From: Polytrichum commune
Lineage: Eukaryota > Streptophyta > Polytrichopsida > Polytrichales > Polytrichaceae
Direction of reading: 5' to 3'
NCBI GenBank assembly: GCA_950295325.1
Contig: OX485805.1
Span: 3,038,501 to 3,102,500, forward strand
Length of the DNA: 64,000 nt
Shown: piece after piece, positions 1-64,000 of the stretch
Layout: every line of letters begins with the position of its first letter
Numbering within the stretch: the first letter of the stretch is position 1
Notes under the pieces: generated by a model
What the model was told of the DNA's origin: nothing
The model's database searches: none
The model's input: only the letters and a program-made list of their open reading frames with translations
Program-made: the position numbers and the translations under genes

Positions 1-336
1 ATTTCAATGAATTATTATTCACGTGGGTCCTCACACATGATAAAATAAAATAAATCCACGGTTGTGAGCGTTTGGAGTGTCATGGTCTCATGGTTTTGTG
101 TTAAGCCTATCTCCAAGAGGTGGTTTTGGAAAATAGTCCAAGTGACTATGAAACCATGATCCATTTGATGCCATGTAGGGATCCATGTAGACTTTATATC
201 CATTTTACATTCACATACTCCATTGGTCCTTCAAGTGTAGTGTGAAGCGAACTTGGACCTGCTCTGCCTTTTCCACCAATGAGAGTGCTTGAAGTGCAAT
301 GGTCACGGGCTCTCAGTCTCATGTGTGAAGTGGCCC
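1..336 (-). mobile_element. Tourist-like MITE, copy 1 (cut by window edge)
   Basis: This stretch is the reverse complement of the left part of the element at 2603-3113. It ends in the same terminal repeat, seen here as TGTGTGAAGTGGCCC, followed by TAA at 337-339. The other end lies outside the window. The shared inner block includes the stretch about nine bases from each end that carries GACTGAGAGCCC. A 3-bp TAA target site plus a GGGCC-type terminal repeat is what Tourist (PIF/Harbinger-derived) MITEs show. No coding capacity is visible. Confidence 0.7.
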
Positions 337-375
337 TAAGTTGCACTGCACCGTTTAGGGTATTTAGTGTCAAAG

Positions 376-781
376 GGCCTAAAATGCACTAAATATCATA
401 TTTAGTGTCACCAATTATGGTTGTCTTGCTCAATACTAAAATTGGAAACTGCGGTGTAGTGTCACAAACACTAGATGTTCACCCAACAATATTTGTCATT
501 CCTTGTAAATTTTTTTGGGGCATACTAGATTTACAATGTTGCAAGTATTGTCACTTACTAAGTGATTTTTCATCCAGATTACAATCATCCATGACAATAT
601 TTCATCACAGATTTGTAAGGATGCAAATATTACCAAACTTTGTTTCAATAGTTGACATTTGGATGAACTGAAAGTAAGTTGGGATGTCAATATTTATAAA
701 CTTATTCATAGAAAGTGTCACAAAAAAGTTATCGTAGTGGCAGGAAATGCCATATGACACTAAATAGCATATTTAGTGTAG
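376..781. repeat. Short inverted-repeat element, TTTAGTGT family, copy 1
   Basis: The stretch starts with CACTAAATATCATATTTAGTG and ends with the related block CACTAAATAGCATATTTAGTG, followed by TAG. Each end is itself a small palindrome. A second copy lies inverted at 29058-29437 and shares the subterminal stretch around CACCAATTATGG and CTTGCTCAATACTAA. The same end sequence bounds the large palindrome at 22083-22668. It is a non-autonomous inverted-repeat family with no coding capacity; the superfamily is not decided. Confidence 0.6.
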
Positions 782-1145
782 ATGCCAAGAGGTCTCAAAG
801 TGTCAAGTTCGGTCATTGTCAATTTGATACTATTCGTCAACATAAGTAACTTTTTGAAGCAAAAAAAAATTCACATTATGATATTTAATATAGCAAATTT
901 GGATACTTGAAATGATCGTTTTGCATTTTAACTTTTAACATTCAAAGGGAAGATACTAATTACCTTCAATGATGTAGATCTTTGAAGGCTTAGGGGATCA
1001 ACGAAATCCAAATGGATGAAAAATCCACATGACCTCCCTACATGGTAAAAAAGTGGATAATGTTTTATCATCTACTAGATATTGCATAAGGTCCATAGAA
1101 AAGGAGGTTGGGTCTAACACAAGTGAACTTGAGACCCGGTGTGAA
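782..1145. other. Unassigned AT-rich intergenic sequence
   Basis: No gene or defined repeat end is recognised between the inverted-repeat element on the left and the kinesin-derived fragment on the right. Open frames here are short and look accidental. Confidence 0.4.
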
Positions 1146-1910
1146 CTAGCCCTTGGAGTCTTGCTCCGCTTCAACTCCAAAGCGTGTTCCTGCTGAAGTT
1201 GAGAAAGGGTGGCACTAAGGTAGAAATACCATAACCCGTGAAAATAAGGTGATTCGCATTGAAGATCTGGTCTTACAATCACGAGATAATTTTCCAAGAT
1301 AGACGAGAAGGTTTCATGAAGAATGCAAGTTGTTTCATATTTTTCTGCCCTATACAAATAATGCTACAATCTTTCAAAGTGGAAAGTTATGAAACCCCCT
1401 ACTCATTCACTAGATTCTCCCTACACCGAACACGGTACTCCGCATTTCCATACAGAACATCACCTAAACCAGTTACCTCATGAGTACATTAACACTTGAC
1501 TCCCATTGGCTACACTAAGTGTACACGCATTGAAGTTGCGGCCTCGCCATGATCGGTTTAGAAATGACACTTCACTATTATGACAGCGGTCTAGTGCACG
1601 GGTAGAGGGTGGTTAAGTGGTTTGGATATTTCAACCCTATGTTTCTCCTCTGGCCTCGAATTATAATTCTTGCTTTGCCCTCTCCAACTCCATTTCCAGT
1701 AGCTAAATTGTCTGTCGCAAGTCTCTCAGTGTTCATTTTTTTTTTTTGAGACTGAAGGCCAAACAGCCAGCGCCAAAATGGATACCACAAAAGAAAAAAC
1801 ACGGTGTTCATTCTGATGTAACTCTCTCTGTGGAAACTCCTGCTCACTTACTGGATCAGTTTGAACACCATATTCCACATTGTGATGCCATTAAAAATAG
1901 AATGTTCTCA
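1146..1910 (-). pseudogene. Kinesin-8 exon 9/intron fragment, split by a MITE
   Basis: Read on the minus strand, this is a degenerate copy of part of the kinesin gene at 9171-15126. Bases 1168-1217 and 1637-1735 match the first coiled-coil part of kinesin exon 9 (original about 10010-10150); residues [14 protein letters not shown] are still readable. Bases 1801-1860 match the start of exon 9. Bases 1865-1910 then jump to kinesin intron 7 (original about 10820-10865), so exon 8 is missing. A 419-bp MITE lies inside the exon copy at 1218-1636, and a purine/T-rich insert lies near 1735-1800. More intron-7 pieces follow at about 2528-2575 and 3231-3287 beyond further insertions. Introns came along with exons, so the copy arose by DNA duplication and not through a spliced RNA. 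No function is expected. Confidence 0.8.
1218..1636 (+). mobile_element. MITE with GGTAGAAATACC ends, copy 1
   Basis: The left end reads AGGTAGAAATACCATAACCC and the right end is a decayed inverted copy (GGATATTTCAACC). The 3-bp CTA at 1215-1217 is repeated at 1637-1639. The uninterrupted kinesin exon 9 at about 10060 has a single CTA at the matching point and so serves as an empty site; the exon sequence resumes directly after the MITE. Copies 2 to 4 lie at 3515-3940, 34589-35014 and 37289-37697. No open frame is plausible. The 3-bp target duplication fits PIF/Harbinger-type MITEs, but the superfamily is inferred. Confidence 0.85.
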
Positions 1911-1938
1911 TTGTGTATTCTCATTTTTGTATTTAAAT

Positions 1939-2527
1939 CTACAACCATGTGGAAAGCGTCATGAGGACAACCCACCAGCTTCAAAATATCACATTTGTAT
2001 ATTCAAAGAGGTTTTCCTTGCTAAAGAGTGGAATTATTTCCGTCTTACGCAGAAGAAACTAGACTACCTCCATCTGGAGGAATTTCTCAAATATGAATGT
2101 GAATTGTACTTGAAGCAACCATTGACATCACCACAACGCAAGATCGTTGCCGCTCACTACGCCTTGAGTCATAGACTTGCCATTGAAACTGGACGGAGGT
2201 CAACCATATATCCCTATCTCTAGAGATAATGGATTATGCCACTTTTGTTCTTGTGATGCACTTCAAACGAGGCACACTTTGTGTTGGAGTGTCCCCTTTA
2301 TAACTCCATTACAGATAAGTTTCAATCACTACTTTGAGAAGGTAGTGTTAGGGAGCATCAAGTCTTTCTTTTAATTGGACCAACAAGTTGATGATATCAG
2401 CCTCTACCTCACGGAGGCCACTTGACTCCGCCACTCTTAGGGAAATAGTTGGTTTGACACCACCTTCATGTTTCTTGTGTCCCATGAGCCTTCCGGCTTC
2501 CCGGACTCTAAAAGCAATTTCAATTCA
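1939..2527 (+). mobile_element. LINE 3' fragment (zinc-knuckle region)
   Basis: Conceptual translation gives the C-terminal part of a non-LTR retrotransposon ORF2: a stretch with YLHLEEFLKYECELYLKQP, then in another frame LCHFCSCDALQ followed by a Cys/His cluster typical of the zf-RVT region. The same protein segment occurs at 7522-8215 and, inverted, at 25566-25860. The copy is 5' truncated, has an internal deletion near 1965, and carries frameshifts near 2200 and stops. It sits inside the kinesin intron-7 copy, which resumes near 2528. It cannot encode an active element. Confidence 0.75.
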
Positions 2528-2602
2528 TTGAGGAGATTGATTCATGTAGCATCAAAGTACTTCATGAATAAGCCCATAGTGCTTAAAGATTTCACAAACT
2601 AA

Positions 2603-3113
2603 GGGCCACTTCACACACGAGACTGAGAGCCCATGACCAATAGTACACTTCAAGCACTCTCATTGGTGGGAAAAGGCAGAGCCGGTCCAAGTTCGCTTCA
2701 CACTACGCTTGAGGGACCAACGGAGTATGTGAATGCAAGATGGATGTAAAACCTACATGGATTCCTACATGACATCAAATGGATCATGGTTTCATGATCA
2801 CTTGGACTACTTTCAAAAACCACCTCTTGGAGGTAGGCCTAACACAAAACAAAGAGACCTACGGCACTCCGAATGCTCACAACCGTGGATTTATTCTACT
2901 TTATCATGCATGAAGATCCGCACGAATAAAAATTCATTGAAATAGCATTTGGTTGAAGACCCCGGTCACATATGACTTCACACTACACTTGACTCAGAGT
3001 CCACAACCACACTACATGATTCTAGAAGTGTGTTGGGACAGCCTTTCGACACTTTTCTTTTAGGCTCTCACAACTTCATGGTCACGGCTCTTGGCTCGTG
3101 TGTGAAGTGGCCC
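2603..3113 (+). mobile_element. Tourist-like MITE, copy 2 (complete)
   Basis: The element is 511 bp. The terminal inverted repeat GGGCCACTTCACACACGAG at 2603-2621 is matched exactly by its reverse complement at 3095-3113. TAA at 2600-2602 is repeated at 3114-3116. A TAA target duplication with GGGCC termini is diagnostic for Tourist-like elements. The other copies are at 1-336 (inverted, partial) and 38274-38775. It is non-coding and would depend on a PIF/Harbinger transposase supplied elsewhere. Confidence 0.85.
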
Positions 3114-3230
3114 TAATATCTTAAAGAAAGAAACCTTTCAAAAGTCATGTTCAAAATAAAATAAAAACAAAACCTTCCACAGTTACACCAATCATTGCTG
3201 CATGTTTTGAAAGCAAAGAAGAAATCACCA

Positions 3231-3287
3231 CCACCAGCACCCAGCAGGGTGGCCAACCCCACTCAAATGTCGGCGACCAAGAAACCA
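3231..3287 (-). pseudogene. Kinesin intron-7 scrap
   Basis: The block containing GGGTGGCCAACCCCACTC matches kinesin intron 7 (about 10950-10985, GGGGTGGCCAATCCCACTC). It continues the broken kinesin copy that starts at 1146, after the LINE and Tourist insertions. Confidence 0.6.
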
Positions 3288-3329
3288 AACTGTGACGATC
3301 ATCGTTTCGAGAGTAACGTAATCGTCATC

Positions 3330-3512
3330 GTCTGCAACAGAGCGAGCAGTGGGAATGAATGTTCATATCATCATCATCATCATCATCATCGTGAGTCCAT
3401 GCGAGACTGCATGCTGTGGTCTGCCAAAGGTGATAGAATGATGGTGTCAGTGCATTCTTGTCTGCAGCAATCGCAGTTTCATGTGTGCAGGGATCAATGT
3501 TTCATGAAGAAT
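3330..3512. repeat. Segment duplicated (inverted) at 34080-34385, with an ATC microsatellite
   Basis: An (ATC)n run occupies about 3368-3391; the open frame through it would give a His tract, which is a microsatellite artefact. The part around CAGTGCATTCT and TGCAGCAATC has an inverted, diverged partner near 34330-34380. Both partners lie directly beside a copy of the same MITE. Confidence 0.55.
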
Positions 3513-3514
3513 TG

Positions 3515-3940
3515 AGGTAGAAATACCATAACCTGTGTGAAAAATAAGGCGATTCGCATTGAAGATCTGGTCTGACAATCATGAGGTAATCTTCCAAGAT
3601 AGACGAGAAGGATTCATGAAGAATGCAAGTTGTTTCATTATTTTTCTGCCCTATACAAAAAGAATGCTACAATTTTTCAAAGTGGGAAGTTGTCCAACCC
3701 CCTACTCGTTCACTAGATTCTCCCTACACCGAACACGGTAATCCACATTTCCATACAGAGCATCGCCTAGATCGGTTACCTCATGAGTACATTAACACTT
3801 GACTTCCATTAGCTACACTAAGTGTACACGCATTGAAATTGTTGTCGAAGCATGATCGGTTTTAGAAACGGCACTTCACCATTATGACGGCAGTCTAGGG
3901 CATGATTAGAAGGTGGATAACGGGCTATGGTATTTCTACC
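3515..3940 (+). mobile_element. MITE with GGTAGAAATACC ends, copy 2
   Basis: The left end is AGGTAGAAATACCATAACC and the right end is the inverted GGGCTATGGTATTTCTACC, so the two ends pair over about 19 bases with few mismatches. The interior is similar throughout to the copy at 1218-1636 (for example GATTCGCATTGAAGATCTGG). The flanks TTG and TTA are not an exact target duplication, which suggests age. Non-coding. Confidence 0.8.
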
Positions 3941-4139
3941 TTAGAGCTTACTCCAAACTTCAGTTCAGAATTGAGCCCAGTCTTCATGCCTGCCCACCTG
4001 CCTGCACGTTAACGCTCCACTCATTAACAAAAATTCAAAAACCTCTGACCAGTGCTTGTGATGTCCATCATTTCCTTCCCAAACTTCGCTTCACTTCTAC
4101 GAAAACTCCTTCCCTCCCACAAGATTCGGTGTTGAAATG

Positions 4140-4860
4140 ACACAAATTAATCATCTCCGGGTCGGTTCCTTCATTCAACATAAAAACTCGACCGCTATAC
4201 ATTTTGTGGCTGACTCAACTCCAAGTGACTTAGACTAGATTGATGTGGGGGTCTTTGAAGCTAATTTCATTGTCAAATCGATAGAATTCATAACAGGATT
4301 TCAAACTGCATATGAATCAAGGCGGCTTTTTATGTTGGGATGAATGAGAGGTATACTTGTATGCGATTCTCCCTTGTTGTCTTTTTACAATTTTCACACC
4401 ACTTATGACGTTAACATAGGCATACCAAAAACCGATACTATGTGGGTGTGGGTGTATTCCATTGTCGTACATTTGAAGCTATCATTTTTTGAAGAAACCG
4501 TTATACGATCTATGGCTTCATCAATTGTTTGTATACGAGTTCGCAACAAGTATGAAAGACAAATGCTACTTGGTCTATACTGGAGTACCTTTACCATTTC
4601 GGCACTGATTAAACTAGTGCAAGGAAAACCGATTTTTTCGGAAATTGTATTCTAGAAATCTCGAAAAACTAATATGGAAATTTTGGATTATTTCGTTTAA
4701 ATCCCGGATTGCTGAGTCTCAAAACACAAATCATAATCATTGTTCGGCTATAAATAGCCGAAGCGGTGAAGGTACTACGGTATTCATATTGAAAGTGTAT
4801 ATTGAACACACTTATTTCAAAGAGGAAGTCAGATTACATGGTCATCCGTGGCAATGACAT
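4140..4860 (-). repeat. Interspersed repeat, copy 1 (related to 33009-33480 and 54930-55560)
   Basis: The block with ATGTTGGGATGAATGAGAGG and the following GTGGGTGT..CCATTGTCGTAC stretch is the reverse complement of 33170-33320. A third related copy is at 54930-55560. All are low-copy, diverged and non-coding. The ends are not clear, so no class is assigned. The open frame at 4344-4655 shows no recognisable domain and is probably accidental. Confidence 0.5.
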
Positions 4861-5375
4861 TAACATACACTGTTACGTATTTGAATCTAGGTCACTTATA
4901 CAAGTCCATATACCTCAAAGTTTTTTTTACACATATTCTTTCTCCAATTAGAAGGATGCAATTGAGAAATAGGTTATTTGAGGTGCTTCAGGCTTTTGAC
5001 ACTTTCAGGTTAAAATAGCAATATATTGACTTTGTCCTTCCTACATCCCTTTAGCTCCTTAGCAGCTCAACCTATCTTTTCTATAAATTATTAAAATTTT
5101 AGAAAAATATTTTATTTATTGAGAGGCCCGGCGAAACTTGCATATGGTGTTAAACTCTAGTCACTCAAACAATACTCACATATTGGCTTTCAAAAAGTAT
5201 TGCATGATGACTCAACATAAGAATCGATCTTACCTAGAGCTTAGACAAAAGGATCTATATCTTCTACTCAAAGTGACCTAAAATTATTTTGGAAGAGCTT
5301 TGAAGGAAAATATGATTTGACCATGAGAAGCAATAAATTATTGCACAAAACTATACACCACAAGACAAAGTATCA
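4861..5375. other. Unassigned AT-rich sequence before the LINE
   Basis: Nothing definite is visible. The last 200 bases may belong to the decayed LINE that becomes readable at 5376, but no conserved residue pattern could be assigned. Confidence 0.35.
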
Positions 5376-6174
5376 ATGGTCATTTTGTTGCAAACATTCA
5401 ACTTCCTAATGTTTTTTTATAGGGGTACCACCTCATTACAGCAGGTTGTAAAAGCCATGTACACTATAGTATATGCAAAAGTTCGAATAAATGGCAACAC
5501 ACATGGTGAAGTAATGTCCATCATTGGTGTTAAATATGGGTGTGCCCTCGCCCACACTACTATTCCGCATGTACATTGATGAACTTGACACACATTTGGA
5601 CAAGATTAACGAGGATTTTCTATATTTTTTTAACATAGTGGTTGTCATTCTTAATGCTGACAATGTTGTTTTACTCTCTAAATCAAGAGCATGCCTAGAA
5701 AGGATTTGAACGAGCTATATGAGTTTTGCACTTTTTTTAGCATTGAAGTCAATTTAAGACTATAATCATGATATTTGGCCTTACCAAAAGGGAATTAAAC
5801 CAAGAGGCACTTTACCTAGACAAGGACCAAATTAAGATCACCCATGAATACAAATACCTTGCGATTGATTTTTATTCACATGGTTACTTTCAGCCATCTA
5901 GTAAAGGGCGTAGAATTGCAGGTATGAAAGCCTTGATGGACACTTAGAAAATAAAAAGAAATAGTTGGAGTCACAAGTTGGGAACTCAAATCCCATCTAT
6001 TCAAGGCTTTGGTGCTACCTACTTTCAAGTATCCATGGCACCAAAATTTAGGGAGGCGACTTGAAAATTCTCATTGGAAGGTTATCAAGAAGGGCATGTC
6101 AAAGCGCATTCTTCGACTACCTATCAAATTTTGCTAACCGAATTTGAAGAACTTCCCATATGCTCTCATGCTTA

Positions 6175-7521
6175 CAGTCTAACCTCGTTAATATGACACT
6201 CGTTTATATGACACCCTCGATATTACGACACATTTTCATGCGACCGAACATTTTAGTTCAAAACTCCCTCTTTTATATGACTACGACACTCGATAATATG
6301 ACATTTAGAATATCCGTTTTATCATGTTAAAGAGGTAATTAATGATAAAATTCCTTTCATTTATGTTATGTACATCTAAAATACATCCATTTCACTTGGG
6401 AACTACTTGGGAACTTCACTTATCATTTGGGAACTTAATGATAATTAGGGTTACTAGTGTAGAATGGACTTGGTTAGGGCTAGAGTGGCCTCCTTCCTAT
6501 TTATTTGCTAGGTTATGAGTTTTAAGATGTTTACAACATGGATGAGACCAGTTTGTATTTTAAAGCACATCCTAATAAAACATTAGCACAAGGGAAGGTG
6601 AAGGGTCGGAAGTTACATAAGGAATGTGTAACACTTGCTCTTGTTGTTAATTCAACTGGGACTAATAAGTTAAAGTTGCTAGTGAATTATACGTTTAAGC
6701 AACCATGATGTTTTGGAAGGTGGCAACCTCATGAGTATGTTCGGTGGCACTCAAATAACACAACTTGGATGAAGGGGGATATATTTGAAGCTTGGACAAA
6801 TGGTCAAGAATTGTTGGAGGATGGTGCGTATATTACCTGCAACATGGAATCTTGATTTTGCCCTAGTTGATGAAAGGGAGAAGAATAGAATGCAAGAAGA
6901 ATATGATGAACTTGGTGCTCTGATTTCAAAGTTGCGATTGTGTGATGATGAGATGTCAATTGAGACTTACATTCAGATGGAAGGGGAAGAGAATACTGAG
7001 CTAGAATTAACTACTGATGAGTTGGTGGATGTTGCTTTGGGAATCAATTATGCACAAGGCTTTGATCTTAACATTCATCTACATTCAATAGATGTGGATG
7101 ATGTTGCTCCACCTACAATAAAGCTTAGCGATGCTAAATGTCATGCATCATTGTCTAATTTCATCAAACAACTCTTTATATTTTGGTGTTAATGAGATTA
7201 TTAATTTTCAAAAGCTAGTAGGGAATTTAGGTAAGATGACAATTGCTAACATGGGTAGGCAACACCACAGATCTTTGAACTCCTATTTCAAGAATTCTTG
7301 AGAATATTTGTATTTGTTTGGAGTTATGAGTTATTATTTCATACAATCTATATTGCTTAAACTCGTTGTACATATTTTAAAGCACATTATGCTTATGTTT
7401 TTGTTTCCCCTCGATAGTATGACAACTTTACGCCATTTGTCTTAGTAATGAGAAGACGACACCTCGATAATACGACATTTTTTGTGTTTCCCAAACGTGT
7501 CATACTAAAGAGGGAGAACAA
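6175..7521 (+). mobile_element. pogo/Tigger-type DNA transposon, internally deleted
   Basis: The element is 1347 bp and lies inside a LINE. The ends are CAGTCTAACCTCGTTAATAT and, inverted, TTGTTCTCCCTCTTTAGTAT; both run on into GACAC, and about 17 of 25 bases match. TA at 6173-6174 is repeated at 7522-7523, the target duplication expected for the Tc1/mariner-pogo group. Its coding remnant is described separately. Subterminal repeats of the type CTCGATA.TA.GACA occur at both ends (about 6208-6225, 7410-7425 and 7463-7478). Confidence 0.8.
6538..7192 (+). pseudogene. pogo-like (DDE_1/CENP-B-related) transposase remnant
   Basis: From 6538 the frame reads MDETSLYFKAHPNKTLAQG, which carries the first catalytic Asp region of pogo/Tigger/jerky transposases. 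It continues through VTLALVVNSTGTNKLKLL and, after an in-frame TGA where the family has Arg, FGRWQPHEYVRWHSN. Near 6780 the frame shifts to the C-terminal part (KNCWRMVRILPATWN and an acidic tail) that ends at 7192. The N-terminal helix-turn-helix DNA-binding domain and the central part with the other catalytic acidic residues are missing. The protein is therefore dead as a transposase. The call rests on motif recognition; a profile search against DDE_1 would settle it. Confidence 0.75.
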
Positions 7522-8215
7522 TACTATGGGCTTTCAACAACGGCTCGCCCACCTATCCAAACAAGGATTTAATGCTTGGCACAAATTGACAACCATTAGG
7601 AAGACATTGTGGGGTCTATCTCATTGGGAAACTCATGACAAACCAACCGCATCAAAAACAACATAAAATGATATCATGGAGGCTTTTCTTGCAACATAGT
7701 GGAACTCTCTACATATCTAAGGGAAGACACTAGATTACCTCCACTCTAAAGATTTTCTCAAATACAAATGTGAATTGTACTGACTCCACTGACTCCACCA
7801 CCACGCAAGAACATTGCTGCCTACCACACCTCGAACCATAGACTTGCTATTGAAATTGGACAATGGACAATTATCTATATCACTAGAGATACTAGACTAT
7901 GCCACTTTTGCTCCTCTAATGCAATTAAAAATGAGGCACATTTGTGTTGGAATATCTCTTATTTAACCCCGTTAGTGATAAGTTTCCATCACTATTGGAG
8001 AACATAGTTCACATTCTAAGGAGCTTCAAGTCTTTCTTTCAACTAGACCATCAAGTTGACATTATTAACCTCTATCTCAGAGGCTACTGCACTTCGCCAC
8101 TCTAGAGAATTAGCTAGTTCGAAACCGTCCTGACATACTTCAATCCCACTTGCCTTTTCGACTTCCCGGACTTCAAAATCAACTTCGTCTCATTGATGTC
8201 TGATTTTTTTTTAAA

Positions 8216-9170
8216 TGAGGGAACTCAATTCTTCTCCAAGTTCTCAGATCTTTAATTTATCAAACAGTCCACAACATTGAATACTTTTCCAACCTATTGA
8301 CAGAAGTTGATTAAATCACCCGTGACTTATGTTCACATAGATGCATGAGAAGTCTCCAGACACTACAAGCTCATGTAGTTTCTGGTGACTTTGCATGTAA
8401 TCTGGTAATTTCGCATGTATTTTGGCAATTTCCAACACCCAGGGCAAGTTGGTGAACAAGCCTTAGACGCGCAAGAGAAAGTGACAACATGGTGAATATG
8501 TGTATATATATATATCGATAGGCTTATGAACAGTTTGCAAGGGGGTCAAGAGTCCCCCAGCTATATGAAGAATTGATTACTGTTATGATACATAGGTACC
8601 ACATTGTGGTCTAACCTCCAGATGACCACAAGCATGGCAGGAGGGCGAAGTCGATAAACTAAACCTACGAGCAATCGCCTCATCGTGAGTCATCCTTGGA
8701 TGATACTTCTCCCTCGAACCTGTAAATCTCAAAATTGGCACGCCGCCGCACGAGATGATGTAGGACTGGCCCTCAATGTCGTAATTGGTTCAGAGAGGGG
8801 AGATGAATTTATGAGGAAACATAAATCAACCATGGGATTGGCGACGGGAAAATCCAGGCTGGGGACACCCACGACAGCATTTTGTCAAGAACAATTTTGT
8901 AGTCATATACGGCCGCGTGTATTAACAGTAATTGAAGTCTTCAAACTCAGCGTTGTATGACCTCTCACTGCTTAAGAGCACCTACAAAAGAAATGAAGAC
9001 TGACTCAATAACATGGCAACACACACATAACCTTTTGGCACACTCACAACACCTGGCTTCTCATTTATTGCAGGATCGTCATCATAACATTGTTATGCAG
9101 ATGAATCAGATGACTCCCTTCGATGTTGGTGGACCTACGTGTAAAATAACAAGACGCACATAAATCAAAT
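8216..9170. other. Intergenic / probable kinesin 3' region
   Basis: This stretch lies downstream of the kinesin stop codon on the minus strand. A (TA)n run sits at about 8503-8518. Open frames (for example 8685-8960 on the plus strand) have no recognisable domain. On the minus strand, a sequence ending TTTTGTAG just before about 8985 could be the acceptor of an alternative last kinesin exon. Confidence 0.35.
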
Positions 9171-12100
9171 CTAAGAATCTGAGCAAGTTGTGAATTTCAC
9201 CTGCAAAAGTAGTGATGGAGTATTGGTTGGAGCTGTGCTGAGCCGCCTCGCAGCAGCCCGGACGACAGGAGCTGTTGCTGGAGTCGTGGTGTTAGTTATA
9301 TCCCAAAAGCTCCGTTTCTTTGTACAATTGAGTGCACGAGACAATTGAGTGCCTGGCTTTGACGGAGAAAAAAACCTTGGCAAAGGGGGGCTCCGCGGTG
9401 GATGTTGCGGGATGTTCAACCTGCGAGGAGCAGGGTCAACAACACGGGGCCGGCTCTCCTTCGCGGCCTGACGAATTGGTGGGAGGGATGGGATCTTGTT
9501 AGATGTGTAACGAACCGGCCTAACACCCATTTTGGGGGTCACTCCCTTTTCGGACACAGGATCCAAAGCAGGTTTACAGCTTAAATCCTGTTTTTTGGAG
9601 TCAAATTTTGTATACGACGGAATAGGCTTCATGGACAAAGTTGTGGAGGGATTGGTCTGCAAAGAGAAGGGCACTCTAGAAATAGGCTGGATGGGGCTAC
9701 CGTCTGGCCTTTTCGACTTGTGGAGTGATCCGGGGGTGATGGGGTTGGGTAAAGAGCCTTGATTGGGTTTCGTGGATGGTGGTGGAGTTGCAGGAGCACT
9801 GAAAATTGTTTCTACAGCGATCGGGTTTCGGGAGGTCGGCTCCTTGCTGAGTGAGAGTCTGGAGATGGTGTGTGTCATGGTTCCAGTACCAGAGGGGGTT
9901 TTGGGTTCCCCTGACCCACTTAATAGGAGTTTTGTGGATTTAGAAATGGGGGAGCTTGCAGCTTCATTCACTGACCTTTGACACAGCTGTTGGATGATCT
10001 CATCTTTTCGCTTCAACTCCAAAGCGTGTTCCTGCTGAAGTTGAGAAATGCTGGCACTATGCTTCTCCTCTCGCCTCAATATTTCTTGCTTTGCCCTCTC
10101 CACTTCCATTTCCAGTAGTTGAATTGTCCGTTGCAGGTCTCTTATTGTTCTTTCTGATGTAACCCTCTCTGGAAACTCCTGCTCGCTTAGTGAACTATGT
10201 AGGCCACATGTCTTTCCCTACACAACACACAATAATATACAGGATATTAGCTATGATTAACATTGTAGTCATCATCTTCAAATTAGATAACGATATGACA
10301 CTCTATAAATAACAAACTTGGAGATTCAAGCTGCATACATGGGAATACGAGGGAAAAGTCGGTTTCCTAGTTTTTGGAGAAAAGCATCGTACTACTTTCT
10401 ATTTGCATATAATCTTTTGCATCAAGAAATAACGGGAAATACTCGCTATGTTTCAAGAAAACCAAGGCGAGGTATGACCCAAGCGCAACCAATTTTTTAA
10501 TCTATTCAAAAAAATGGATCGGCCGCGACCTGAAGATGTTAGCATACCTGTACACGAGCATCAGTGGATGGCCTCAAAAATTGAGGTTGTAAAGGAGTGC
10601 TGGCCATCAAATTTGGAGTTAGCGGAGTTCCAGGGCTGTCCTGCATTGACAAACTGCCTTGTTGTGCAAGTACAAACTTCTGATGCAATCGGGCTAATTG
10701 GAGACGAAGCTGTTGATTATCCTTTTGCATATCTGTCAATAGTTTTGTCCTGTCCTCCATAGTGTCCGGGACATCCAACTCCTCATGTCCTTCATTGACC
10801 TGCAACCATCAGATTAAACGCCATGATCCACATTGTGATGCCAATAAAACAAAATGTTCATCATGTATTCACATTTTGTATTGACGAGATTGATTCAAAG
10901 ACTCGGATATGTAGCATCAGATCACTTCACAAACACTTCAACAATACCAACACCGGGGTGGCCAATCCCACTCGAATGTTGGGAACCAAGAGATGTAGGA
11001 AAATCTTAAGAAATTGGAGTCAGCTTTAGTTTGAAGTCTTCGAGAATTGAGCAAAAGTACATGACATAAAGTAACAAGGTTCATTTGATAACAGTTTTAA
11101 TAGCTACCTCAGAAATGGCTTTCTACGATGAACTATTTTCGTTTGAACCGCATCACAACTCACCATATGGAAGGTACAACCTCAGAGACAATATCTTAAA
11201 GTTGGCCACAATCTCGTACTCAAATAGTTTAATACATGTTCTGATTTCTGAAGTGGATGACAATTCTAGTGGTTTGCAGACATGGTAGCTAGAACTGTAA
11301 CGAGATGAGTGCCCAACAAGAGAACTTGGGTGCTCACCTTTGTTCGTATCTCCTTTGCCCTGTTTGCCCAGTGAAGAGTGTTTTGAGTTTCTCCAAATGA
11401 ACCGTTGTTGGGACTTATGTTTGCAATCATAGCAGTCCGGCAAGACCCTCCCAATGAGTCCTGAATTTATAACAAGGCAGTGTCAGCCAATTTGAAATCT
11501 CCTCATGCCAATGTGGTCTCTAGAGGATCAAGAGAGAAGCCTTAGATGTGTAGGGTTTAGGGTCTAAGGAATAATCATAAATTTAAGGTACTGGACGTGA
11601 AATTACTCAAAACAGTGTGAAATGAAAGATTGGGAGGAGCCTGACCTTTAGCAGCTGAGTGAGCTTAGAATTTCTGAATGGGATGTGTTTCTTCCCTTCA
11701 CAAAGAGCATTGATGCAACTACTCAATGCAAGAAGTGACCTATTGATGCTGGCTCCTTCCACGGAACGTAGACTTCGTTGATCGGTGACAAGTGCACGCT
11801 CTGATCCTGCCAAATCAATGAGGGAAAGCTTGCCCGCGCGTACCACTGTGCATGTTTCTTGCTGCACTTTGTACTCAGCGACCACCTGCACCCACTCCAT
11901 CAATGAGTTTGAGAAAAAAAAGACACAAGCATTGCTAACCCTCTAAATTCAAAGAGAAATTGCTACTTAATACATTGAGTGTATCTTCATAAACACGTGT
12001 ACACCTAGTAATCTTTGAGCAAAGTAGACCCCACAATCTGCATCAAAATGCCATAACAACAAGACCTTCAAGCAGGACAAACCTGTAAAATGGCATGTGA

Positions 12101-15100
12101 ACGAGATGAGGTCTCATTGGCACGAGTGGGCTCCGTTGTCCTGTTCAAGTTGCCCCTTTGCAGCAGCGTCATGACCTGTAACAGAACAAAGGATGTCCAT
12201 TAAGTGTTCAAGTAAATTTGTGAAGCATGCATGGCCAGACTGCAAGAATTCCACGTAGAACATGGAAGAACTATTTCATAGTAGATAGTCCGAGGAGACC
12301 GTACCTCGTCAGCTGAGTATGCTTGGTATTGTGTGAGACCAGCAGCAACGATACCCTGCAATAAGTCAAGAGTGTCAATGCTGAGAATATGTTAAATAGA
12401 TCACCAAACCTTAGGAGAGGATTGTGGTTATGTCCACCCATTCCTGGAACAAAGACCACCAATCCCGACGTTGCATTCATTGGCCTAACACGTTGTACAA
12501 TACTTTTGACTACAGGAAGATGAAGTTCATGAAGGATAAATCAGAGTTTCGCAGTAGTGTCGGATGAATGAATAGCTTGTGGCATCACTATAACCCCAGA
12601 TTCCCAAAGAGGGGATTAAGACAGGTACCTGCTTGGCATCTTCTCGAAGGACGAGGGGTCGTCCCGGGGAGAGAAGATCACGAACACTTTCATTGTACAC
12701 TTCGAGGTACGAGAGCCGCACAACATGGTGTCCGTCTCGACTCCTCTGCTTGATCTTGGCAAACAAGTCCTTCAGGGCGAGCACCATGACTCCCGGGTTT
12801 TGCACTGTGCCCAACATCGTATGGGTCTTGCCGGCGCCAGTGGCACCGTAACAGAACACCGACCCATTCCTCCCTTGTAGGACTCCTTCCACCAGCTCAG
12901 CCGTGCTGCACATCCATTGCAAACAAAGTATGTTGGATTCCATTACCCACGCTGACAAACAAATGCCTCCCGGCGGCAATCTGGAGCACCAGAGTGTTCA
13001 AAATGTGTTAAAGCTATGTGTGGCTGGCCCTTCACAGCATACACATCGACCTTCATGTGAGAGTGGAGGCTACTGACCTTGTGTTGTAGACCTCTTGCTG
13101 TGAAGTGTTATCAGAAAAGGAAGCATCGAAAGCAAAGTGGCGACCCCGCACCCGTTTCAGCCTCAAGTAGTCGGTTTCTAGAGCAAATTCCGTGAGATAC
13201 ACATCCCTCTTGTTCACAATGCGCACGCAACTGCGCGATCCTGCGTCCTTTTCTTTCCTCGCCATGGGCCTCAGGCGCACGTACACCATGATACGTGTGC
13301 CCACGCCTGCTCCGCCGTCACTCACGCTCTCCAGATCTTCGCTCACCGCATGGCGACCCTTGAGTAACCCAGATGATGGCTCCCTGAGCCCCGATTGCAA
13401 GCTCATTGAAAGAGACAATCTGCTGACCATCCAACACTAATGTTTATGTCGCCGACACCTCCTTTGAATCTGAGAAGCCCCTGACTGCTTCATTTCACAA
13501 CACCCTAGGCTAATCTCAAGCACCAGAAATGCTATAGAGTTTTTTTTCTTTCTCCCTCGTTAAAAGAGGGAGGAGATAGTAGCTTTGCTCCATTCTCGAT
13601 GGCCATTGACATTTTCCTTAACAAATATCGTACTTCCAACCCAGCAACCCAAATCATGTCACCATGACCACTATGAATTCGAGAGTCTATGTTTCATTAA
13701 ACAAGGCCCAAGAAAGTTTTTAACACCCAACAATGTTGTATGATCGTTATTGAGAAAAAATTAATGCTCACTTTGTTGTTTCAATTCTCCAGCTCCATCA
13801 CTCAAAGCTTAAGGAGCTGAGTAGCTTTGCTACACACTCGAAGAACATCGTACAATTCTATTCAACAAGTGTTGTGCTCATTTCATTAAAAATGTGAATG
13901 TATTGTAAGGTGAGCGAGGGTCACCTTCGTTTGAGGGTGATATTTGGGGTTGACCACATTGAGGTGAGGTTAATCCCAAGTGAGTTAATATCAACGAAAA
14001 ATGTCGGCTGGTCGTCATACAACACAACATTTTTGGGTGTTCTTGGGAAAAAAATTCCTTACTCGTTCAGTTCTTTTGATCTCCAGCTACGTCTATCAAG
14101 ATGGCGATTCCGAGTAGCTTCTCTCAGGGCATTCTACAGCCCAGTAATGTGCTTATACTTATCAAATATGTCAATGTAATGTATGGTGAGCGAGGGTCAC
14201 CTTCGGATGAGGGTGATATTGGGGGGTTGAGTGACCACACTGAAGTGAGGTCAATCCAAAAATAACCTCACCTCAATGTTGCAATTGAGTTCATAAGTCC
14301 CAAAAATGTTGTCTGATCGTCATTGCGAAAAAAAATTATTACTCACTCAGTTCTTGCGATCCTCCAGCCTACATTTAAAGATGAAGGAGCTGAGTAGCTT
14401 CGCTGCACACTCGAAGAGCATTCTACAAGTGTTGTGTTCATACTTAACAGAAACATGAATGTAATGTATGGTGAGCAAGGATCACCTTCGGTTGAGGGTG
14501 ACGTCGGGGGTGACCATATTGAGGTGAGGTTTCGGAGACTTCAAGAGCGAGGCGGCTTCCTCCTGCCTGCTCAGGGCCTCCACCTCCTTGACCCAGTTGT
14601 AAGCATCCAGAACTTGAGGGCTATAGATTCCCCCCGCCCTGGTGACACCAACAGGCGAGGCTTCATTCTCCTGCCTTTCTGGAAGATCCTTGCATTGGGT
14701 TAGCAGCGCCCTCGACTTGGCAGCATTCTGCGACGCTTGGCGTACTAGCCTGGGAGCAGGGTTGGCCAGCTGAGAGCTTCGCTGCGTCTGCTGAAATTTG
14801 GGGGTTGGAGTTTCCAGTTGCTCTCTTGGTGTAGCTTGAAAGCCATCGCCAATTCCAGTTCCCCCCGCAGCGCCACCCAGACGGCTCACTCTCTCCTTCA
14901 AAAGAGCCAGGGATCTGGAGGCTGTCCTATTCTCTGTGTCTGCATTGTTGTTGCTGTTGATGTTGTGTTGATGCTTCCCATTCTCTCGTCCTCCATAATC
15001 CTTGTTACCGTTGCTCTCCTTGCCATCTCGTCGCACATTCTCACAACCAAGTAAACTCTCTTTCCTCAACTTCACCTTGTTCACCACCGGACTTGTGGCT

Positions 15101-15126
15101 CCCGGGCGAGCCACCAGAGCGGGCAT
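9171..15126 (-). CDS. KIN8A-like: Kinesin-8 family motor protein (plant KIN8A-like)
   Basis: Microtubule motor of the kinesin-8 family. Nine coding exons join in frame: 15126-14486, 13422-13078, 12905-12629, 12355-12305, 12175-12083, 11885-11646, 11460-11338, 10799-10548 and 10217-9171 (about 1022 aa). The exon 1/2 junction is the least certain. The start is fixed by an in-frame TGA nine bases upstream. The basic, low-complexity N-terminus (about 250 aa) precedes the motor: [11 protein letters not shown]-loop GATGAGKT (about 349-356), switch I NETSSRSH (458-465), switch II DLAGSE (493-498), then [14 protein letters not shown]. Coiled coil is likely at about 597-640 and 697-757, followed by a Ser/Pro/Arg-rich tail. 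The motor is complete by sequence. Family members act in microtubule-length control or axoneme/cytokinetic roles; which applies here is unknown. Broken copies of this gene lie at 1146-1910 and 41935-42897. The annotated stop follows LLLQ; a good donor (CAG|GTGAAA) sits there, so the C-terminus may differ. Confidence 0.92.
13545..14545 (-). repeat. Tandem duplications of about 280 bp in kinesin intron 1, including the exon 1 end
   Basis: The block GTAATGTATGGTGAGC..GG.TCACCTTCG recurs at 14461, 14176 and (as GTATTGTAAGGTGAGC) 13900, i.e. at periods of 285 and 276 bases. The rightmost copy contains the 3' end of kinesin exon 1 with its presumed splice donor. A second shared motif, GAG.TAGCTTCGCT-like, recurs near 14390, 14110, 13820 and 13580. 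Intron 1 therefore consists largely of degraded tandem copies of the exon/intron junction. Confidence 0.75.
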
Positions 15127-16160
15127 CTCCCCTCAACAAGAACAGCTCGCAGAACTACCGTCACCACTTAACCACACAAACCTCAAAATGATCGAATGCT
15201 CACACTCCAAGCTCCCAAACATTCTCTTGATTTACACTGCGATTCCAACGAAGCTCATACGGAACGGAGTCACAAAGTGGCTGGACCACTAAGCAACGTC
15301 AACTATACATCAGTTGCATATAGCTCCAACGATCGCATGACTGGAGAAGTGCCAAAATTGCATGTTGTAAAGGGTTAGACTGAATCGCATGTGAGATTTT
15401 CTTGGGTTTTGCGACAGTGTTCTAGTAGTAGTGTTCTCGTGGAAATCTGCAGTATCGATATCTAGATGATCGACAACTCCCGGTATTCAAACTGACGCCC
15501 AACCTACTTTCATTCATTCCTTCGTTCCTCTCCACATGACAGGGTTCGTATTTGAAGAAATGATGAATGTCATATTAAAATATCTCTGTCACAGGAATCT
15601 TGTAATAGTGAGCATTTTTCAATACGATGCTTTTCCAACCATCCCTCTCAGCTACACTGGGAAAACAACTGCTTATGAGAAAGAGTCTCGTGTTAGTAGC
15701 AAAGATTCTCATTGGCTTCTTAGCCAAGATGGTGCATTAGGTTTAGGCCTCCTGTATCTTACGATTCCATGCTGATCTCCTCTTTAAAATGTTAAAGAAA
15801 ATTAGGATCCTGAAGGGTGACGAACAAACCTGAAAAGCGCCATGAAAGATTCCACCCAGTCCAATTCCATCGCGCATTCAGAGTCTCTTCTTCGTCACAT
15901 CGTACACATGGTGCAACATCGTCACCTCCCCCATTCCCCTCCTCCACTTGATATGTTCGGCTCCCTCCGAGCATCCAAATAAATGCCAACACAACTATCT
16001 CATTGATTCTTAAAGCATATAAGATCCTCGATGATTTCACTGATGGTGAAGCTAAAGAGAGACGACGCTCTGCCTGCAACAACAGTAATCAATCTGTCCT
16101 CTACCGTTCACACGCAGCTACAAATCGATACCAAGATCATTTGCGATGCCAGATCATTTC
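15127..16160. other. Kinesin 5' flank and intergenic region
   Basis: This lies upstream of the kinesin start. No TATA-like element is convincing. A minus-strand open frame at 15792-16082 (96 aa) shows no recognisable domain; it could be chance or part of an untranslated leader exon. Confidence 0.35.
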
Positions 16161-16345
16161 CCCAATAAGTACTACTGTAATGCCTACAAGTGACATGCCT
16201 AACTTCAGTTGCTACTTATTGGGCTCTCGCTCAAACCCCACAAATCCCAATAAATGCTACAATACCTGCAAGTGAGATATCAGATTTCGATTGCTAGCCT
16301 CTCAGTTTGAAACCCACAAATCCCAATAAGTACTACCGTAAAAAA
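16161..16345. repeat. Short tandem repeat, period about 76-85 bp
   Basis: CCCAATAAGTACTACTG recurs with changes at 16161, 16246 and 16322, with intervening similarity (CTACAAGTGA, CTGCAAGTGA and so on). About two and a half diverged copies are seen. Non-coding. Confidence 0.5.
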
Positions 16346-19300
16346 CTTCCGACAATACACTTGTCGGATTAGATTGCCCGTGGCGCCAGCAGCTTACTAT
16401 CGCATGCCAACCTCGCTCGTAAATAAGTTATTTCTGAAACATTATCTGAACTCAAACCGCCGCCCTCATAACAATTCGCAGACGAAAAGACAAGGATCCA
16501 CTCGAAAGCAACACACCGCAACTCTCGGTGGAAGCTTCACCGCTCACACCAAATATGCACATTCTCGCAATGCCCGTGTTGAAACTTAAACATAGACATC
16601 CAACTGCTGAGATCAAGCGACTGGATGGAGAATCCGAGGTAAGAGAATGCCAAATTGGGCGGCAGGGTGAAGAAAATTCGAATTCGAGGCCGGTGGGAAG
16701 CTCAAGAAGAAGAAATGAGGAGACGGAGAATGATGGGAGGGAGGAGAGAGAGACGTTGGGTTCGCGGGCACCGGAGCCATTTCTCCACCCCGCCGGGTAT
16801 GAATAGCGGGTATGGGCACCAGGTGCGGGTACCCGCTCCTATGACCGTGAGGTAAAAGCCCCGTTGGTCATTAATGGTCATTAGTGTACAATTTCTTCTC
16901 ATTATGAGCCAAACGTCTTAAATGCATGCTACGCTCATGGCCTACAATTAAAATCCTTCATAGAGCGTGGCCGTGGGAAAGGCCAATTTTTCTTGCCAAT
17001 GTCATTTCCACACTTACTGGTGGGCATAGCCAATGGACAAATCCCACCAGCACGGGGCACTTTCATATTCGATTTTAGCTAGTAACTGAATGTAATGTAA
17101 TCGCACTAAGGTATGTATACCCATAATTATCATCAAATTTAAAACCATCATTATATACCACATCCATACATTTGGAAGCAGCAAGTGTATGCATGTGGTG
17201 CATATATAATGGTGGTTCTAAGTTTGCTTATGGTTTTTTGAGTACGTGTACCCTTATTAATATTCGTTGGCTAAAAGTGAATGAGAAAGTGCCACATGAC
17301 AGTGGGAGTCGTCCACCAGCTATGCTCACTAGTAAGTATGAGCAGGGCATAAGTTATCATCAGCTTTTTGAGGCTTTATAAGGTATGACGGTATGATTGT
17401 ATCTCCATTTATGATCAAACAACGTTGAAGGTAGACATGCTTGATTTGGTTACTTATCTTAATCGGACACCTTTATTTTGTTTGGTGGTATGTGGTTAGG
17501 TATGAATGTAAGAGTAGTCACCCAAAAGACATGATGTGATTTGAAAAAGATTGGACCACATGCTCAAAATATGCTAACCATTCTAGGCTCAATAATCAAT
17601 ATGATTGTGGGAACCCATATGACCACTTAATGAGCACGAGAATCTTCACTTTGATAGTGATATAAGACATTCATATGAGCTTCAAAAATAATGAAGAAAG
17701 TGGCCATGTCCTCAATTTAAATTTGGAAACCATATTGTTTCATTTGCGTGTTTCATATCCTATGAGAAGCGGGGTAGTTAGAAAAGTAATCATTTAAGAC
17801 CCATCTACCTAATTGTCCATTGACTACATTATAGATGCGTTCTTTACAAAAACTTGCCAAAATAGAGGCAACCAAATGGGGTTGGCAAACTCAATCAGGG
17901 GTTAAGCACATGTTGTTTAGATTTATCTAGAGTGTTGCCATGCATGGGCACATGTAGGGTACAATACGATTGCATATAAATTTTATTTTATTTTAAATTT
18001 TGATGAAAAAACAATTGATGAAAATATGACATTCTTGCACATAATTTGTATACGAAGGAACAATCATACCAAAAAAAGAAGTAAATAAAAAGTAAAAATG
18101 AAGAAGACATGAAGACATGCCATGTATGGGTTTCATGTGAAGAATAATTGTTTTCTAGACAAATATGGAGCTCCGTTCCCGGGCCATGTGGTTCTAGTAT
18201 AAATACCATGTAATAAAAATGAGAGTTGTTGGCATGGTTAGGTATATGAGCCCACTCATGATCTCTCAACAATTCATGTGCCTTCGATTGCTTCAAGAGA
18301 CCAAACAAACGTGGTGTCGGTGTTTGTTGAGAATTGGTCAAAGCTTTGTGTCATTTCCAACTAGGCTCATGATGATGTTTCGTCCCAACGCTGACATGAA
18401 AACTATAGGATATGGAACAAAACCCAAGTCAACACATAGGCATATTTGGTAAGTACACCTAATTGTGACCCTTTACCCAAAACCAACCCCTGCATAGTTT
18501 TGGGAAGAATAAACACGCTTTGAACATGAGAGCCTAGGGCCAGTCTTGCACACACTTACAATCAACACTTGAGAAACTCATAGTATTTTCATGATATAAT
18601 ATTCAAAATTTATACGTTTCAATCCCATTAAGATGTGCTAAAATATTCCGTCAATTACCAACAAGGCCCCAAGAAAAATGAAGGTAATCCCTTCATATTT
18701 ATATGTTTAGATGATTAAAAAATATATTAATAAGTGTGGTTCTCATAGTTCAAAAGATAACTTAAAGCTAGCCTAGATTCTAAGCAAGCTTTTAGGTGGT
18801 TTTATGTTTGTCTTTATTCAAAGATCAATGAGTCCACAATATTTAAGGGTGGAAATTGTTTTGGATTCTAGGTGTCATTATCACATTTGGCCAGGTATTG
18901 TATAGTATATGTCATATGAATTGTATTTTGGCTCCAAAAGTGCCACATCATCCTTATGGGGTTCCAATGTCATGGTCATCTTGCAGCATAAAACCGTATG
19001 TTTTCTTTAAAACAAACAATAACAAAAGTGCTACATCAAAGAACAAACATGGAATAGTTGTGATAAGGTGTTTGGGGAAAGGGAGGGGTGTTATTGGTTG
19101 CACACAAGGCCCTTGCCATAATTGATTACAAAGAGCATCGTTTTGTGAACAAACAAGCCGTACTACCAAACCAATGTTGGATCGACCGATTTTTATGTGA
19201 GCCTTCTTCCATTTTGGGAGCCCTGCAATTATTTGGAGATTAGATAACAACAACTAATGAGAGCAGGAGGCAATGAAGCGTAGGTAGGCGATGGTAATTG

Positions 19301-22082
19301 AGGCATGCAGAGACTTATTTAGTCATGTGTTCATCTCTTGGATAATCAAGATCATTGGAAGTAAATTCAAAGATGCATCAGACAACAATGAATGCCATCA
19401 ATGTCACTAACCACATGATATATTATGGCAAACAAATTGATGTTGTCTTCAAGATTCCTCATATAGCACCAAATGTCATGTGACGCCATGTGTAGTTGTC
19501 ACCCATTAGTTCATCTCAATTAACTACTTGCATGCTTGAGTTATTTCCTTTGAACACATAATCATAAGTAATATTGGAAGTTGAAACAAATTGGAGTTGA
19601 CTTGAACACAATGTATATGAAGACAAAGGGAGACATATTTTCAATGATGTATCAACTTGATAGATTTTATGTTTCTTTTAATCTCTACAATTTGTTTATG
19701 AGATGTTGTTAAAGGGGTCGACACTATTGGGAGCATGTGAAATAAGTATACATGGTTGCTTCAAAGAAACTCTTTCACCTTTCTACTTTAGGAGTTTTAA
19801 TTGTAGGGGTTTCCTTTTATGAAGCCTTGAACTTTGGTCCAAATTATATTGATGTCAACTTTGTGAGGTTTTATTAGTAGGCGATTCCTTTTGGCCCTCG
19901 GGGACAATGAAAGAGAGGCCATAACTTCATTATGTGACATGTTAGTTATAACTTCTCTCACACGTTGTGTGTATGGGCTATTGATACACGTAAATTAAAG
20001 TAACTCTTCAATGAATCCGGATGTTTAGTTATATATGCCATTGTAACATTGCTTTCTTCACATTTAACACTTGGGCCAAGAGCCTCTCCCTTATTAGATT
20101 GCATGCATGCAGCGTGGGCGCGTTAAATGCACCCTAGGCATGTGATAAATATATTGTTATGGAAGCGAGTAGTAATTGAAGAACATGTTATTTGGTTAAT
20201 GGTTACGAAGATGCCTTCACTTGGACTAGATCTTCATAATGAATGCATTCACAAGCTTATACAATTTAATTCATTTGTTTTCATATCATGTGACTCAAAT
20301 TATGGTCTACGACATTAATGAAGACCAAGTTGAACGATTACACGAAGTTGCATATGAGACTTAATCTCCATGAAAATCGATGAGTTGGGTTTGTAGTATG
20401 CATTTTAACATCACTCATCCAAGTGGAGGACACTTCTAATGCTTCTTTTTTGTGTTTTTTTATTCACGTATAGGACATGTCATCCATAACCTACAATTTA
20501 CATCCACGAGCATACCGGTTATGTTCCGAATAATAATGGGCAAGAGTCGATGAGTGTCTTGCTGCTATCATAACTCGTCGTCCATCGACTCTCACATGTT
20601 ATGTAATCCACAATCGATTTGTACCTCATCATTACACCTGTGAATTGGTTGCAAACCGACCAACACATCCACATGGCTCAATAATATATGCAACAAAACA
20701 CTTTGAAGCCTGAACAAAAAGTGAGATATTGTCCAAACCACTATTGGGGCGCATGTGAGAAAGTATCTAACCACTAGCATGGAGGTTGTTGTGGTCGGCT
20801 TTTTGGGTGTATGATTGAGTAGTACAAAACTTATGAGTATCCTTTCCCTTGGCTTGGGCATCGTGGCACCTTGCCCAAACTCATCCATTCGAAACATAAA
20901 AAAAACAACGAATTGTTTTATAGATTTGGATTTTAAATTGCAAACTCCAAAGTTGGCATCAAATAAGATACAATCCCAAAGTAGCCTAGTGCTTATTTGC
21001 TCAGTTTTAAGTCACGCCAAAAACAAATTGAACAAAAATTCGCCTTTTTGCTCTATTTCACCACTAAAATCATCATTTCTTATGTTGAGCAAGACCGATG
21101 TCAGATTGGTATCATTTCTTTATTTTTCTCATACCATTTGGTTATTTGGGTTTTGAGTTTTGAGTTTAGGGTTTAGGGGTTTAGTTATTAAAATTAAGGT
21201 TTGTACATCTCTTCATACGAGTAGGACACGGACATGTGACAAATACTATGTTCTCGATACCATTCATGTCTTTAAACCATGCAAGAACCTGCACACATGC
21301 GTAAAATCACCCTAATGTCAATTTGGCTCAAAATGATATGAACCCAACTCATAACTCGGCTATACAAAGATGCTCTCACCTTGACATACCTTACCAAGAA
21401 ATGGAAAAAGGAACACAACATTCGACTGATATTACAATTTGGATATCTAAAGGTAGGGTCTTTGATACCATTATTGATATCGACTATGAATACCCGTGCG
21501 GTCACCTACATACATACCTTACCCATCCACCATTGGTGAGAGAACACCGACATTATTCCCAACGGAACAAGCAAGGACGTGCGCCCCCTCATTTATTAGG
21601 TCGACACGACGATGGGGGTGGAGAAGGGGGAGAGGGGGGGGGGGGGGCTAAGTTATTAGAAGACCTTGGGAAGGGACCTCGAGCCCCAAAATAGGAGCTC
21701 AACGGCCATGTCAGGTGTGATTGAGTACGTGCTTTTGGTACCATCACTTCCACCGGGGCTTCCATTCGGTTAGCCCATGCGGTTGGGTTGGTGGGTTGGC
21801 CGGTCCGCCCATGTCTCTTGGCCCAATGTGTGTCCCCGTGTAAGGAGGACGATGATGCTAAAACCATCCCTCTTTGCATCGAGTATAGCTATGGTTTTAA
21901 GATTGATCGAATTTGGGATGCTTTTCCTTGTTAGCGATTGAAAGGGGGAGTCCCGACGGCACCAAGTATGTCTTCTTTGAATATCGTATGCAAAAGTTAT
22001 GAAGGTTTTAGTTTTTCCTAGTAGACGATCCAAATCGCTTAGGGGTGGGTGCCTCATGTTAAGGTGGCGGATATTCTCGGAA
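16346..22082. other. Long intergenic tract without recognised genes
   Basis: A GC-rich patch at 16600-16860, purine-rich on the plus strand, contains overlapping open frames on both strands that look compositional. From 16900 on the sequence is AT-rich with short open frames only; none shows a domain. A run of 14 G lies at 21634-21647. The 96-123 aa frames around it (21323-22057) are low-complexity artefacts in part. No tRNA or rRNA was seen. Confidence 0.5.
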
Positions 22083-22668
22083 CTACACTAAATATGATAT
22101 TTAGTGTTTGATTATATCTAGTGTTGTTACCACCCTATCTTGCTCAACACTAATTTTCAATTCTTTGATAACTAGTGTTATACACTGCCACCTTTCCTAC
22201 CGCCACCTCCCTTCTCCTTTTATCATTGTTAGAGTTTTTTTCATATTCTTACTAACACTAAATTCGTGCATGTAATTTCCATGTATTACCATAGTTGATA
22301 TTTAGTGTTCGAGTTTACATTTAATGTTACTTACTTTCATAGGGTTAGTGATATTTAGTGTTTGATATTACGAACGCATACACTAAATATCACTAACCCT
22401 ATGAAAGTAAGTAACATTTAATGTAAAATCGAACACTAAATATCAACTATGGTAATACATGGAAATTATAAGCACAAATTTAGTGTTAGTAAGAATATGA
22501 AAAAAATCTAACAATGATAAAAAGGAGAAGGGAGGTGGCGGTAGGAAAGGTGGCAGTGCATTTATGTATAACACTAATTATCAAAGAATTGAAAATTAGT
22601 GATGAGCAAGATAGGGTGGTAACAACACTAGATATAATCAAACACTATATATATCATATTTAGTGTAG
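22083..22668. repeat. Near-perfect 586-bp palindrome (foldback hairpin element)
   Basis: The left arm 22083-22361 and right arm 22380-22668 are reverse complements with only scattered mismatches and small indels, separated by an 18-base spacer (22362-22379). The outer ends are CTACACTAAATATGATATTT and its inverse, with a small AT insertion in the right copy. These ends are shared with the smaller elements at 376-781 and 29058-29437, so the palindrome belongs to that TTTAGTGT family. No coding frame. The transcribed strand would fold into a long hairpin that could feed small-RNA production; that is inference. Confidence 0.85.
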
Positions 22669-23419
22669 TGAGTGTACACTGTGCAAAATTTTGAGAGGGT
22701 TGGTTTGGGGTGGGGTAGCGGTTTTAACATGCTCGACCTAATCTTTTTTTGGGGTGCCACATAGATGTGGCAGAATCTTTTATTGTTTTCATACACCAAT
22801 TGTATTGAGGCCGTTTCTATCTCTACAATGTAAATACATTGGTATGCATGCATTCCACATGTAAATAAAGACCCCTCCCCCTCCTTCGGTGTTTTTGTAT
22901 TTGAGAATTATTGCGTTTGAAGCCCCGATCGAATGAGCACACAAGCCGGTGTATTGCCTTGTTTTTTAGTGTTAGGATCATGTGGTCATCCACTATTGTT
23001 GGGTTCAATGTTTTGTGCACAAAAGTGGGAGAAAGTGGGTCGAAGCCACTATCATGTTCATTTGATTTGTGGTACAATTGGGCAACCTCACTATATGTTC
23101 CCCAATTAGAGACCCTTCAATGAGGTCAACCATGTCAATACACGTATAAAAATATTTGATGAAGTAAAATTACACCTTTTCTTACATATTAGGATAAGAG
23201 TGTGAAAGAAAAAAAAACTTATGAATGCATGCTTACAAACTCTTTGAGAACATTACAAATAAGAATTTCTATAGCAAGGAACCACTTTTGAGTTCATTTG
23301 AGAAGCTCAAGGGAGCTCGAAGATAGCGCCTACGGTAGTGAACCATATTTTAGCTCATTTGAGGAGCTCAAGTGAGCTCAAAGAAGGTTCCCTAGGGATC
23401 ATTGTTGTGGCTGACACTA
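22669..23419. other. Intergenic, no gene seen
   Basis: AT-rich spacer between the palindrome and the next inverted-repeat element. Two related sub-blocks near 23288-23320 and 23350-23385 (TCATTTGAGAAGCTCAAG and TCATTTGAGGAGCTCAAG) form a short direct repeat. Nothing else is recognised. Confidence 0.4.
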
Positions 23420-24362
23420 CCGTAGTTTACTAGCAGGTTAGGCAACTTGCTGCCTAATATTTAATTAAAGTTCAAAAAGTAGGTTCGGCACCTAAAAATA
23501 GTATATTCATATTTTCGGCAATTTTCTCTTTTAATTTTTAAAAATTCGGCTTACATTCATTTTTAATTTTCTATTTCAACTTATATCTTGTACATCTCTC
23601 TTGCATTGAATGACAAGTAAGATGTGAATGAAGAGTTGAGAATGCTCTGTGCTTTATGCAAGTAGAGTGGAGTTGTGTTCAACAATGCATATGGGATATG
23701 TAAACTTTGAGGTGAAGCACCTAGTTAGATGTCATTTTTATAACACGCATAACTTTTGCATAGAGTCTTCAAATGACATAAAATTTGTTGGAGGTGAAAT
23801 ATTACTTGATTTCTAAACTTTTCTTAGACCAACAAAATTCCAAAAAATTTGATCTTCTATGCACAAATGAGCTCCAAAAAACTGTTATGAACGCATTTTA
23901 ATTTTTTGATCTTTACACGGCTGCAATGTTTTGTCCATATCTTTTGCATAAAGACTTATTTTGACACAAAACTTGTTGGAGGTGGAAGAAGGATTGATTT
24001 CTCAACTTTTGTTAGTTGGACAAAATTCTATAAAACTTCATCTTCTATGCTCAATTGGACTCCAAAAATTTGTGTACAACACATTTGAAAAGCCTCGCCT
24101 AGAGTCTTGCTACTTCTTAACCCATATTCTTTGTGGACTAATGTACGTGAGCTTGATTACAAAAGGAGCACCTTCTCTCCTTCAAAATTCACATATGCTT
24201 CCATTGTAAGTAAAACTCTAGTGAGAAGTAAAAATTTCTTACTTTTAGGCAATTTTGAAAAATAATTAATTTTATATTCGGCAAAAAATGCCAATAATAT
24301 TCCAAAATTTTAGGCATGTATTTTCAGAATTATTTTGTGCCGAACCTGCTATTAAACTACGG
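23420..24362. mobile_element. 943-bp inverted-repeat element with CCGTAGTTTA ends
   Basis: The left end CCGTAGTTTACTAGCAGG and the inverted right end CCGTAGTTTAATAGCAGG match over about 25 bases with few changes. TA flanks both ends (23418-23419 and 24363-24364). Inside are two diverged direct copies of about 150 bases (about 23745-23885 and 23935-24070) built round TTTGTTGGAGGTG. No transposase is encoded. A TA target and long inverted ends fit a non-autonomous DNA transposon; the family is not decided. Confidence 0.65.
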
Positions 24363-24364
24363 TA

Positions 24365-25565
24365 ATAAGAGAAATTCTTATACCTCATTGAGTTTGGCCT
24401 CTCATTTTGTGGCTCCCTTGATACCTCAATTTAAGCATGGCTATTGTACAATGATCACTAAATTGGTTAATAATCTCAATGTGTGCATGTGTCACGAGTG
24501 GACTTGGTGGCTAGGCTAGATGTTTGGGAGTAGTGATGTCATGAGTGGACCTTTAACACATTCATGCATGCCTAGGTAGGCCCTACACTGTGCAATGACA
24601 TGCCTAGGTAGACATGAATGTACTAATTGGTGGGATATATTGAGTGGGTAGATTTAACGGATGCAACTATTCTAACTGTATGCAAACTTATCCATATTTA
24701 ATGCGGCATTGTAGGTGGGTGGCACCACTAGTTTTGTCCCACTACAATATATTACATAAGAAATGGATCGGTGATACGGGCCATTTCCACCTTCAAAACT
24801 GGTCAATTTGCCCAATGATCTTCATAGTGTACATACATCACATTTATGCAGGCATTTGTGCCATATGTGGTCACTTGTCTTATGTGGCTACTCTACCAAC
24901 TGTAATTTGGGGTGTAAGTTAGACTTTAAGCACAATTGAGTTGGTTGAATTGTGAATATGTGCATATCGCATGCATACAAACATGCCATTTGCATAAAAA
25001 ATCATTTTCATTCGTGAAGCTTGAACGAGGCCATTGCGAAAACACGGGCTCTTATTTTAAAAACGTGATCAAAGACACATTGCATTGCTCTTCTTTTGGA
25101 CCCACGTTGCACTTGGGTGGATCGTGTGGTCTTGCCACAAGTTTTCGTCCACTAAGTGGTTTTAAAGACTTCTAATTTGCCTTCTTTCATAAGTTGTTGG
25201 TTCTAGTATTTAAGTGTCAAATCCTATAGCCCCCCTAGAGGATAAAACTTCCCTTTATATTTAGTATATTATTGATTAAATACTTCCATTACATCAAAAT
25301 ACACAACTACAACCATGACCAAGAGGAGTTGTGCTCATGATTTATATGGGGTCAATTGTCATAGCCTTCACAAGAAACATGTTTGGAAAAATATTCAAAG
25401 AAACTTGAGAAGATGTCATCTAATATGGCAATGTAAATTGTTTCATAGAATTTTCCACAATGAATAACACACAAATGAAATGAAATTGATTTTAAAGTGT
25501 GTGAAGCCAAACGGCTATTGGGATCGAAAGCACACCAAGATGGTTTCAAACCTTCTATTTCCATA
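24365..25565. other. Intergenic, no gene seen
   Basis: Only short open frames are present, none with a recognisable motif. Base composition is the same as the surrounding AT-rich tract. The minus-strand frame at 25352-25564 directly follows LINE-derived sequence and is not interpretable. Confidence 0.4.
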
Positions 25566-25860
25566 GAGTGATGAAGTGCAGTAGCCTCGGTGAGATAGAG
25601 GCCAATGTCAACTTGCTACTCCAATTGAAAGAAAGATTTGAGGCTCCCTAATACTACATTCTCAAATTATGACAAAATCTTATCTCTAATGGAGTTACAT
25701 AAGGGACATTCCAGCACAAAGTGTGCCTCATTTTCAACTACATTGTAAGAGAAAAAAATTACATAATCTATTATCTCTAGAGATAGGGACACTCTACCAT
25801 TGTCCAATTTCAGACCGGTAAACAAAAATGCACCAATATAGAAAGTTCTCACCCTCACAA
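25566..25860 (-). mobile_element. LINE 3' scrap (inverted)
   Basis: On the minus strand the stretch VENEAHFVLECPLCNSIRDK is readable. It is the same Cys-containing C-terminal region as in the LINE copies at 1939-2527 and 7522-8215. The fragment is flanked by unrelated sequence and broken by stops near 25680. It is a dead remnant. Confidence 0.75.
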
Positions 25861-28800
25861 ATTTTGAATTTTGTTTGGGTCACACTTATGATCCAAGTCC
25901 TAACATGATCATCCCAAAACGGATTTTAAATTTATTTTCTTAAGTATATTGAATATAGACTAACTCCCCAACCCTCCAATTCTTCAGAATTAGCCCCCAA
26001 GTCTGATAAATACTTCGCTGTGAGGAATCGACCCCTAGACTTGAGATCAGAAAAGCCTTGACCCGGTCACGAATTTAAGGCTACCAACGGTCGGGGCTGG
26101 GTTCCAACGGCAAAGTCACTAATTGACGCTATTTAACTCACTACTGTGAGCCACGTGTCAGTCAGAGATGACAGGAACACGTCAGCAACGGACTAGCACG
26201 CCAACCGAGGGCGGGACTTGTAGAGGGCGCTCACCCGTTACAGCCTGTATGGATGAATAGACAACTGAGTAACTGAAATCTTATCATCCATCCTCCTAAT
26301 TTTTTACTCTCTTGTTCCTGGGCAGGGCTCGTATATTCAACCAAATTCTCTCTATATCTGGATACTAGGTGGCTTCAAATATCTTATATGCTATAATATT
26401 ATGGTCACATCATTGCCAAATTACATTAAAATAATAATATGATATTTTGGGTCAGTATTTTCAAAAATTGGGTAGAAAATTAAGGCTATCCTTTTAAGAA
26501 GGGTCAACTTTGTGGAGCTTTGATCAAGGAGTCGGAATGTGATCATATATTTTAGTTATTTTAAATTTGTGCTTTGGCTCCGCGTTGAACCGCGACTTGT
26601 GCCTATAAGTTACTTATGTTTCCTTCTAATCCAGCTTTTGACTCGGTAGCAGATTCACACTCGGCATGGTTTCTCACATCCACTTAGTCCTATGAGTGTG
26701 GGTGGGAAATTAGTGTGGGCCACACTAATTTTGTAGTTGAGGTGGAATTTACATGGGTCCAGGACTTAGGGCTTTGCCCACGGTCTTCGTAAAGATTTCC
26801 GACCAAGTTTTTAAATATTAGTTACATAAGAGAAGTAGCATAAACTAAAGAATCATCTACATTCATTTTCTTAGGAAACAATTAGCATGGGTTGGAAAAT
26901 AATGTGGCACGTATTAGTTTTCATTACAATAATTAGCTTGGGTTCTAGAAAGCCATTTGGGCCCATAGTAATAATACTAATATAGTGTACTTGCTTAAAC
27001 CCTAACTTCCTAAGCAACCCATTTTGAGTTGATGGATGTTTTCTTCTTTAAATAACTCCCTACCAAACTCATTCATTTGCAATCACGATTACTTTCAACA
27101 TCAAGCCAACGTGGATATCTACCCATAGACATATGAGCCGTGCAATTTGGAGATGATTAGAATGTGGAAAAAAATATCAAAGTGGGAAGTGTGTTTTTTT
27201 GAGGGAAAACACCTATGGATACAATATTTGAGATAATTAAATTAATTGTTTTAGACCATGTGGCTTATAAAGATATTAGACATACAATCTAGTGTAATCC
27301 ACACTATTTATTGTCGACCCACATAGACAATCTTGCAAATGTTGGAAGGGATATGCTTAATGTGGCAAACGGCACTTGCTACTACATGAAAAGTCATGTA
27401 GACCACTATATGTAATATGACATGTTCTTTCAATGCACACAAATTCAAGTATACAATGTGATTGTTGGTTTTTCGTATCAAATTGTCACAATCTCGAGTC
27501 TCCATTGCTTGAAGTCTGATAAGTCTCAGTTTGACTAGAGGTGGGTGCTTAAAGGAATGGATTTTCATGTGACCTACAATGGCCATTGGCTCCTTTAACC
27601 ATGCCACAATCACAGGGAGGATATGCCACTTGCAAGTGAAAACAAACCAACATGTGAATGGTTGCTTGTGGAAAATAGGGAAAATGATCCCCTTGTAGGT
27701 AGTCACTGCAATACTTAGATGCTTGGGGGATGGAAGGTGTTTGGTTATGTGCACACATATAAGAAACCAACCTTCTTCAAGAGGTATTTTTCTTGTGCCA
27801 CAACAACTTGAGTTCTCAAGAGTTCTTGAGCTACCTCCACGAGGTAGCTTAGGATTTTGAACAAGAGCTTGTCAACAACTACTAAGAGCTAGACCTATGA
27901 TTATGATAAATAATTTTGGCACAAATATAGGCTAACTTACCTTGGGCAACCCCACAATATGCACCATCCTCTTGGAAAAGCAGTGTTTAATCCTAGTTAC
28001 ACTTGTCATGTCCCCATTTATTACCCACATCCTTGCTGCTTTCTTCATTTTAGCTCTCTAAACGTGATTATTTGTAGAGCTCTCTTGCACTTCACGAGGC
28101 ACAAGTAGGAACGTTGTTGTCGTTTTACGGCGGTGCTTGTTGCATTTTGGTTGAAGTTGCCACAATCTTTTCCTCACATTAATCTCCCTAGATGTAAACT
28201 TGATTTTGCAAAGTTGAAAGTTTATAATATGCACCTTGTTTAGAATCCAATATCTCTTAACCTACAACGTGGACCTCCCGGTGGGGTCATTTCACCAGAA
28301 TTTGAAGTGCAGTAAACGATAGGTTCCTAAGAATTGTTTCAAAATAATATTTGTGTTTGTTTTAGAAATATAAAAGTTCTTGTAATAATTCCTTATGAGA
28401 CCATACTACATATATCCCAATAATAATCAATAATGCACATAATATACTATCAATATGCACATCACCACATTACCCCCCCTCCCAACTTGCACAAAATTAA
28501 AAAATTAAAAAATGAATGGATTGATACATGGTATACAATGTGCACCTACAATAATAACCCTAGTTGTTTTTAGTGTGGAAACAAGGTCAACAATTTGAGC
28601 ACCATATTTTCTATAGTCAATGTGGTACATTCACACGTTGTCACTTGAGCCATGTGACTAGAGAATACTTCACTTCTGCCACCCCATGAATTCCTTAATT
28701 TGTTTCCCTTCACAAAAAATGCTCTTTGGTACAGGAGAGGGATGAGTGATTAGTACTAATTAATCAAGCTTAAATAAAAGACTAGATGCATATATACTTA

Positions 28801-29057
28801 TAATGCAATGCCGTCCTCATGGTCAAAAGGAAGTTGAAGGAACACAATTACAAGTGGCCTTTTATTCCTTAAGTACCAAACCATGGTCACCGGTCGAAGG
28901 ACTAGAATCTAAAGATACGACGTGATGTCTATTAAATGGCCTCAACATTGTGGACTATGATGAGGATATCACACTAAGTTAGAGCGAGCCGAGGACATGC
29001 GATCCTTGTGTACATTTTGGGAATTTAGTACTTGGTCATCGCATTTGTATGTGTAAG
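25861..29057. other. Intergenic tract, including a GC-richer block
   Basis: A block at about 25990-26340 is clearly less AT-rich than its flanks, contains CACGTG-like motifs (CCACGTGTCA) and could be a solo LTR or captured promoter; its ends are not defined. The longest open frame, 27308-27754 on the minus strand (148 aa), has no recognisable domain and I do not call it a gene. The rest shows nothing specific. Confidence 0.4.
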
Positions 29058-29437
29058 AAGTACACAAACTATGATATTTAGTGTGATATGGTATTTAATG
29101 TCACTTTGGTAACTTTTTGGATGACACTTCTTATGATTAAGTGAACAAATATTATCATGCATGATGGATGAGCTCGTCCGTTGGCCAAAACCCTACTTTC
29201 TCTTGTCAACAACTTGTGATGGAATATTGCTATGGATGATTGAAAGTTGGATGAAAAATCAATTGGTAAGTGATGGTAATTGCAACACTCTAAATCTAGA
29301 ATTCCCCAAAATTTTTACAAGGATTGGTTACAAATAATGTTGGGTTAACATAAGTGTTGGTGATGCTGGAGTGCGGTTTACGATTAGTATTGAGCAGGAC
29401 AATTAGAATTGGTGACACTGAATATCATAGTTAGTGT
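29058..29437. repeat. Short inverted-repeat element, TTTAGTGT family, copy 2
   Basis: The ends are AAACTATGATATTTAGTGTG and the near-inverse CACTGAATATCATAGTTAGTG. The interior is the reverse complement of the element at 376-781, for example TATTGAGCAGGACAATTAGAA against the CTTGCTCAATACTAAAATT region. Non-coding. Confidence 0.6.
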
Positions 29438-29641
29438 AGTTGGCCCTTGAAAACCTTCAATGGCTGGGGAACTTTTTTGGGCATAACTAGTCGAATCCCT
29501 AGTGTTTCCAAGTCCAACTGGTTACATGTTGTGATCTTCGGTTTTTCTTCATTGATTTGAGGTATATTCTATAGATTCTTTTGAAATGATTGGTAAATGA
29601 TTTCTCACTCTCAACTGGTTCATCTGTAACTACATTGTTTT

Positions 29642-29823
29642 GTCTAATTAGTGTGGGTTACCATTTGGAGTTATGCATTGCTATAACATCTTTACTCAAA
29701 TAACATAAACAGTAAGCACGCACACCAAAGAATATGATATAACTTAGTTGGTAAAATTTATAATGTTGGTAAAAAAATTATAACAACACGTAACTTTGAT
29801 TGGTACCCCACACTAATTAGACT
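29642..29823. mobile_element. Small MITE with GTCTAATTAGTGTGGG ends
   Basis: The left end GTCTAATTAGTGTGGGTTAC is mirrored at the right by the inverse of GTCTAATTAGTGTGGGGTAC, and imperfect pairing continues for about 45 bases on each side. The total length of about 182 bp and the absence of coding sequence define a MITE. The left-end sequence recurs at about 33009 and, weaker, near 54940, where it begins longer repeats. Confidence 0.7.
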
Positions 29824-31439
29824 AAATAGTGAAGTCGGTTCTCTTGTTCATTGAAAACCATACACATGTGTTCAAATGTTCCCAATTGTATTGATGTCAT
29901 CTACTTTGGTACTTGACAAGAGGGTGATAGATCATGTGGGGTTTGCATGTTTTGAATGGCATCATAGGTATTTAATGGTTTTCAAAGTATCTAAATTAAT
30001 AATTAGTTCAACACTTTATATGCAAATATATAGAAATTTACATGTGAGATTCTACAAGTGTCAACCAATGGAAAGTGCCGAGTGATTTTGTTTTGTGTGT
30101 TTGATGAATCTAGATTGTAAGGTTTCTCATAAAGTGGGCATGTGCTCCCTCTTGACCAAATAAGATAAGCAACCCCATAATGGACACTTGCAACTCCCAC
30201 ATAAGCTTACACTTTTGGCCGTTGCATGGGATTGTGAATTGTCTCATTCAGTTAGTACCTATGAATAATGGAGATGGTCATTTAAAGTGTCAAAATCAGA
30301 GTTGAGATGCAAAAACTATAAGGGGTGAAAATGAAGATCTTTTGTTTGGATTATTAAGGAATTGCATAGGTTCTCTTGATTGTGTTGACTAATGAACCTA
30401 AGATGGTGTCGCTACTTTGAGCTTACACTGCACCACATGTCCTTATGATGCCCATTCTTAACCACAAGCCTTGCCATATATGACTCAAATATAGGCGTCT
30501 GCAAAAGACTATTGTCTAATCAAGGTCTGCATACCTTAACCCCTAGGCATCTAAAAGGCTCAAATTGGACCTCTCTAAGCAAAAAGAAAATAGTGTATCT
30601 GAGCTACATACTTTCCATTTTAGCTAATCATGTAAAAAATGACCCTATTTAAAATCAACTTATTTTTCAAGTTTACTATTTGAGTAAGTTAACTACCTTG
30701 ATGTTATGAAAAATTTGAAGTTCAAATACACAACATGGGTGCCTTGGATGCAAACACATACAAAATTGTACTCGGATCACCAATGTAATTATGAGTATAT
30801 TTTTATTTTCTCAATGATATTAAACAATATTAATAATAAGGTTTCAAATGCATGAATATATAAAATTTGATTTATGAACTTGTGTAGCCCATATAAATTA
30901 TGTAGATGGATGAATATTAAGACATGGCGTCCATTAAATGGTTAAACACATCCATCTAGAACTTGAATGGCCTACATTGTTCATTTCAATAGATGTGGAT
31001 TCCGTATAAAATTTTGCAATGCTCTATGCCAATGCAAGTCTCCAAAATCAAGTTTTTCCTATGTTCTATAAAAGGCACACTACCAAGGTGATTTGTTTGA
31101 GATCGTTGAAGCTTGTTGAAATTAACTTCATAAAAATGATTGCACTTTCTAATGAAAAAGTGATAAGTAGGATTTTTAAAAATAAAATATCATAATTTAA
31201 GGAATTATTCGACAATGGTTTGCCTAAATTGTCATGGAACTATGGTATGTACGAGTGTTGGGTGGGTATTACCATTGAGCTCTTGTGAAAGGGTAATCAC
31301 AATTTGATACTTGCCACTTGAGGGTATCTCTTACTTGGTAAAAACAAGAATCAACATTTTTAAAGGTACAAATACCTGGCCCAAAATTTATACTTGCCAT
31401 TGAAATGTATCCATTACATGGCCAACATTTGGTGGGCAT
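29824..31439. other. Intergenic, no gene seen
   Basis: AT-rich sequence with short open frames only. No repeat end or domain is recognised. It runs into the tandem array on its right. Confidence 0.4.
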
Positions 31440-32262
31440 ACACGGGTAGGGTAATTTGTCTTGTAGTTTGTCTTGTGATCTATAAAATGAACCCTCACCC
31501 ATAATAATCCATTGAATCATTCTATGTTGATGAGACAAAATTTTAACTAAAGAAAAACAAACAAGAATATGTACCTCATCGATCAAATGTTGATACCTTC
31601 GTCAAATCTTCATCAATTCAAATAAATGATGAGTCTACCTTGTAGCGCATCTTGTGATCGTAACAATAAGTCCTCACCCATAAAAGTTCATTGATCAATG
31701 AGGTCTCAAAGTTCAACTAAAGAAAAACAAACAAGAATATGCACCTCATTGATCGAATGTTGATATCTTTCTCAAATCTTCGTCAATACCTTGTAGTGCA
31801 TCTTGTGATCATACCAATAAGTCCTCACGCATAGAAATCCATTAATTTGTTTGCTACCAATGAGATCTCAAAGTTCAACTAAAGAAAATCAAACAAGAAC
31901 ATGTACCTCATCGATCAAATGTTTATATCTTCCTCTGAAAATCTTCATCAATTTAGACAAATGATGAGTCTACCTTGTAGTGCATCTTGTGGTCATAACG
32001 ATAAATCCTTACCCATAAAAATCCATTAATGTTTTTGCTACCAACGAGGTCTCAAAGTTCAACTAAAGAAAAACAAATAAGAATATGTACCTCATCGCTC
32101 AAATGTTGATATCTTCCTCAAATCTTCATCGATTTAGACAAATGATGAGTCTATCTTGTAGTTCGTTTTATGATCCCTAATATGGATATTTTCCCATAAA
32201 AAATTATCATGTTGTTTGTTGCTAATAGCATCTCAAAGTTCAAGTAAAGGAAATGAACAAGA

Positions 32263-32293
<31 letters not shown>

Positions 32294-32500
32294 AATGTCC
32301 CGATGCTAATATCTTCGTAAAATAGTCATTAAATTGGAGGAGACCGAGTCTTTATTGTACTAATCTTGTGATCTTTGAAATGAGATCCAACCCATAAAAT
32401 TCCATTGAGGCATTTGTTATTGATGAGCTCTCAAAATTTAGCTAAAGAAAGAAAAAATTAATTAATAGCTCAATGTTAAGATTCAATTGCTGCCTCAAAT
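31440..32500. repeat. Tandem array, unit about 160-200 bp, six copies
   Basis: The marker AACTAAAGAAAA or a variant recurs at 31545, 31715, 31877, 32061, 32242 and 32440. Other shared blocks are CCTTGTAGTGCATCTTGTG, CCCATAAAAATCCATTAAT and ACCTCATCGATCAAATGTTG. Copies 1-4 are very similar; copies 5 and 6 are more diverged. An (AT)14 run lies in copy 5 at 32263-32290. Non-coding minisatellite or satellite seed. Confidence 0.85.
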
Positions 32501-33008
32501 CACCATTGAATAATGTCTAACCCATAATACATACACAATACATTATCAACAACAGAAGCACACAAACAACCTACTATTCAAATACACCAAACCTCCAAGT
32601 TGATGATAGTGAAGGCCTATTGGAAACAAGAGGAAGAAAATCTCTATGTTTTGGAGTAAACAAAGCTCTCTTGTTGGAGGATGTGTTGTGTTGGATGGAT
32701 GAATATCATACCGTGAATGAGTATTACAAAAGCATAATCCGGGTAACATGTAAAGACAATTGGCTCCAAGAGTTGTATCAATAAGGTAACTGGTAGAGTA
32801 AAGAAGAAACCTCGGAAGATAAGGATATTTGGTAGATACTACCCTTGGCAAATATTTCTAGGTAAAGATACCCTTTATCCACAATTGCCATTTTCATTAT
32901 CCTTTTGATATGGATACCCATCCAACACTAGTTTGACCCAAATCCCTCTTATGTTGTACCTATTAAAAATTGCACAACACAATATAATATTATAGCACTA
33001 CATTGTTT
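32501..33008. other. Intergenic, no gene seen
   Basis: The minus-strand open frame at 32546-32851 (101 aa) has no recognisable motif. Nothing else stands out. Confidence 0.35.
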
Positions 33009-33480
33009 TGTCTAATTAGTGTGGGTTGCCATTCGGAGTTACGTGTTGCTATAACTCTTTATCGGCATTATCGGTTTTTAACCATGAAAACCAAAAGATG
33101 TCACCAAACAACTGGTTGGACTTGGAAAACATTAGGATCTCAACCAATTATGCTAAAAATCTCCCGGTACATTGTGTACGACGATGGAACACACCCACAT
33201 AGTGTTGGCTTTTGGGTAAGCCTACATTAATCGAACGTGTGGAGTAAAAAGTGTAGGGCGAGAGGGAATTATCACACACAAGCGTACCTCTCATTCGTCC
33301 AACATAAAAGTCATGAAAGAATATGCCATTCACAAATTATTTATAACCAAAATCTAATGATTTGACAACTAAATTAGCTTCAAAGATCCCCAATCAATCT
33401 AGTCAAAGCCATTTGAGTTGATTCAACCACAAACGTATACAAGTCTAGTAGTTTTTATGTTGGATCAATGAGAGGTGTGC
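33009..33480 (+). repeat. Interspersed repeat, copy 2
   Basis: It starts with TGTCTAATTAGTGTGGGTTG, shared with the MITE at 29642-29823. The part 33170-33320 is the reverse complement of 4325-4470, and 33285-33470 resembles 55400-55540. No coding sequence. The family probably consists of deletion derivatives of a longer element, the small MITE being the shortest. Confidence 0.5.
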
Positions 33481-33734
33481 TCGTATTCGCAGATGCCCTA
33501 CCTACAAAGTGTCACTACTAGTGGTGCATTTATTTTAAATTTATTTTAAAAATATATACATTTAAAAATAGTTGGCAAATTTTGAGGCTATTTTTTAAAA
33601 GTTTTTTATTATAAATTCACTACTACAATCAGTCCAAGCTAGTAGGGCGAATATAGACACGTCCACCTTTTCCAATTGTTCCATATTACCATATGACATT
33701 AGTACATTCAAACTCCGAGCAACTACGCCAAGAG

Positions 33735-33872
33735 ATGGAGAATGACAACAGTGACGTTGAACAAAATGAAGTTCGCATCGGGGACGATCTAGGCGTAGTC
33801 TTGGATCAATACTTGGACGGAGAAAAGCTCGAAGAACTAATCCCGGAAGACGAAAAATGTTTTCGACCATGA
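33735..33872 (+). CDS. Small acidic open frame, hypothetical (45 aa)
   Basis: ATG at 33735 opens a 45-residue frame ending with TGA at 33870-33872. It is rich in Asp and Glu (DLGVVLDQYLDGEKLEELIP is readable) and lies in a locally less AT-rich stretch. No domain is recognised. It may be a fragment of a lost gene, a chance frame or the first exon of something not visible. There is no supporting neighbour. Confidence 0.2.
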   Translation: MENDNSDVEQNEVRIGDDLGVVLDQYLDGEKLEELIPEDEKCFRP

Positions 33873-34079
33873 TTTGCCATAAAGAACCTCACGGATCGAT
33901 GTCTTCGACGTTTTTCATCAAAGAAAACATCAAAAATGTTTTGAAACATTTGAAAGTTTGTCTGTCATGATGCTGCCTCCGACGCCGAGAATAAAAAATT
34001 GCAACAGTGGTCACTACGTATCATGCGACTGATCGATTTGTATCATTTCGAACTCAAAAATCTTGCGGGAGGGAAGAAG

Positions 34080-34385
34080 TTTTCGTAAGCGCAAAGCGAA
34101 GCTTGGGAATGGAATGATGGACACCAGAAGCACCACGTACGTCTGGTCAGAGGCTCAAAGTTTTGGTGTTGATGAGCAGAGAGCGAAACGTGCAGGCAGG
34201 TCGCCACTGGGGCTGCATGAACTCTGGAACTCTGAAACTCTGGAACTCTGGAACTGAAATTTGGAGTAACTTGTAATTCTCGATGGAAGGAAGAAAGAAA
34301 GAAGGATTGGTTCCTGGCACACACACGAACCTGTCTGCGAAGATTGCTGCACATGATCGAGAATGCACTGCCACCATGATCATTA
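34080..34385. repeat. Inverted partner of 3330-3512
   Basis: The stretch around GAAGATTGCTGCACATG and GAATGCACTGCCACCATGAT pairs with 3430-3490 read in reverse. A short direct repeat (CTCTGGAA) occurs four times near 34221-34256. As in the other copy, a GGTAGAAATACC-type MITE lies just to the right (34589). Confidence 0.5.
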
Positions 34386-34588
34386 CATTAGACCTGATAG
34401 CTTAGTTGTTGCAGAACAGATCAGGTCTTTGAGCAGTGTCTGAGGAGGTTTTCGGGGCATGAATTCGGTTGAGATCTGAGTGTTTCCAAGTCCGACTGGT
34501 TACATACATACAGTGGATATTGTTTGTTTCTTCTTTTATGAAATTGAGGGTGTCTTCTATAAATTCCTCTTGTAAAAATTGGTAGGTA

Positions 34589-35014
34589 AGGTTGAAATAC
34601 CATAACCTGTGAAAATAAGGTGATTCGCATTGAAGATCTGGTCTGACAATCATGAGATAATTTTCCAAGATAGACGAGAAGGATTCATGAAGAATTAATG
34701 CAAGTTGTTTCATTATTTTTCTGCCCTATACAAAAAAATGCTACAATTTTTCAAAGTGGAAAGTTTTCCAGACGCCTACTCGTTCATTAGATTCTCCCTA
34801 CACCGAACATGGTAATCTGCATTTCCATACAGAACATCGCCTAATTCGGTTACCTCATGAGTACATTAACACTTGACTCCTATTGGCTACACTAAGTGTA
34901 CACGCATTGAAGTTGCCGCCGAGCCATGATCGGTTTTAGAAATGGCACTTCACCATTATGACGGCGGTCTAGTGCACGGCTAGAGGGTGGTTAACGGGTT
35001 ATGGTATTTCTACC
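34589..35014 (+). mobile_element. MITE with GGTAGAAATACC ends, copy 3
   Basis: The left end is AGGTTGAAATACCATAACC and the right end is the inverse of GGTAGAAATACCATAACCC. Length is 426 bp. The interior is nearly the same as the copies at 1218-1636 and 3515-3940, including GATTCGCATTGAAGATCTGG. TA precedes the element and TTA follows it. Non-coding. Confidence 0.8.
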
Positions 35015-35909
35015 TTAGTGTTCCTAAAGCCTTCAACTTCAACCGGTTGTTTCTTGAACTCGACTCTTAACTTTTAAACCCTAAACCTTGAAAAAGAAGG
35101 GTAACGGTTTGGTGGGTTGGTGCTGCCTTTGCATCAAATGTCACAGAAACAATCTATGTCATCGCCAACGCATCGGCTATGATAGCTCCTCCCTCGTGTT
35201 CTTACTCCAAATTTAAAGAAAATGTCACATCATGTTGCCAACTTTAAACTTGGATGCAACAAATAAAAAAAAGAAGCCAAATGGTATTCTTCATTCTTCA
35301 TTGTGCAATGCGTAGCCAACATGCAAATACTCATAAAGCCAACCCAAAAAAACCATGATCCCCATTGCATTTTGCTCCCTTGTAGAGGGTGATGGTTCTT
35401 CCATGTACCCAACAACTTATTAGAAGCGAAATCATCGTAATACTACTTATACCTATCTACTTTGCTCGGAAATTGTTCCTCATCAAGAAGGCTCAACTAT
35501 TTGGAACGATGTTGTATGTAGCAGATCCGGTAAAACAACCAAGAAATTTTGATACTAACAATTTAAAAAGTGCAGAAAATCATTTACGTGTGTACTCCTA
35601 TATATTGTGTGCACATTATTAGTTTTTGACCATTGGATCAGATTGGGAACTGTGTCATCCACTTGTATAGCAATACTTGTGAAACATGGAGATTGTCGTT
35701 TCAAATATCATAATCAAGGTTCAGACAAAAATGTTATAAAACATCAAAATGATGACTACTTATCCTTTCTCTTTAAGAATTATAACAGTGGGTAGTTTGG
35801 AGTTCACCTTGAAAATGGCCTTTCAAATGTTATGATCTCCTTAGATTCAATGGTTTGGGATCTCGGATGTTGGGACCTCACATGAGTAGGTTTGCATCAC
35901 ATCTTTATG
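35015..35909. other. Intergenic, no gene seen
   Basis: No domain or repeat end is recognised. Open frames are 80 aa or shorter. Confidence 0.4.
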
Positions 35910-35917
35910 GCAAGAAG

Positions 35918-37050
35918 CAGGGCATAAAATTGACACCCTGGGGGGTGTATTTTGCTTCCTAGAGTGTCCTAGGACACCCAAATCTCAAACAGGGTGTCCC
36001 CGAGGACACCCAAAAATCCTACAAGGGTGTCCTTTTTACACCCAAAAAAAATACAGGGTGTCCCCTGTACTTGTAGGGCCTATCAGCGTATATGTTTGAC
36101 AAAGTTTTTGCAAGTTTTTCTTTTTTGACACGCAAAAACTTGCACAAAAAAAAATGCACGTCAATTGACACGCACATTCTAGAAATTGACACGTACTGTG
36201 ACTTGTGAAGAAAAAAATCACACGTTTGGTGAGTTTGGTGGTGATGGTACCCTCCATGGGTGCAAGGTGATTGCACAGGCCTATGTGGTTAAGGTGATAG
36301 AATCATTGCAGCAACGATTCCCTGATTTGAAGCTCTTCAATGCAACTAAGCTATTTAGCCCCGTCTGTTTTTCAACAGACTTGACACTTCTTCATCGAAA
36401 TGCTCGTTTATGGCTTCAGAGTTTCATTGACCACTTCTGCACTAATGGAGGGAATCTTTTTGATGAGCGTGGTTTAAAATCAGAGCTTCGAGGTTTTTTG
36501 GATACACTTCATATTTCATGTGGTGGTCTTAAAATGCACCAAGCTTGGATGGTTTATTCTTCCAATTTGGACTATGTTGGAAGATATCCTCATATGACAA
36601 AGTTGTGGCAAGCTGTTCTTGTAATTCCTGCTAGTACATCTTCTTGTGAGAGAGGATTTTCTACTCAAATTCATATTAAATCTACTTTACGGTGTAGTTT
36701 GGTATTAGAGACTTTGGAAGCACAAATGAGAGTTGCAATGGCAAAAATCCCCATAGAGGCCATTGACTTTGAACAAGTATGGGTAAAGTGGTGTGCTATG
36801 AAAGGCCGCCGCTTGTCGGTTTGATTTGCATTGCAAGTTATGATATGTAGTGATTTTTTTGATTTTTAATTGAAATTTTGAAATGATATTATATATTTTT
36901 CAAAATTGTACCTATTTTGACAAAAAAATAAAATTTAAGAGAAATTTATGAGGACACCCAAAAATTGGAGCAGGGTGTCCTTGGGACACCCAAAATTTGG
37001 GACAGGGTGTCCCCTGGAAATTTGGCTAGGGTATCAAATTTTATGGCCTG
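35918..37050 (+). mobile_element. hAT transposon, deletion derivative with intact target duplication
   Basis: The element is 1133 bp. It starts CAGGGCATAAAATTGACACC and ends with the inverse of CAGGCCATAAAATTTGATAC. The 8-bp GCAAGAAG at 35910-35917 is repeated exactly at 37051-37058, the length expected for hAT. Subterminal regions carry many GGGTGTCC / GGACACCC motifs in both orientations (35978-36065 and 36950-37015), as hAT transposase-binding regions do. The interior keeps only the 3' part of the transposase gene (next entry). A perfect target duplication suggests a fairly recent move. Confidence 0.92.
36186..36824 (+). pseudogene. hAT transposase, C-terminal part with dimerisation domain
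   Basis: An uninterrupted frame of about 212 codons ends at 36824. Its C-terminus reads IPASTSSCERGFSTQIHIKS and then a Leu/Glu-rich helix, the hallmark of the hAT C-terminal dimerisation domain (family hATC). The frame opens at a TTG and has no sensible initiator, and the BED zinc finger and most of the RNase-H-like catalytic core are missing, so it is a 5'-truncated remnant. The retained part has no stop or frameshift, in contrast to the LINE and pogo remnants nearby. Inside the element it runs in the same direction as the terminal CAGGGC end. Confidence 0.85.
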
Positions 37051-37157
37051 GCAAGAAGTAAACAAAAGTAATTGTCATACAAATATTCAATTCCAAAGTG
37101 TGACTATTTTAAGCATATGCACCCCCCTTATTCTCCACATGCTATAGCTTAAGCTTA

Positions 37158-37870
37158 GGGCCAATTTACATGGGGTCTCAAGTCCCAAGTCCTAAGTCCC
37201 AACATGGAGACAAAGCCTCAACTTGTGAGCCTGAAAAAATCATGAAAGTATGGTTTATATTCATCCAAGTTAGATCTCGATTATATCAAGGTAGAAATAA
37301 CCAAACCGGTTAACCACCTTCTACTCGTACACTAGACAACCGTCATAATAGCAAAGTGCCATTTCTGAAATCGATCATGGCAAGGCAACAACTTCAATGC
37401 GTGTACACTTAGTGTAGCCAATGGGAGTTAAGTTTTAATTTACTCATGAGCTAACTGTTTTACGTGATGTTCAGTAAGGAAATGCGGATTACTATGTTCG
37501 GTGTAGGGAGAATCTAGTGAACGAGTAGGGGGTTTGACAACTTTCCACTTTGAAAAATTAGAGAATTTTTTGTACATGGCAGGAAAATATGAAACAACTT
37601 GCATTCTTCTCGTCTATCTTGGATAATTATCTCATGATTGGAAGACAATATCTTTAATGCGAATCACCTTATTTTCACGGGTTATGATATTTCTACCTTA
37701 TGTAAAAGATAAATTCTTAAAGCTTATGTTGAGAGAGTTGGGTTTAGTTTTCTGTTTGATCCAACTTTGGGCACAAGTCCTGAATCTCACCTCTAAGAAA
37801 GGGTGCCAATTAGGCATTCATGTCATGCTTGGGACTTAGGACTCGGGACCCTGTGTGAAGTGGTAAATCC
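37158..37870. repeat. Inverted-end element interrupted by a MITE
   Basis: The left end (GGGCCAATTTACATGGGG, then CAAGTCCCAAGTCCTAAG) is partly mirrored on the right by the inverse of the stretch ending near 37870 (GACTTAGGACTCGGGACC and TGTGTGAAGTGG). The terminal GGGCCA recalls the Tourist-like family. The MITE at 37289-37697 lies inside it. Ends and class are uncertain. Confidence 0.4.
37289..37697 (-). mobile_element. MITE with GGTAGAAATACC ends, copy 4 (inverted)
   Basis: The interior is the reverse complement of the other three copies, for example CTTTAATGCGAATCACCTTA against TAAGGTGATTCGCATTGAAG. The ends are AGGTAGAAATAACCAAACC and the inverse of GGTAGAAATATCATAACCC. Length is 409 bp. 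Non-coding. Confidence 0.8.
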
Positions 37871-38273
37871 CAACTTTCATGCTCTCAACGGCTGAGATTG
37901 CACGGATTGACCTCAAGTGAAGTGGGGCTTAGGAGCGCGTGTGACCCGGCCCTTAGTGGGCGTAACTGTCAACAATGAAGACAGTAGTAGTTGGCGGAAC
38001 AAAATGACCGCAATTCACATTAATGGCACCTTGGAAAAACAAAGATGTGAAACAAGAGGGTGATGATCGAGAAACAAGAAATTGTTGAGGTCTGTTGGGT
38101 CCTTGGTTTTCGGGAGGGATATTTGAAGGTCACTTACCACGTGAGGTTCCTTTTGTGCTCTTTAATGTCCCGAGCCCTTGGGGCCCGGGGCTTGTAAACA
38201 AGTTAGGTATTATTGAAGGCCCCCATATCCCAAGGAGTCCAATAATAATAAGCTTGTCCTGCGTGAACATTGA
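37871..38273. other. Intergenic, no gene seen
   Basis: Less AT-rich than its surroundings, with short frames on both strands but no recognisable domain. A CCCTTAGTGG motif near 37952 may be another MITE end. Confidence 0.35.
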
Positions 38274-38775
38274 GGGCCACTTCACCACGCGAGACTGAGG
38301 GCCCGTGACCATTGCACTTCGAGCACTCTCGTTGGTAGAAGAGGCGGAGCCGGCCCAAGTTCGTTTCACTCTACGCTTGAGGGACCAACGGAGTAAGTGA
38401 ATGCAAGATGGATGTAAAGTCTACATGGATCCCTACATGGTATCAAATGGATCATGTTTCATGGTCACTTGCACTATTTTCAACAACCACCTCTTGGAGG
38501 TAGGCCTAACACATGACCGGGAGACCACGGCACTCCGAAATCTCATGAATGTTGATTTATTATATATTATCATGTGTGAGGACCCTGCATGAATAGAAAT
38601 TCATTGAAATAGCATTTGAATGAGGATCCTGTCACATATGACTTCACACTACGCTTGAGGGCCCGTGACCACACTACATGATCTTGGAAGTGCCTTGGGA
38701 CGGCCTTTGGACACTTTCTTTTGGGCTCTCACAATTTCACGGTCACGGCTCTTGGGCTTGTGTGTGAAGTGGCCC
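38274..38775 (+). mobile_element. Tourist-like MITE, copy 3
   Basis: The element is 502 bp. Left end GGGCCACTTCACCACGCGAG; right end is the inverse of GGGCCACTTCACACACAAG. It is followed by TAA (38776-38778), while TGA precedes it, one change from a perfect target duplication. The interior aligns along its whole length with 2603-3113. Non-coding. Confidence 0.8.
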
Positions 38776-39994
38776 TAAGCACGAGTAAGTGCTTCATGTG
38801 ACAACTCTACAAAAGATATGGGAGTCTATGAATACTTAATTGCATGTTCGTATGGGCAAGCTGGCCCCTTTTGGTCTCCTTTAACTTACTTCCTCCAATT
38901 TCTCTTCAACACTGGGCTATGCACAAGTGATATTAGAGTGACATCAACACTTGTTTCATTACTATAAAATTATGCACCTTCCTAGGTTTTAGGAACAATG
39001 CCATGTGCTCATCCCCCCCCCCCCCCCCTCCAACAAAGCCCAAATGTTTCCCAAATCCTTTAACTTTGGGAGAGAGGGAGGGAGACCAATAAACCCATTC
39101 TCGCCTTGAGAACACTAAGTGACCAAGGGCTTTAGAGAGTGTTCTCCCTCTCAATAGGTAATGGTTGGCCAATGAAAATCTTATGATACTCGTGAAATTT
39201 ATGGGTGTCTTGAGCATTTGGTAGTGGCAGAACCTTTTTAAGTGAATCATCAAGGGAACCATTTTAAAGAGTTTGTTGGAAATGGTCTTGGCAACAAATA
39301 ATAAGTATTATGTTAATTATAATACTATGAGATGTTTTAGATGACGATTATAGATGTAAAATAATAGTCATAGCGATACAAACCTTGTAGACAAGCTTGA
39401 GTCTTGTTCGTTTACTAACACAAGTACATGGACCTTGAGAGGTATCAGAGGAATATTACAAAGGGCAGTGTTTGTATCCTAGTTTCCAAAGTCAAAATTT
39501 TGTGTTCAAATCAACGCCAACAAATCTTGCATTATAAGTATATATTGATTCTAAGGATATACATCATGTTAACATCAAGCTCATGTGTTGGTTATAGGTC
39601 ATCTACTAAACTTTGAACCCTTATAATTTTTAATATGAAACTCAAATAAAATGTACTCTAAGGTTGAGGTATCCATAGTTGACTGGATCCAATTAACCAC
39701 TCATTAGGGTCACGTAATCCTGATGGATGAGATCTATATTTTTTAGGCGAACATAGTCAAGGTTTATGTGAGGATGGTTTATGTGTGTGGTCAAATTTGT
39801 AACAATTTCCATATTCATGAAAAAATAATCAATTTTGTTTTTACATTCTCCTTGGAATTTATTTCTCTTCGCAAGAAAAATAATTCCCCGCGATTACTCC
39901 TCCTAAACAGATGCAAACTCTCTTACTTTATTGGTATAGATGCCTCAACCTTAGTGTGTTGGAATCCCCTTTTAGACGCGCTAATGAGAAGCAT
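38776..39994. other. Intergenic with a poly-C run
   Basis: A run of 16 C lies at 39013-39028; the minus-strand open frame through it (38933-39262) would give a glycine tract and is an artefact. Nothing else is recognised before the host-gene mosaic. Confidence 0.4.
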
Positions 39995-40990
39995 CTTAAA
40001 ATTGTTTGAAACAAATTGTAATCTTTTGATCCCTTTTATTTTCTTCGTCATGTTTGTTGTGACTTTCTTGATGAGCTATGCGTTCATTGACCACTCTGAA
40101 CTTTGCGGACTAGGAAACTGATCAAGAATCTACTTGAACTTGAGCCGATTTTACTGGAAAATCTTGGTTTTCCTTACGCAAGAGTTCACATGAGAGCTAA
40201 GGCGATGTGATGTCATATGGGTGCAATGGTGCATTGGTCACTTGACAGACCACGACTTTTGTGGAATTCTTCAAACAAAGTCGCTCGAGTACTCCCTCCC
40301 CACTAACTAGATGTACAGTTTGTGCTGCACAATCACTTGAAGGGGGTTGACGGATCTTTGAAGCATCGAGGTTTTGTGACATCTGTTTCAGTATGTCCGA
40401 CATTTCGAGGGGATTTGAGCGTTCAATTTTTCTGTTTTACGTTCCAAAGATATGCCTTTGGTTGCTTTCAGGTTGGTCTAAAACCGGGGGGATTTTTTTG
40501 TCTCGAAGGAAAACCTTGCAAAGAATAACTGTAGGATGTGAGTTTCACAGCATTGCGTATGTCGCTATCTACGGAAGTCTGATTAAACTCTTATTCTTTT
40601 TTTTAGGTCCACCATGTCCTAAGATGATGGGGTCTGCTATGTGATCAGTCTCTGTCGTATAAGAGAATGGTGTGTTTTGCATCTCTGTGACCACTGGCAA
40701 TGTCTGGTATTTCTCGGCTAATCAAGTTAGAACTCGGCGTCATGCCAATCAACCACGAAAAATTAGAGCAGAGAATCACCGATGAATGGAGTATGGATCA
40801 TTGTCACGGGTTCCCCAAATCAATTGTACCAATGGGATCAATGACATTACACTAGTAAAAGATTTAATTCATGGGCTGAAAGCCATTCGCCAGGATGAAG
40901 GTTTTTGATAATCGGTTGATGTGTTCAATGTTGCGTATTGTGACTCGGACCTGGAACTTAATGTGATCCAAGTATTAAGCGCTTCTTTGT
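39995..40990 (+). pseudogene. N-terminal methyltransferase (NTM1-like) pseudogene, introns retained
   Basis: A diverged, same-strand copy of 53525-54735, i.e. intron 4 to the 3' flank of the intact NTM1 gene. Exon 5 is clear at about 40180-40290 (GTCATATGGGTGCAATGG..GCATTGGTCACTTGACAGACC), but an extra T in GACTTTTGTGG shifts the frame. Exon 6 is at about 40470-40528. The start of the exon 7 region (GGTCCACCATGTCCTAAGATG) is present, most of exon 7 is deleted, and the 3' half of exon 8 with flank follows from about 40725. Exons 1-4 are absent. Introns are kept, so this is a DNA-level duplication. Confidence 0.85.
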
Positions 40991-41282
40991 TCTTCAACTG
41001 ACCAATAAGATCATGCATTTCATCCGAAGTGGTAACATTTGTGATGTGGCAGGGATGGTTCAATTCAAGTATACCAATTCCAAGGCCTTCTCTAGGCTGT
41101 TATCCCAAGGAGTGTTCTGTGTTTTGGAAAACGAAAAGTCGACTTCACTGACAATGGCACACTTCACAGCCGCACTACATTTTGCTACACTCTTAATTTG
41201 CTTCATAAATTGGGTTAAGAAAAAATTTGGTCTTTGTAATGTGTGGAATAGCGGTTGACAAAGCGGCATGAGAGGACGTGCG
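40991..41282. other. Unassigned part of the mosaic
   Basis: Open frames cover most of this stretch on both strands (41013-41258 plus; 41060-41269 minus), yet neither product is recognised. Given its neighbours it may be another captured host fragment. Source unknown. Confidence 0.3.
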
Positions 41283-41475
41283 TGACAGAGAGGGAGAGTT
41301 CACGGGAGTCCTTGCACGAGCGAGAACGAGCAGATCTTCTTCTGCCATACTAGACTATATGTTAGAAAAGTAAAAGTGTTTCCCAAACCACCAACTATCT
41401 GGAGACTTCTGGTTCCTTTCGAGCGATCCTTTTGGTCGAGTTGAAAACCTTGGAACCCAAGGAATCTACATTGTA
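41283..41475. repeat. Copy of the upstream region of the protein kinase gene
   Basis: The stretch with GTTAGAAAAGTAAAAGTGTT, CTTTTGGTCGAG and CCCAAGGAATCTAC matches 45095-45338, the 5' flank of the kinase gene, in the same orientation but with the TATA-like block decayed. It contains no kinase coding sequence, so only the promoter side was copied or kept. Confidence 0.7.
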
Positions 41476-41479
41476 AAAA

Positions 41480-41838
41480 AGTATACGTAAAGAATTATAT
41501 TATGACACATTATATGAATTGTAGTGATGGTCCAGCTAAGATAGTTGAGGTGTCCAACGAGGATTGTTTAGGGTCCAACTAGGATTTATATCCACGTGGA
41601 TAGTGCCATGTATGCATCAAGGAGAGAGAACAAGATGCCCAGGATTCTATTCGAATATTCCCGCCGATGGAGCCGTGTCCACCGAGTATACAACCTGCAC
41701 AGAAGTTAGCTTTAGTTAGTTCTCGTATTGCAATTTTGTAGCGATATAGATAGTGTTTTTTGTACAAGATTGTAACAATCAATAAAGCATGAGTTTATCC
41801 ATTCTATTTTTATCGAGTAATTAGCATTTCCAACATAC
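41480..41838 (+). mobile_element. Possible solo LTR (copia-like)
   Basis: The right end reads CATTTCCAACA and is preceded by AATCAATAAAGCATGAG, the layout of a polyadenylation/R region followed by a short U5. A TGTAGTG near 41519 could be the left end. I see no exact 5-bp target duplication and no primer-binding site or internal region. The call is tentative. Confidence 0.35.
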
Positions 41839-41934
41839 ATCACACAAAATCCGGAGCAAATTCAGTTAATGAGGTCCGGACTCCTCAGGATCTCTATCAT
41901 GAAATAATTCTAAAACGCTGCATGTGAAGATCTT

Positions 41935-42897
41935 GAAGTCTGGCCGTGCATGCTTCACATAATTCACTTCATGAGCATCCTCTGCTATGTTGCAGGTGAT
42001 GACTTCGCGGCAAAGGGGCAACCTATTTGAATGGAACAAACAAGCTCATTCGTGACAATGAGACCTCATGTCGTTCACATGCCATTTTACACGTTTGTTT
42101 CGCTCAAAGTCCCTGTTGTTGTGGCATTTTGATGCAGATTATGGGTCCTACTGTTGCTCAGAGGTTACTGGGTGTACCGCTCTGGCACTGCAAAATTTCA
42201 TACGGGTTTAACGAGAGGCACTCAACGTAAAACCGTTTTTCGTGAATAAAGAGGGTTAGGAGTGATTGTGCCTTGGATCTTTCTCAAACTCCTTAAATTG
42301 CTGCAGCGAGAAACATGCACTGCAGTACTAGCCGGCAAGCTTTTCTTCATTGACTTGGTTCAAACTAAAGAGGTCATCGAAGAAAACCATTTCCGAGATA
42401 GCTTACAAAGCTATTAACAGAATGAACCTTGTGACCAAATGTCATGACCTCTTGCTGGATTCTCCAAGTCCTTCAAGTAAAAGCTGATTCGAATTTTTGA
42501 AGGATTTTCCAACATTTAAATCTCTTGGTTCCCATGAACATTCGAGCGGGCTTGGACACAGGTGTTGGTAAGTTCGTTGCTTTAAAATGGCAGCAATGAT
42601 TGACGTAACCGTGAAAGGTATTTCCCAAAATGACTTTGGAAAGTTTTTCTTTTTTTAAGAATATTAATTTGTGAAGTCTTTAAGCACCAGGGACTGATGA
42701 AGTGATGTGATGCTACATGTCCGAGTCTTTGAATCAATCTCCCCAATACAGAATAAGAATACGTGATGAACATCTCCTCAAAAGTTTTGTTTATTTGGCA
42801 TCACAATGTGGGTTTTGGTGTTTAACCCGGTGGCTGCAGGTCAATGAAGGACATGAGGAATTGGATGTCGCAGACACTATGGAGGACAGGAATTGTC
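41935..42897 (+). pseudogene. Kinesin-8 pseudogene fragment (intron 4 to exon 8), inverted
   Basis: It runs on the plus strand, opposite to the intact kinesin gene. In order: end of intron 4 and exon 5 (GACAATGAGACCTCATGTCG, about 41997-42097; switch I region), intron 5, the first 60 bases of exon 6 (GAGAAACATGCACTGCAG..GGCAAGCTTTTC, about 42302-42358), then a jump into intron 7, and finally the start of exon 8 (GTCAATGAAGGACATGAGG, about 42840-42897), where similarity ends abruptly. Most of exon 6, intron 6 and all of exon 7 are deleted. Exon 5 has lost the Leu-Leu-Gln frame. No function is expected. Confidence 0.88.
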
Positions 42898-43994
42898 ATA
42901 AAAGCATGATTGCTCATTGGTACCAATACCTACAAGTTGGGTAGGACTCGGTGGTGTATTATACATTATTTTGACATGGTTGCTGAAAAGCGGCAACTTG
43001 AATCATCTCATTAAGAACCAAAGCTCTCGTGAGTGTATCCTTTGAATGTCTGCGCGGTGAAAACTCTCTGCACCACGTAAATTAGCCAACAATTGGCCAT
43101 AAGATATTGAATCGACATCTATTCGGTGCAGCCATTCTGAGCCAGGAAACATTGGACCATCTCCTAAGTATTTAGCACGAGCTTATTTAGTTTCATGCAC
43201 AACTAGACAAGGAAAGAATCTAAACATCTATCAAATATTTTCAAATCACAATCCTCACCTTTGAAACCAGCCACTAAAACAATCCACTGTAACCTGGAAT
43301 TTGAGAATACATATATATATATATAGAAGAAGTAATGTATTGAACTAATGAGGCTTGTTGTCTCCTGTAAGTTACTTGATTGTTGTGGGATGAGAGTTGT
43401 CAACACTGCTCAAAAGATTTCAACTATGGTTTTCTTCCGGAGAGATCATCTATCTCCATTAACTTATAATACGAACTCACCAAAAGATGTAGTCATCAGA
43501 CAGGATACTGACACAAAAAAGCAAGACAAGTTTAGAGGGACACAAGACATGTACTAGGTAGTCTATCTACACATGTACACAACAATCTGGTAGTTTATTA
43601 CTATCCTTCTACACGCTTGGTAACAGCTACTCAAAAAGATACTCAGCTTTTGGGAATGATACATGCCAGAGTGTGCACAGCTTCGGGAAACACTTCAATG
43701 ATTTTGATCCAACCATACCGTGTGTGCACTTCACCAACATAGTATTTCGGAGAATGAAGCAAAATTAATTATGAAGGTATGCAAGGTAGACTTGCCTAAC
43801 AACAATAATCTGAACACCTAGTATTATTTGAGTGATATACAGTTATAGAATGAATTGCACAGAGCTGCCCATGCCAGCTTGGTCTTCGACCAGAGGTTCC
43901 GGTGCTCCTGCAAGCTTGCCGGCCCTGGAATTTGTGGTACATCACTTGTGCTTTGTGGTCCGACTTTGTAATTTAAGATGAGGTCCATGCGACA
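42898..43994. other. Intergenic / kinase 3' flank
   Basis: A short (AT)n run lies at about 43309-43324. No gene is recognised. The part right of about 43570 is probably the 3' untranslated region of the kinase gene, but no polyadenylation signal is convincing. Confidence 0.4.
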
Positions 43995-44996
43995 TCACCA
44001 AGGATGTTTGCAACAACCCGAATTGCGGATCCAACAAAAATCTACAAGGTGCGTAGCCCTGAGCCTCTTTTCAGGATCGAACTGCAACATTCCTGTGAGC
44101 AGGTTTCGCTCACAATGGTTGAGCTTGCACCATGGCTCCGATGTAAAATCGAGCACTTCATCGATTTCCCAGTCAGTGTCTTCATCTTGCGTTTTGTCCT
44201 TCTTCCATGGCAAGAATTTAGGGTAATGCCCTGTCAACATTGTGGCCAATATGATTCCGGCGCTCCAGATATCCACAGGGGCGGAGTATGGTTCACCCCT
44301 CAGCAACTCGGGGGCTTGGTAGCCTAGGGTGCCTACACGTCCCCTGCATGGAATCGGAGTTGCTGTGCGGTCGCATTGGAATCGAGCCGCAAGTCCAAAG
44401 TCAGCAAGTTTGAAGGACGATTCTGTGATGACGTTGTCGGATGATGAGACGAGGATGTTGCAGGGCTTGATGTCCCGATGAGCGATGCCCAGACTATGGA
44501 TATGACGCAGTGCGCTCAGAACTTGCCTCATCACGACGGCCGTCAAGTGGACCGGAATACGGGAATCACATGAGAAAGTTTTCAAGAATGTGCGGAGATC
44601 ACCGCCTTGACACAACTCCATAATCATGTGCACATTGGAGGGGCCCTCCGATTTTTTGATGAACTGCACCACATTGGGGTGGCCCGAGCATAGTGCGTGA
44701 ATCAAGGCCTCTCGCCTGCATGCCTCTAGCCGCTCACGCCTTGCTTGTGGGCTTCCTTTGAGTTGGACAGTCTTGACGGCAAGCATTTGCTTGCTGCGTT
44801 TGGATGTGCAACACCTCACAGTGCCGAAGCCGCCCTTGCCCAGAACTTCCGGGAGAATTCTGAAATCAGAGATGCGTGGCGGCTTCTTTGTGGCAACGCC
44901 CGCTTGTTGCGGCTTGACATTTAGTTCAGGCTTGTTGTCCAGGTTAACGTGGTGAGCATCGGCGTCTATGTTTGACAGCACAATTACGCTCGCCAT
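43995..44996 (-). CDS. Serine/threonine protein kinase, single exon
   Basis: A 333-aa protein kinase, likely cytosolic because no signal peptide or membrane segment is visible. The first 44 residues are not conserved. Kinase motifs are all present: glycine loop GKGGFGTV (53-60), Lys75 in AVKT, a candidate alpha-C Glu at 96, catalytic loop HRDIKPCN (173-180), DFG (199-201), GTLGYQAPE (222-230) and DIWSAG. It is therefore predicted to be active. The HRD/KP..N form and the domain pattern indicate Ser/Thr specificity. It most resembles the CAMK-like group by eye, but the subfamily and substrate are unknown. The protein ends soon after the last kinase helix, so there is no C-terminal regulatory domain. 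The ATG at 44996 is used; the GTG two codons upstream is not a likely start. The gene has no introns, unlike its neighbours. Confidence 0.88.
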   Translation of the reverse strand: MASVIVLSNIDADAHHVNLDNKPELNVKPQQAGVATKKPPRISDFRILPEVLGKGGFGTVRCCTSKRSKQMLAVKTVQLKGSPQARRERLEACRREALIHALCSGHPNVVQFIKKSEGPSNVHMIMELCQGGDLRTFLKTFSCDSRIPVHLTAVVMRQVLSALRHIHSLGIAHRDIKPCNILVSSSDNVITESSFKLADFGLAARFQCDRTATPIPCRGRVGTLGYQAPELLRGEPYSAPVDIWSAGIILATMLTGHYPKFLPWKKDKTQDEDTDWEIDEVLDFTSEPWCKLNHCERNLLTGMLQFDPEKRLRATHLVDFCWIRNSGCCKHPW

Positions 44997-45094
44997 TAGC
45001 ACGTTGTTTTTTCTTTTTCTTTCTTTTCAATGTTAATATTCGCTTGTAATCGGACGTTGTCCTTGCTTCCACCTCGATCACACAGAATGGGGGA

Positions 45095-45338
45095 GAGAAT
45101 GTGGGAGCGACAGCGTTAGCTCAAGCTCCAGCAACAGCGCGAGCGCTAGCTCATGCTCCAGCGTGCGAGAGCGAGAGCGAGAATGAGCGCGTGCTGCTTG
45201 GCCATTCTGGCCTATATATGGGAAAAGTAAAAGTAAAAGTGTTGCCCAAGCCGCCAACGGGTATGGAGGGTTCCGGAGGCTTCGAAACGATCCTATTGGT
45301 CGAGACTTGCGAGACTTGGTAACCAAGGAATCTACGTC
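45095..45338 (-). promoter_or_regulatory. Upstream region of the kinase gene with a TATA-like box
   Basis: About 100-340 bases upstream of the kinase ATG. On the minus strand CCCATATATAGGCC (about 45207-45220) is a good TATA-like element some 215 bases before the start codon. The stretch between has many GAGCGAG / GCTCCAGC-type repeats (45120-45190). A diverged copy of this region is at 41283-41475. Calling it a promoter is inference from position and the TATA-like box. Confidence 0.45.
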
Positions 45339-45355
45339 AGTTAACTGAACTTCAC

Positions 45356-45397
45356 ATAACTAATTAACTAATTAACTAACTAACTAACTAACTAATG
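45356..45397. repeat. (TAAC)n microsatellite
   Basis: About nine units of AACT/AATT tetranucleotide, the last five perfect. Confidence 0.8.
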
Positions 45398-48300
45398 AAC
45401 CAATTAGTGGGTTGGGCCTCTCCATTGATGTAGCAAGAGGCTAATTAACTAATAAACCACTTCTCTAATCCCCACAACCACCACAGCTTGCACATTATTG
45501 CCACTAAGGCGGATATATAAATGGAACATAAGCTGATTCGGGCAGACAAAGTGGCATGAAATTTGTGCAGTATAATTATTCGGAGATGGAGTAGAGGAAA
45601 TTGCAAGTTGTTTCATAATTTTATTCCCATGTATGTAATTAGGTACATTTTCTCAAAGACGCAAGTAAGTCGAACGCCCTTCTTGTATAGAAGAGTCTCC
45701 CCAATTTGAGCATTAAAGTATATTGGTCTGGATACGCATGCAGACAAAATGGTTAGTTCAGTGGGCACCCAAAAGTGAATGCACTTCATAATTACACTAT
45801 ACACTCTGTAATATTACACTTGTGGGAACCAAAGTTCGCATGATAGTAAGGAGGTTTGCAACGTTATCATGAACGTGTGATGAAAGAGAACTGTGAATAG
45901 CATGGAGAACCCAAATAAGCTTTTCAAAACTAACTTGTGTACAAACTCTCACGAAAATCATAACAAAGTATAATTTGATTTGTGTCTCGACCCTCCAAAG
46001 AAGTAACAAATGTACAAACTTATTTTAAAGACCTAGAGTAAATACAAACACATTAGAATAATTATGCAAAATGCTCGAGCACTTTTGGGATTGTGTGTTC
46101 GATGCTTCCATCACAAGTAAAAAAGATTGTGCAGAAAATAACGGCAATCGTTTTCCCATTGTGGTTATTTCAACCACCCTAATTTGCAGTTGCTAAACAA
46201 CTGCTTTTTTTCTTTTTCTTTTCCGACTACAATTTTATTTTATTTTAAATTGGGCGTGCAATACACCATTTCAAAGGTATTTTCAAGAAATTTTCAATTT
46301 TATATTACAAGCCCCCAAATTCCTAAAATTTTATTTGATAAACCAAGAAAACAAATATGCATTCATTTAGCGACTGCGGATCATGGTGGTAAAAAAAACC
46401 ACAACGGGAAATCGACTATGGATTCTTTTCACAATGTTTTCTACTAGTGCATGTACTTGGCCGTATTTGAACCCTTGCATCAACCTCTTTCTTCAATACA
46501 TGGACATCATTAGAATACTCTTTAATTCAAATAAAATGGTTGAGTAGTGATCACATTGGAAAGAAATTCTAAATGACTTGAAATTAAAGCAAGGGTGTTT
46601 TGAAACATCAAATTGTTTTCTTTAAAGATTTAGTAAGTCGATTATACCATTCAAAGTTCAAAAGCATATGCCAGAAAGTAAACAACATGGTCAGTGTAGG
46701 AAATTGATCATTCAATATACCGATGCCTTATGTTTTTCAGACATTTGTATTTATAGATTTGTGAGTCAAATACCTTCCAAATACAAAGAAATTTGTGTGT
46801 TTAATGCCTAAAGGTTTGACATCTTTGTGGTAAGAAAATAGTGAAGAATACAAAGAGCAACCTATCAAAAATAACAATCAACCATAGATGGTCGTTTTAG
46901 ATCTACCCATGCATCCAGTTGAAGCTTCTTGACCAAATCTCACATTTCATGACCAAGCAAATCGCATAATTTCAAAAAAAATCCACTCAATCTATTCCAT
47001 TAAAGTAATATGTATCCGCAATTTCTTGGTAGGCAAAAGATTTGGTAGATCTTGTGACCAACTCAAAGTTGCTTGGTTACCACACTAGTTCATATCATGC
47101 TAAGAACATTATCTGTAATGAAATTCAAAATAATGTTTCCAAGTTATCCCTATCCCAAGTATATATGTGACATGGAGTACATGAATGTATATTTAGGTGT
47201 TTTTGGATTTACCCCAACACGCCCAAGCGTTTTCATGTACCTTAATCCTAAAATAATGTGAAAGTTGCAAGGCCAAAGAGAAACATCTTTGTAGCACATT
47301 TTTTCTTCTTTTATAGCTCACATAGTCACATCAAGACATCTAATGTTTCAAAGTCATGTGATATCCATGTATCAATACACATTAGTTTAAAGTTCTTATG
47401 TTGTGTAAGATATAGCATCATGACGTTCAATTTTTAATTTGACAACGTGATGCTTGGATCACCAAAAACAACAATTAGCAAAATCATGAATTGCAAAGTT
47501 CTAAGCGGAAAAAACAAATTTCAATATTTTGGACACCACAACATGCAATATGCATTTAAGAAAATTTTAAACAAATTCCAAATGACCCACTAGCCTTTGC
47601 AAACCTTCTTCAAATGACAAATGCAAAAATTTAGAAATTCTTGTTGACAAATGGGAAACACAATCTCAAATATTTGAGACAACATAGTCGGTTCCAAGTA
47701 TCAAGAACAATTTCAAAAAAGAAATTTCAAGTGTTTAATTTTTTTCCAAGTTGTGTTCACAATATTGTATTTATTGTTAACAGCCAAAAACAAAAATAAT
47801 GATTTTTTGAAACCACAAAGTTGATTCCACATTTTCATAATATTTTAAGAAATAAAATTCAAATGACTAAGCATCGCATTAAAAATATTCCAAATGATCA
47901 TAAAAATTATAAATTTGTTCACAAATGATCATTCCAAATTAGAAATTAGAAATTCCAACACAAAATTTGAAACTTTTGAAAACAGAAAGTTGGTTCCAAA
48001 TTTTGAAAACGATTCAATATAGTATGCCTTACATGGAAAACAACGCTTTTAAAGCTTCCCAAACAATGTCCAAAAACTTGGAATTTGTCGTTTAGATGCA
48101 TAATACACACATTTCAAATTTTTGAAACCACAAAGTATAAATTGACCGTACTCTAATTTGTTGAAGTCCCCTTTCAGTCACTAATGAGAAGCACCTTATA
48201 CTATACCGATCTAGTAATAGTAAACAATACTACATGTTTGAAGCAACAATTTCAGGGCTGGGGATTTGTGGCACTCATGTATTTTCATTAGTGTAAGTTC

Positions 48301-49110
48301 ATTCATCTTTGCAGATGAGATGAACCACTTTAGACACTATCTTACGTCTTCGGCTCCTTGTCTCAAGGGTTTAAAAAATACCAAGTTTTAGTAGTTCTAA
48401 ATAATCCCAATCTAATCTAATACTTAAGGCAATAATATAAAGGGTGTTAGACATAAGAAAAAATGCCTCATATAGAAGCAAGTGGGTGCATCATGCGTTG
48501 CCAATCTATCATTACTAGTCCGGTTAATTTAAAGAAATTAATATGGGCGGACGTTAAATACCCCCTCACAAACTGTTGGCCATCCCGCCTAATTTCGAAG
48601 AAAACATTGCTCTTGCATTCTTGAAGGCCACTTGACTACAAATCCCATATTGAATGCACTTCACCTTCAAGGTCTAAAATCCAATATATATATATATGTG
48701 CACTTCCAATTAGTAAATAAGCAATTGATTGGGATTTCATTCTGGAAGTGAAACCATCAATCAAGCACTTAATTAACTTGGAGGTCAAAAACATTACAAA
48801 ATCCTCATTAATATTCAGGTTATAATTTTGTGACGTACCATTTTCCATTATCTTTGTCATTCTAATAATAGATTAGTACAAGTGTTCATAAGATGACCAA
48901 AATGACATAATGAAGATAGAGTATAAAACATATAACAAAAAATATTATATAGAAATCAATTTTATTTTTTAGATAATATAATATGAGGTATAAATAAATG
49001 GTATGTTATTTGGCATTAGACTTGTGGGACAACGTTATGGATGGGGTATACTCAAAAAATCATAAGTTTCTGACTATAGCCGATCTGAATTATTGTAATA
49101 TTTTATCCTC
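45398..49110. other. Long AT-rich intergenic tract
   Basis: Open frames are shorter than 90 aa and show no domain. From about 46900 to 48150 the sequence is very A-rich on the plus strand, with many repeated AAATTTC/AAACCACAAAGTT-like words, which suggests old decayed repeats. A short (AT)n lies at 48687-48698. No gene is called. Confidence 0.45.
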
Positions 49111-49379
49111 ATCACATAGGGGATCGCTATTTCCACACCTTTTTTGGCTAGATTCACACCTTTTTGCTGGTTCGGTTGGCGTTGCACTGAGGCGCTACAT
49201 ATAAGATTCTTCATGGTGCATCCGGACCGTTGATCCACCAAGGCCCATCCGAGGGCGTCAATGATCCTAGGTGGCGGTGGGGTGGGGGGCGGGGGTGGTG
49301 CTTGCCACCAAGGCGGGGTGGGGCCGTGGGCCTCATGTCTTTTTTGGGGAGGCCGGATTTAGGGTGGTGTCGGGCCTAG

Positions 49380-49535
49380 TGGCTAGGCGGGCCCAGTGGC
49401 TAGGCCTACTTATTATATAACTAGTTGGTCACCCTTACTCTACTTACTAAATAACTAGTTGGTTAGCCTTACTCTACTTACTAAATGACTAGTTGTTAGC
49501 CTTACTCTACTTACTAAATAACTAGTCATTTAGTA
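49380..49535. repeat. Tandem units of about 35 bp in the left arm
   Basis: The word ACTCTACTTACTAAAT recurs about every 32-35 bases (49437, 49472, 49506) with ACTAGTTG spacers. The matching array in the right arm at 50420-50600 has five units, so the arms differ in unit number. Confidence 0.75.
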
Positions 49536-49778
49536 AGTAGAGCAGTGTCCGAAAAGTTTTTGAAGTTATTGAGGTTAATTGCCTACCTCTTTAAAAGGGC
49601 ATAGGCTATTTCCCTCATGGCATAGGTTGCATCCTACAATATCAAATTTTTGTAAGTTGAAAACCTTTTGAGTTTTTAAGTTACCCGCCAATTGCCTTCA
49701 AAACTAATTTTTAGTAGGTTAAAATCCTTCATATCTTTTAATGTTGTAGGCTTTAAATTCAAAATTTGAGTATTAAGT

Positions 49779-49852
49779 GGTATCCTTGGTAGGAATTGAA
49801 CCTGGCTAAGCCCTTCACCACGTTTGAAGGCCAAGGATTAACCAACTCCAGC
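49779..49852 (-). repeat. tRNA-like sequence (possible SINE head)
   Basis: On the minus strand, GAGTTGGTTAATCCTTGGCC recalls the A-box half of a tRNA, and GGTTCAATTCC about 38 bases later is a good B box. The acceptor stem does not pair, so it is not a functional tRNA gene. A tRNA-derived SINE or tRNA relic inside the foldback element is possible. Confidence 0.3.
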
Positions 49853-50419
49853 AAAAACCTCGCACACACACACACACAGTTCAAATCGCTGACCTCGCAC
49901 ACACACACACAAAGTTGCTTGATCTGCGACACTTGAATTTCAACGCTGCTTGCGCGAGAGATTGAGAGAGTTGCTTGATTTGCGAGACTGTGACACTTGA
50001 ATTTCAACACAGCGAGTGAGCGAGCGAGAGAGAGAGAGAGAGAGATGCTTCACAGAGAGAGAGGAGCTGATGAGAGAGGAGTTGTGATAAATGGTATTTG
50101 TAAAGATTGGCGGGAAGGGAGTTAGGGCTATTATTGATATCCGTCTATGTGCCACCCAAGAGCCCCGAGTATTAGCCTAAAGATATGTACTTAGGTCAAC
50201 TAATTTCCCAATTTGAAGAAGGATGAATGGCTAAAATCCTCTCTTTTAAAAACTTTGTAGGCAAAATTTCCTACATGTTTTTTATCACATAGGTTGATAT
50301 CCTATGTTTTTAAATTGTCCATAGGCTCTTTGTCCTACACTTTCAAAATTTTATAGGCTAAGTCACAAATTTTGTAGGCTGCATTTACACTAGCCTTAGG
50401 CTCTTGGCGGACTATGAAG

Positions 50420-50600
50420 TAGAGTAAGGCTAATTAACTAGTTATTTAGTAAGTAGAGTAAGGGTAACCAACTAGTCATTTAGTAAGTAGAGTAAGGCTA
50501 ACCAACTAGTCATTTAGTAAGTAGAGTAAGGCTAACCAACTAGTTATTTAGTAAGTAGAGTAAGGGTGACCAACTAGTTATATAATAAGTAGGCCTAGCC
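50420..50600. repeat. Tandem units of about 35 bp in the right arm
   Basis: Five units containing TTAGTAAGTAGAGTAAGG, separated by CTAACCAACTAGT-type spacers, face the three-unit array in the left arm. Confidence 0.8.
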
Positions 50601-50887
50601 ACTGGGCCCGCCTAGCCACTAGGCCCGACACCACCCTAAATCCGGCCTCCCCCAAAAAGACATGAGGCCCACGGCCCCACCCCGCCTTGGTGGCAAGCAC
50701 CACCCCCGCCCCCCACCCCACCGCCACCTAGGATCATTGACGCCCTCGGATGGGCCTTGGTGGATCAACGGTCCGGATGCACCATGAAGAATCTTATATA
50801 TAGCGCCTCAGTGCAACGCCAACCGAACCAGCAAAAAGGTGTGAATCTAGCCAAAAAAGGTGTGGAAATAGCGATCCCCATCACATA

Positions 50888-51931
50888 TTGTATAATCTTT
50901 AAAATCACATGATGTATATTGATTATGTTGAAATAAAATTTATAATAATAATAAATTTATAATTATTGAATTGATTTTTGAATTCACCAATCTACCATAA
51001 GGTGATATATATTATTTTGGCATATTACAAATGTTTGAGCAATCAAACACGTGAAAAATAAAGGAATTATGAACAAAAAAAATGTCTATGACAACACGTC
51101 ATAATTATATGTTGCACACGTTGATATCTTGTGATATTTATCAAAATAACCATGTGGAATTAAAGCCACATCATGGCCTTGGAAACAACTCATGGGAGGT
51201 TAGAAAATAGGCTTAGAGCATCCAAGGCCACATCATTGCCCCTTGCCAACTAATTGATATTTACAAAATAGCTAGTAATTCACAATAGCTATAAATGAGA
51301 AAATTGGTCTTACATGCCAACTCGGAGGTTTTTCACTAAAGTTATCTCCATCCGAGCTTCTTGATGGACTCATCCAATTTTTGTTACTGGATGACTTTAC
51401 TTGAGTGCCATGAATCCCTAGCCCAATTTCAGCACCATCTACCTTACATGCCACGTTTTGTTTGATACATGTATTTTACACATTTTATGAATACTCGTTC
51501 ATTTACAAAATTCTCTCGGTATTTGGCAAACATGTTCTACATTTTTTCAAAATTGCAACAACAAATCCAAACATCCCAAAAGCCCATGAGATTCGGAAAC
51601 CAAAGAAAACAAGAATCAATATACTTAGGTGTAAAACAACCGAATGTTCATGTTTCATGAATGTTCCCTCCCTTGTTACTTTATAAATGCGAGGGTGCAT
51701 TAATTCCTCACCAAATTAAGAAAGGGCTGACGTCAGAGCCCACAATCAAGCAACCCTAATAATTCGACAATTGTAATACTCATCATCTCTCCGAACAATT
51801 CGACAGTCTGCATCGATTCATGCCCGATTGACTCAACCAAGCAACCTGGATTAGATTCATTTTCCAATCCCCGGCGTTTTCCTGTTTGAAATGCCATTTT
51901 AACCTTCACACATTTTGTGTGTTCCTCTTTG
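50888..51931. other. Intergenic and probable 5' flank of the methyltransferase gene
   Basis: AT-rich. Frames at 51272-51700 on both strands show no domain. The composition becomes less AT-rich from about 51780 on, as the first exon of the methyltransferase gene approaches. Confidence 0.4.
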
Positions 51932-54538
<2,607 letters not shown>

Positions 54539-54929
54539 TTGTTCACAAATTGTCATGGGTTCCCAAATCATTTGTACCAATTGTATCAATGGCAGCAGAC
54601 TACAGTAGTGATTATTTATTGCAGGCTGAAAGCCATTTCCCACAACCAAGATTTTCCAGTATTAAGTGAAATTGTTGTGTATTGGGACTTGGACCTGAAA
54701 ATGAATCTGTGAGTATTAAGCATTAAGGAGGTTGCTTAAGGTACCTACACTGATATGCACAATTAGGTTGCCTTTGCGAATAGGTTTCCTCTTTCTAAAC
54801 CCATGCAAAGCCCCTTGGGTCAGTACCAAATCACAAAAATTAACATATTTGTTCATTCATCCGTAGTGAAATTATAAGTCCTATATTTTGTTACTGTTGT
54901 AATAAATAACCAAAATAGTATGAATTTTT
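54539..54929. other. Methyltransferase 3' flank
   Basis: Contains the presumed 3' untranslated region. Similarity to the pseudogene at 39995-40990 continues to about 54735, so the duplication extended beyond the stop codon. Confidence 0.45.
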
Positions 54930-55560
54930 GTGTATTTTTGCTAATTAGCGTGGGGAACCTAAAACTTTACGTCTCTAGAAATCGCATGAGACCAAAACAT
55001 ACCCAACGTGAGGTGAAAGTACGGCAAGCATTTATAACGTGTGTCACAAATTCTCATTTAATGCTTGTGGAGTGTATCTCATTTATACAATGCGTTTACA
55101 ACTTCCGTTTCCAAGGGTTTCTTGAGAAGTATAAAGACAAACAGAAGGCACCATCGAATGATTCCATCCTTACATTTAGAAATTCAAAGTTGAACTTGTT
55201 GAACTTTGTTGAACATGATTGGAACGACGTGCATGATCAGTTTAAGTGCACGAGAATCTTCACCTTGTGAAAAACATGTAGATATAATTTCTAAAACTGT
55301 GGCAAGTGGCAACAATTTCGCTTCAGATTTACTAATCACCTTTAAACATGTTAAGAGTCATTGCCTCGAGTGCCCGGAGACAGGAAATTATTGCATAAAA
55401 CAGCACCTCTCATTCATCCAACATGAAAGCCCTGAAATAGGATGCAGTCCGGAAGTTATCTGACACCGAAATTAGCCTCAGACCAAGTCATTTTAGGTGA
55501 CTCCACCACAAACCTAGAGGATCGAGCTTTATGTAGAAAGGATGAGAATTGCGCACGAAA
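54930..55560 (+). repeat. Interspersed repeat, copy 3
   Basis: Starts with TTTTTGCTAATTAGCGTGGGG, recalling 33009 and the MITE at 29642. The stretch around CACCTCTCATTCATCCAACATG matches 33290-33310. The 116-aa frame at 54920-55270 lies in this repeat and is not considered a gene. Confidence 0.5.
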
Positions 55561-57561
55561 CAATCAAACTTCCTAGCGTTAACTCCAGACTACGACTACG
55601 ATGCTCATAATACAACTCTTTTCGAGCTCGATATGTCATATAATAGAGGTCATCAATCATGGCCCCCTTATGCTTCAAGGGTTTATATCTACTTAGTACT
55701 TTGAAACATGCAGAGGAATCTTGCGAAACATTGTTAGCATATTTCGTCAATACAAATGTTCTTTCATAATTAAACCTCGATAGAACATTTGGAGGATCAA
55801 CAAAGATGATGTATAGTTCCATCAAAGATGTGAGAACTTGTTTCATGACGTCAACATATGAGGTAAATACAGGTCATCGGTGGGCAATAAGAATCTTGAA
55901 CAAACGTGGATGTTAATAACCATCCACATTCCTGAGAAGCTGTTCTAAATGAACCCGATGAAAAACGCAAGAATATTCATGAGTTAAATTTGTCATGGAC
56001 TTCGTACAGTTCCCCAACGCGAAAATTCTGTTAATAAATCGATTCACTTCCATACGAATGGCTTACACAACCCAGCACACCTAAAAAACGCATCATAAAA
56101 ACTTCATAACTGCACCTTCAATGTCATGTGCATTGCAATACCCTGGATATATAACTGCTGAAACTCTCTGCACAAAGGAGATATCAGATGAGGTATGTTT
56201 TCAGAGCTGATTATCGGAGGCAAAAACTTACATGCATGTGCAACCCAATCCAAGCATACCAATTTTCAACATATGGTACCTTAGCCTGCATGAGTAGTGC
56301 CATTTCTTCCCTTGGAACCCAAGAAAAACTAATTGATTCGGCCGAATTATCTCTAAAAGACCACACGCAGAAATTGATCAGGTGCATGGAGCAAGTCAAT
56401 CAATTTTCTATTTTCATACACCAGGATAACAATCCAAGAGCGTAAAATCCCACGACACCCACTTGTGCCAAATTCCTGAGATGATTCTTGGAACCACCCC
56501 GCTTTTAGAAAATCTTAGCAAGGATTTTCCAAGGTACTAGAATAAAACCTAGCTGATCTGAGATTATCTGGTTTTCATAGACCCAGATTCTCAGTGGAAA
56601 CAATAATCTTATACTATGTGAGTGTGGTATGATTCTCTATCTCTAGGTGATTTGTACACCATCACAGATGACAATGTGTTGGTTAAAATTCGTTAATTGT
56701 TACATAGTTCTGTACTAGATTCATATAGATACACTACCTTTGCAACCAAGGGTACACCTCTGATCCACTGGGTGCTTGTTGAAAATACCAATCACGTTCC
56801 TTTTTGCAAGGAATAAAGTCATCCTTCCATATGCTTGCGCTGGACGAGGACGGGCTTCAAAAAAAAGTGACTGGCATACTGTAGATAGCAATATCAGCAA
56901 CTGTTAGTATATACTTACATTAAACTAAAAATACTCACAGAATTCACTACCTGAACAGATAGTTGCAGGAGTGCTGTGAAAGGAGCTAGAAAGTATAGAA
57001 ATAGTGAGTGTAGAGAAAGCACTTGTACCACATATATAGATTATCAGGCACAATGTGGCTTCCTGTTTACGATTTCAATATCTGGTTATAAGAACCAGTC
57101 ATGTTTGGCCTAGAACTAGGAGACAATCAGGAATTTCCCAGGACGTAATGTTCAGAAGCAAAGCTGTCTAGCATGGTTCATAAACTTAAGGAAATCATTA
57201 ACTCACAAATGTGGTAAAAAAGCAACATGAACACAAAATAGAAATATGAAGATAGAACCACTGTAGTGGAAGCAAGAAACTCACCGACAAAATGGTCATA
57301 CTTCATCAAGCCAGCAAAATACTTGTGGATAAAGCTAGTAAGACCTGAGAAAAGGAATTCGGATATCACTCCATGTCCACATCTAACATTCACACCACAA
57401 CACCAAAAAAGAATAAAAAATGATGACATTGTCATGATATCAGATTGCTTTTAACGACAACTTAATTATGTACACCATACCATCCAAACAAGTAAAGTAA
57501 GGAGATCAGCTGATTGGTGTACCTCATGTTTCCCATATTGAATACTCGATGACGCAATGAG
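55561..57561. other. Spacer between convergent genes
   Basis: Minus-strand frames at 55529-55846 (105 aa) and 56211-56399 (62 aa) show no recognised domain. Part of this region is probably 3' untranslated sequence or downstream introns of the 5-phosphatase transcript. Nothing definite. Confidence 0.4.
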
Positions 57562-60500
57562 CTAGTCAAAAGATTTACAGCGTTTGCGTCCATTTTTGGA
57601 TACTCTTCTAGGTCTGCAAGTTCTTTTAAGTTTGGCCTGACTAATTGCCTCCACATCAGCAATAACCTTTGCAGTAACTGGTCGATGATCAGAGAGCTGT
57701 GAGTTTACTGTCACGTAATTGAGCTGCCTTAAACCCTTTCCAGTCCAAAGAATCCGATCACACCTGAACATGCAAGGACACATATTGAGGTTGATTTTAC
57801 AAAAGTTGGAAACGAATAGGGGCATCACCCTTTGTGGAAGCCCTTCTGAAGTATTCTCTCTTGTCCTATACCTTGACAAAAGAAGCAACCACCATTTGCA
57901 CGATTGCAAGGGTCATATGATATCTAGCTTCTGATATTATAGAAACCAATACAGAAAGGCGTGCATTTTTTACATTACCATGCAGGAGTGCGTCTCTTAT
58001 CCCCTGGTTTAGCATCTTCACCATAATACTCATCAGAATCCACCACATACTTGTACGTCGGTGGAAATGAAATGGTATGCTCATGCCACCCCTCAAAAAC
58101 ACGTCCAGCATCTTTTTCGATCTTCAGCTGTAAACATCACATTTAATTGATCATAAGAATGGCTGAAGATTGAGGAGAACCATTGAAAGGAAAATAACAT
58201 GACAGGAGCCACCCAGAACCATCTTCTGCATACCTGGTCTCGTGCAAGCAGTGTCTTCCAATCACATTGATTCACTAATATCCATGTCTCCTTATCTGGC
58301 ATTTCGATTCGGTAATTTAAATCCCCAAGCCATATAATTCGGCTGCATGAAGATCATACTACAACGTCAATTGAACCCTTGAAAAGGTGATATCTTTGAT
58401 TAAAGCCAATCAAGGGGCAATGTCTTAGAAGATGTGGCAAGTTGTATTGCAAATATGACATTGTAAAGAGTCAACTACAGGGCATACTAACACTAAGACA
58501 ATTATGAACAAGGCTCAACACTATAAATATATAATGCACTCAAAGAACACCTTCGGGTAACACAAAAGCACAGTCATCAACATCAATGCAGACATGTTTC
58601 CAGGAGGTTTGAACTGACTCATGTGCCATTATTGTCTCTGGAAGCTGTGCCCCAGCAACTTTCAAAAGCCGGGGAAATGTTGTCCGCCGCAGAATATCAG
58701 ACACATCATAATTCCTGCGGAGCTCATCTCCTTCCTTATGTCCCGATGTCAAGTGTGTGCACACAAAGCAAAAGCTTGTTTGGTGGACGGACATACTCAC
58801 AGAAACAGCTCCCTGCAGCAAAATTCCCGATCAGACCTGACATGTGTATCTGACCCTGTTTTGTGCATTTTCTGGATATGTGCATCGTTTCCTTTTTTTG
58901 TAAAGGCGAAAAAGGCACTTATATGCACCCATATGTAAGAAACTGTTTGATGTCACTGAACAATTTTGGTATAATCTTCTTATATAGAAAACCACTTCCA
59001 ATATGTTAAATCCAACTGGCAGGGGCAGAAGCTTAACCATGGTGTTCTAGGAGTTCAGAAGAATCATTCGAAGATCTACTTTACTGGAATGGATAAGTAG
59101 AACAAACCTTGTTCTGGAGAAAGTTTAAAATTCCACAGCCAACAACACAAACTTTGACATTGTGAATATGTCTTCGAAGGTCTGCTCGCACCCAAATTGT
59201 TATGAACACCCCCACCATTTGTTTGCTTGCAACTCGCAAATATCGATTACAGGAATGATCAATCAGAGACCGAGAGGGGAGGTCTAAGTTTGAGTTCTCA
59301 GTCACATCGTCGTCCAGCATTGCTGCTTCATGAAGCCAGTCCTCACAGGTTTTGACGTTTCTTGTCAAATTGCGAACTGTTTCATCCATCTGCCTCTCTC
59401 TGTCCTTCATCCAATGGCTGTCACTTGACTTTAAGTTCTCCTTTAGCAACGAAGATGATTCCAGGGCATCATTATACAAAACTGTGTCCATTAAACCATC
59501 GATATCAGAAACCTCAAGAACCTCATCACTGCCATCGTCTTCAAGCCATGGCGTTGGTGGTTCACTGTAGCTGTGCAAAGGCGCCTTGGAACACTTCATT
59601 CTGTAATTTAGAGTATGGCGAATCAAGCCATCCCAAGTAGTTGTTGGAGCATCATCTTCGACGCACAACACATTATTGGTAGTAAGAGGAACAATCTCTT
59701 GAAACCTGCAGCATTCCGCTCCATGACATTACAATAGAAACCTAGAACCCAGTCTGGAACCTTCTTCACCAAAAGGAGGCATTCTCAGCTTTCTCCTATG
59801 TGTATTAAACAAGATATGTCAGACCTTATTAAATGATTGTTTTCAGCACATCATTACTTTATATTCTTGTATACTAGGTAGAAAATGTTGAAATTATGAT
59901 TGGTAACAAAGTTGTAAGGTGTGGTAAGGTGCTCCATACATTGATTCCGAATAGGTTACAAACGAAAAAATTTACCGAGCTTCCATTCTAAGAGATTCTA
60001 AACAATTGGAGTTACAATACAGGCTAGAAGTGCTTACCCAAGCACATAAATGTCAGCAGGATCTGATGTGTCTATAAAGTCATCTAAATTAATGTCATCT
60101 GGTGGAAGAAGTCCACCAACATTCCATGTGCCAACTGCGATTCTGCTCACCACAGCAAACAGACAAAATTCTCAGCAATACAAAGGAACTTAAAAGCACC
60201 ACAACTGAGATCAGGAATCAAACTAATCAAAAAGGCCAACGATTGAATAAGTAAAGCGCTGGGGACATAAGGAATGAAAAGACCTACTTGTACTCCTTAT
60301 TGACGACAAACTGGTCCCGAGGTGCGTCTGACTGTACTCGCAGCAGAACATTTTTCTCTGGCGAATCTGTCAAACCAAGAATTGAGTCAATGGGTATGCA
60401 AGTATCAAAAGATAACACTGCAAGCAACTTCGTTCTAGCTCGAAGTATGTACAAATTGATAGAATGTAGACATTTTCACTGCAAACCCTCGATTCATTCA

Positions 60501-61406
60501 TAACTGAGTTAGTTTCTAGATATAATAAATTCAGATTACAAACAAACTCTAGATATAATGACCTGAAAGAGTCATTGCTTTAATATCAAGGTCCACTTCG
60601 GACGAGCTCCTTGACTCCCCCAATTCAAGGTCTGCAAATACACAACCAGTAGTAAATACTAAGCATCATGGAGACTACACATTAAATATAACATTGTGAT
60701 AACTGCTATTGTATTTGTATAGAACTAGGCACTAGGTAGAGGTCATGTACATTGCTACATCCCAAGAAATTCCACTTCAAAGAACTGCTGAAGCCAACTC
60801 CCAAAACCTTGTCCTAGGTTATAGAAAGTGTGGGCCTGGAAAAAAACCTCACCATCAAAATCTTCAAGTTCTTCACTGGACTCTTCTGTATTAGAATCAC
60901 TGTCCTGATCAAAGTCATCTCCAGTTTGTTTGAAGTTGAACCACTTCTTTGCAAATAGCCGAGGCCAGAACTGCAAGAAAACAAATTTCCATGCAATGGT
61001 TACTGTAAAGAAAGGGTGCTTATTACAGGCAAATTTTGTGTTCAAATTGTGACAGATATATTAGTTGTATACAAAAACTCAGTATAGTATGCATGGAAAT
61101 ATGCAAATAGGAACATGCAAATAGCATTTAGGTAACCAATGTGGCTGCATCTACGTTTGTCCTTCTCCTAACACAAATAACAGAAATCTCTCTTACACAT
61201 TCCTTCAGTGACAATTTCTGCTTGTCCTACCGGCCCAGCACATTCAGATGTGGATACCCGGACCTCCAATCCTTGCGTCAAATATAGTCCAATCAATTCT
61301 TAGTGATAGTCTTTTCCTGTGACTGCAAGTCCAGTCAGTGACTCTGAACTTTTCACATCCTCAAAAGAGAGTTAAAAGGACTTACCTCAGATCGCCTGTC
61401 TTGCAT
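57562..61406 (-). CDS. Type I inositol polyphosphate 5-phosphatase (plant 5PTase)
   Basis: Hydrolyses the 5-phosphate of soluble inositol phosphates and/or phosphoinositides, in Ca2+ and phosphoinositide signalling (family knowledge). Ten coding exons join in frame to 547 aa: 61406-61386, 60970-60853, 60631-60563, 60366-60288, 60142-60038, 59705-59108, 58812-58619, 58342-58234, 58127-57979 and 57763-57562. An in-frame TAA 12 bases before the ATG fixes the start. The N-terminus reads [14 protein letters not shown], then an acidic Asp/Glu/Ser tract (about 27-47). Catalytic-domain motifs: TWNVGG (101-106), DIYVLGFQEIVPL, then a long insert of about 140 residues typical of plant members, [17 protein letters not shown] (399-407) and SDHRPV (505-510). 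All key residues (Asn, Glu, Asp/Asn pair, Asp-His) are present, so the enzyme should be active. The C-terminus is strongly basic ([20 protein letters not shown]). There is no signal peptide. Confidence 0.94.
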
Positions 61407-62224
61407 TGGATTCGCTTACTGAATCCCCGCTCTGCTGTAGAATGCCTAAATAAAGCACACCACAATGTGTAAGAAACCTCTTGAGATGAGCATTGCGGCA
61501 GTCATCAGAGGATGAGTCACAAAATTCGGAAACCTTTGAAAACAGAGACTCTGTAGATCATTAGGATTTAGTTGATAAGATATGTCGAATTTCAAGTATC
61601 CAGAAACCTCGCACTGAAATTGAGAGAAACTGGTGATAACGGTCACTTATCTACCAGAAGATATATACATGTGGACACTCGTACAAATTCCTTTCGAGAT
61701 AGATTGAGGAAAAACCTGTAGATCAGGCGGCCTGAGCTGTCGTCACTGTCAAAACTTGAGAATGAATGCCTTTGCTCCAACTGCGAGCAAGAGATCTTGG
61801 CAATGGTCGCGAATCCGGTCTACTCTTCATTCACCCCTTTGAATTTTATAGTATTTCTCTTCATCGTCGATCTGCTTCGCTGTCGAGTAACAGATAATCA
61901 CCTTCCCCTGTAGTGCGCTCTTGCAAATTAACTGCAGAATGAGATCTTCTGTCATAAAGACCAGGGACCGGACTAACTAACGTACAGCACCGAATGCTTA
62001 TAAACTCTTACCAAGGCACCGCTTTAAATTAGCTTTACGCCCCCTAGTCGTCGCTACAGAGCCAAGTAGTAGATGGAATCTATGTATGCTACTTTCGTTT
62101 CCTTTCCCCCTGTGGTATCATTTACATCAAATCCTGGCGCCGGGGACCAAAAGTAGCAGCAAGGTGTGGTACAGCTTAGAATGGCCTTCCGTGTCCTGAA
62201 TCACTCCCACTCACTCCGCCGCGC
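61407..62224 (-). promoter_or_regulatory. Probable 5' leader of the 5-phosphatase gene
   Basis: Directly upstream on the minus strand TTCTACAG (about 61429-61436) is a good acceptor 24-31 bases before the ATG, which suggests at least one intron in the untranslated leader. No open frame of note. Promoter position is unknown. Confidence 0.4.
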
Positions 62225-62715
62225 GAATCAAATGCCTTTGGAGATGAGATTCCATCAAAACCTGTAGACAGAGGCGGTGAGACAGTGAAGAACATGACAC
62301 AGATTCTGCTTACTAATGCTCGGCACAACACCTGTGCGTTCACTCAAACAAGTCTTTGCTGAGATTTGATTTCCAGATCCAGGGTCGCCTCCTCTGTGCG
62401 AATCCCAGGCACAATACACTAAACTAAACCTCCCGACTCAGCCAGAGTGAAGAAAGCGCTCGAAGCCAGAATGAAGCGTGTCAAGCCCCTTGAAGACGAG
62501 ATTTCCCAAACCTGTAGAAAGGAGGTAGTGGAAGTAGAAAATGAAACAGGTTCTGCTTAATGCTCCACAGCACAACACCTGCAAGTTCACTTGAACAAGA
62601 TTTGCTGAAATTGTCAAGATTTTCAGATCCAGCGTCGTATCCTTTGCGCAAAAGCCACGCACAATAAACTAAACTTTCCGACTCAGCCAGAATGAAGCGC
62701 TCCGACCGATCTCTT
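62225..62715 (-). repeat. Tandem duplication of about 250 bp upstream of the 5-phosphatase gene
   Basis: 62225-62465 and 62475-62715 are diverged direct copies: AAACCTGTAGA at 62259 and 62509, then GTTCACT.AA.CAAG, TTTCAGATCCAG.GTCG, CTAAACT..CCGACTCAGCC. A third partial copy may begin at about 61713 (AACCTGTAGATCAGG). On the gene's strand each copy carries CTACAGGTTT, so each could supply a leader splice donor (CTACAG|GTTT). Confidence 0.7.
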
Positions 62716-63964
62716 AACTTATCCTCCAACGACCGCTCTCACGCCCACAAGCCCCTTGCAAGCACGCACGCACGCGGGCACGCACAAACCAAGCACAGAA
62801 TCTCTCATAATTAATTAATCAACCACCGCTTTCCATCCACAATCATCGACACCAGCCAGCCAGCCTCTCCTCCACAGATCAATCCGCCACCACCAAATCT
62901 CGCGCAACAAGATCCGCAGTCTCAACACCTCCCCGCGCCTCCTCTCCCAAACTTCTCAAACCTCTTTACCTCTTAGTTACAAGTGCACAACACAACCTCG
63001 CTCCAGCACCACGAGGCCGTGTTCTTCCCTCGCAGATTGCTCCCCCCCGCTCTCATCTGTAAAAATGCACTCGACTCTCTCCCTTGCACAAAACACGCAC
63101 TACTAAAAAAAAAACCCTCCTCATCCCTCCCTCCTCTTCTTCTTCTTCCTCCACCTCCTCCTCCTCCTCCTCCCTCCTCTCCCCCTTCCCCTCTCGGTGG
63201 CAGGAAGAAGCTGTTAACAAGCAAAAAGAAGCCTCGCAGGTGGTGTGGCATCCGGACAAGAGACAAAGAAGAGAACAAAAGGACAATATCAAAAACGCTC
63301 CTACGCTTCCCAGCTTCCCCTTCTTAAACTACCTGCACTCTACGTAACTCCACTCTCCTCCAACTTCGTTCGCTGCAGTCTCCGTCACTCGTCCCGCTGT
63401 AAACTCCCTACTCTACTCTTGTACTCTACTCTTCTTTTTTCGACTCCTCCTCCCTCCCACCGCAGTCTGATGAGGTCCTGTATTGGCTACCTTCTGTTAC
63501 CTCGATGTTGTAGCGATGATACCGATATTGATGATGACGATGACGTTGTTTGTTCTTGTGTTCTGGCGGAGACCGTGGTTGATGAAATGAAAACCTTGAA
63601 CTAAGTTAGAGATCGGTGATGGTGCTGCGATGAACTTAGTGCTAGCTGCTGCCAACACGCCACTCCAGCCGTGCAGCCAGCTGCGAGTCTAAAGAAAGCT
63701 CTGCCGCAACAGACGAGCCGGAACGGCACCTCAGCGTCTCCCTTCCCTTCCCCTTCCCCTTTCCCTTCCTTTCCCTCTCGTTCCACTCTTTCATCCATCC
63801 ACGCCTCCGAGTTTCATCCCCGCTCCCGAAAAGCACCCCGCCCGCATGAGCCCCTCCCGCCATTACTCATCCCCGCCGTTTTCATCCGTCCACCACCACC
63901 CGCCCGCATCCATCCATGCCACGCCTTTCATCCATCCATCTGCCCTTGATTCCCTGCCACGACT
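62716..63964. other. Pyrimidine-rich upstream sequence
   Basis: A CT-rich plus strand with a (CTT)/(CCT) microsatellite at about 63128-63180. Many overlapping open frames on both strands (for example 62983-63327, 63245-63604 and 63671-63949) are Ser/Pro/Leu- or Gly/Glu/Arg-rich and follow from the composition, so none is called a gene. This is likely 5' flank or leader of the 5-phosphatase gene, or of a gene beyond the right edge. Confidence 0.45.
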
Positions 63965-63992
63965 TTCATGCATCCATGATCCATCCGACCCA
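63788..63992. repeat. CATCCAT-type short repeats
   Basis: CATCCATCC or CATCCATG occurs six or more times between 63788 and 63990, interspersed with CCGCCC words. Simple-sequence region at the window edge. Confidence 0.6.
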
Positions 63993-64000
63993 TATATGGC

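What the first reader, a model, noticed from the sequence alone, without database searches (positions are those of the whole stretch)
39995..42897. Mosaic of pieces related to three host genes from this window
Within 2.9 kb lie, in order, an NTM1 pseudogene (exons 5-8 with introns and 3' flank), an unassigned open stretch, a copy of the kinase upstream region, a possible solo LTR, and an inverted kinesin fragment (intron 4 to exon 8). The intact sources are at 53.5, 45.2 and 12 kb. Introns are kept and break points are abrupt (for example inside kinesin exon 8 at 42897). Multi-gene fragments with introns are what Helitrons and Pack-MULEs carry; a local series of duplications and rearrangements would explain that all sources are neighbours.
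Basis: partly seen in the sequence, partly recalled or inferred. Interest (0 to 1): 0.72.

Follow-up and report, generated by a model that had tools for sequence, protein, structure and literature searches.

The report
Scrapyard of copied neighbouring gene pieces
A short stretch of a plant-like chromosome is stitched together from old, decayed copies of parts of three neighbouring genes, most likely by repeated local copying and faulty repair rather than by a gene-carrying jumping element.

Summary
The mosaic is real. Window 39998-40980 matches an NTM1-type methyltransferase gene at 53.5 kb, 41318-41469 the kinase upstream region at 45.2 kb, and 41840-42891 (inverted) a kinesin-8-like gene at 12.3-10.7 kb: best pieces 520, 73 and 242 bits, against 37 for the best of 200 shuffles. 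Introns are kept. The NTM1 piece has a stop and frameshifts, and its exons diverged half as much as its introns (K80 0.088 vs 0.183), as expected of a dead DNA copy of a constrained gene. NTM1 and kinesin ages agree (K about 0.2).

No transposon ends were found. Most close relatives lie within about 200 kb on contig C3, in a second patchwork of kinase, kinesin and YY1-like pieces; exceptions include NTM1 pieces on C1 and C5. In one relic (rA) a kinase-promoter piece runs straight into 35 bp of kinesin exon in the mosaic's orientation, suggesting a shared old junction. The 'solo LTR' has one other genomic copy; the 'open stretch' looks like old NTM1 3' flank. Best reading: recurrent local duplication joined by non-homologous repair or template switching. 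Known kind, modest interest.

The parts
39793..39957 (.). End of a dispersed repeat directly left of the mosaic
   Evidence: 32 of 45 rows of the genome search are matches to 39900-39972 only; local copies at 83682 and 127794 (of the joined region) diverge after about 39957
39955..39972 (.). Eighteen bases like the flank of the YY1-like gene 150 kb away; a possible fourth source, unproven
   Evidence: 17 of 18 identical, score 31 against a maximum of 25 for 500 random 400-bp pieces; tested after it was seen
39998..40980 (+). Decayed NTM1 fragment with introns: stop codon, frameshifts, two internal deletions of about 140 bp
   Evidence: not intact relative to 53528-54721
40651..41194 (+).
   Evidence: 76% to C5:17726829-17727368, which also matches 54486-54708 at 69%; that 40980-41194 is old NTM1 flank is inference
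41231..41477 (+). Kinase-promoter relic in the orientation of the intact kinase gene
   Evidence: 72% to 45175-45335 over 41318-41469; other relics rA and relicB share the left boundary 41231
41482..41840 (.).
   Evidence: 93% to C3:3243043-3243422, no other match to this part
41840..42891 (+). Inverted kinesin-8-like fragment with introns, lacking about 660 bp of its source and cut inside exon 8
41482..45450 (.). Block that has a younger inverted copy 160 kb away (C3:3240114-3243422) which carries the kinesin relic and a second open kinase frame; the copy lacks 42468-43707 between TCCAA repeats
   Evidence: 95% (41482-42467), 94% (43708-43845), 89% (43905-45450)
9171..13436 (-). Source gene: kinesin-8-like; exons read by eye from open frames, only the part relevant here
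   Evidence: PF00225 7.7e-30 in one exon; nearest solved structures KIF19, kinesin-8, KIF18A; open frames
43995..45026 (-). Source gene: protein kinase, open frame of 343 codons stop to stop
   Evidence: PF00069 6e-59; nearest solved structures CDPK and CaMKII type
52730..54721 (+). Source gene: NTM1-type N-terminal methyltransferase (extent from matches, not a full gene model)
   Evidence: PF05891 6e-37 for exons joined by hand
54738..54962 (.). Dispersed repeat just past the point where NTM1 3' flank similarity ends
   Evidence: 37 of 43 rows of the NTM1 genome search fall here

Best explanation
The stretch is a non-coding scar made of DNA-level copies of parts of neighbouring genes. Most likely, breaks or stalled replication near this spot were repaired by copying pieces from nearby templates and joining them without extended homology (template switching, or synthesis-dependent 'filler' repair); later deletions and further local duplication reworked the result. 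It probably has no function now. Shown: the sources and orientations, kept introns, decay of the NTM1 piece, compatible ages, a second patchwork nearby, and a younger inverted copy of the right half. Suggested: a kinase-promoter/kinesin junction shared with a second relic. Inferred: the repair pathway, and whether the three pieces came in one event or a few.
For: Mixed orientations and local donors. Introns kept in NTM1 and kinesin pieces, so no RNA step. NTM1 exon K80 0.088 against intron 0.183, a stop and frameshifting indels. Pooled ages 0.183 and 0.207 with overlapping intervals. Relic rA: kinase-promoter piece followed at the next base by 35 bp of kinesin exon (94%), same relative orientation, kinase similarity ending within a few bases of the same point; the genome-wide kinesin search also returned this place. 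Further relics beside an older YY1 piece. TCCAA repeats at the deletion in the younger copy. No transposon ends.
Against: The old joins are too decayed to read microhomology, so the pathway is not shown. The rA junction rests on 35 bp. The mosaic's kinase-promoter piece is closer to other relics (K80 0.15) than to the intact kinase (0.278), so it may not have been copied from the intact neighbour. In the younger patchwork the two halves differ in divergence (0.051 [0.036-0.066] against 0.024 [0.019-0.030]) and their join shows no clear microhomology, which speaks against one event there. Kinesin exon and intron divergence hardly differ (0.185 and 0.218). NTM1 pieces also reached C1 and C5, so the process is not strictly local.
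Confidence: 0.6

Rival explanations
1. Independent accumulation: each piece arrived by its own small duplication at a locus that tolerates insertions, with no multi-template event.
For: Unequal divergence of the two halves of the younger patchwork; internal deletions and a younger copy show repeated reworking; the kinase-upstream point estimate is the oldest, 0.278.
Against: NTM1 and kinesin ages agree, and the kinase-promoter/kinesin adjacency recurs in relic rA.
Confidence: 0.25
2. Decayed duplication of one block holding kinesin, kinase and NTM1, shrunk by deletions.
For: The three genes are neighbours and all have a piece here.
Against: Kinesin is inverted while NTM1 and the kinase piece are not, and the order NTM1-kinase-kinesin is the reverse of the sources, so more than one rearrangement would be needed as well.
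Confidence: 0.08
3. A Helitron, Pack-MULE or similar element captured the pieces and inserted here.
For: Multi-gene fragments with introns are known cargo of such elements (general knowledge; passages of PMC3445842).
Against: No inverted terminal repeat above the null (score 20; null 95th percentile 25), no CTRR plus hairpin near either end, no dispersed copies of the unit. The younger copied block also shows no such ends in the same test (inverted-repeat scores 16-19; a score of 31 for the larger composite comes from a GA tract).
Confidence: 0.05

Closest known systems
Gene-bearing filler DNA at repaired double-strand breaks in plant genomes (Wicker et al. 2010, seen only as cited in PMC3445842 and PMC6097286)
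   Same: Gene fragments with introns copied into a break site without carrier-element ends
   Different: Several local donors in one 3-kb stretch, in both orientations, with related relics nearby; old joins unreadable, pathway not shown
FoSTeS/MMBIR-type template-switching rearrangements (search listing; reference title in PMC7407515; otherwise recalled)
   Same: Juxtaposed copies from nearby templates, in mixed orientation
   Different: Ancient and decayed; diagnostic join microhomology cannot be read; single-event origin unproven
Pack-MULE / Helitron gene capture
   Same: Fragments of several genes, introns kept
   Different: No element ends detected, unit not dispersed, donors mostly local
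Tandem or segmental gene duplication followed by decay
   Same: Local dead gene copies
   Different: Order and orientation do not match one duplicated block

Membership tests
Helitron | 3' CTRR end preceded by a hairpin | tested here: not met
   None in 42700-43100 (+), in 39850-40150 (-) or inside 39990-42900 by a strict pattern; decayed ends would be missed
Helitron | Insertion between A and T, 5' TC end | not tested
   Ends too decayed to place
Helitron | Related copies of the unit at dispersed sites | tested here: not met
   No other place holds the unit; relatives are partial and mostly on C3 3.05-3.24 Mb (one search scored 40 of 680 candidates)
Pack-MULE | Long terminal inverted repeats | tested here: not met
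   Best end-to-end inverted match 20, null median 19, 95th percentile 25
Pack-MULE | Target-site duplication | not tested
   No end to anchor it
Processed (RNA-derived) copy | Introns removed | tested here: not met
   Intron sequence aligned in the NTM1 and kinesin pieces
Templated insertion / filler-DNA repair | Copies from more than one donor joined directly | tested here: met
   NTM1, kinase-upstream and kinesin pieces within 2.9 kb
Templated insertion / filler-DNA repair | Microhomology or short filler at the joins | tested here: inconclusive
   Old joins decayed; the younger YY1/kinase-block join shows no clear microhomology; TCCAA repeats flank a deletion in the younger copy
Single block duplication | Order and orientation of the sources kept | tested here: not met
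   Order reversed, only kinesin inverted
Solo LTR (41482-41840) | Member of a repeated LTR family | tested here: not met
   One other copy in the genome, in the duplicated block; inverted-end score 20, at null level

The most novel reading that the evidence does not exclude
C3:3.05-3.25 Mb is a lasting gene-shuffling nest: the same donors (kinase promoter, kinesin, YY1-like gene, NTM1) were copied and recombined in at least two periods (K about 0.2 and about 0.02-0.06). It made chimeras, duplicated an open kinase frame, and sent the front half of NTM1 to C1, so it may be a local source of new gene structures.
Probability: 0.25. Interest if true: 0.5.

Novelty: new member of a known kind. Interest (0 to 1): 0.3.

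Why it matters
It shows that a Helitron-like look (pieces of several genes, with introns, in 3 kb) can occur without detectable transposon ends, and gives a dated local example of how chimeric gene scraps form. If the nest reading holds, sister genomes could test directly how often such patchworks arise and whether they seed new genes.

Tried and rejected
Solo LTR: rejected as a repeat-family member, since 41482-41840 has one other genome copy. Helitron and inverted-repeat ends: not found. Single block duplication: order and orientation do not fit. The repeated sequence beside the younger copy was first taken by me for a transposon; its open frames are C2H2 zinc fingers resembling YY1, so I treat it as a duplicated host gene (Pfam zf-C2H2 passed its cut-off in one of three frames; the YY1 name rests on an ungapped match to 1ubd among many zinc-finger hits and on recall). 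A single event for the younger patchwork: weakened by unequal divergence. A fourth source at the left end (18 bases like the YY1 flank) is left open. A genome-wide search for the YY1-like gene did not complete, so I cannot say whether its relics are only local. No background rate of such mosaics elsewhere in the genome was measured.

Full report
WHAT WAS CHECKED. The window is C3:3038501-3102500 of an unnamed 408-Mb genome in 64 contigs; that it is a land plant is my inference from gene content and was not tested. The NTM1 piece at 39998-40980 follows 53528-54721 in order and orientation. The kinase-upstream piece at 41318-41469 follows 45175-45335. The kinesin piece at 41840-42891 follows 12338-10748 inverted. 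In 200 dinucleotide shuffles of 39995-42897 against the window the best score was 37.4 bits, against 520, 73 and 242 for the best match of each piece.

SOURCES. The kinase is an open frame of 343 codons from stop to stop, PF00069 at 6e-59; one kinesin exon gives PF00225 at 7.7e-30. NTM1 exons joined by hand give PF05891 at 6e-37. Solved-structure searches list KIF19, kinesin-8 and KIF18A first for the kinesin exon and a calcium-dependent kinase, CASK and CaMKII for the kinase. Full gene models were not built.

DEAD DNA COPIES. The NTM1 piece keeps introns, has a stop in one exon (reading EFT*ELRRC) and exon indels of 1, 4, 1 and 3 nt. Exon K80 is 0.088 (157 sites) and intron K80 0.183 (427 sites). 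A ratio near one half is what a neutral copy of a constrained gene should show. For kinesin the two values are closer, 0.185 [0.127-0.246] and 0.218 [0.171-0.261], so the argument is weak there. The kinesin piece lacks about 660 bp of its source, including frames that I read as coding.

AGES. Pooled K80 is 0.183 [0.152-0.215] for NTM1 and 0.207 [0.172-0.248] for kinesin; the kinase-upstream piece against the kinase gives 0.278 [0.189-0.381]. Subpieces scatter more: 0.156 to 0.274 in NTM1, 0.127 to 0.260 in kinesin. Global alignment gives somewhat higher identities than BLAST, so absolute ages are soft.

WHERE ELSE THE PIECES OCCUR. Search with 39900-43100 gave 45 rows (40 of 680 candidates scored). 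Thirty-two match only the repeat end at 39900-39972; of the other 13, 11 are on C3 (the locus, its sources, relics) and two are NTM1-related pieces on C1 and C5. Search with 41190-41860 gave 9 rows: 8 on C3 between 3.079 and 3.244 Mb and one 51-bp match on C1. Search with kinesin 10900-13440 gave 14 rows: the source, three rows in the mosaic, three in its younger copy, five exon-sized matches on C1, one on C6, and a 35-bp match on C3. Search with 42892-45460 gave 20 rows: the kinase, its second copy (two rows), four rows of local relics including the mosaic, a 70% match on C2, and 12 matches of 35-71 bp, 11 of them in the repeat-rich upstream part. Search with NTM1 gave 43 rows (40 of 850 candidates scored): 37 are a repeat at about 54738-54962 just past the end of NTM1 similarity, and 6 are the gene itself, the 96% C1 copy of its front half, three rows in the mosaic and one short match on C3. 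The C5 piece is missing from that capped list, so other weak matches may be missing too.

A SECOND PATCHWORK. The window plus the next 200 kb holds further relics. Kinase copy 2 at C3:3240635-3241663 is open and 94.5% identical in protein. Beside it lie the younger copy of the kinesin relic and a copy of a YY1-like zinc-finger gene whose other copy is 13 kb away (96.3% by BLAST; K80 0.024). Older YY1 pieces (K80 0.212 and 0.194) lie near. Kinase-promoter relics lie at C3:3218416-3218632 (rA), 3237840-3238015 (rC, two in tandem, directly after a YY1-flank piece) and 3239877-3240035 (relicB). In rA the kinase-promoter piece is followed at the next base by 35 bp of kinesin exon (12828-12794, 94%), in the same relative orientation as in the mosaic, and kinase similarity ends within a few bases of the same point. 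I read this as a shared old junction; it rests on 35 bp, but the genome-wide kinesin search returned that place too.

MECHANISM. No inverted terminal repeat above the null and no Helitron-type 3' end were found. Mixed orientation, local donors and kept introns point to repair copying from nearby templates. The younger copy of the right half lacks 42468-43707 between two TCCAA repeats, a usual mark of end-joining repair; that this is a loss in the copy and not a gain in the window is inference. The join of the YY1 copy to the kinase block shows no clear microhomology, and the two sides differ in divergence (noncoding block 0.051 [0.036-0.066], YY1 0.024 [0.019-0.030]), so I do not claim one event there. 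The tree of kinase-promoter relics puts the mosaic nearest to rC1 and relicB and away from the intact kinases, but supports are 55-84 and some rows overlap little or not at all. The mosaic's promoter piece may therefore come from an earlier relic and not from the intact neighbour.

LITERATURE. I saw search listings and passages of PMC3445842, PMC6097286, PMC8277862 and PMC7407515; no paper was read whole. Passages of PMC3445842 name transposon capture and filler DNA at repaired breaks as routes by which genes are duplicated in plants. Passages of PMC8277862 describe gap filling and template switching in the making of Pack-TIRs. Wicker et al. 2010 was seen only as a citation.

VERDICT. The local-duplication reading is right in outline; the transposon reading is not supported. 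The kind of thing is known; the repeated use of the same neighbours is the part worth a sister-genome test.

Noticed in passing
L004 (C1:77360390-77363809): A young copy of the front half of NTM1 (52730-53946; 96% by BLAST, K80 0.029) lies beside exon-like open frames of another sequence in the same orientation; Pfam found nothing in the two frames tried, so a chimeric gene is only a possibility.
   Followed up: partly
C3:3240635-3241663 (kinase copy 2): Against the window kinase it shows 19 amino-acid-changing and 5 silent codon differences, with 3 of 147 fourfold sites changed, which suggests relaxed constraint although the frame is open.
   Followed up: partly
window 49119-49526 and 50471-50879: Inverted repeat at 99% identity with nested short repeats at 50417-50592; looks like a recent element or fold-back.
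   Followed up: no
window 36183-36824: Open frame with a hAT transposase dimerisation domain (PF05699, 6.6e-8).
   Followed up: no
window 31460-32456: Array of imperfect direct repeats at 72-76% identity.
   Followed up: no
window 43065-43593: Low-copy sequence between the kinesin relic and the kinase whose only relative in the genome search is at C3:3247162-3248148 (69-86%), beside the younger patchwork.
   Followed up: partly
L023 6557-7234 (-): Open frame with a mitochondrial ribosomal MRP-S33 domain (PF08293, 5.3e-14), next to an old YY1 piece.
   Followed up: no
window 13715-14531: Imperfect direct repeats (71-76%) upstream of the kinesin motor exons.
   Followed up: no
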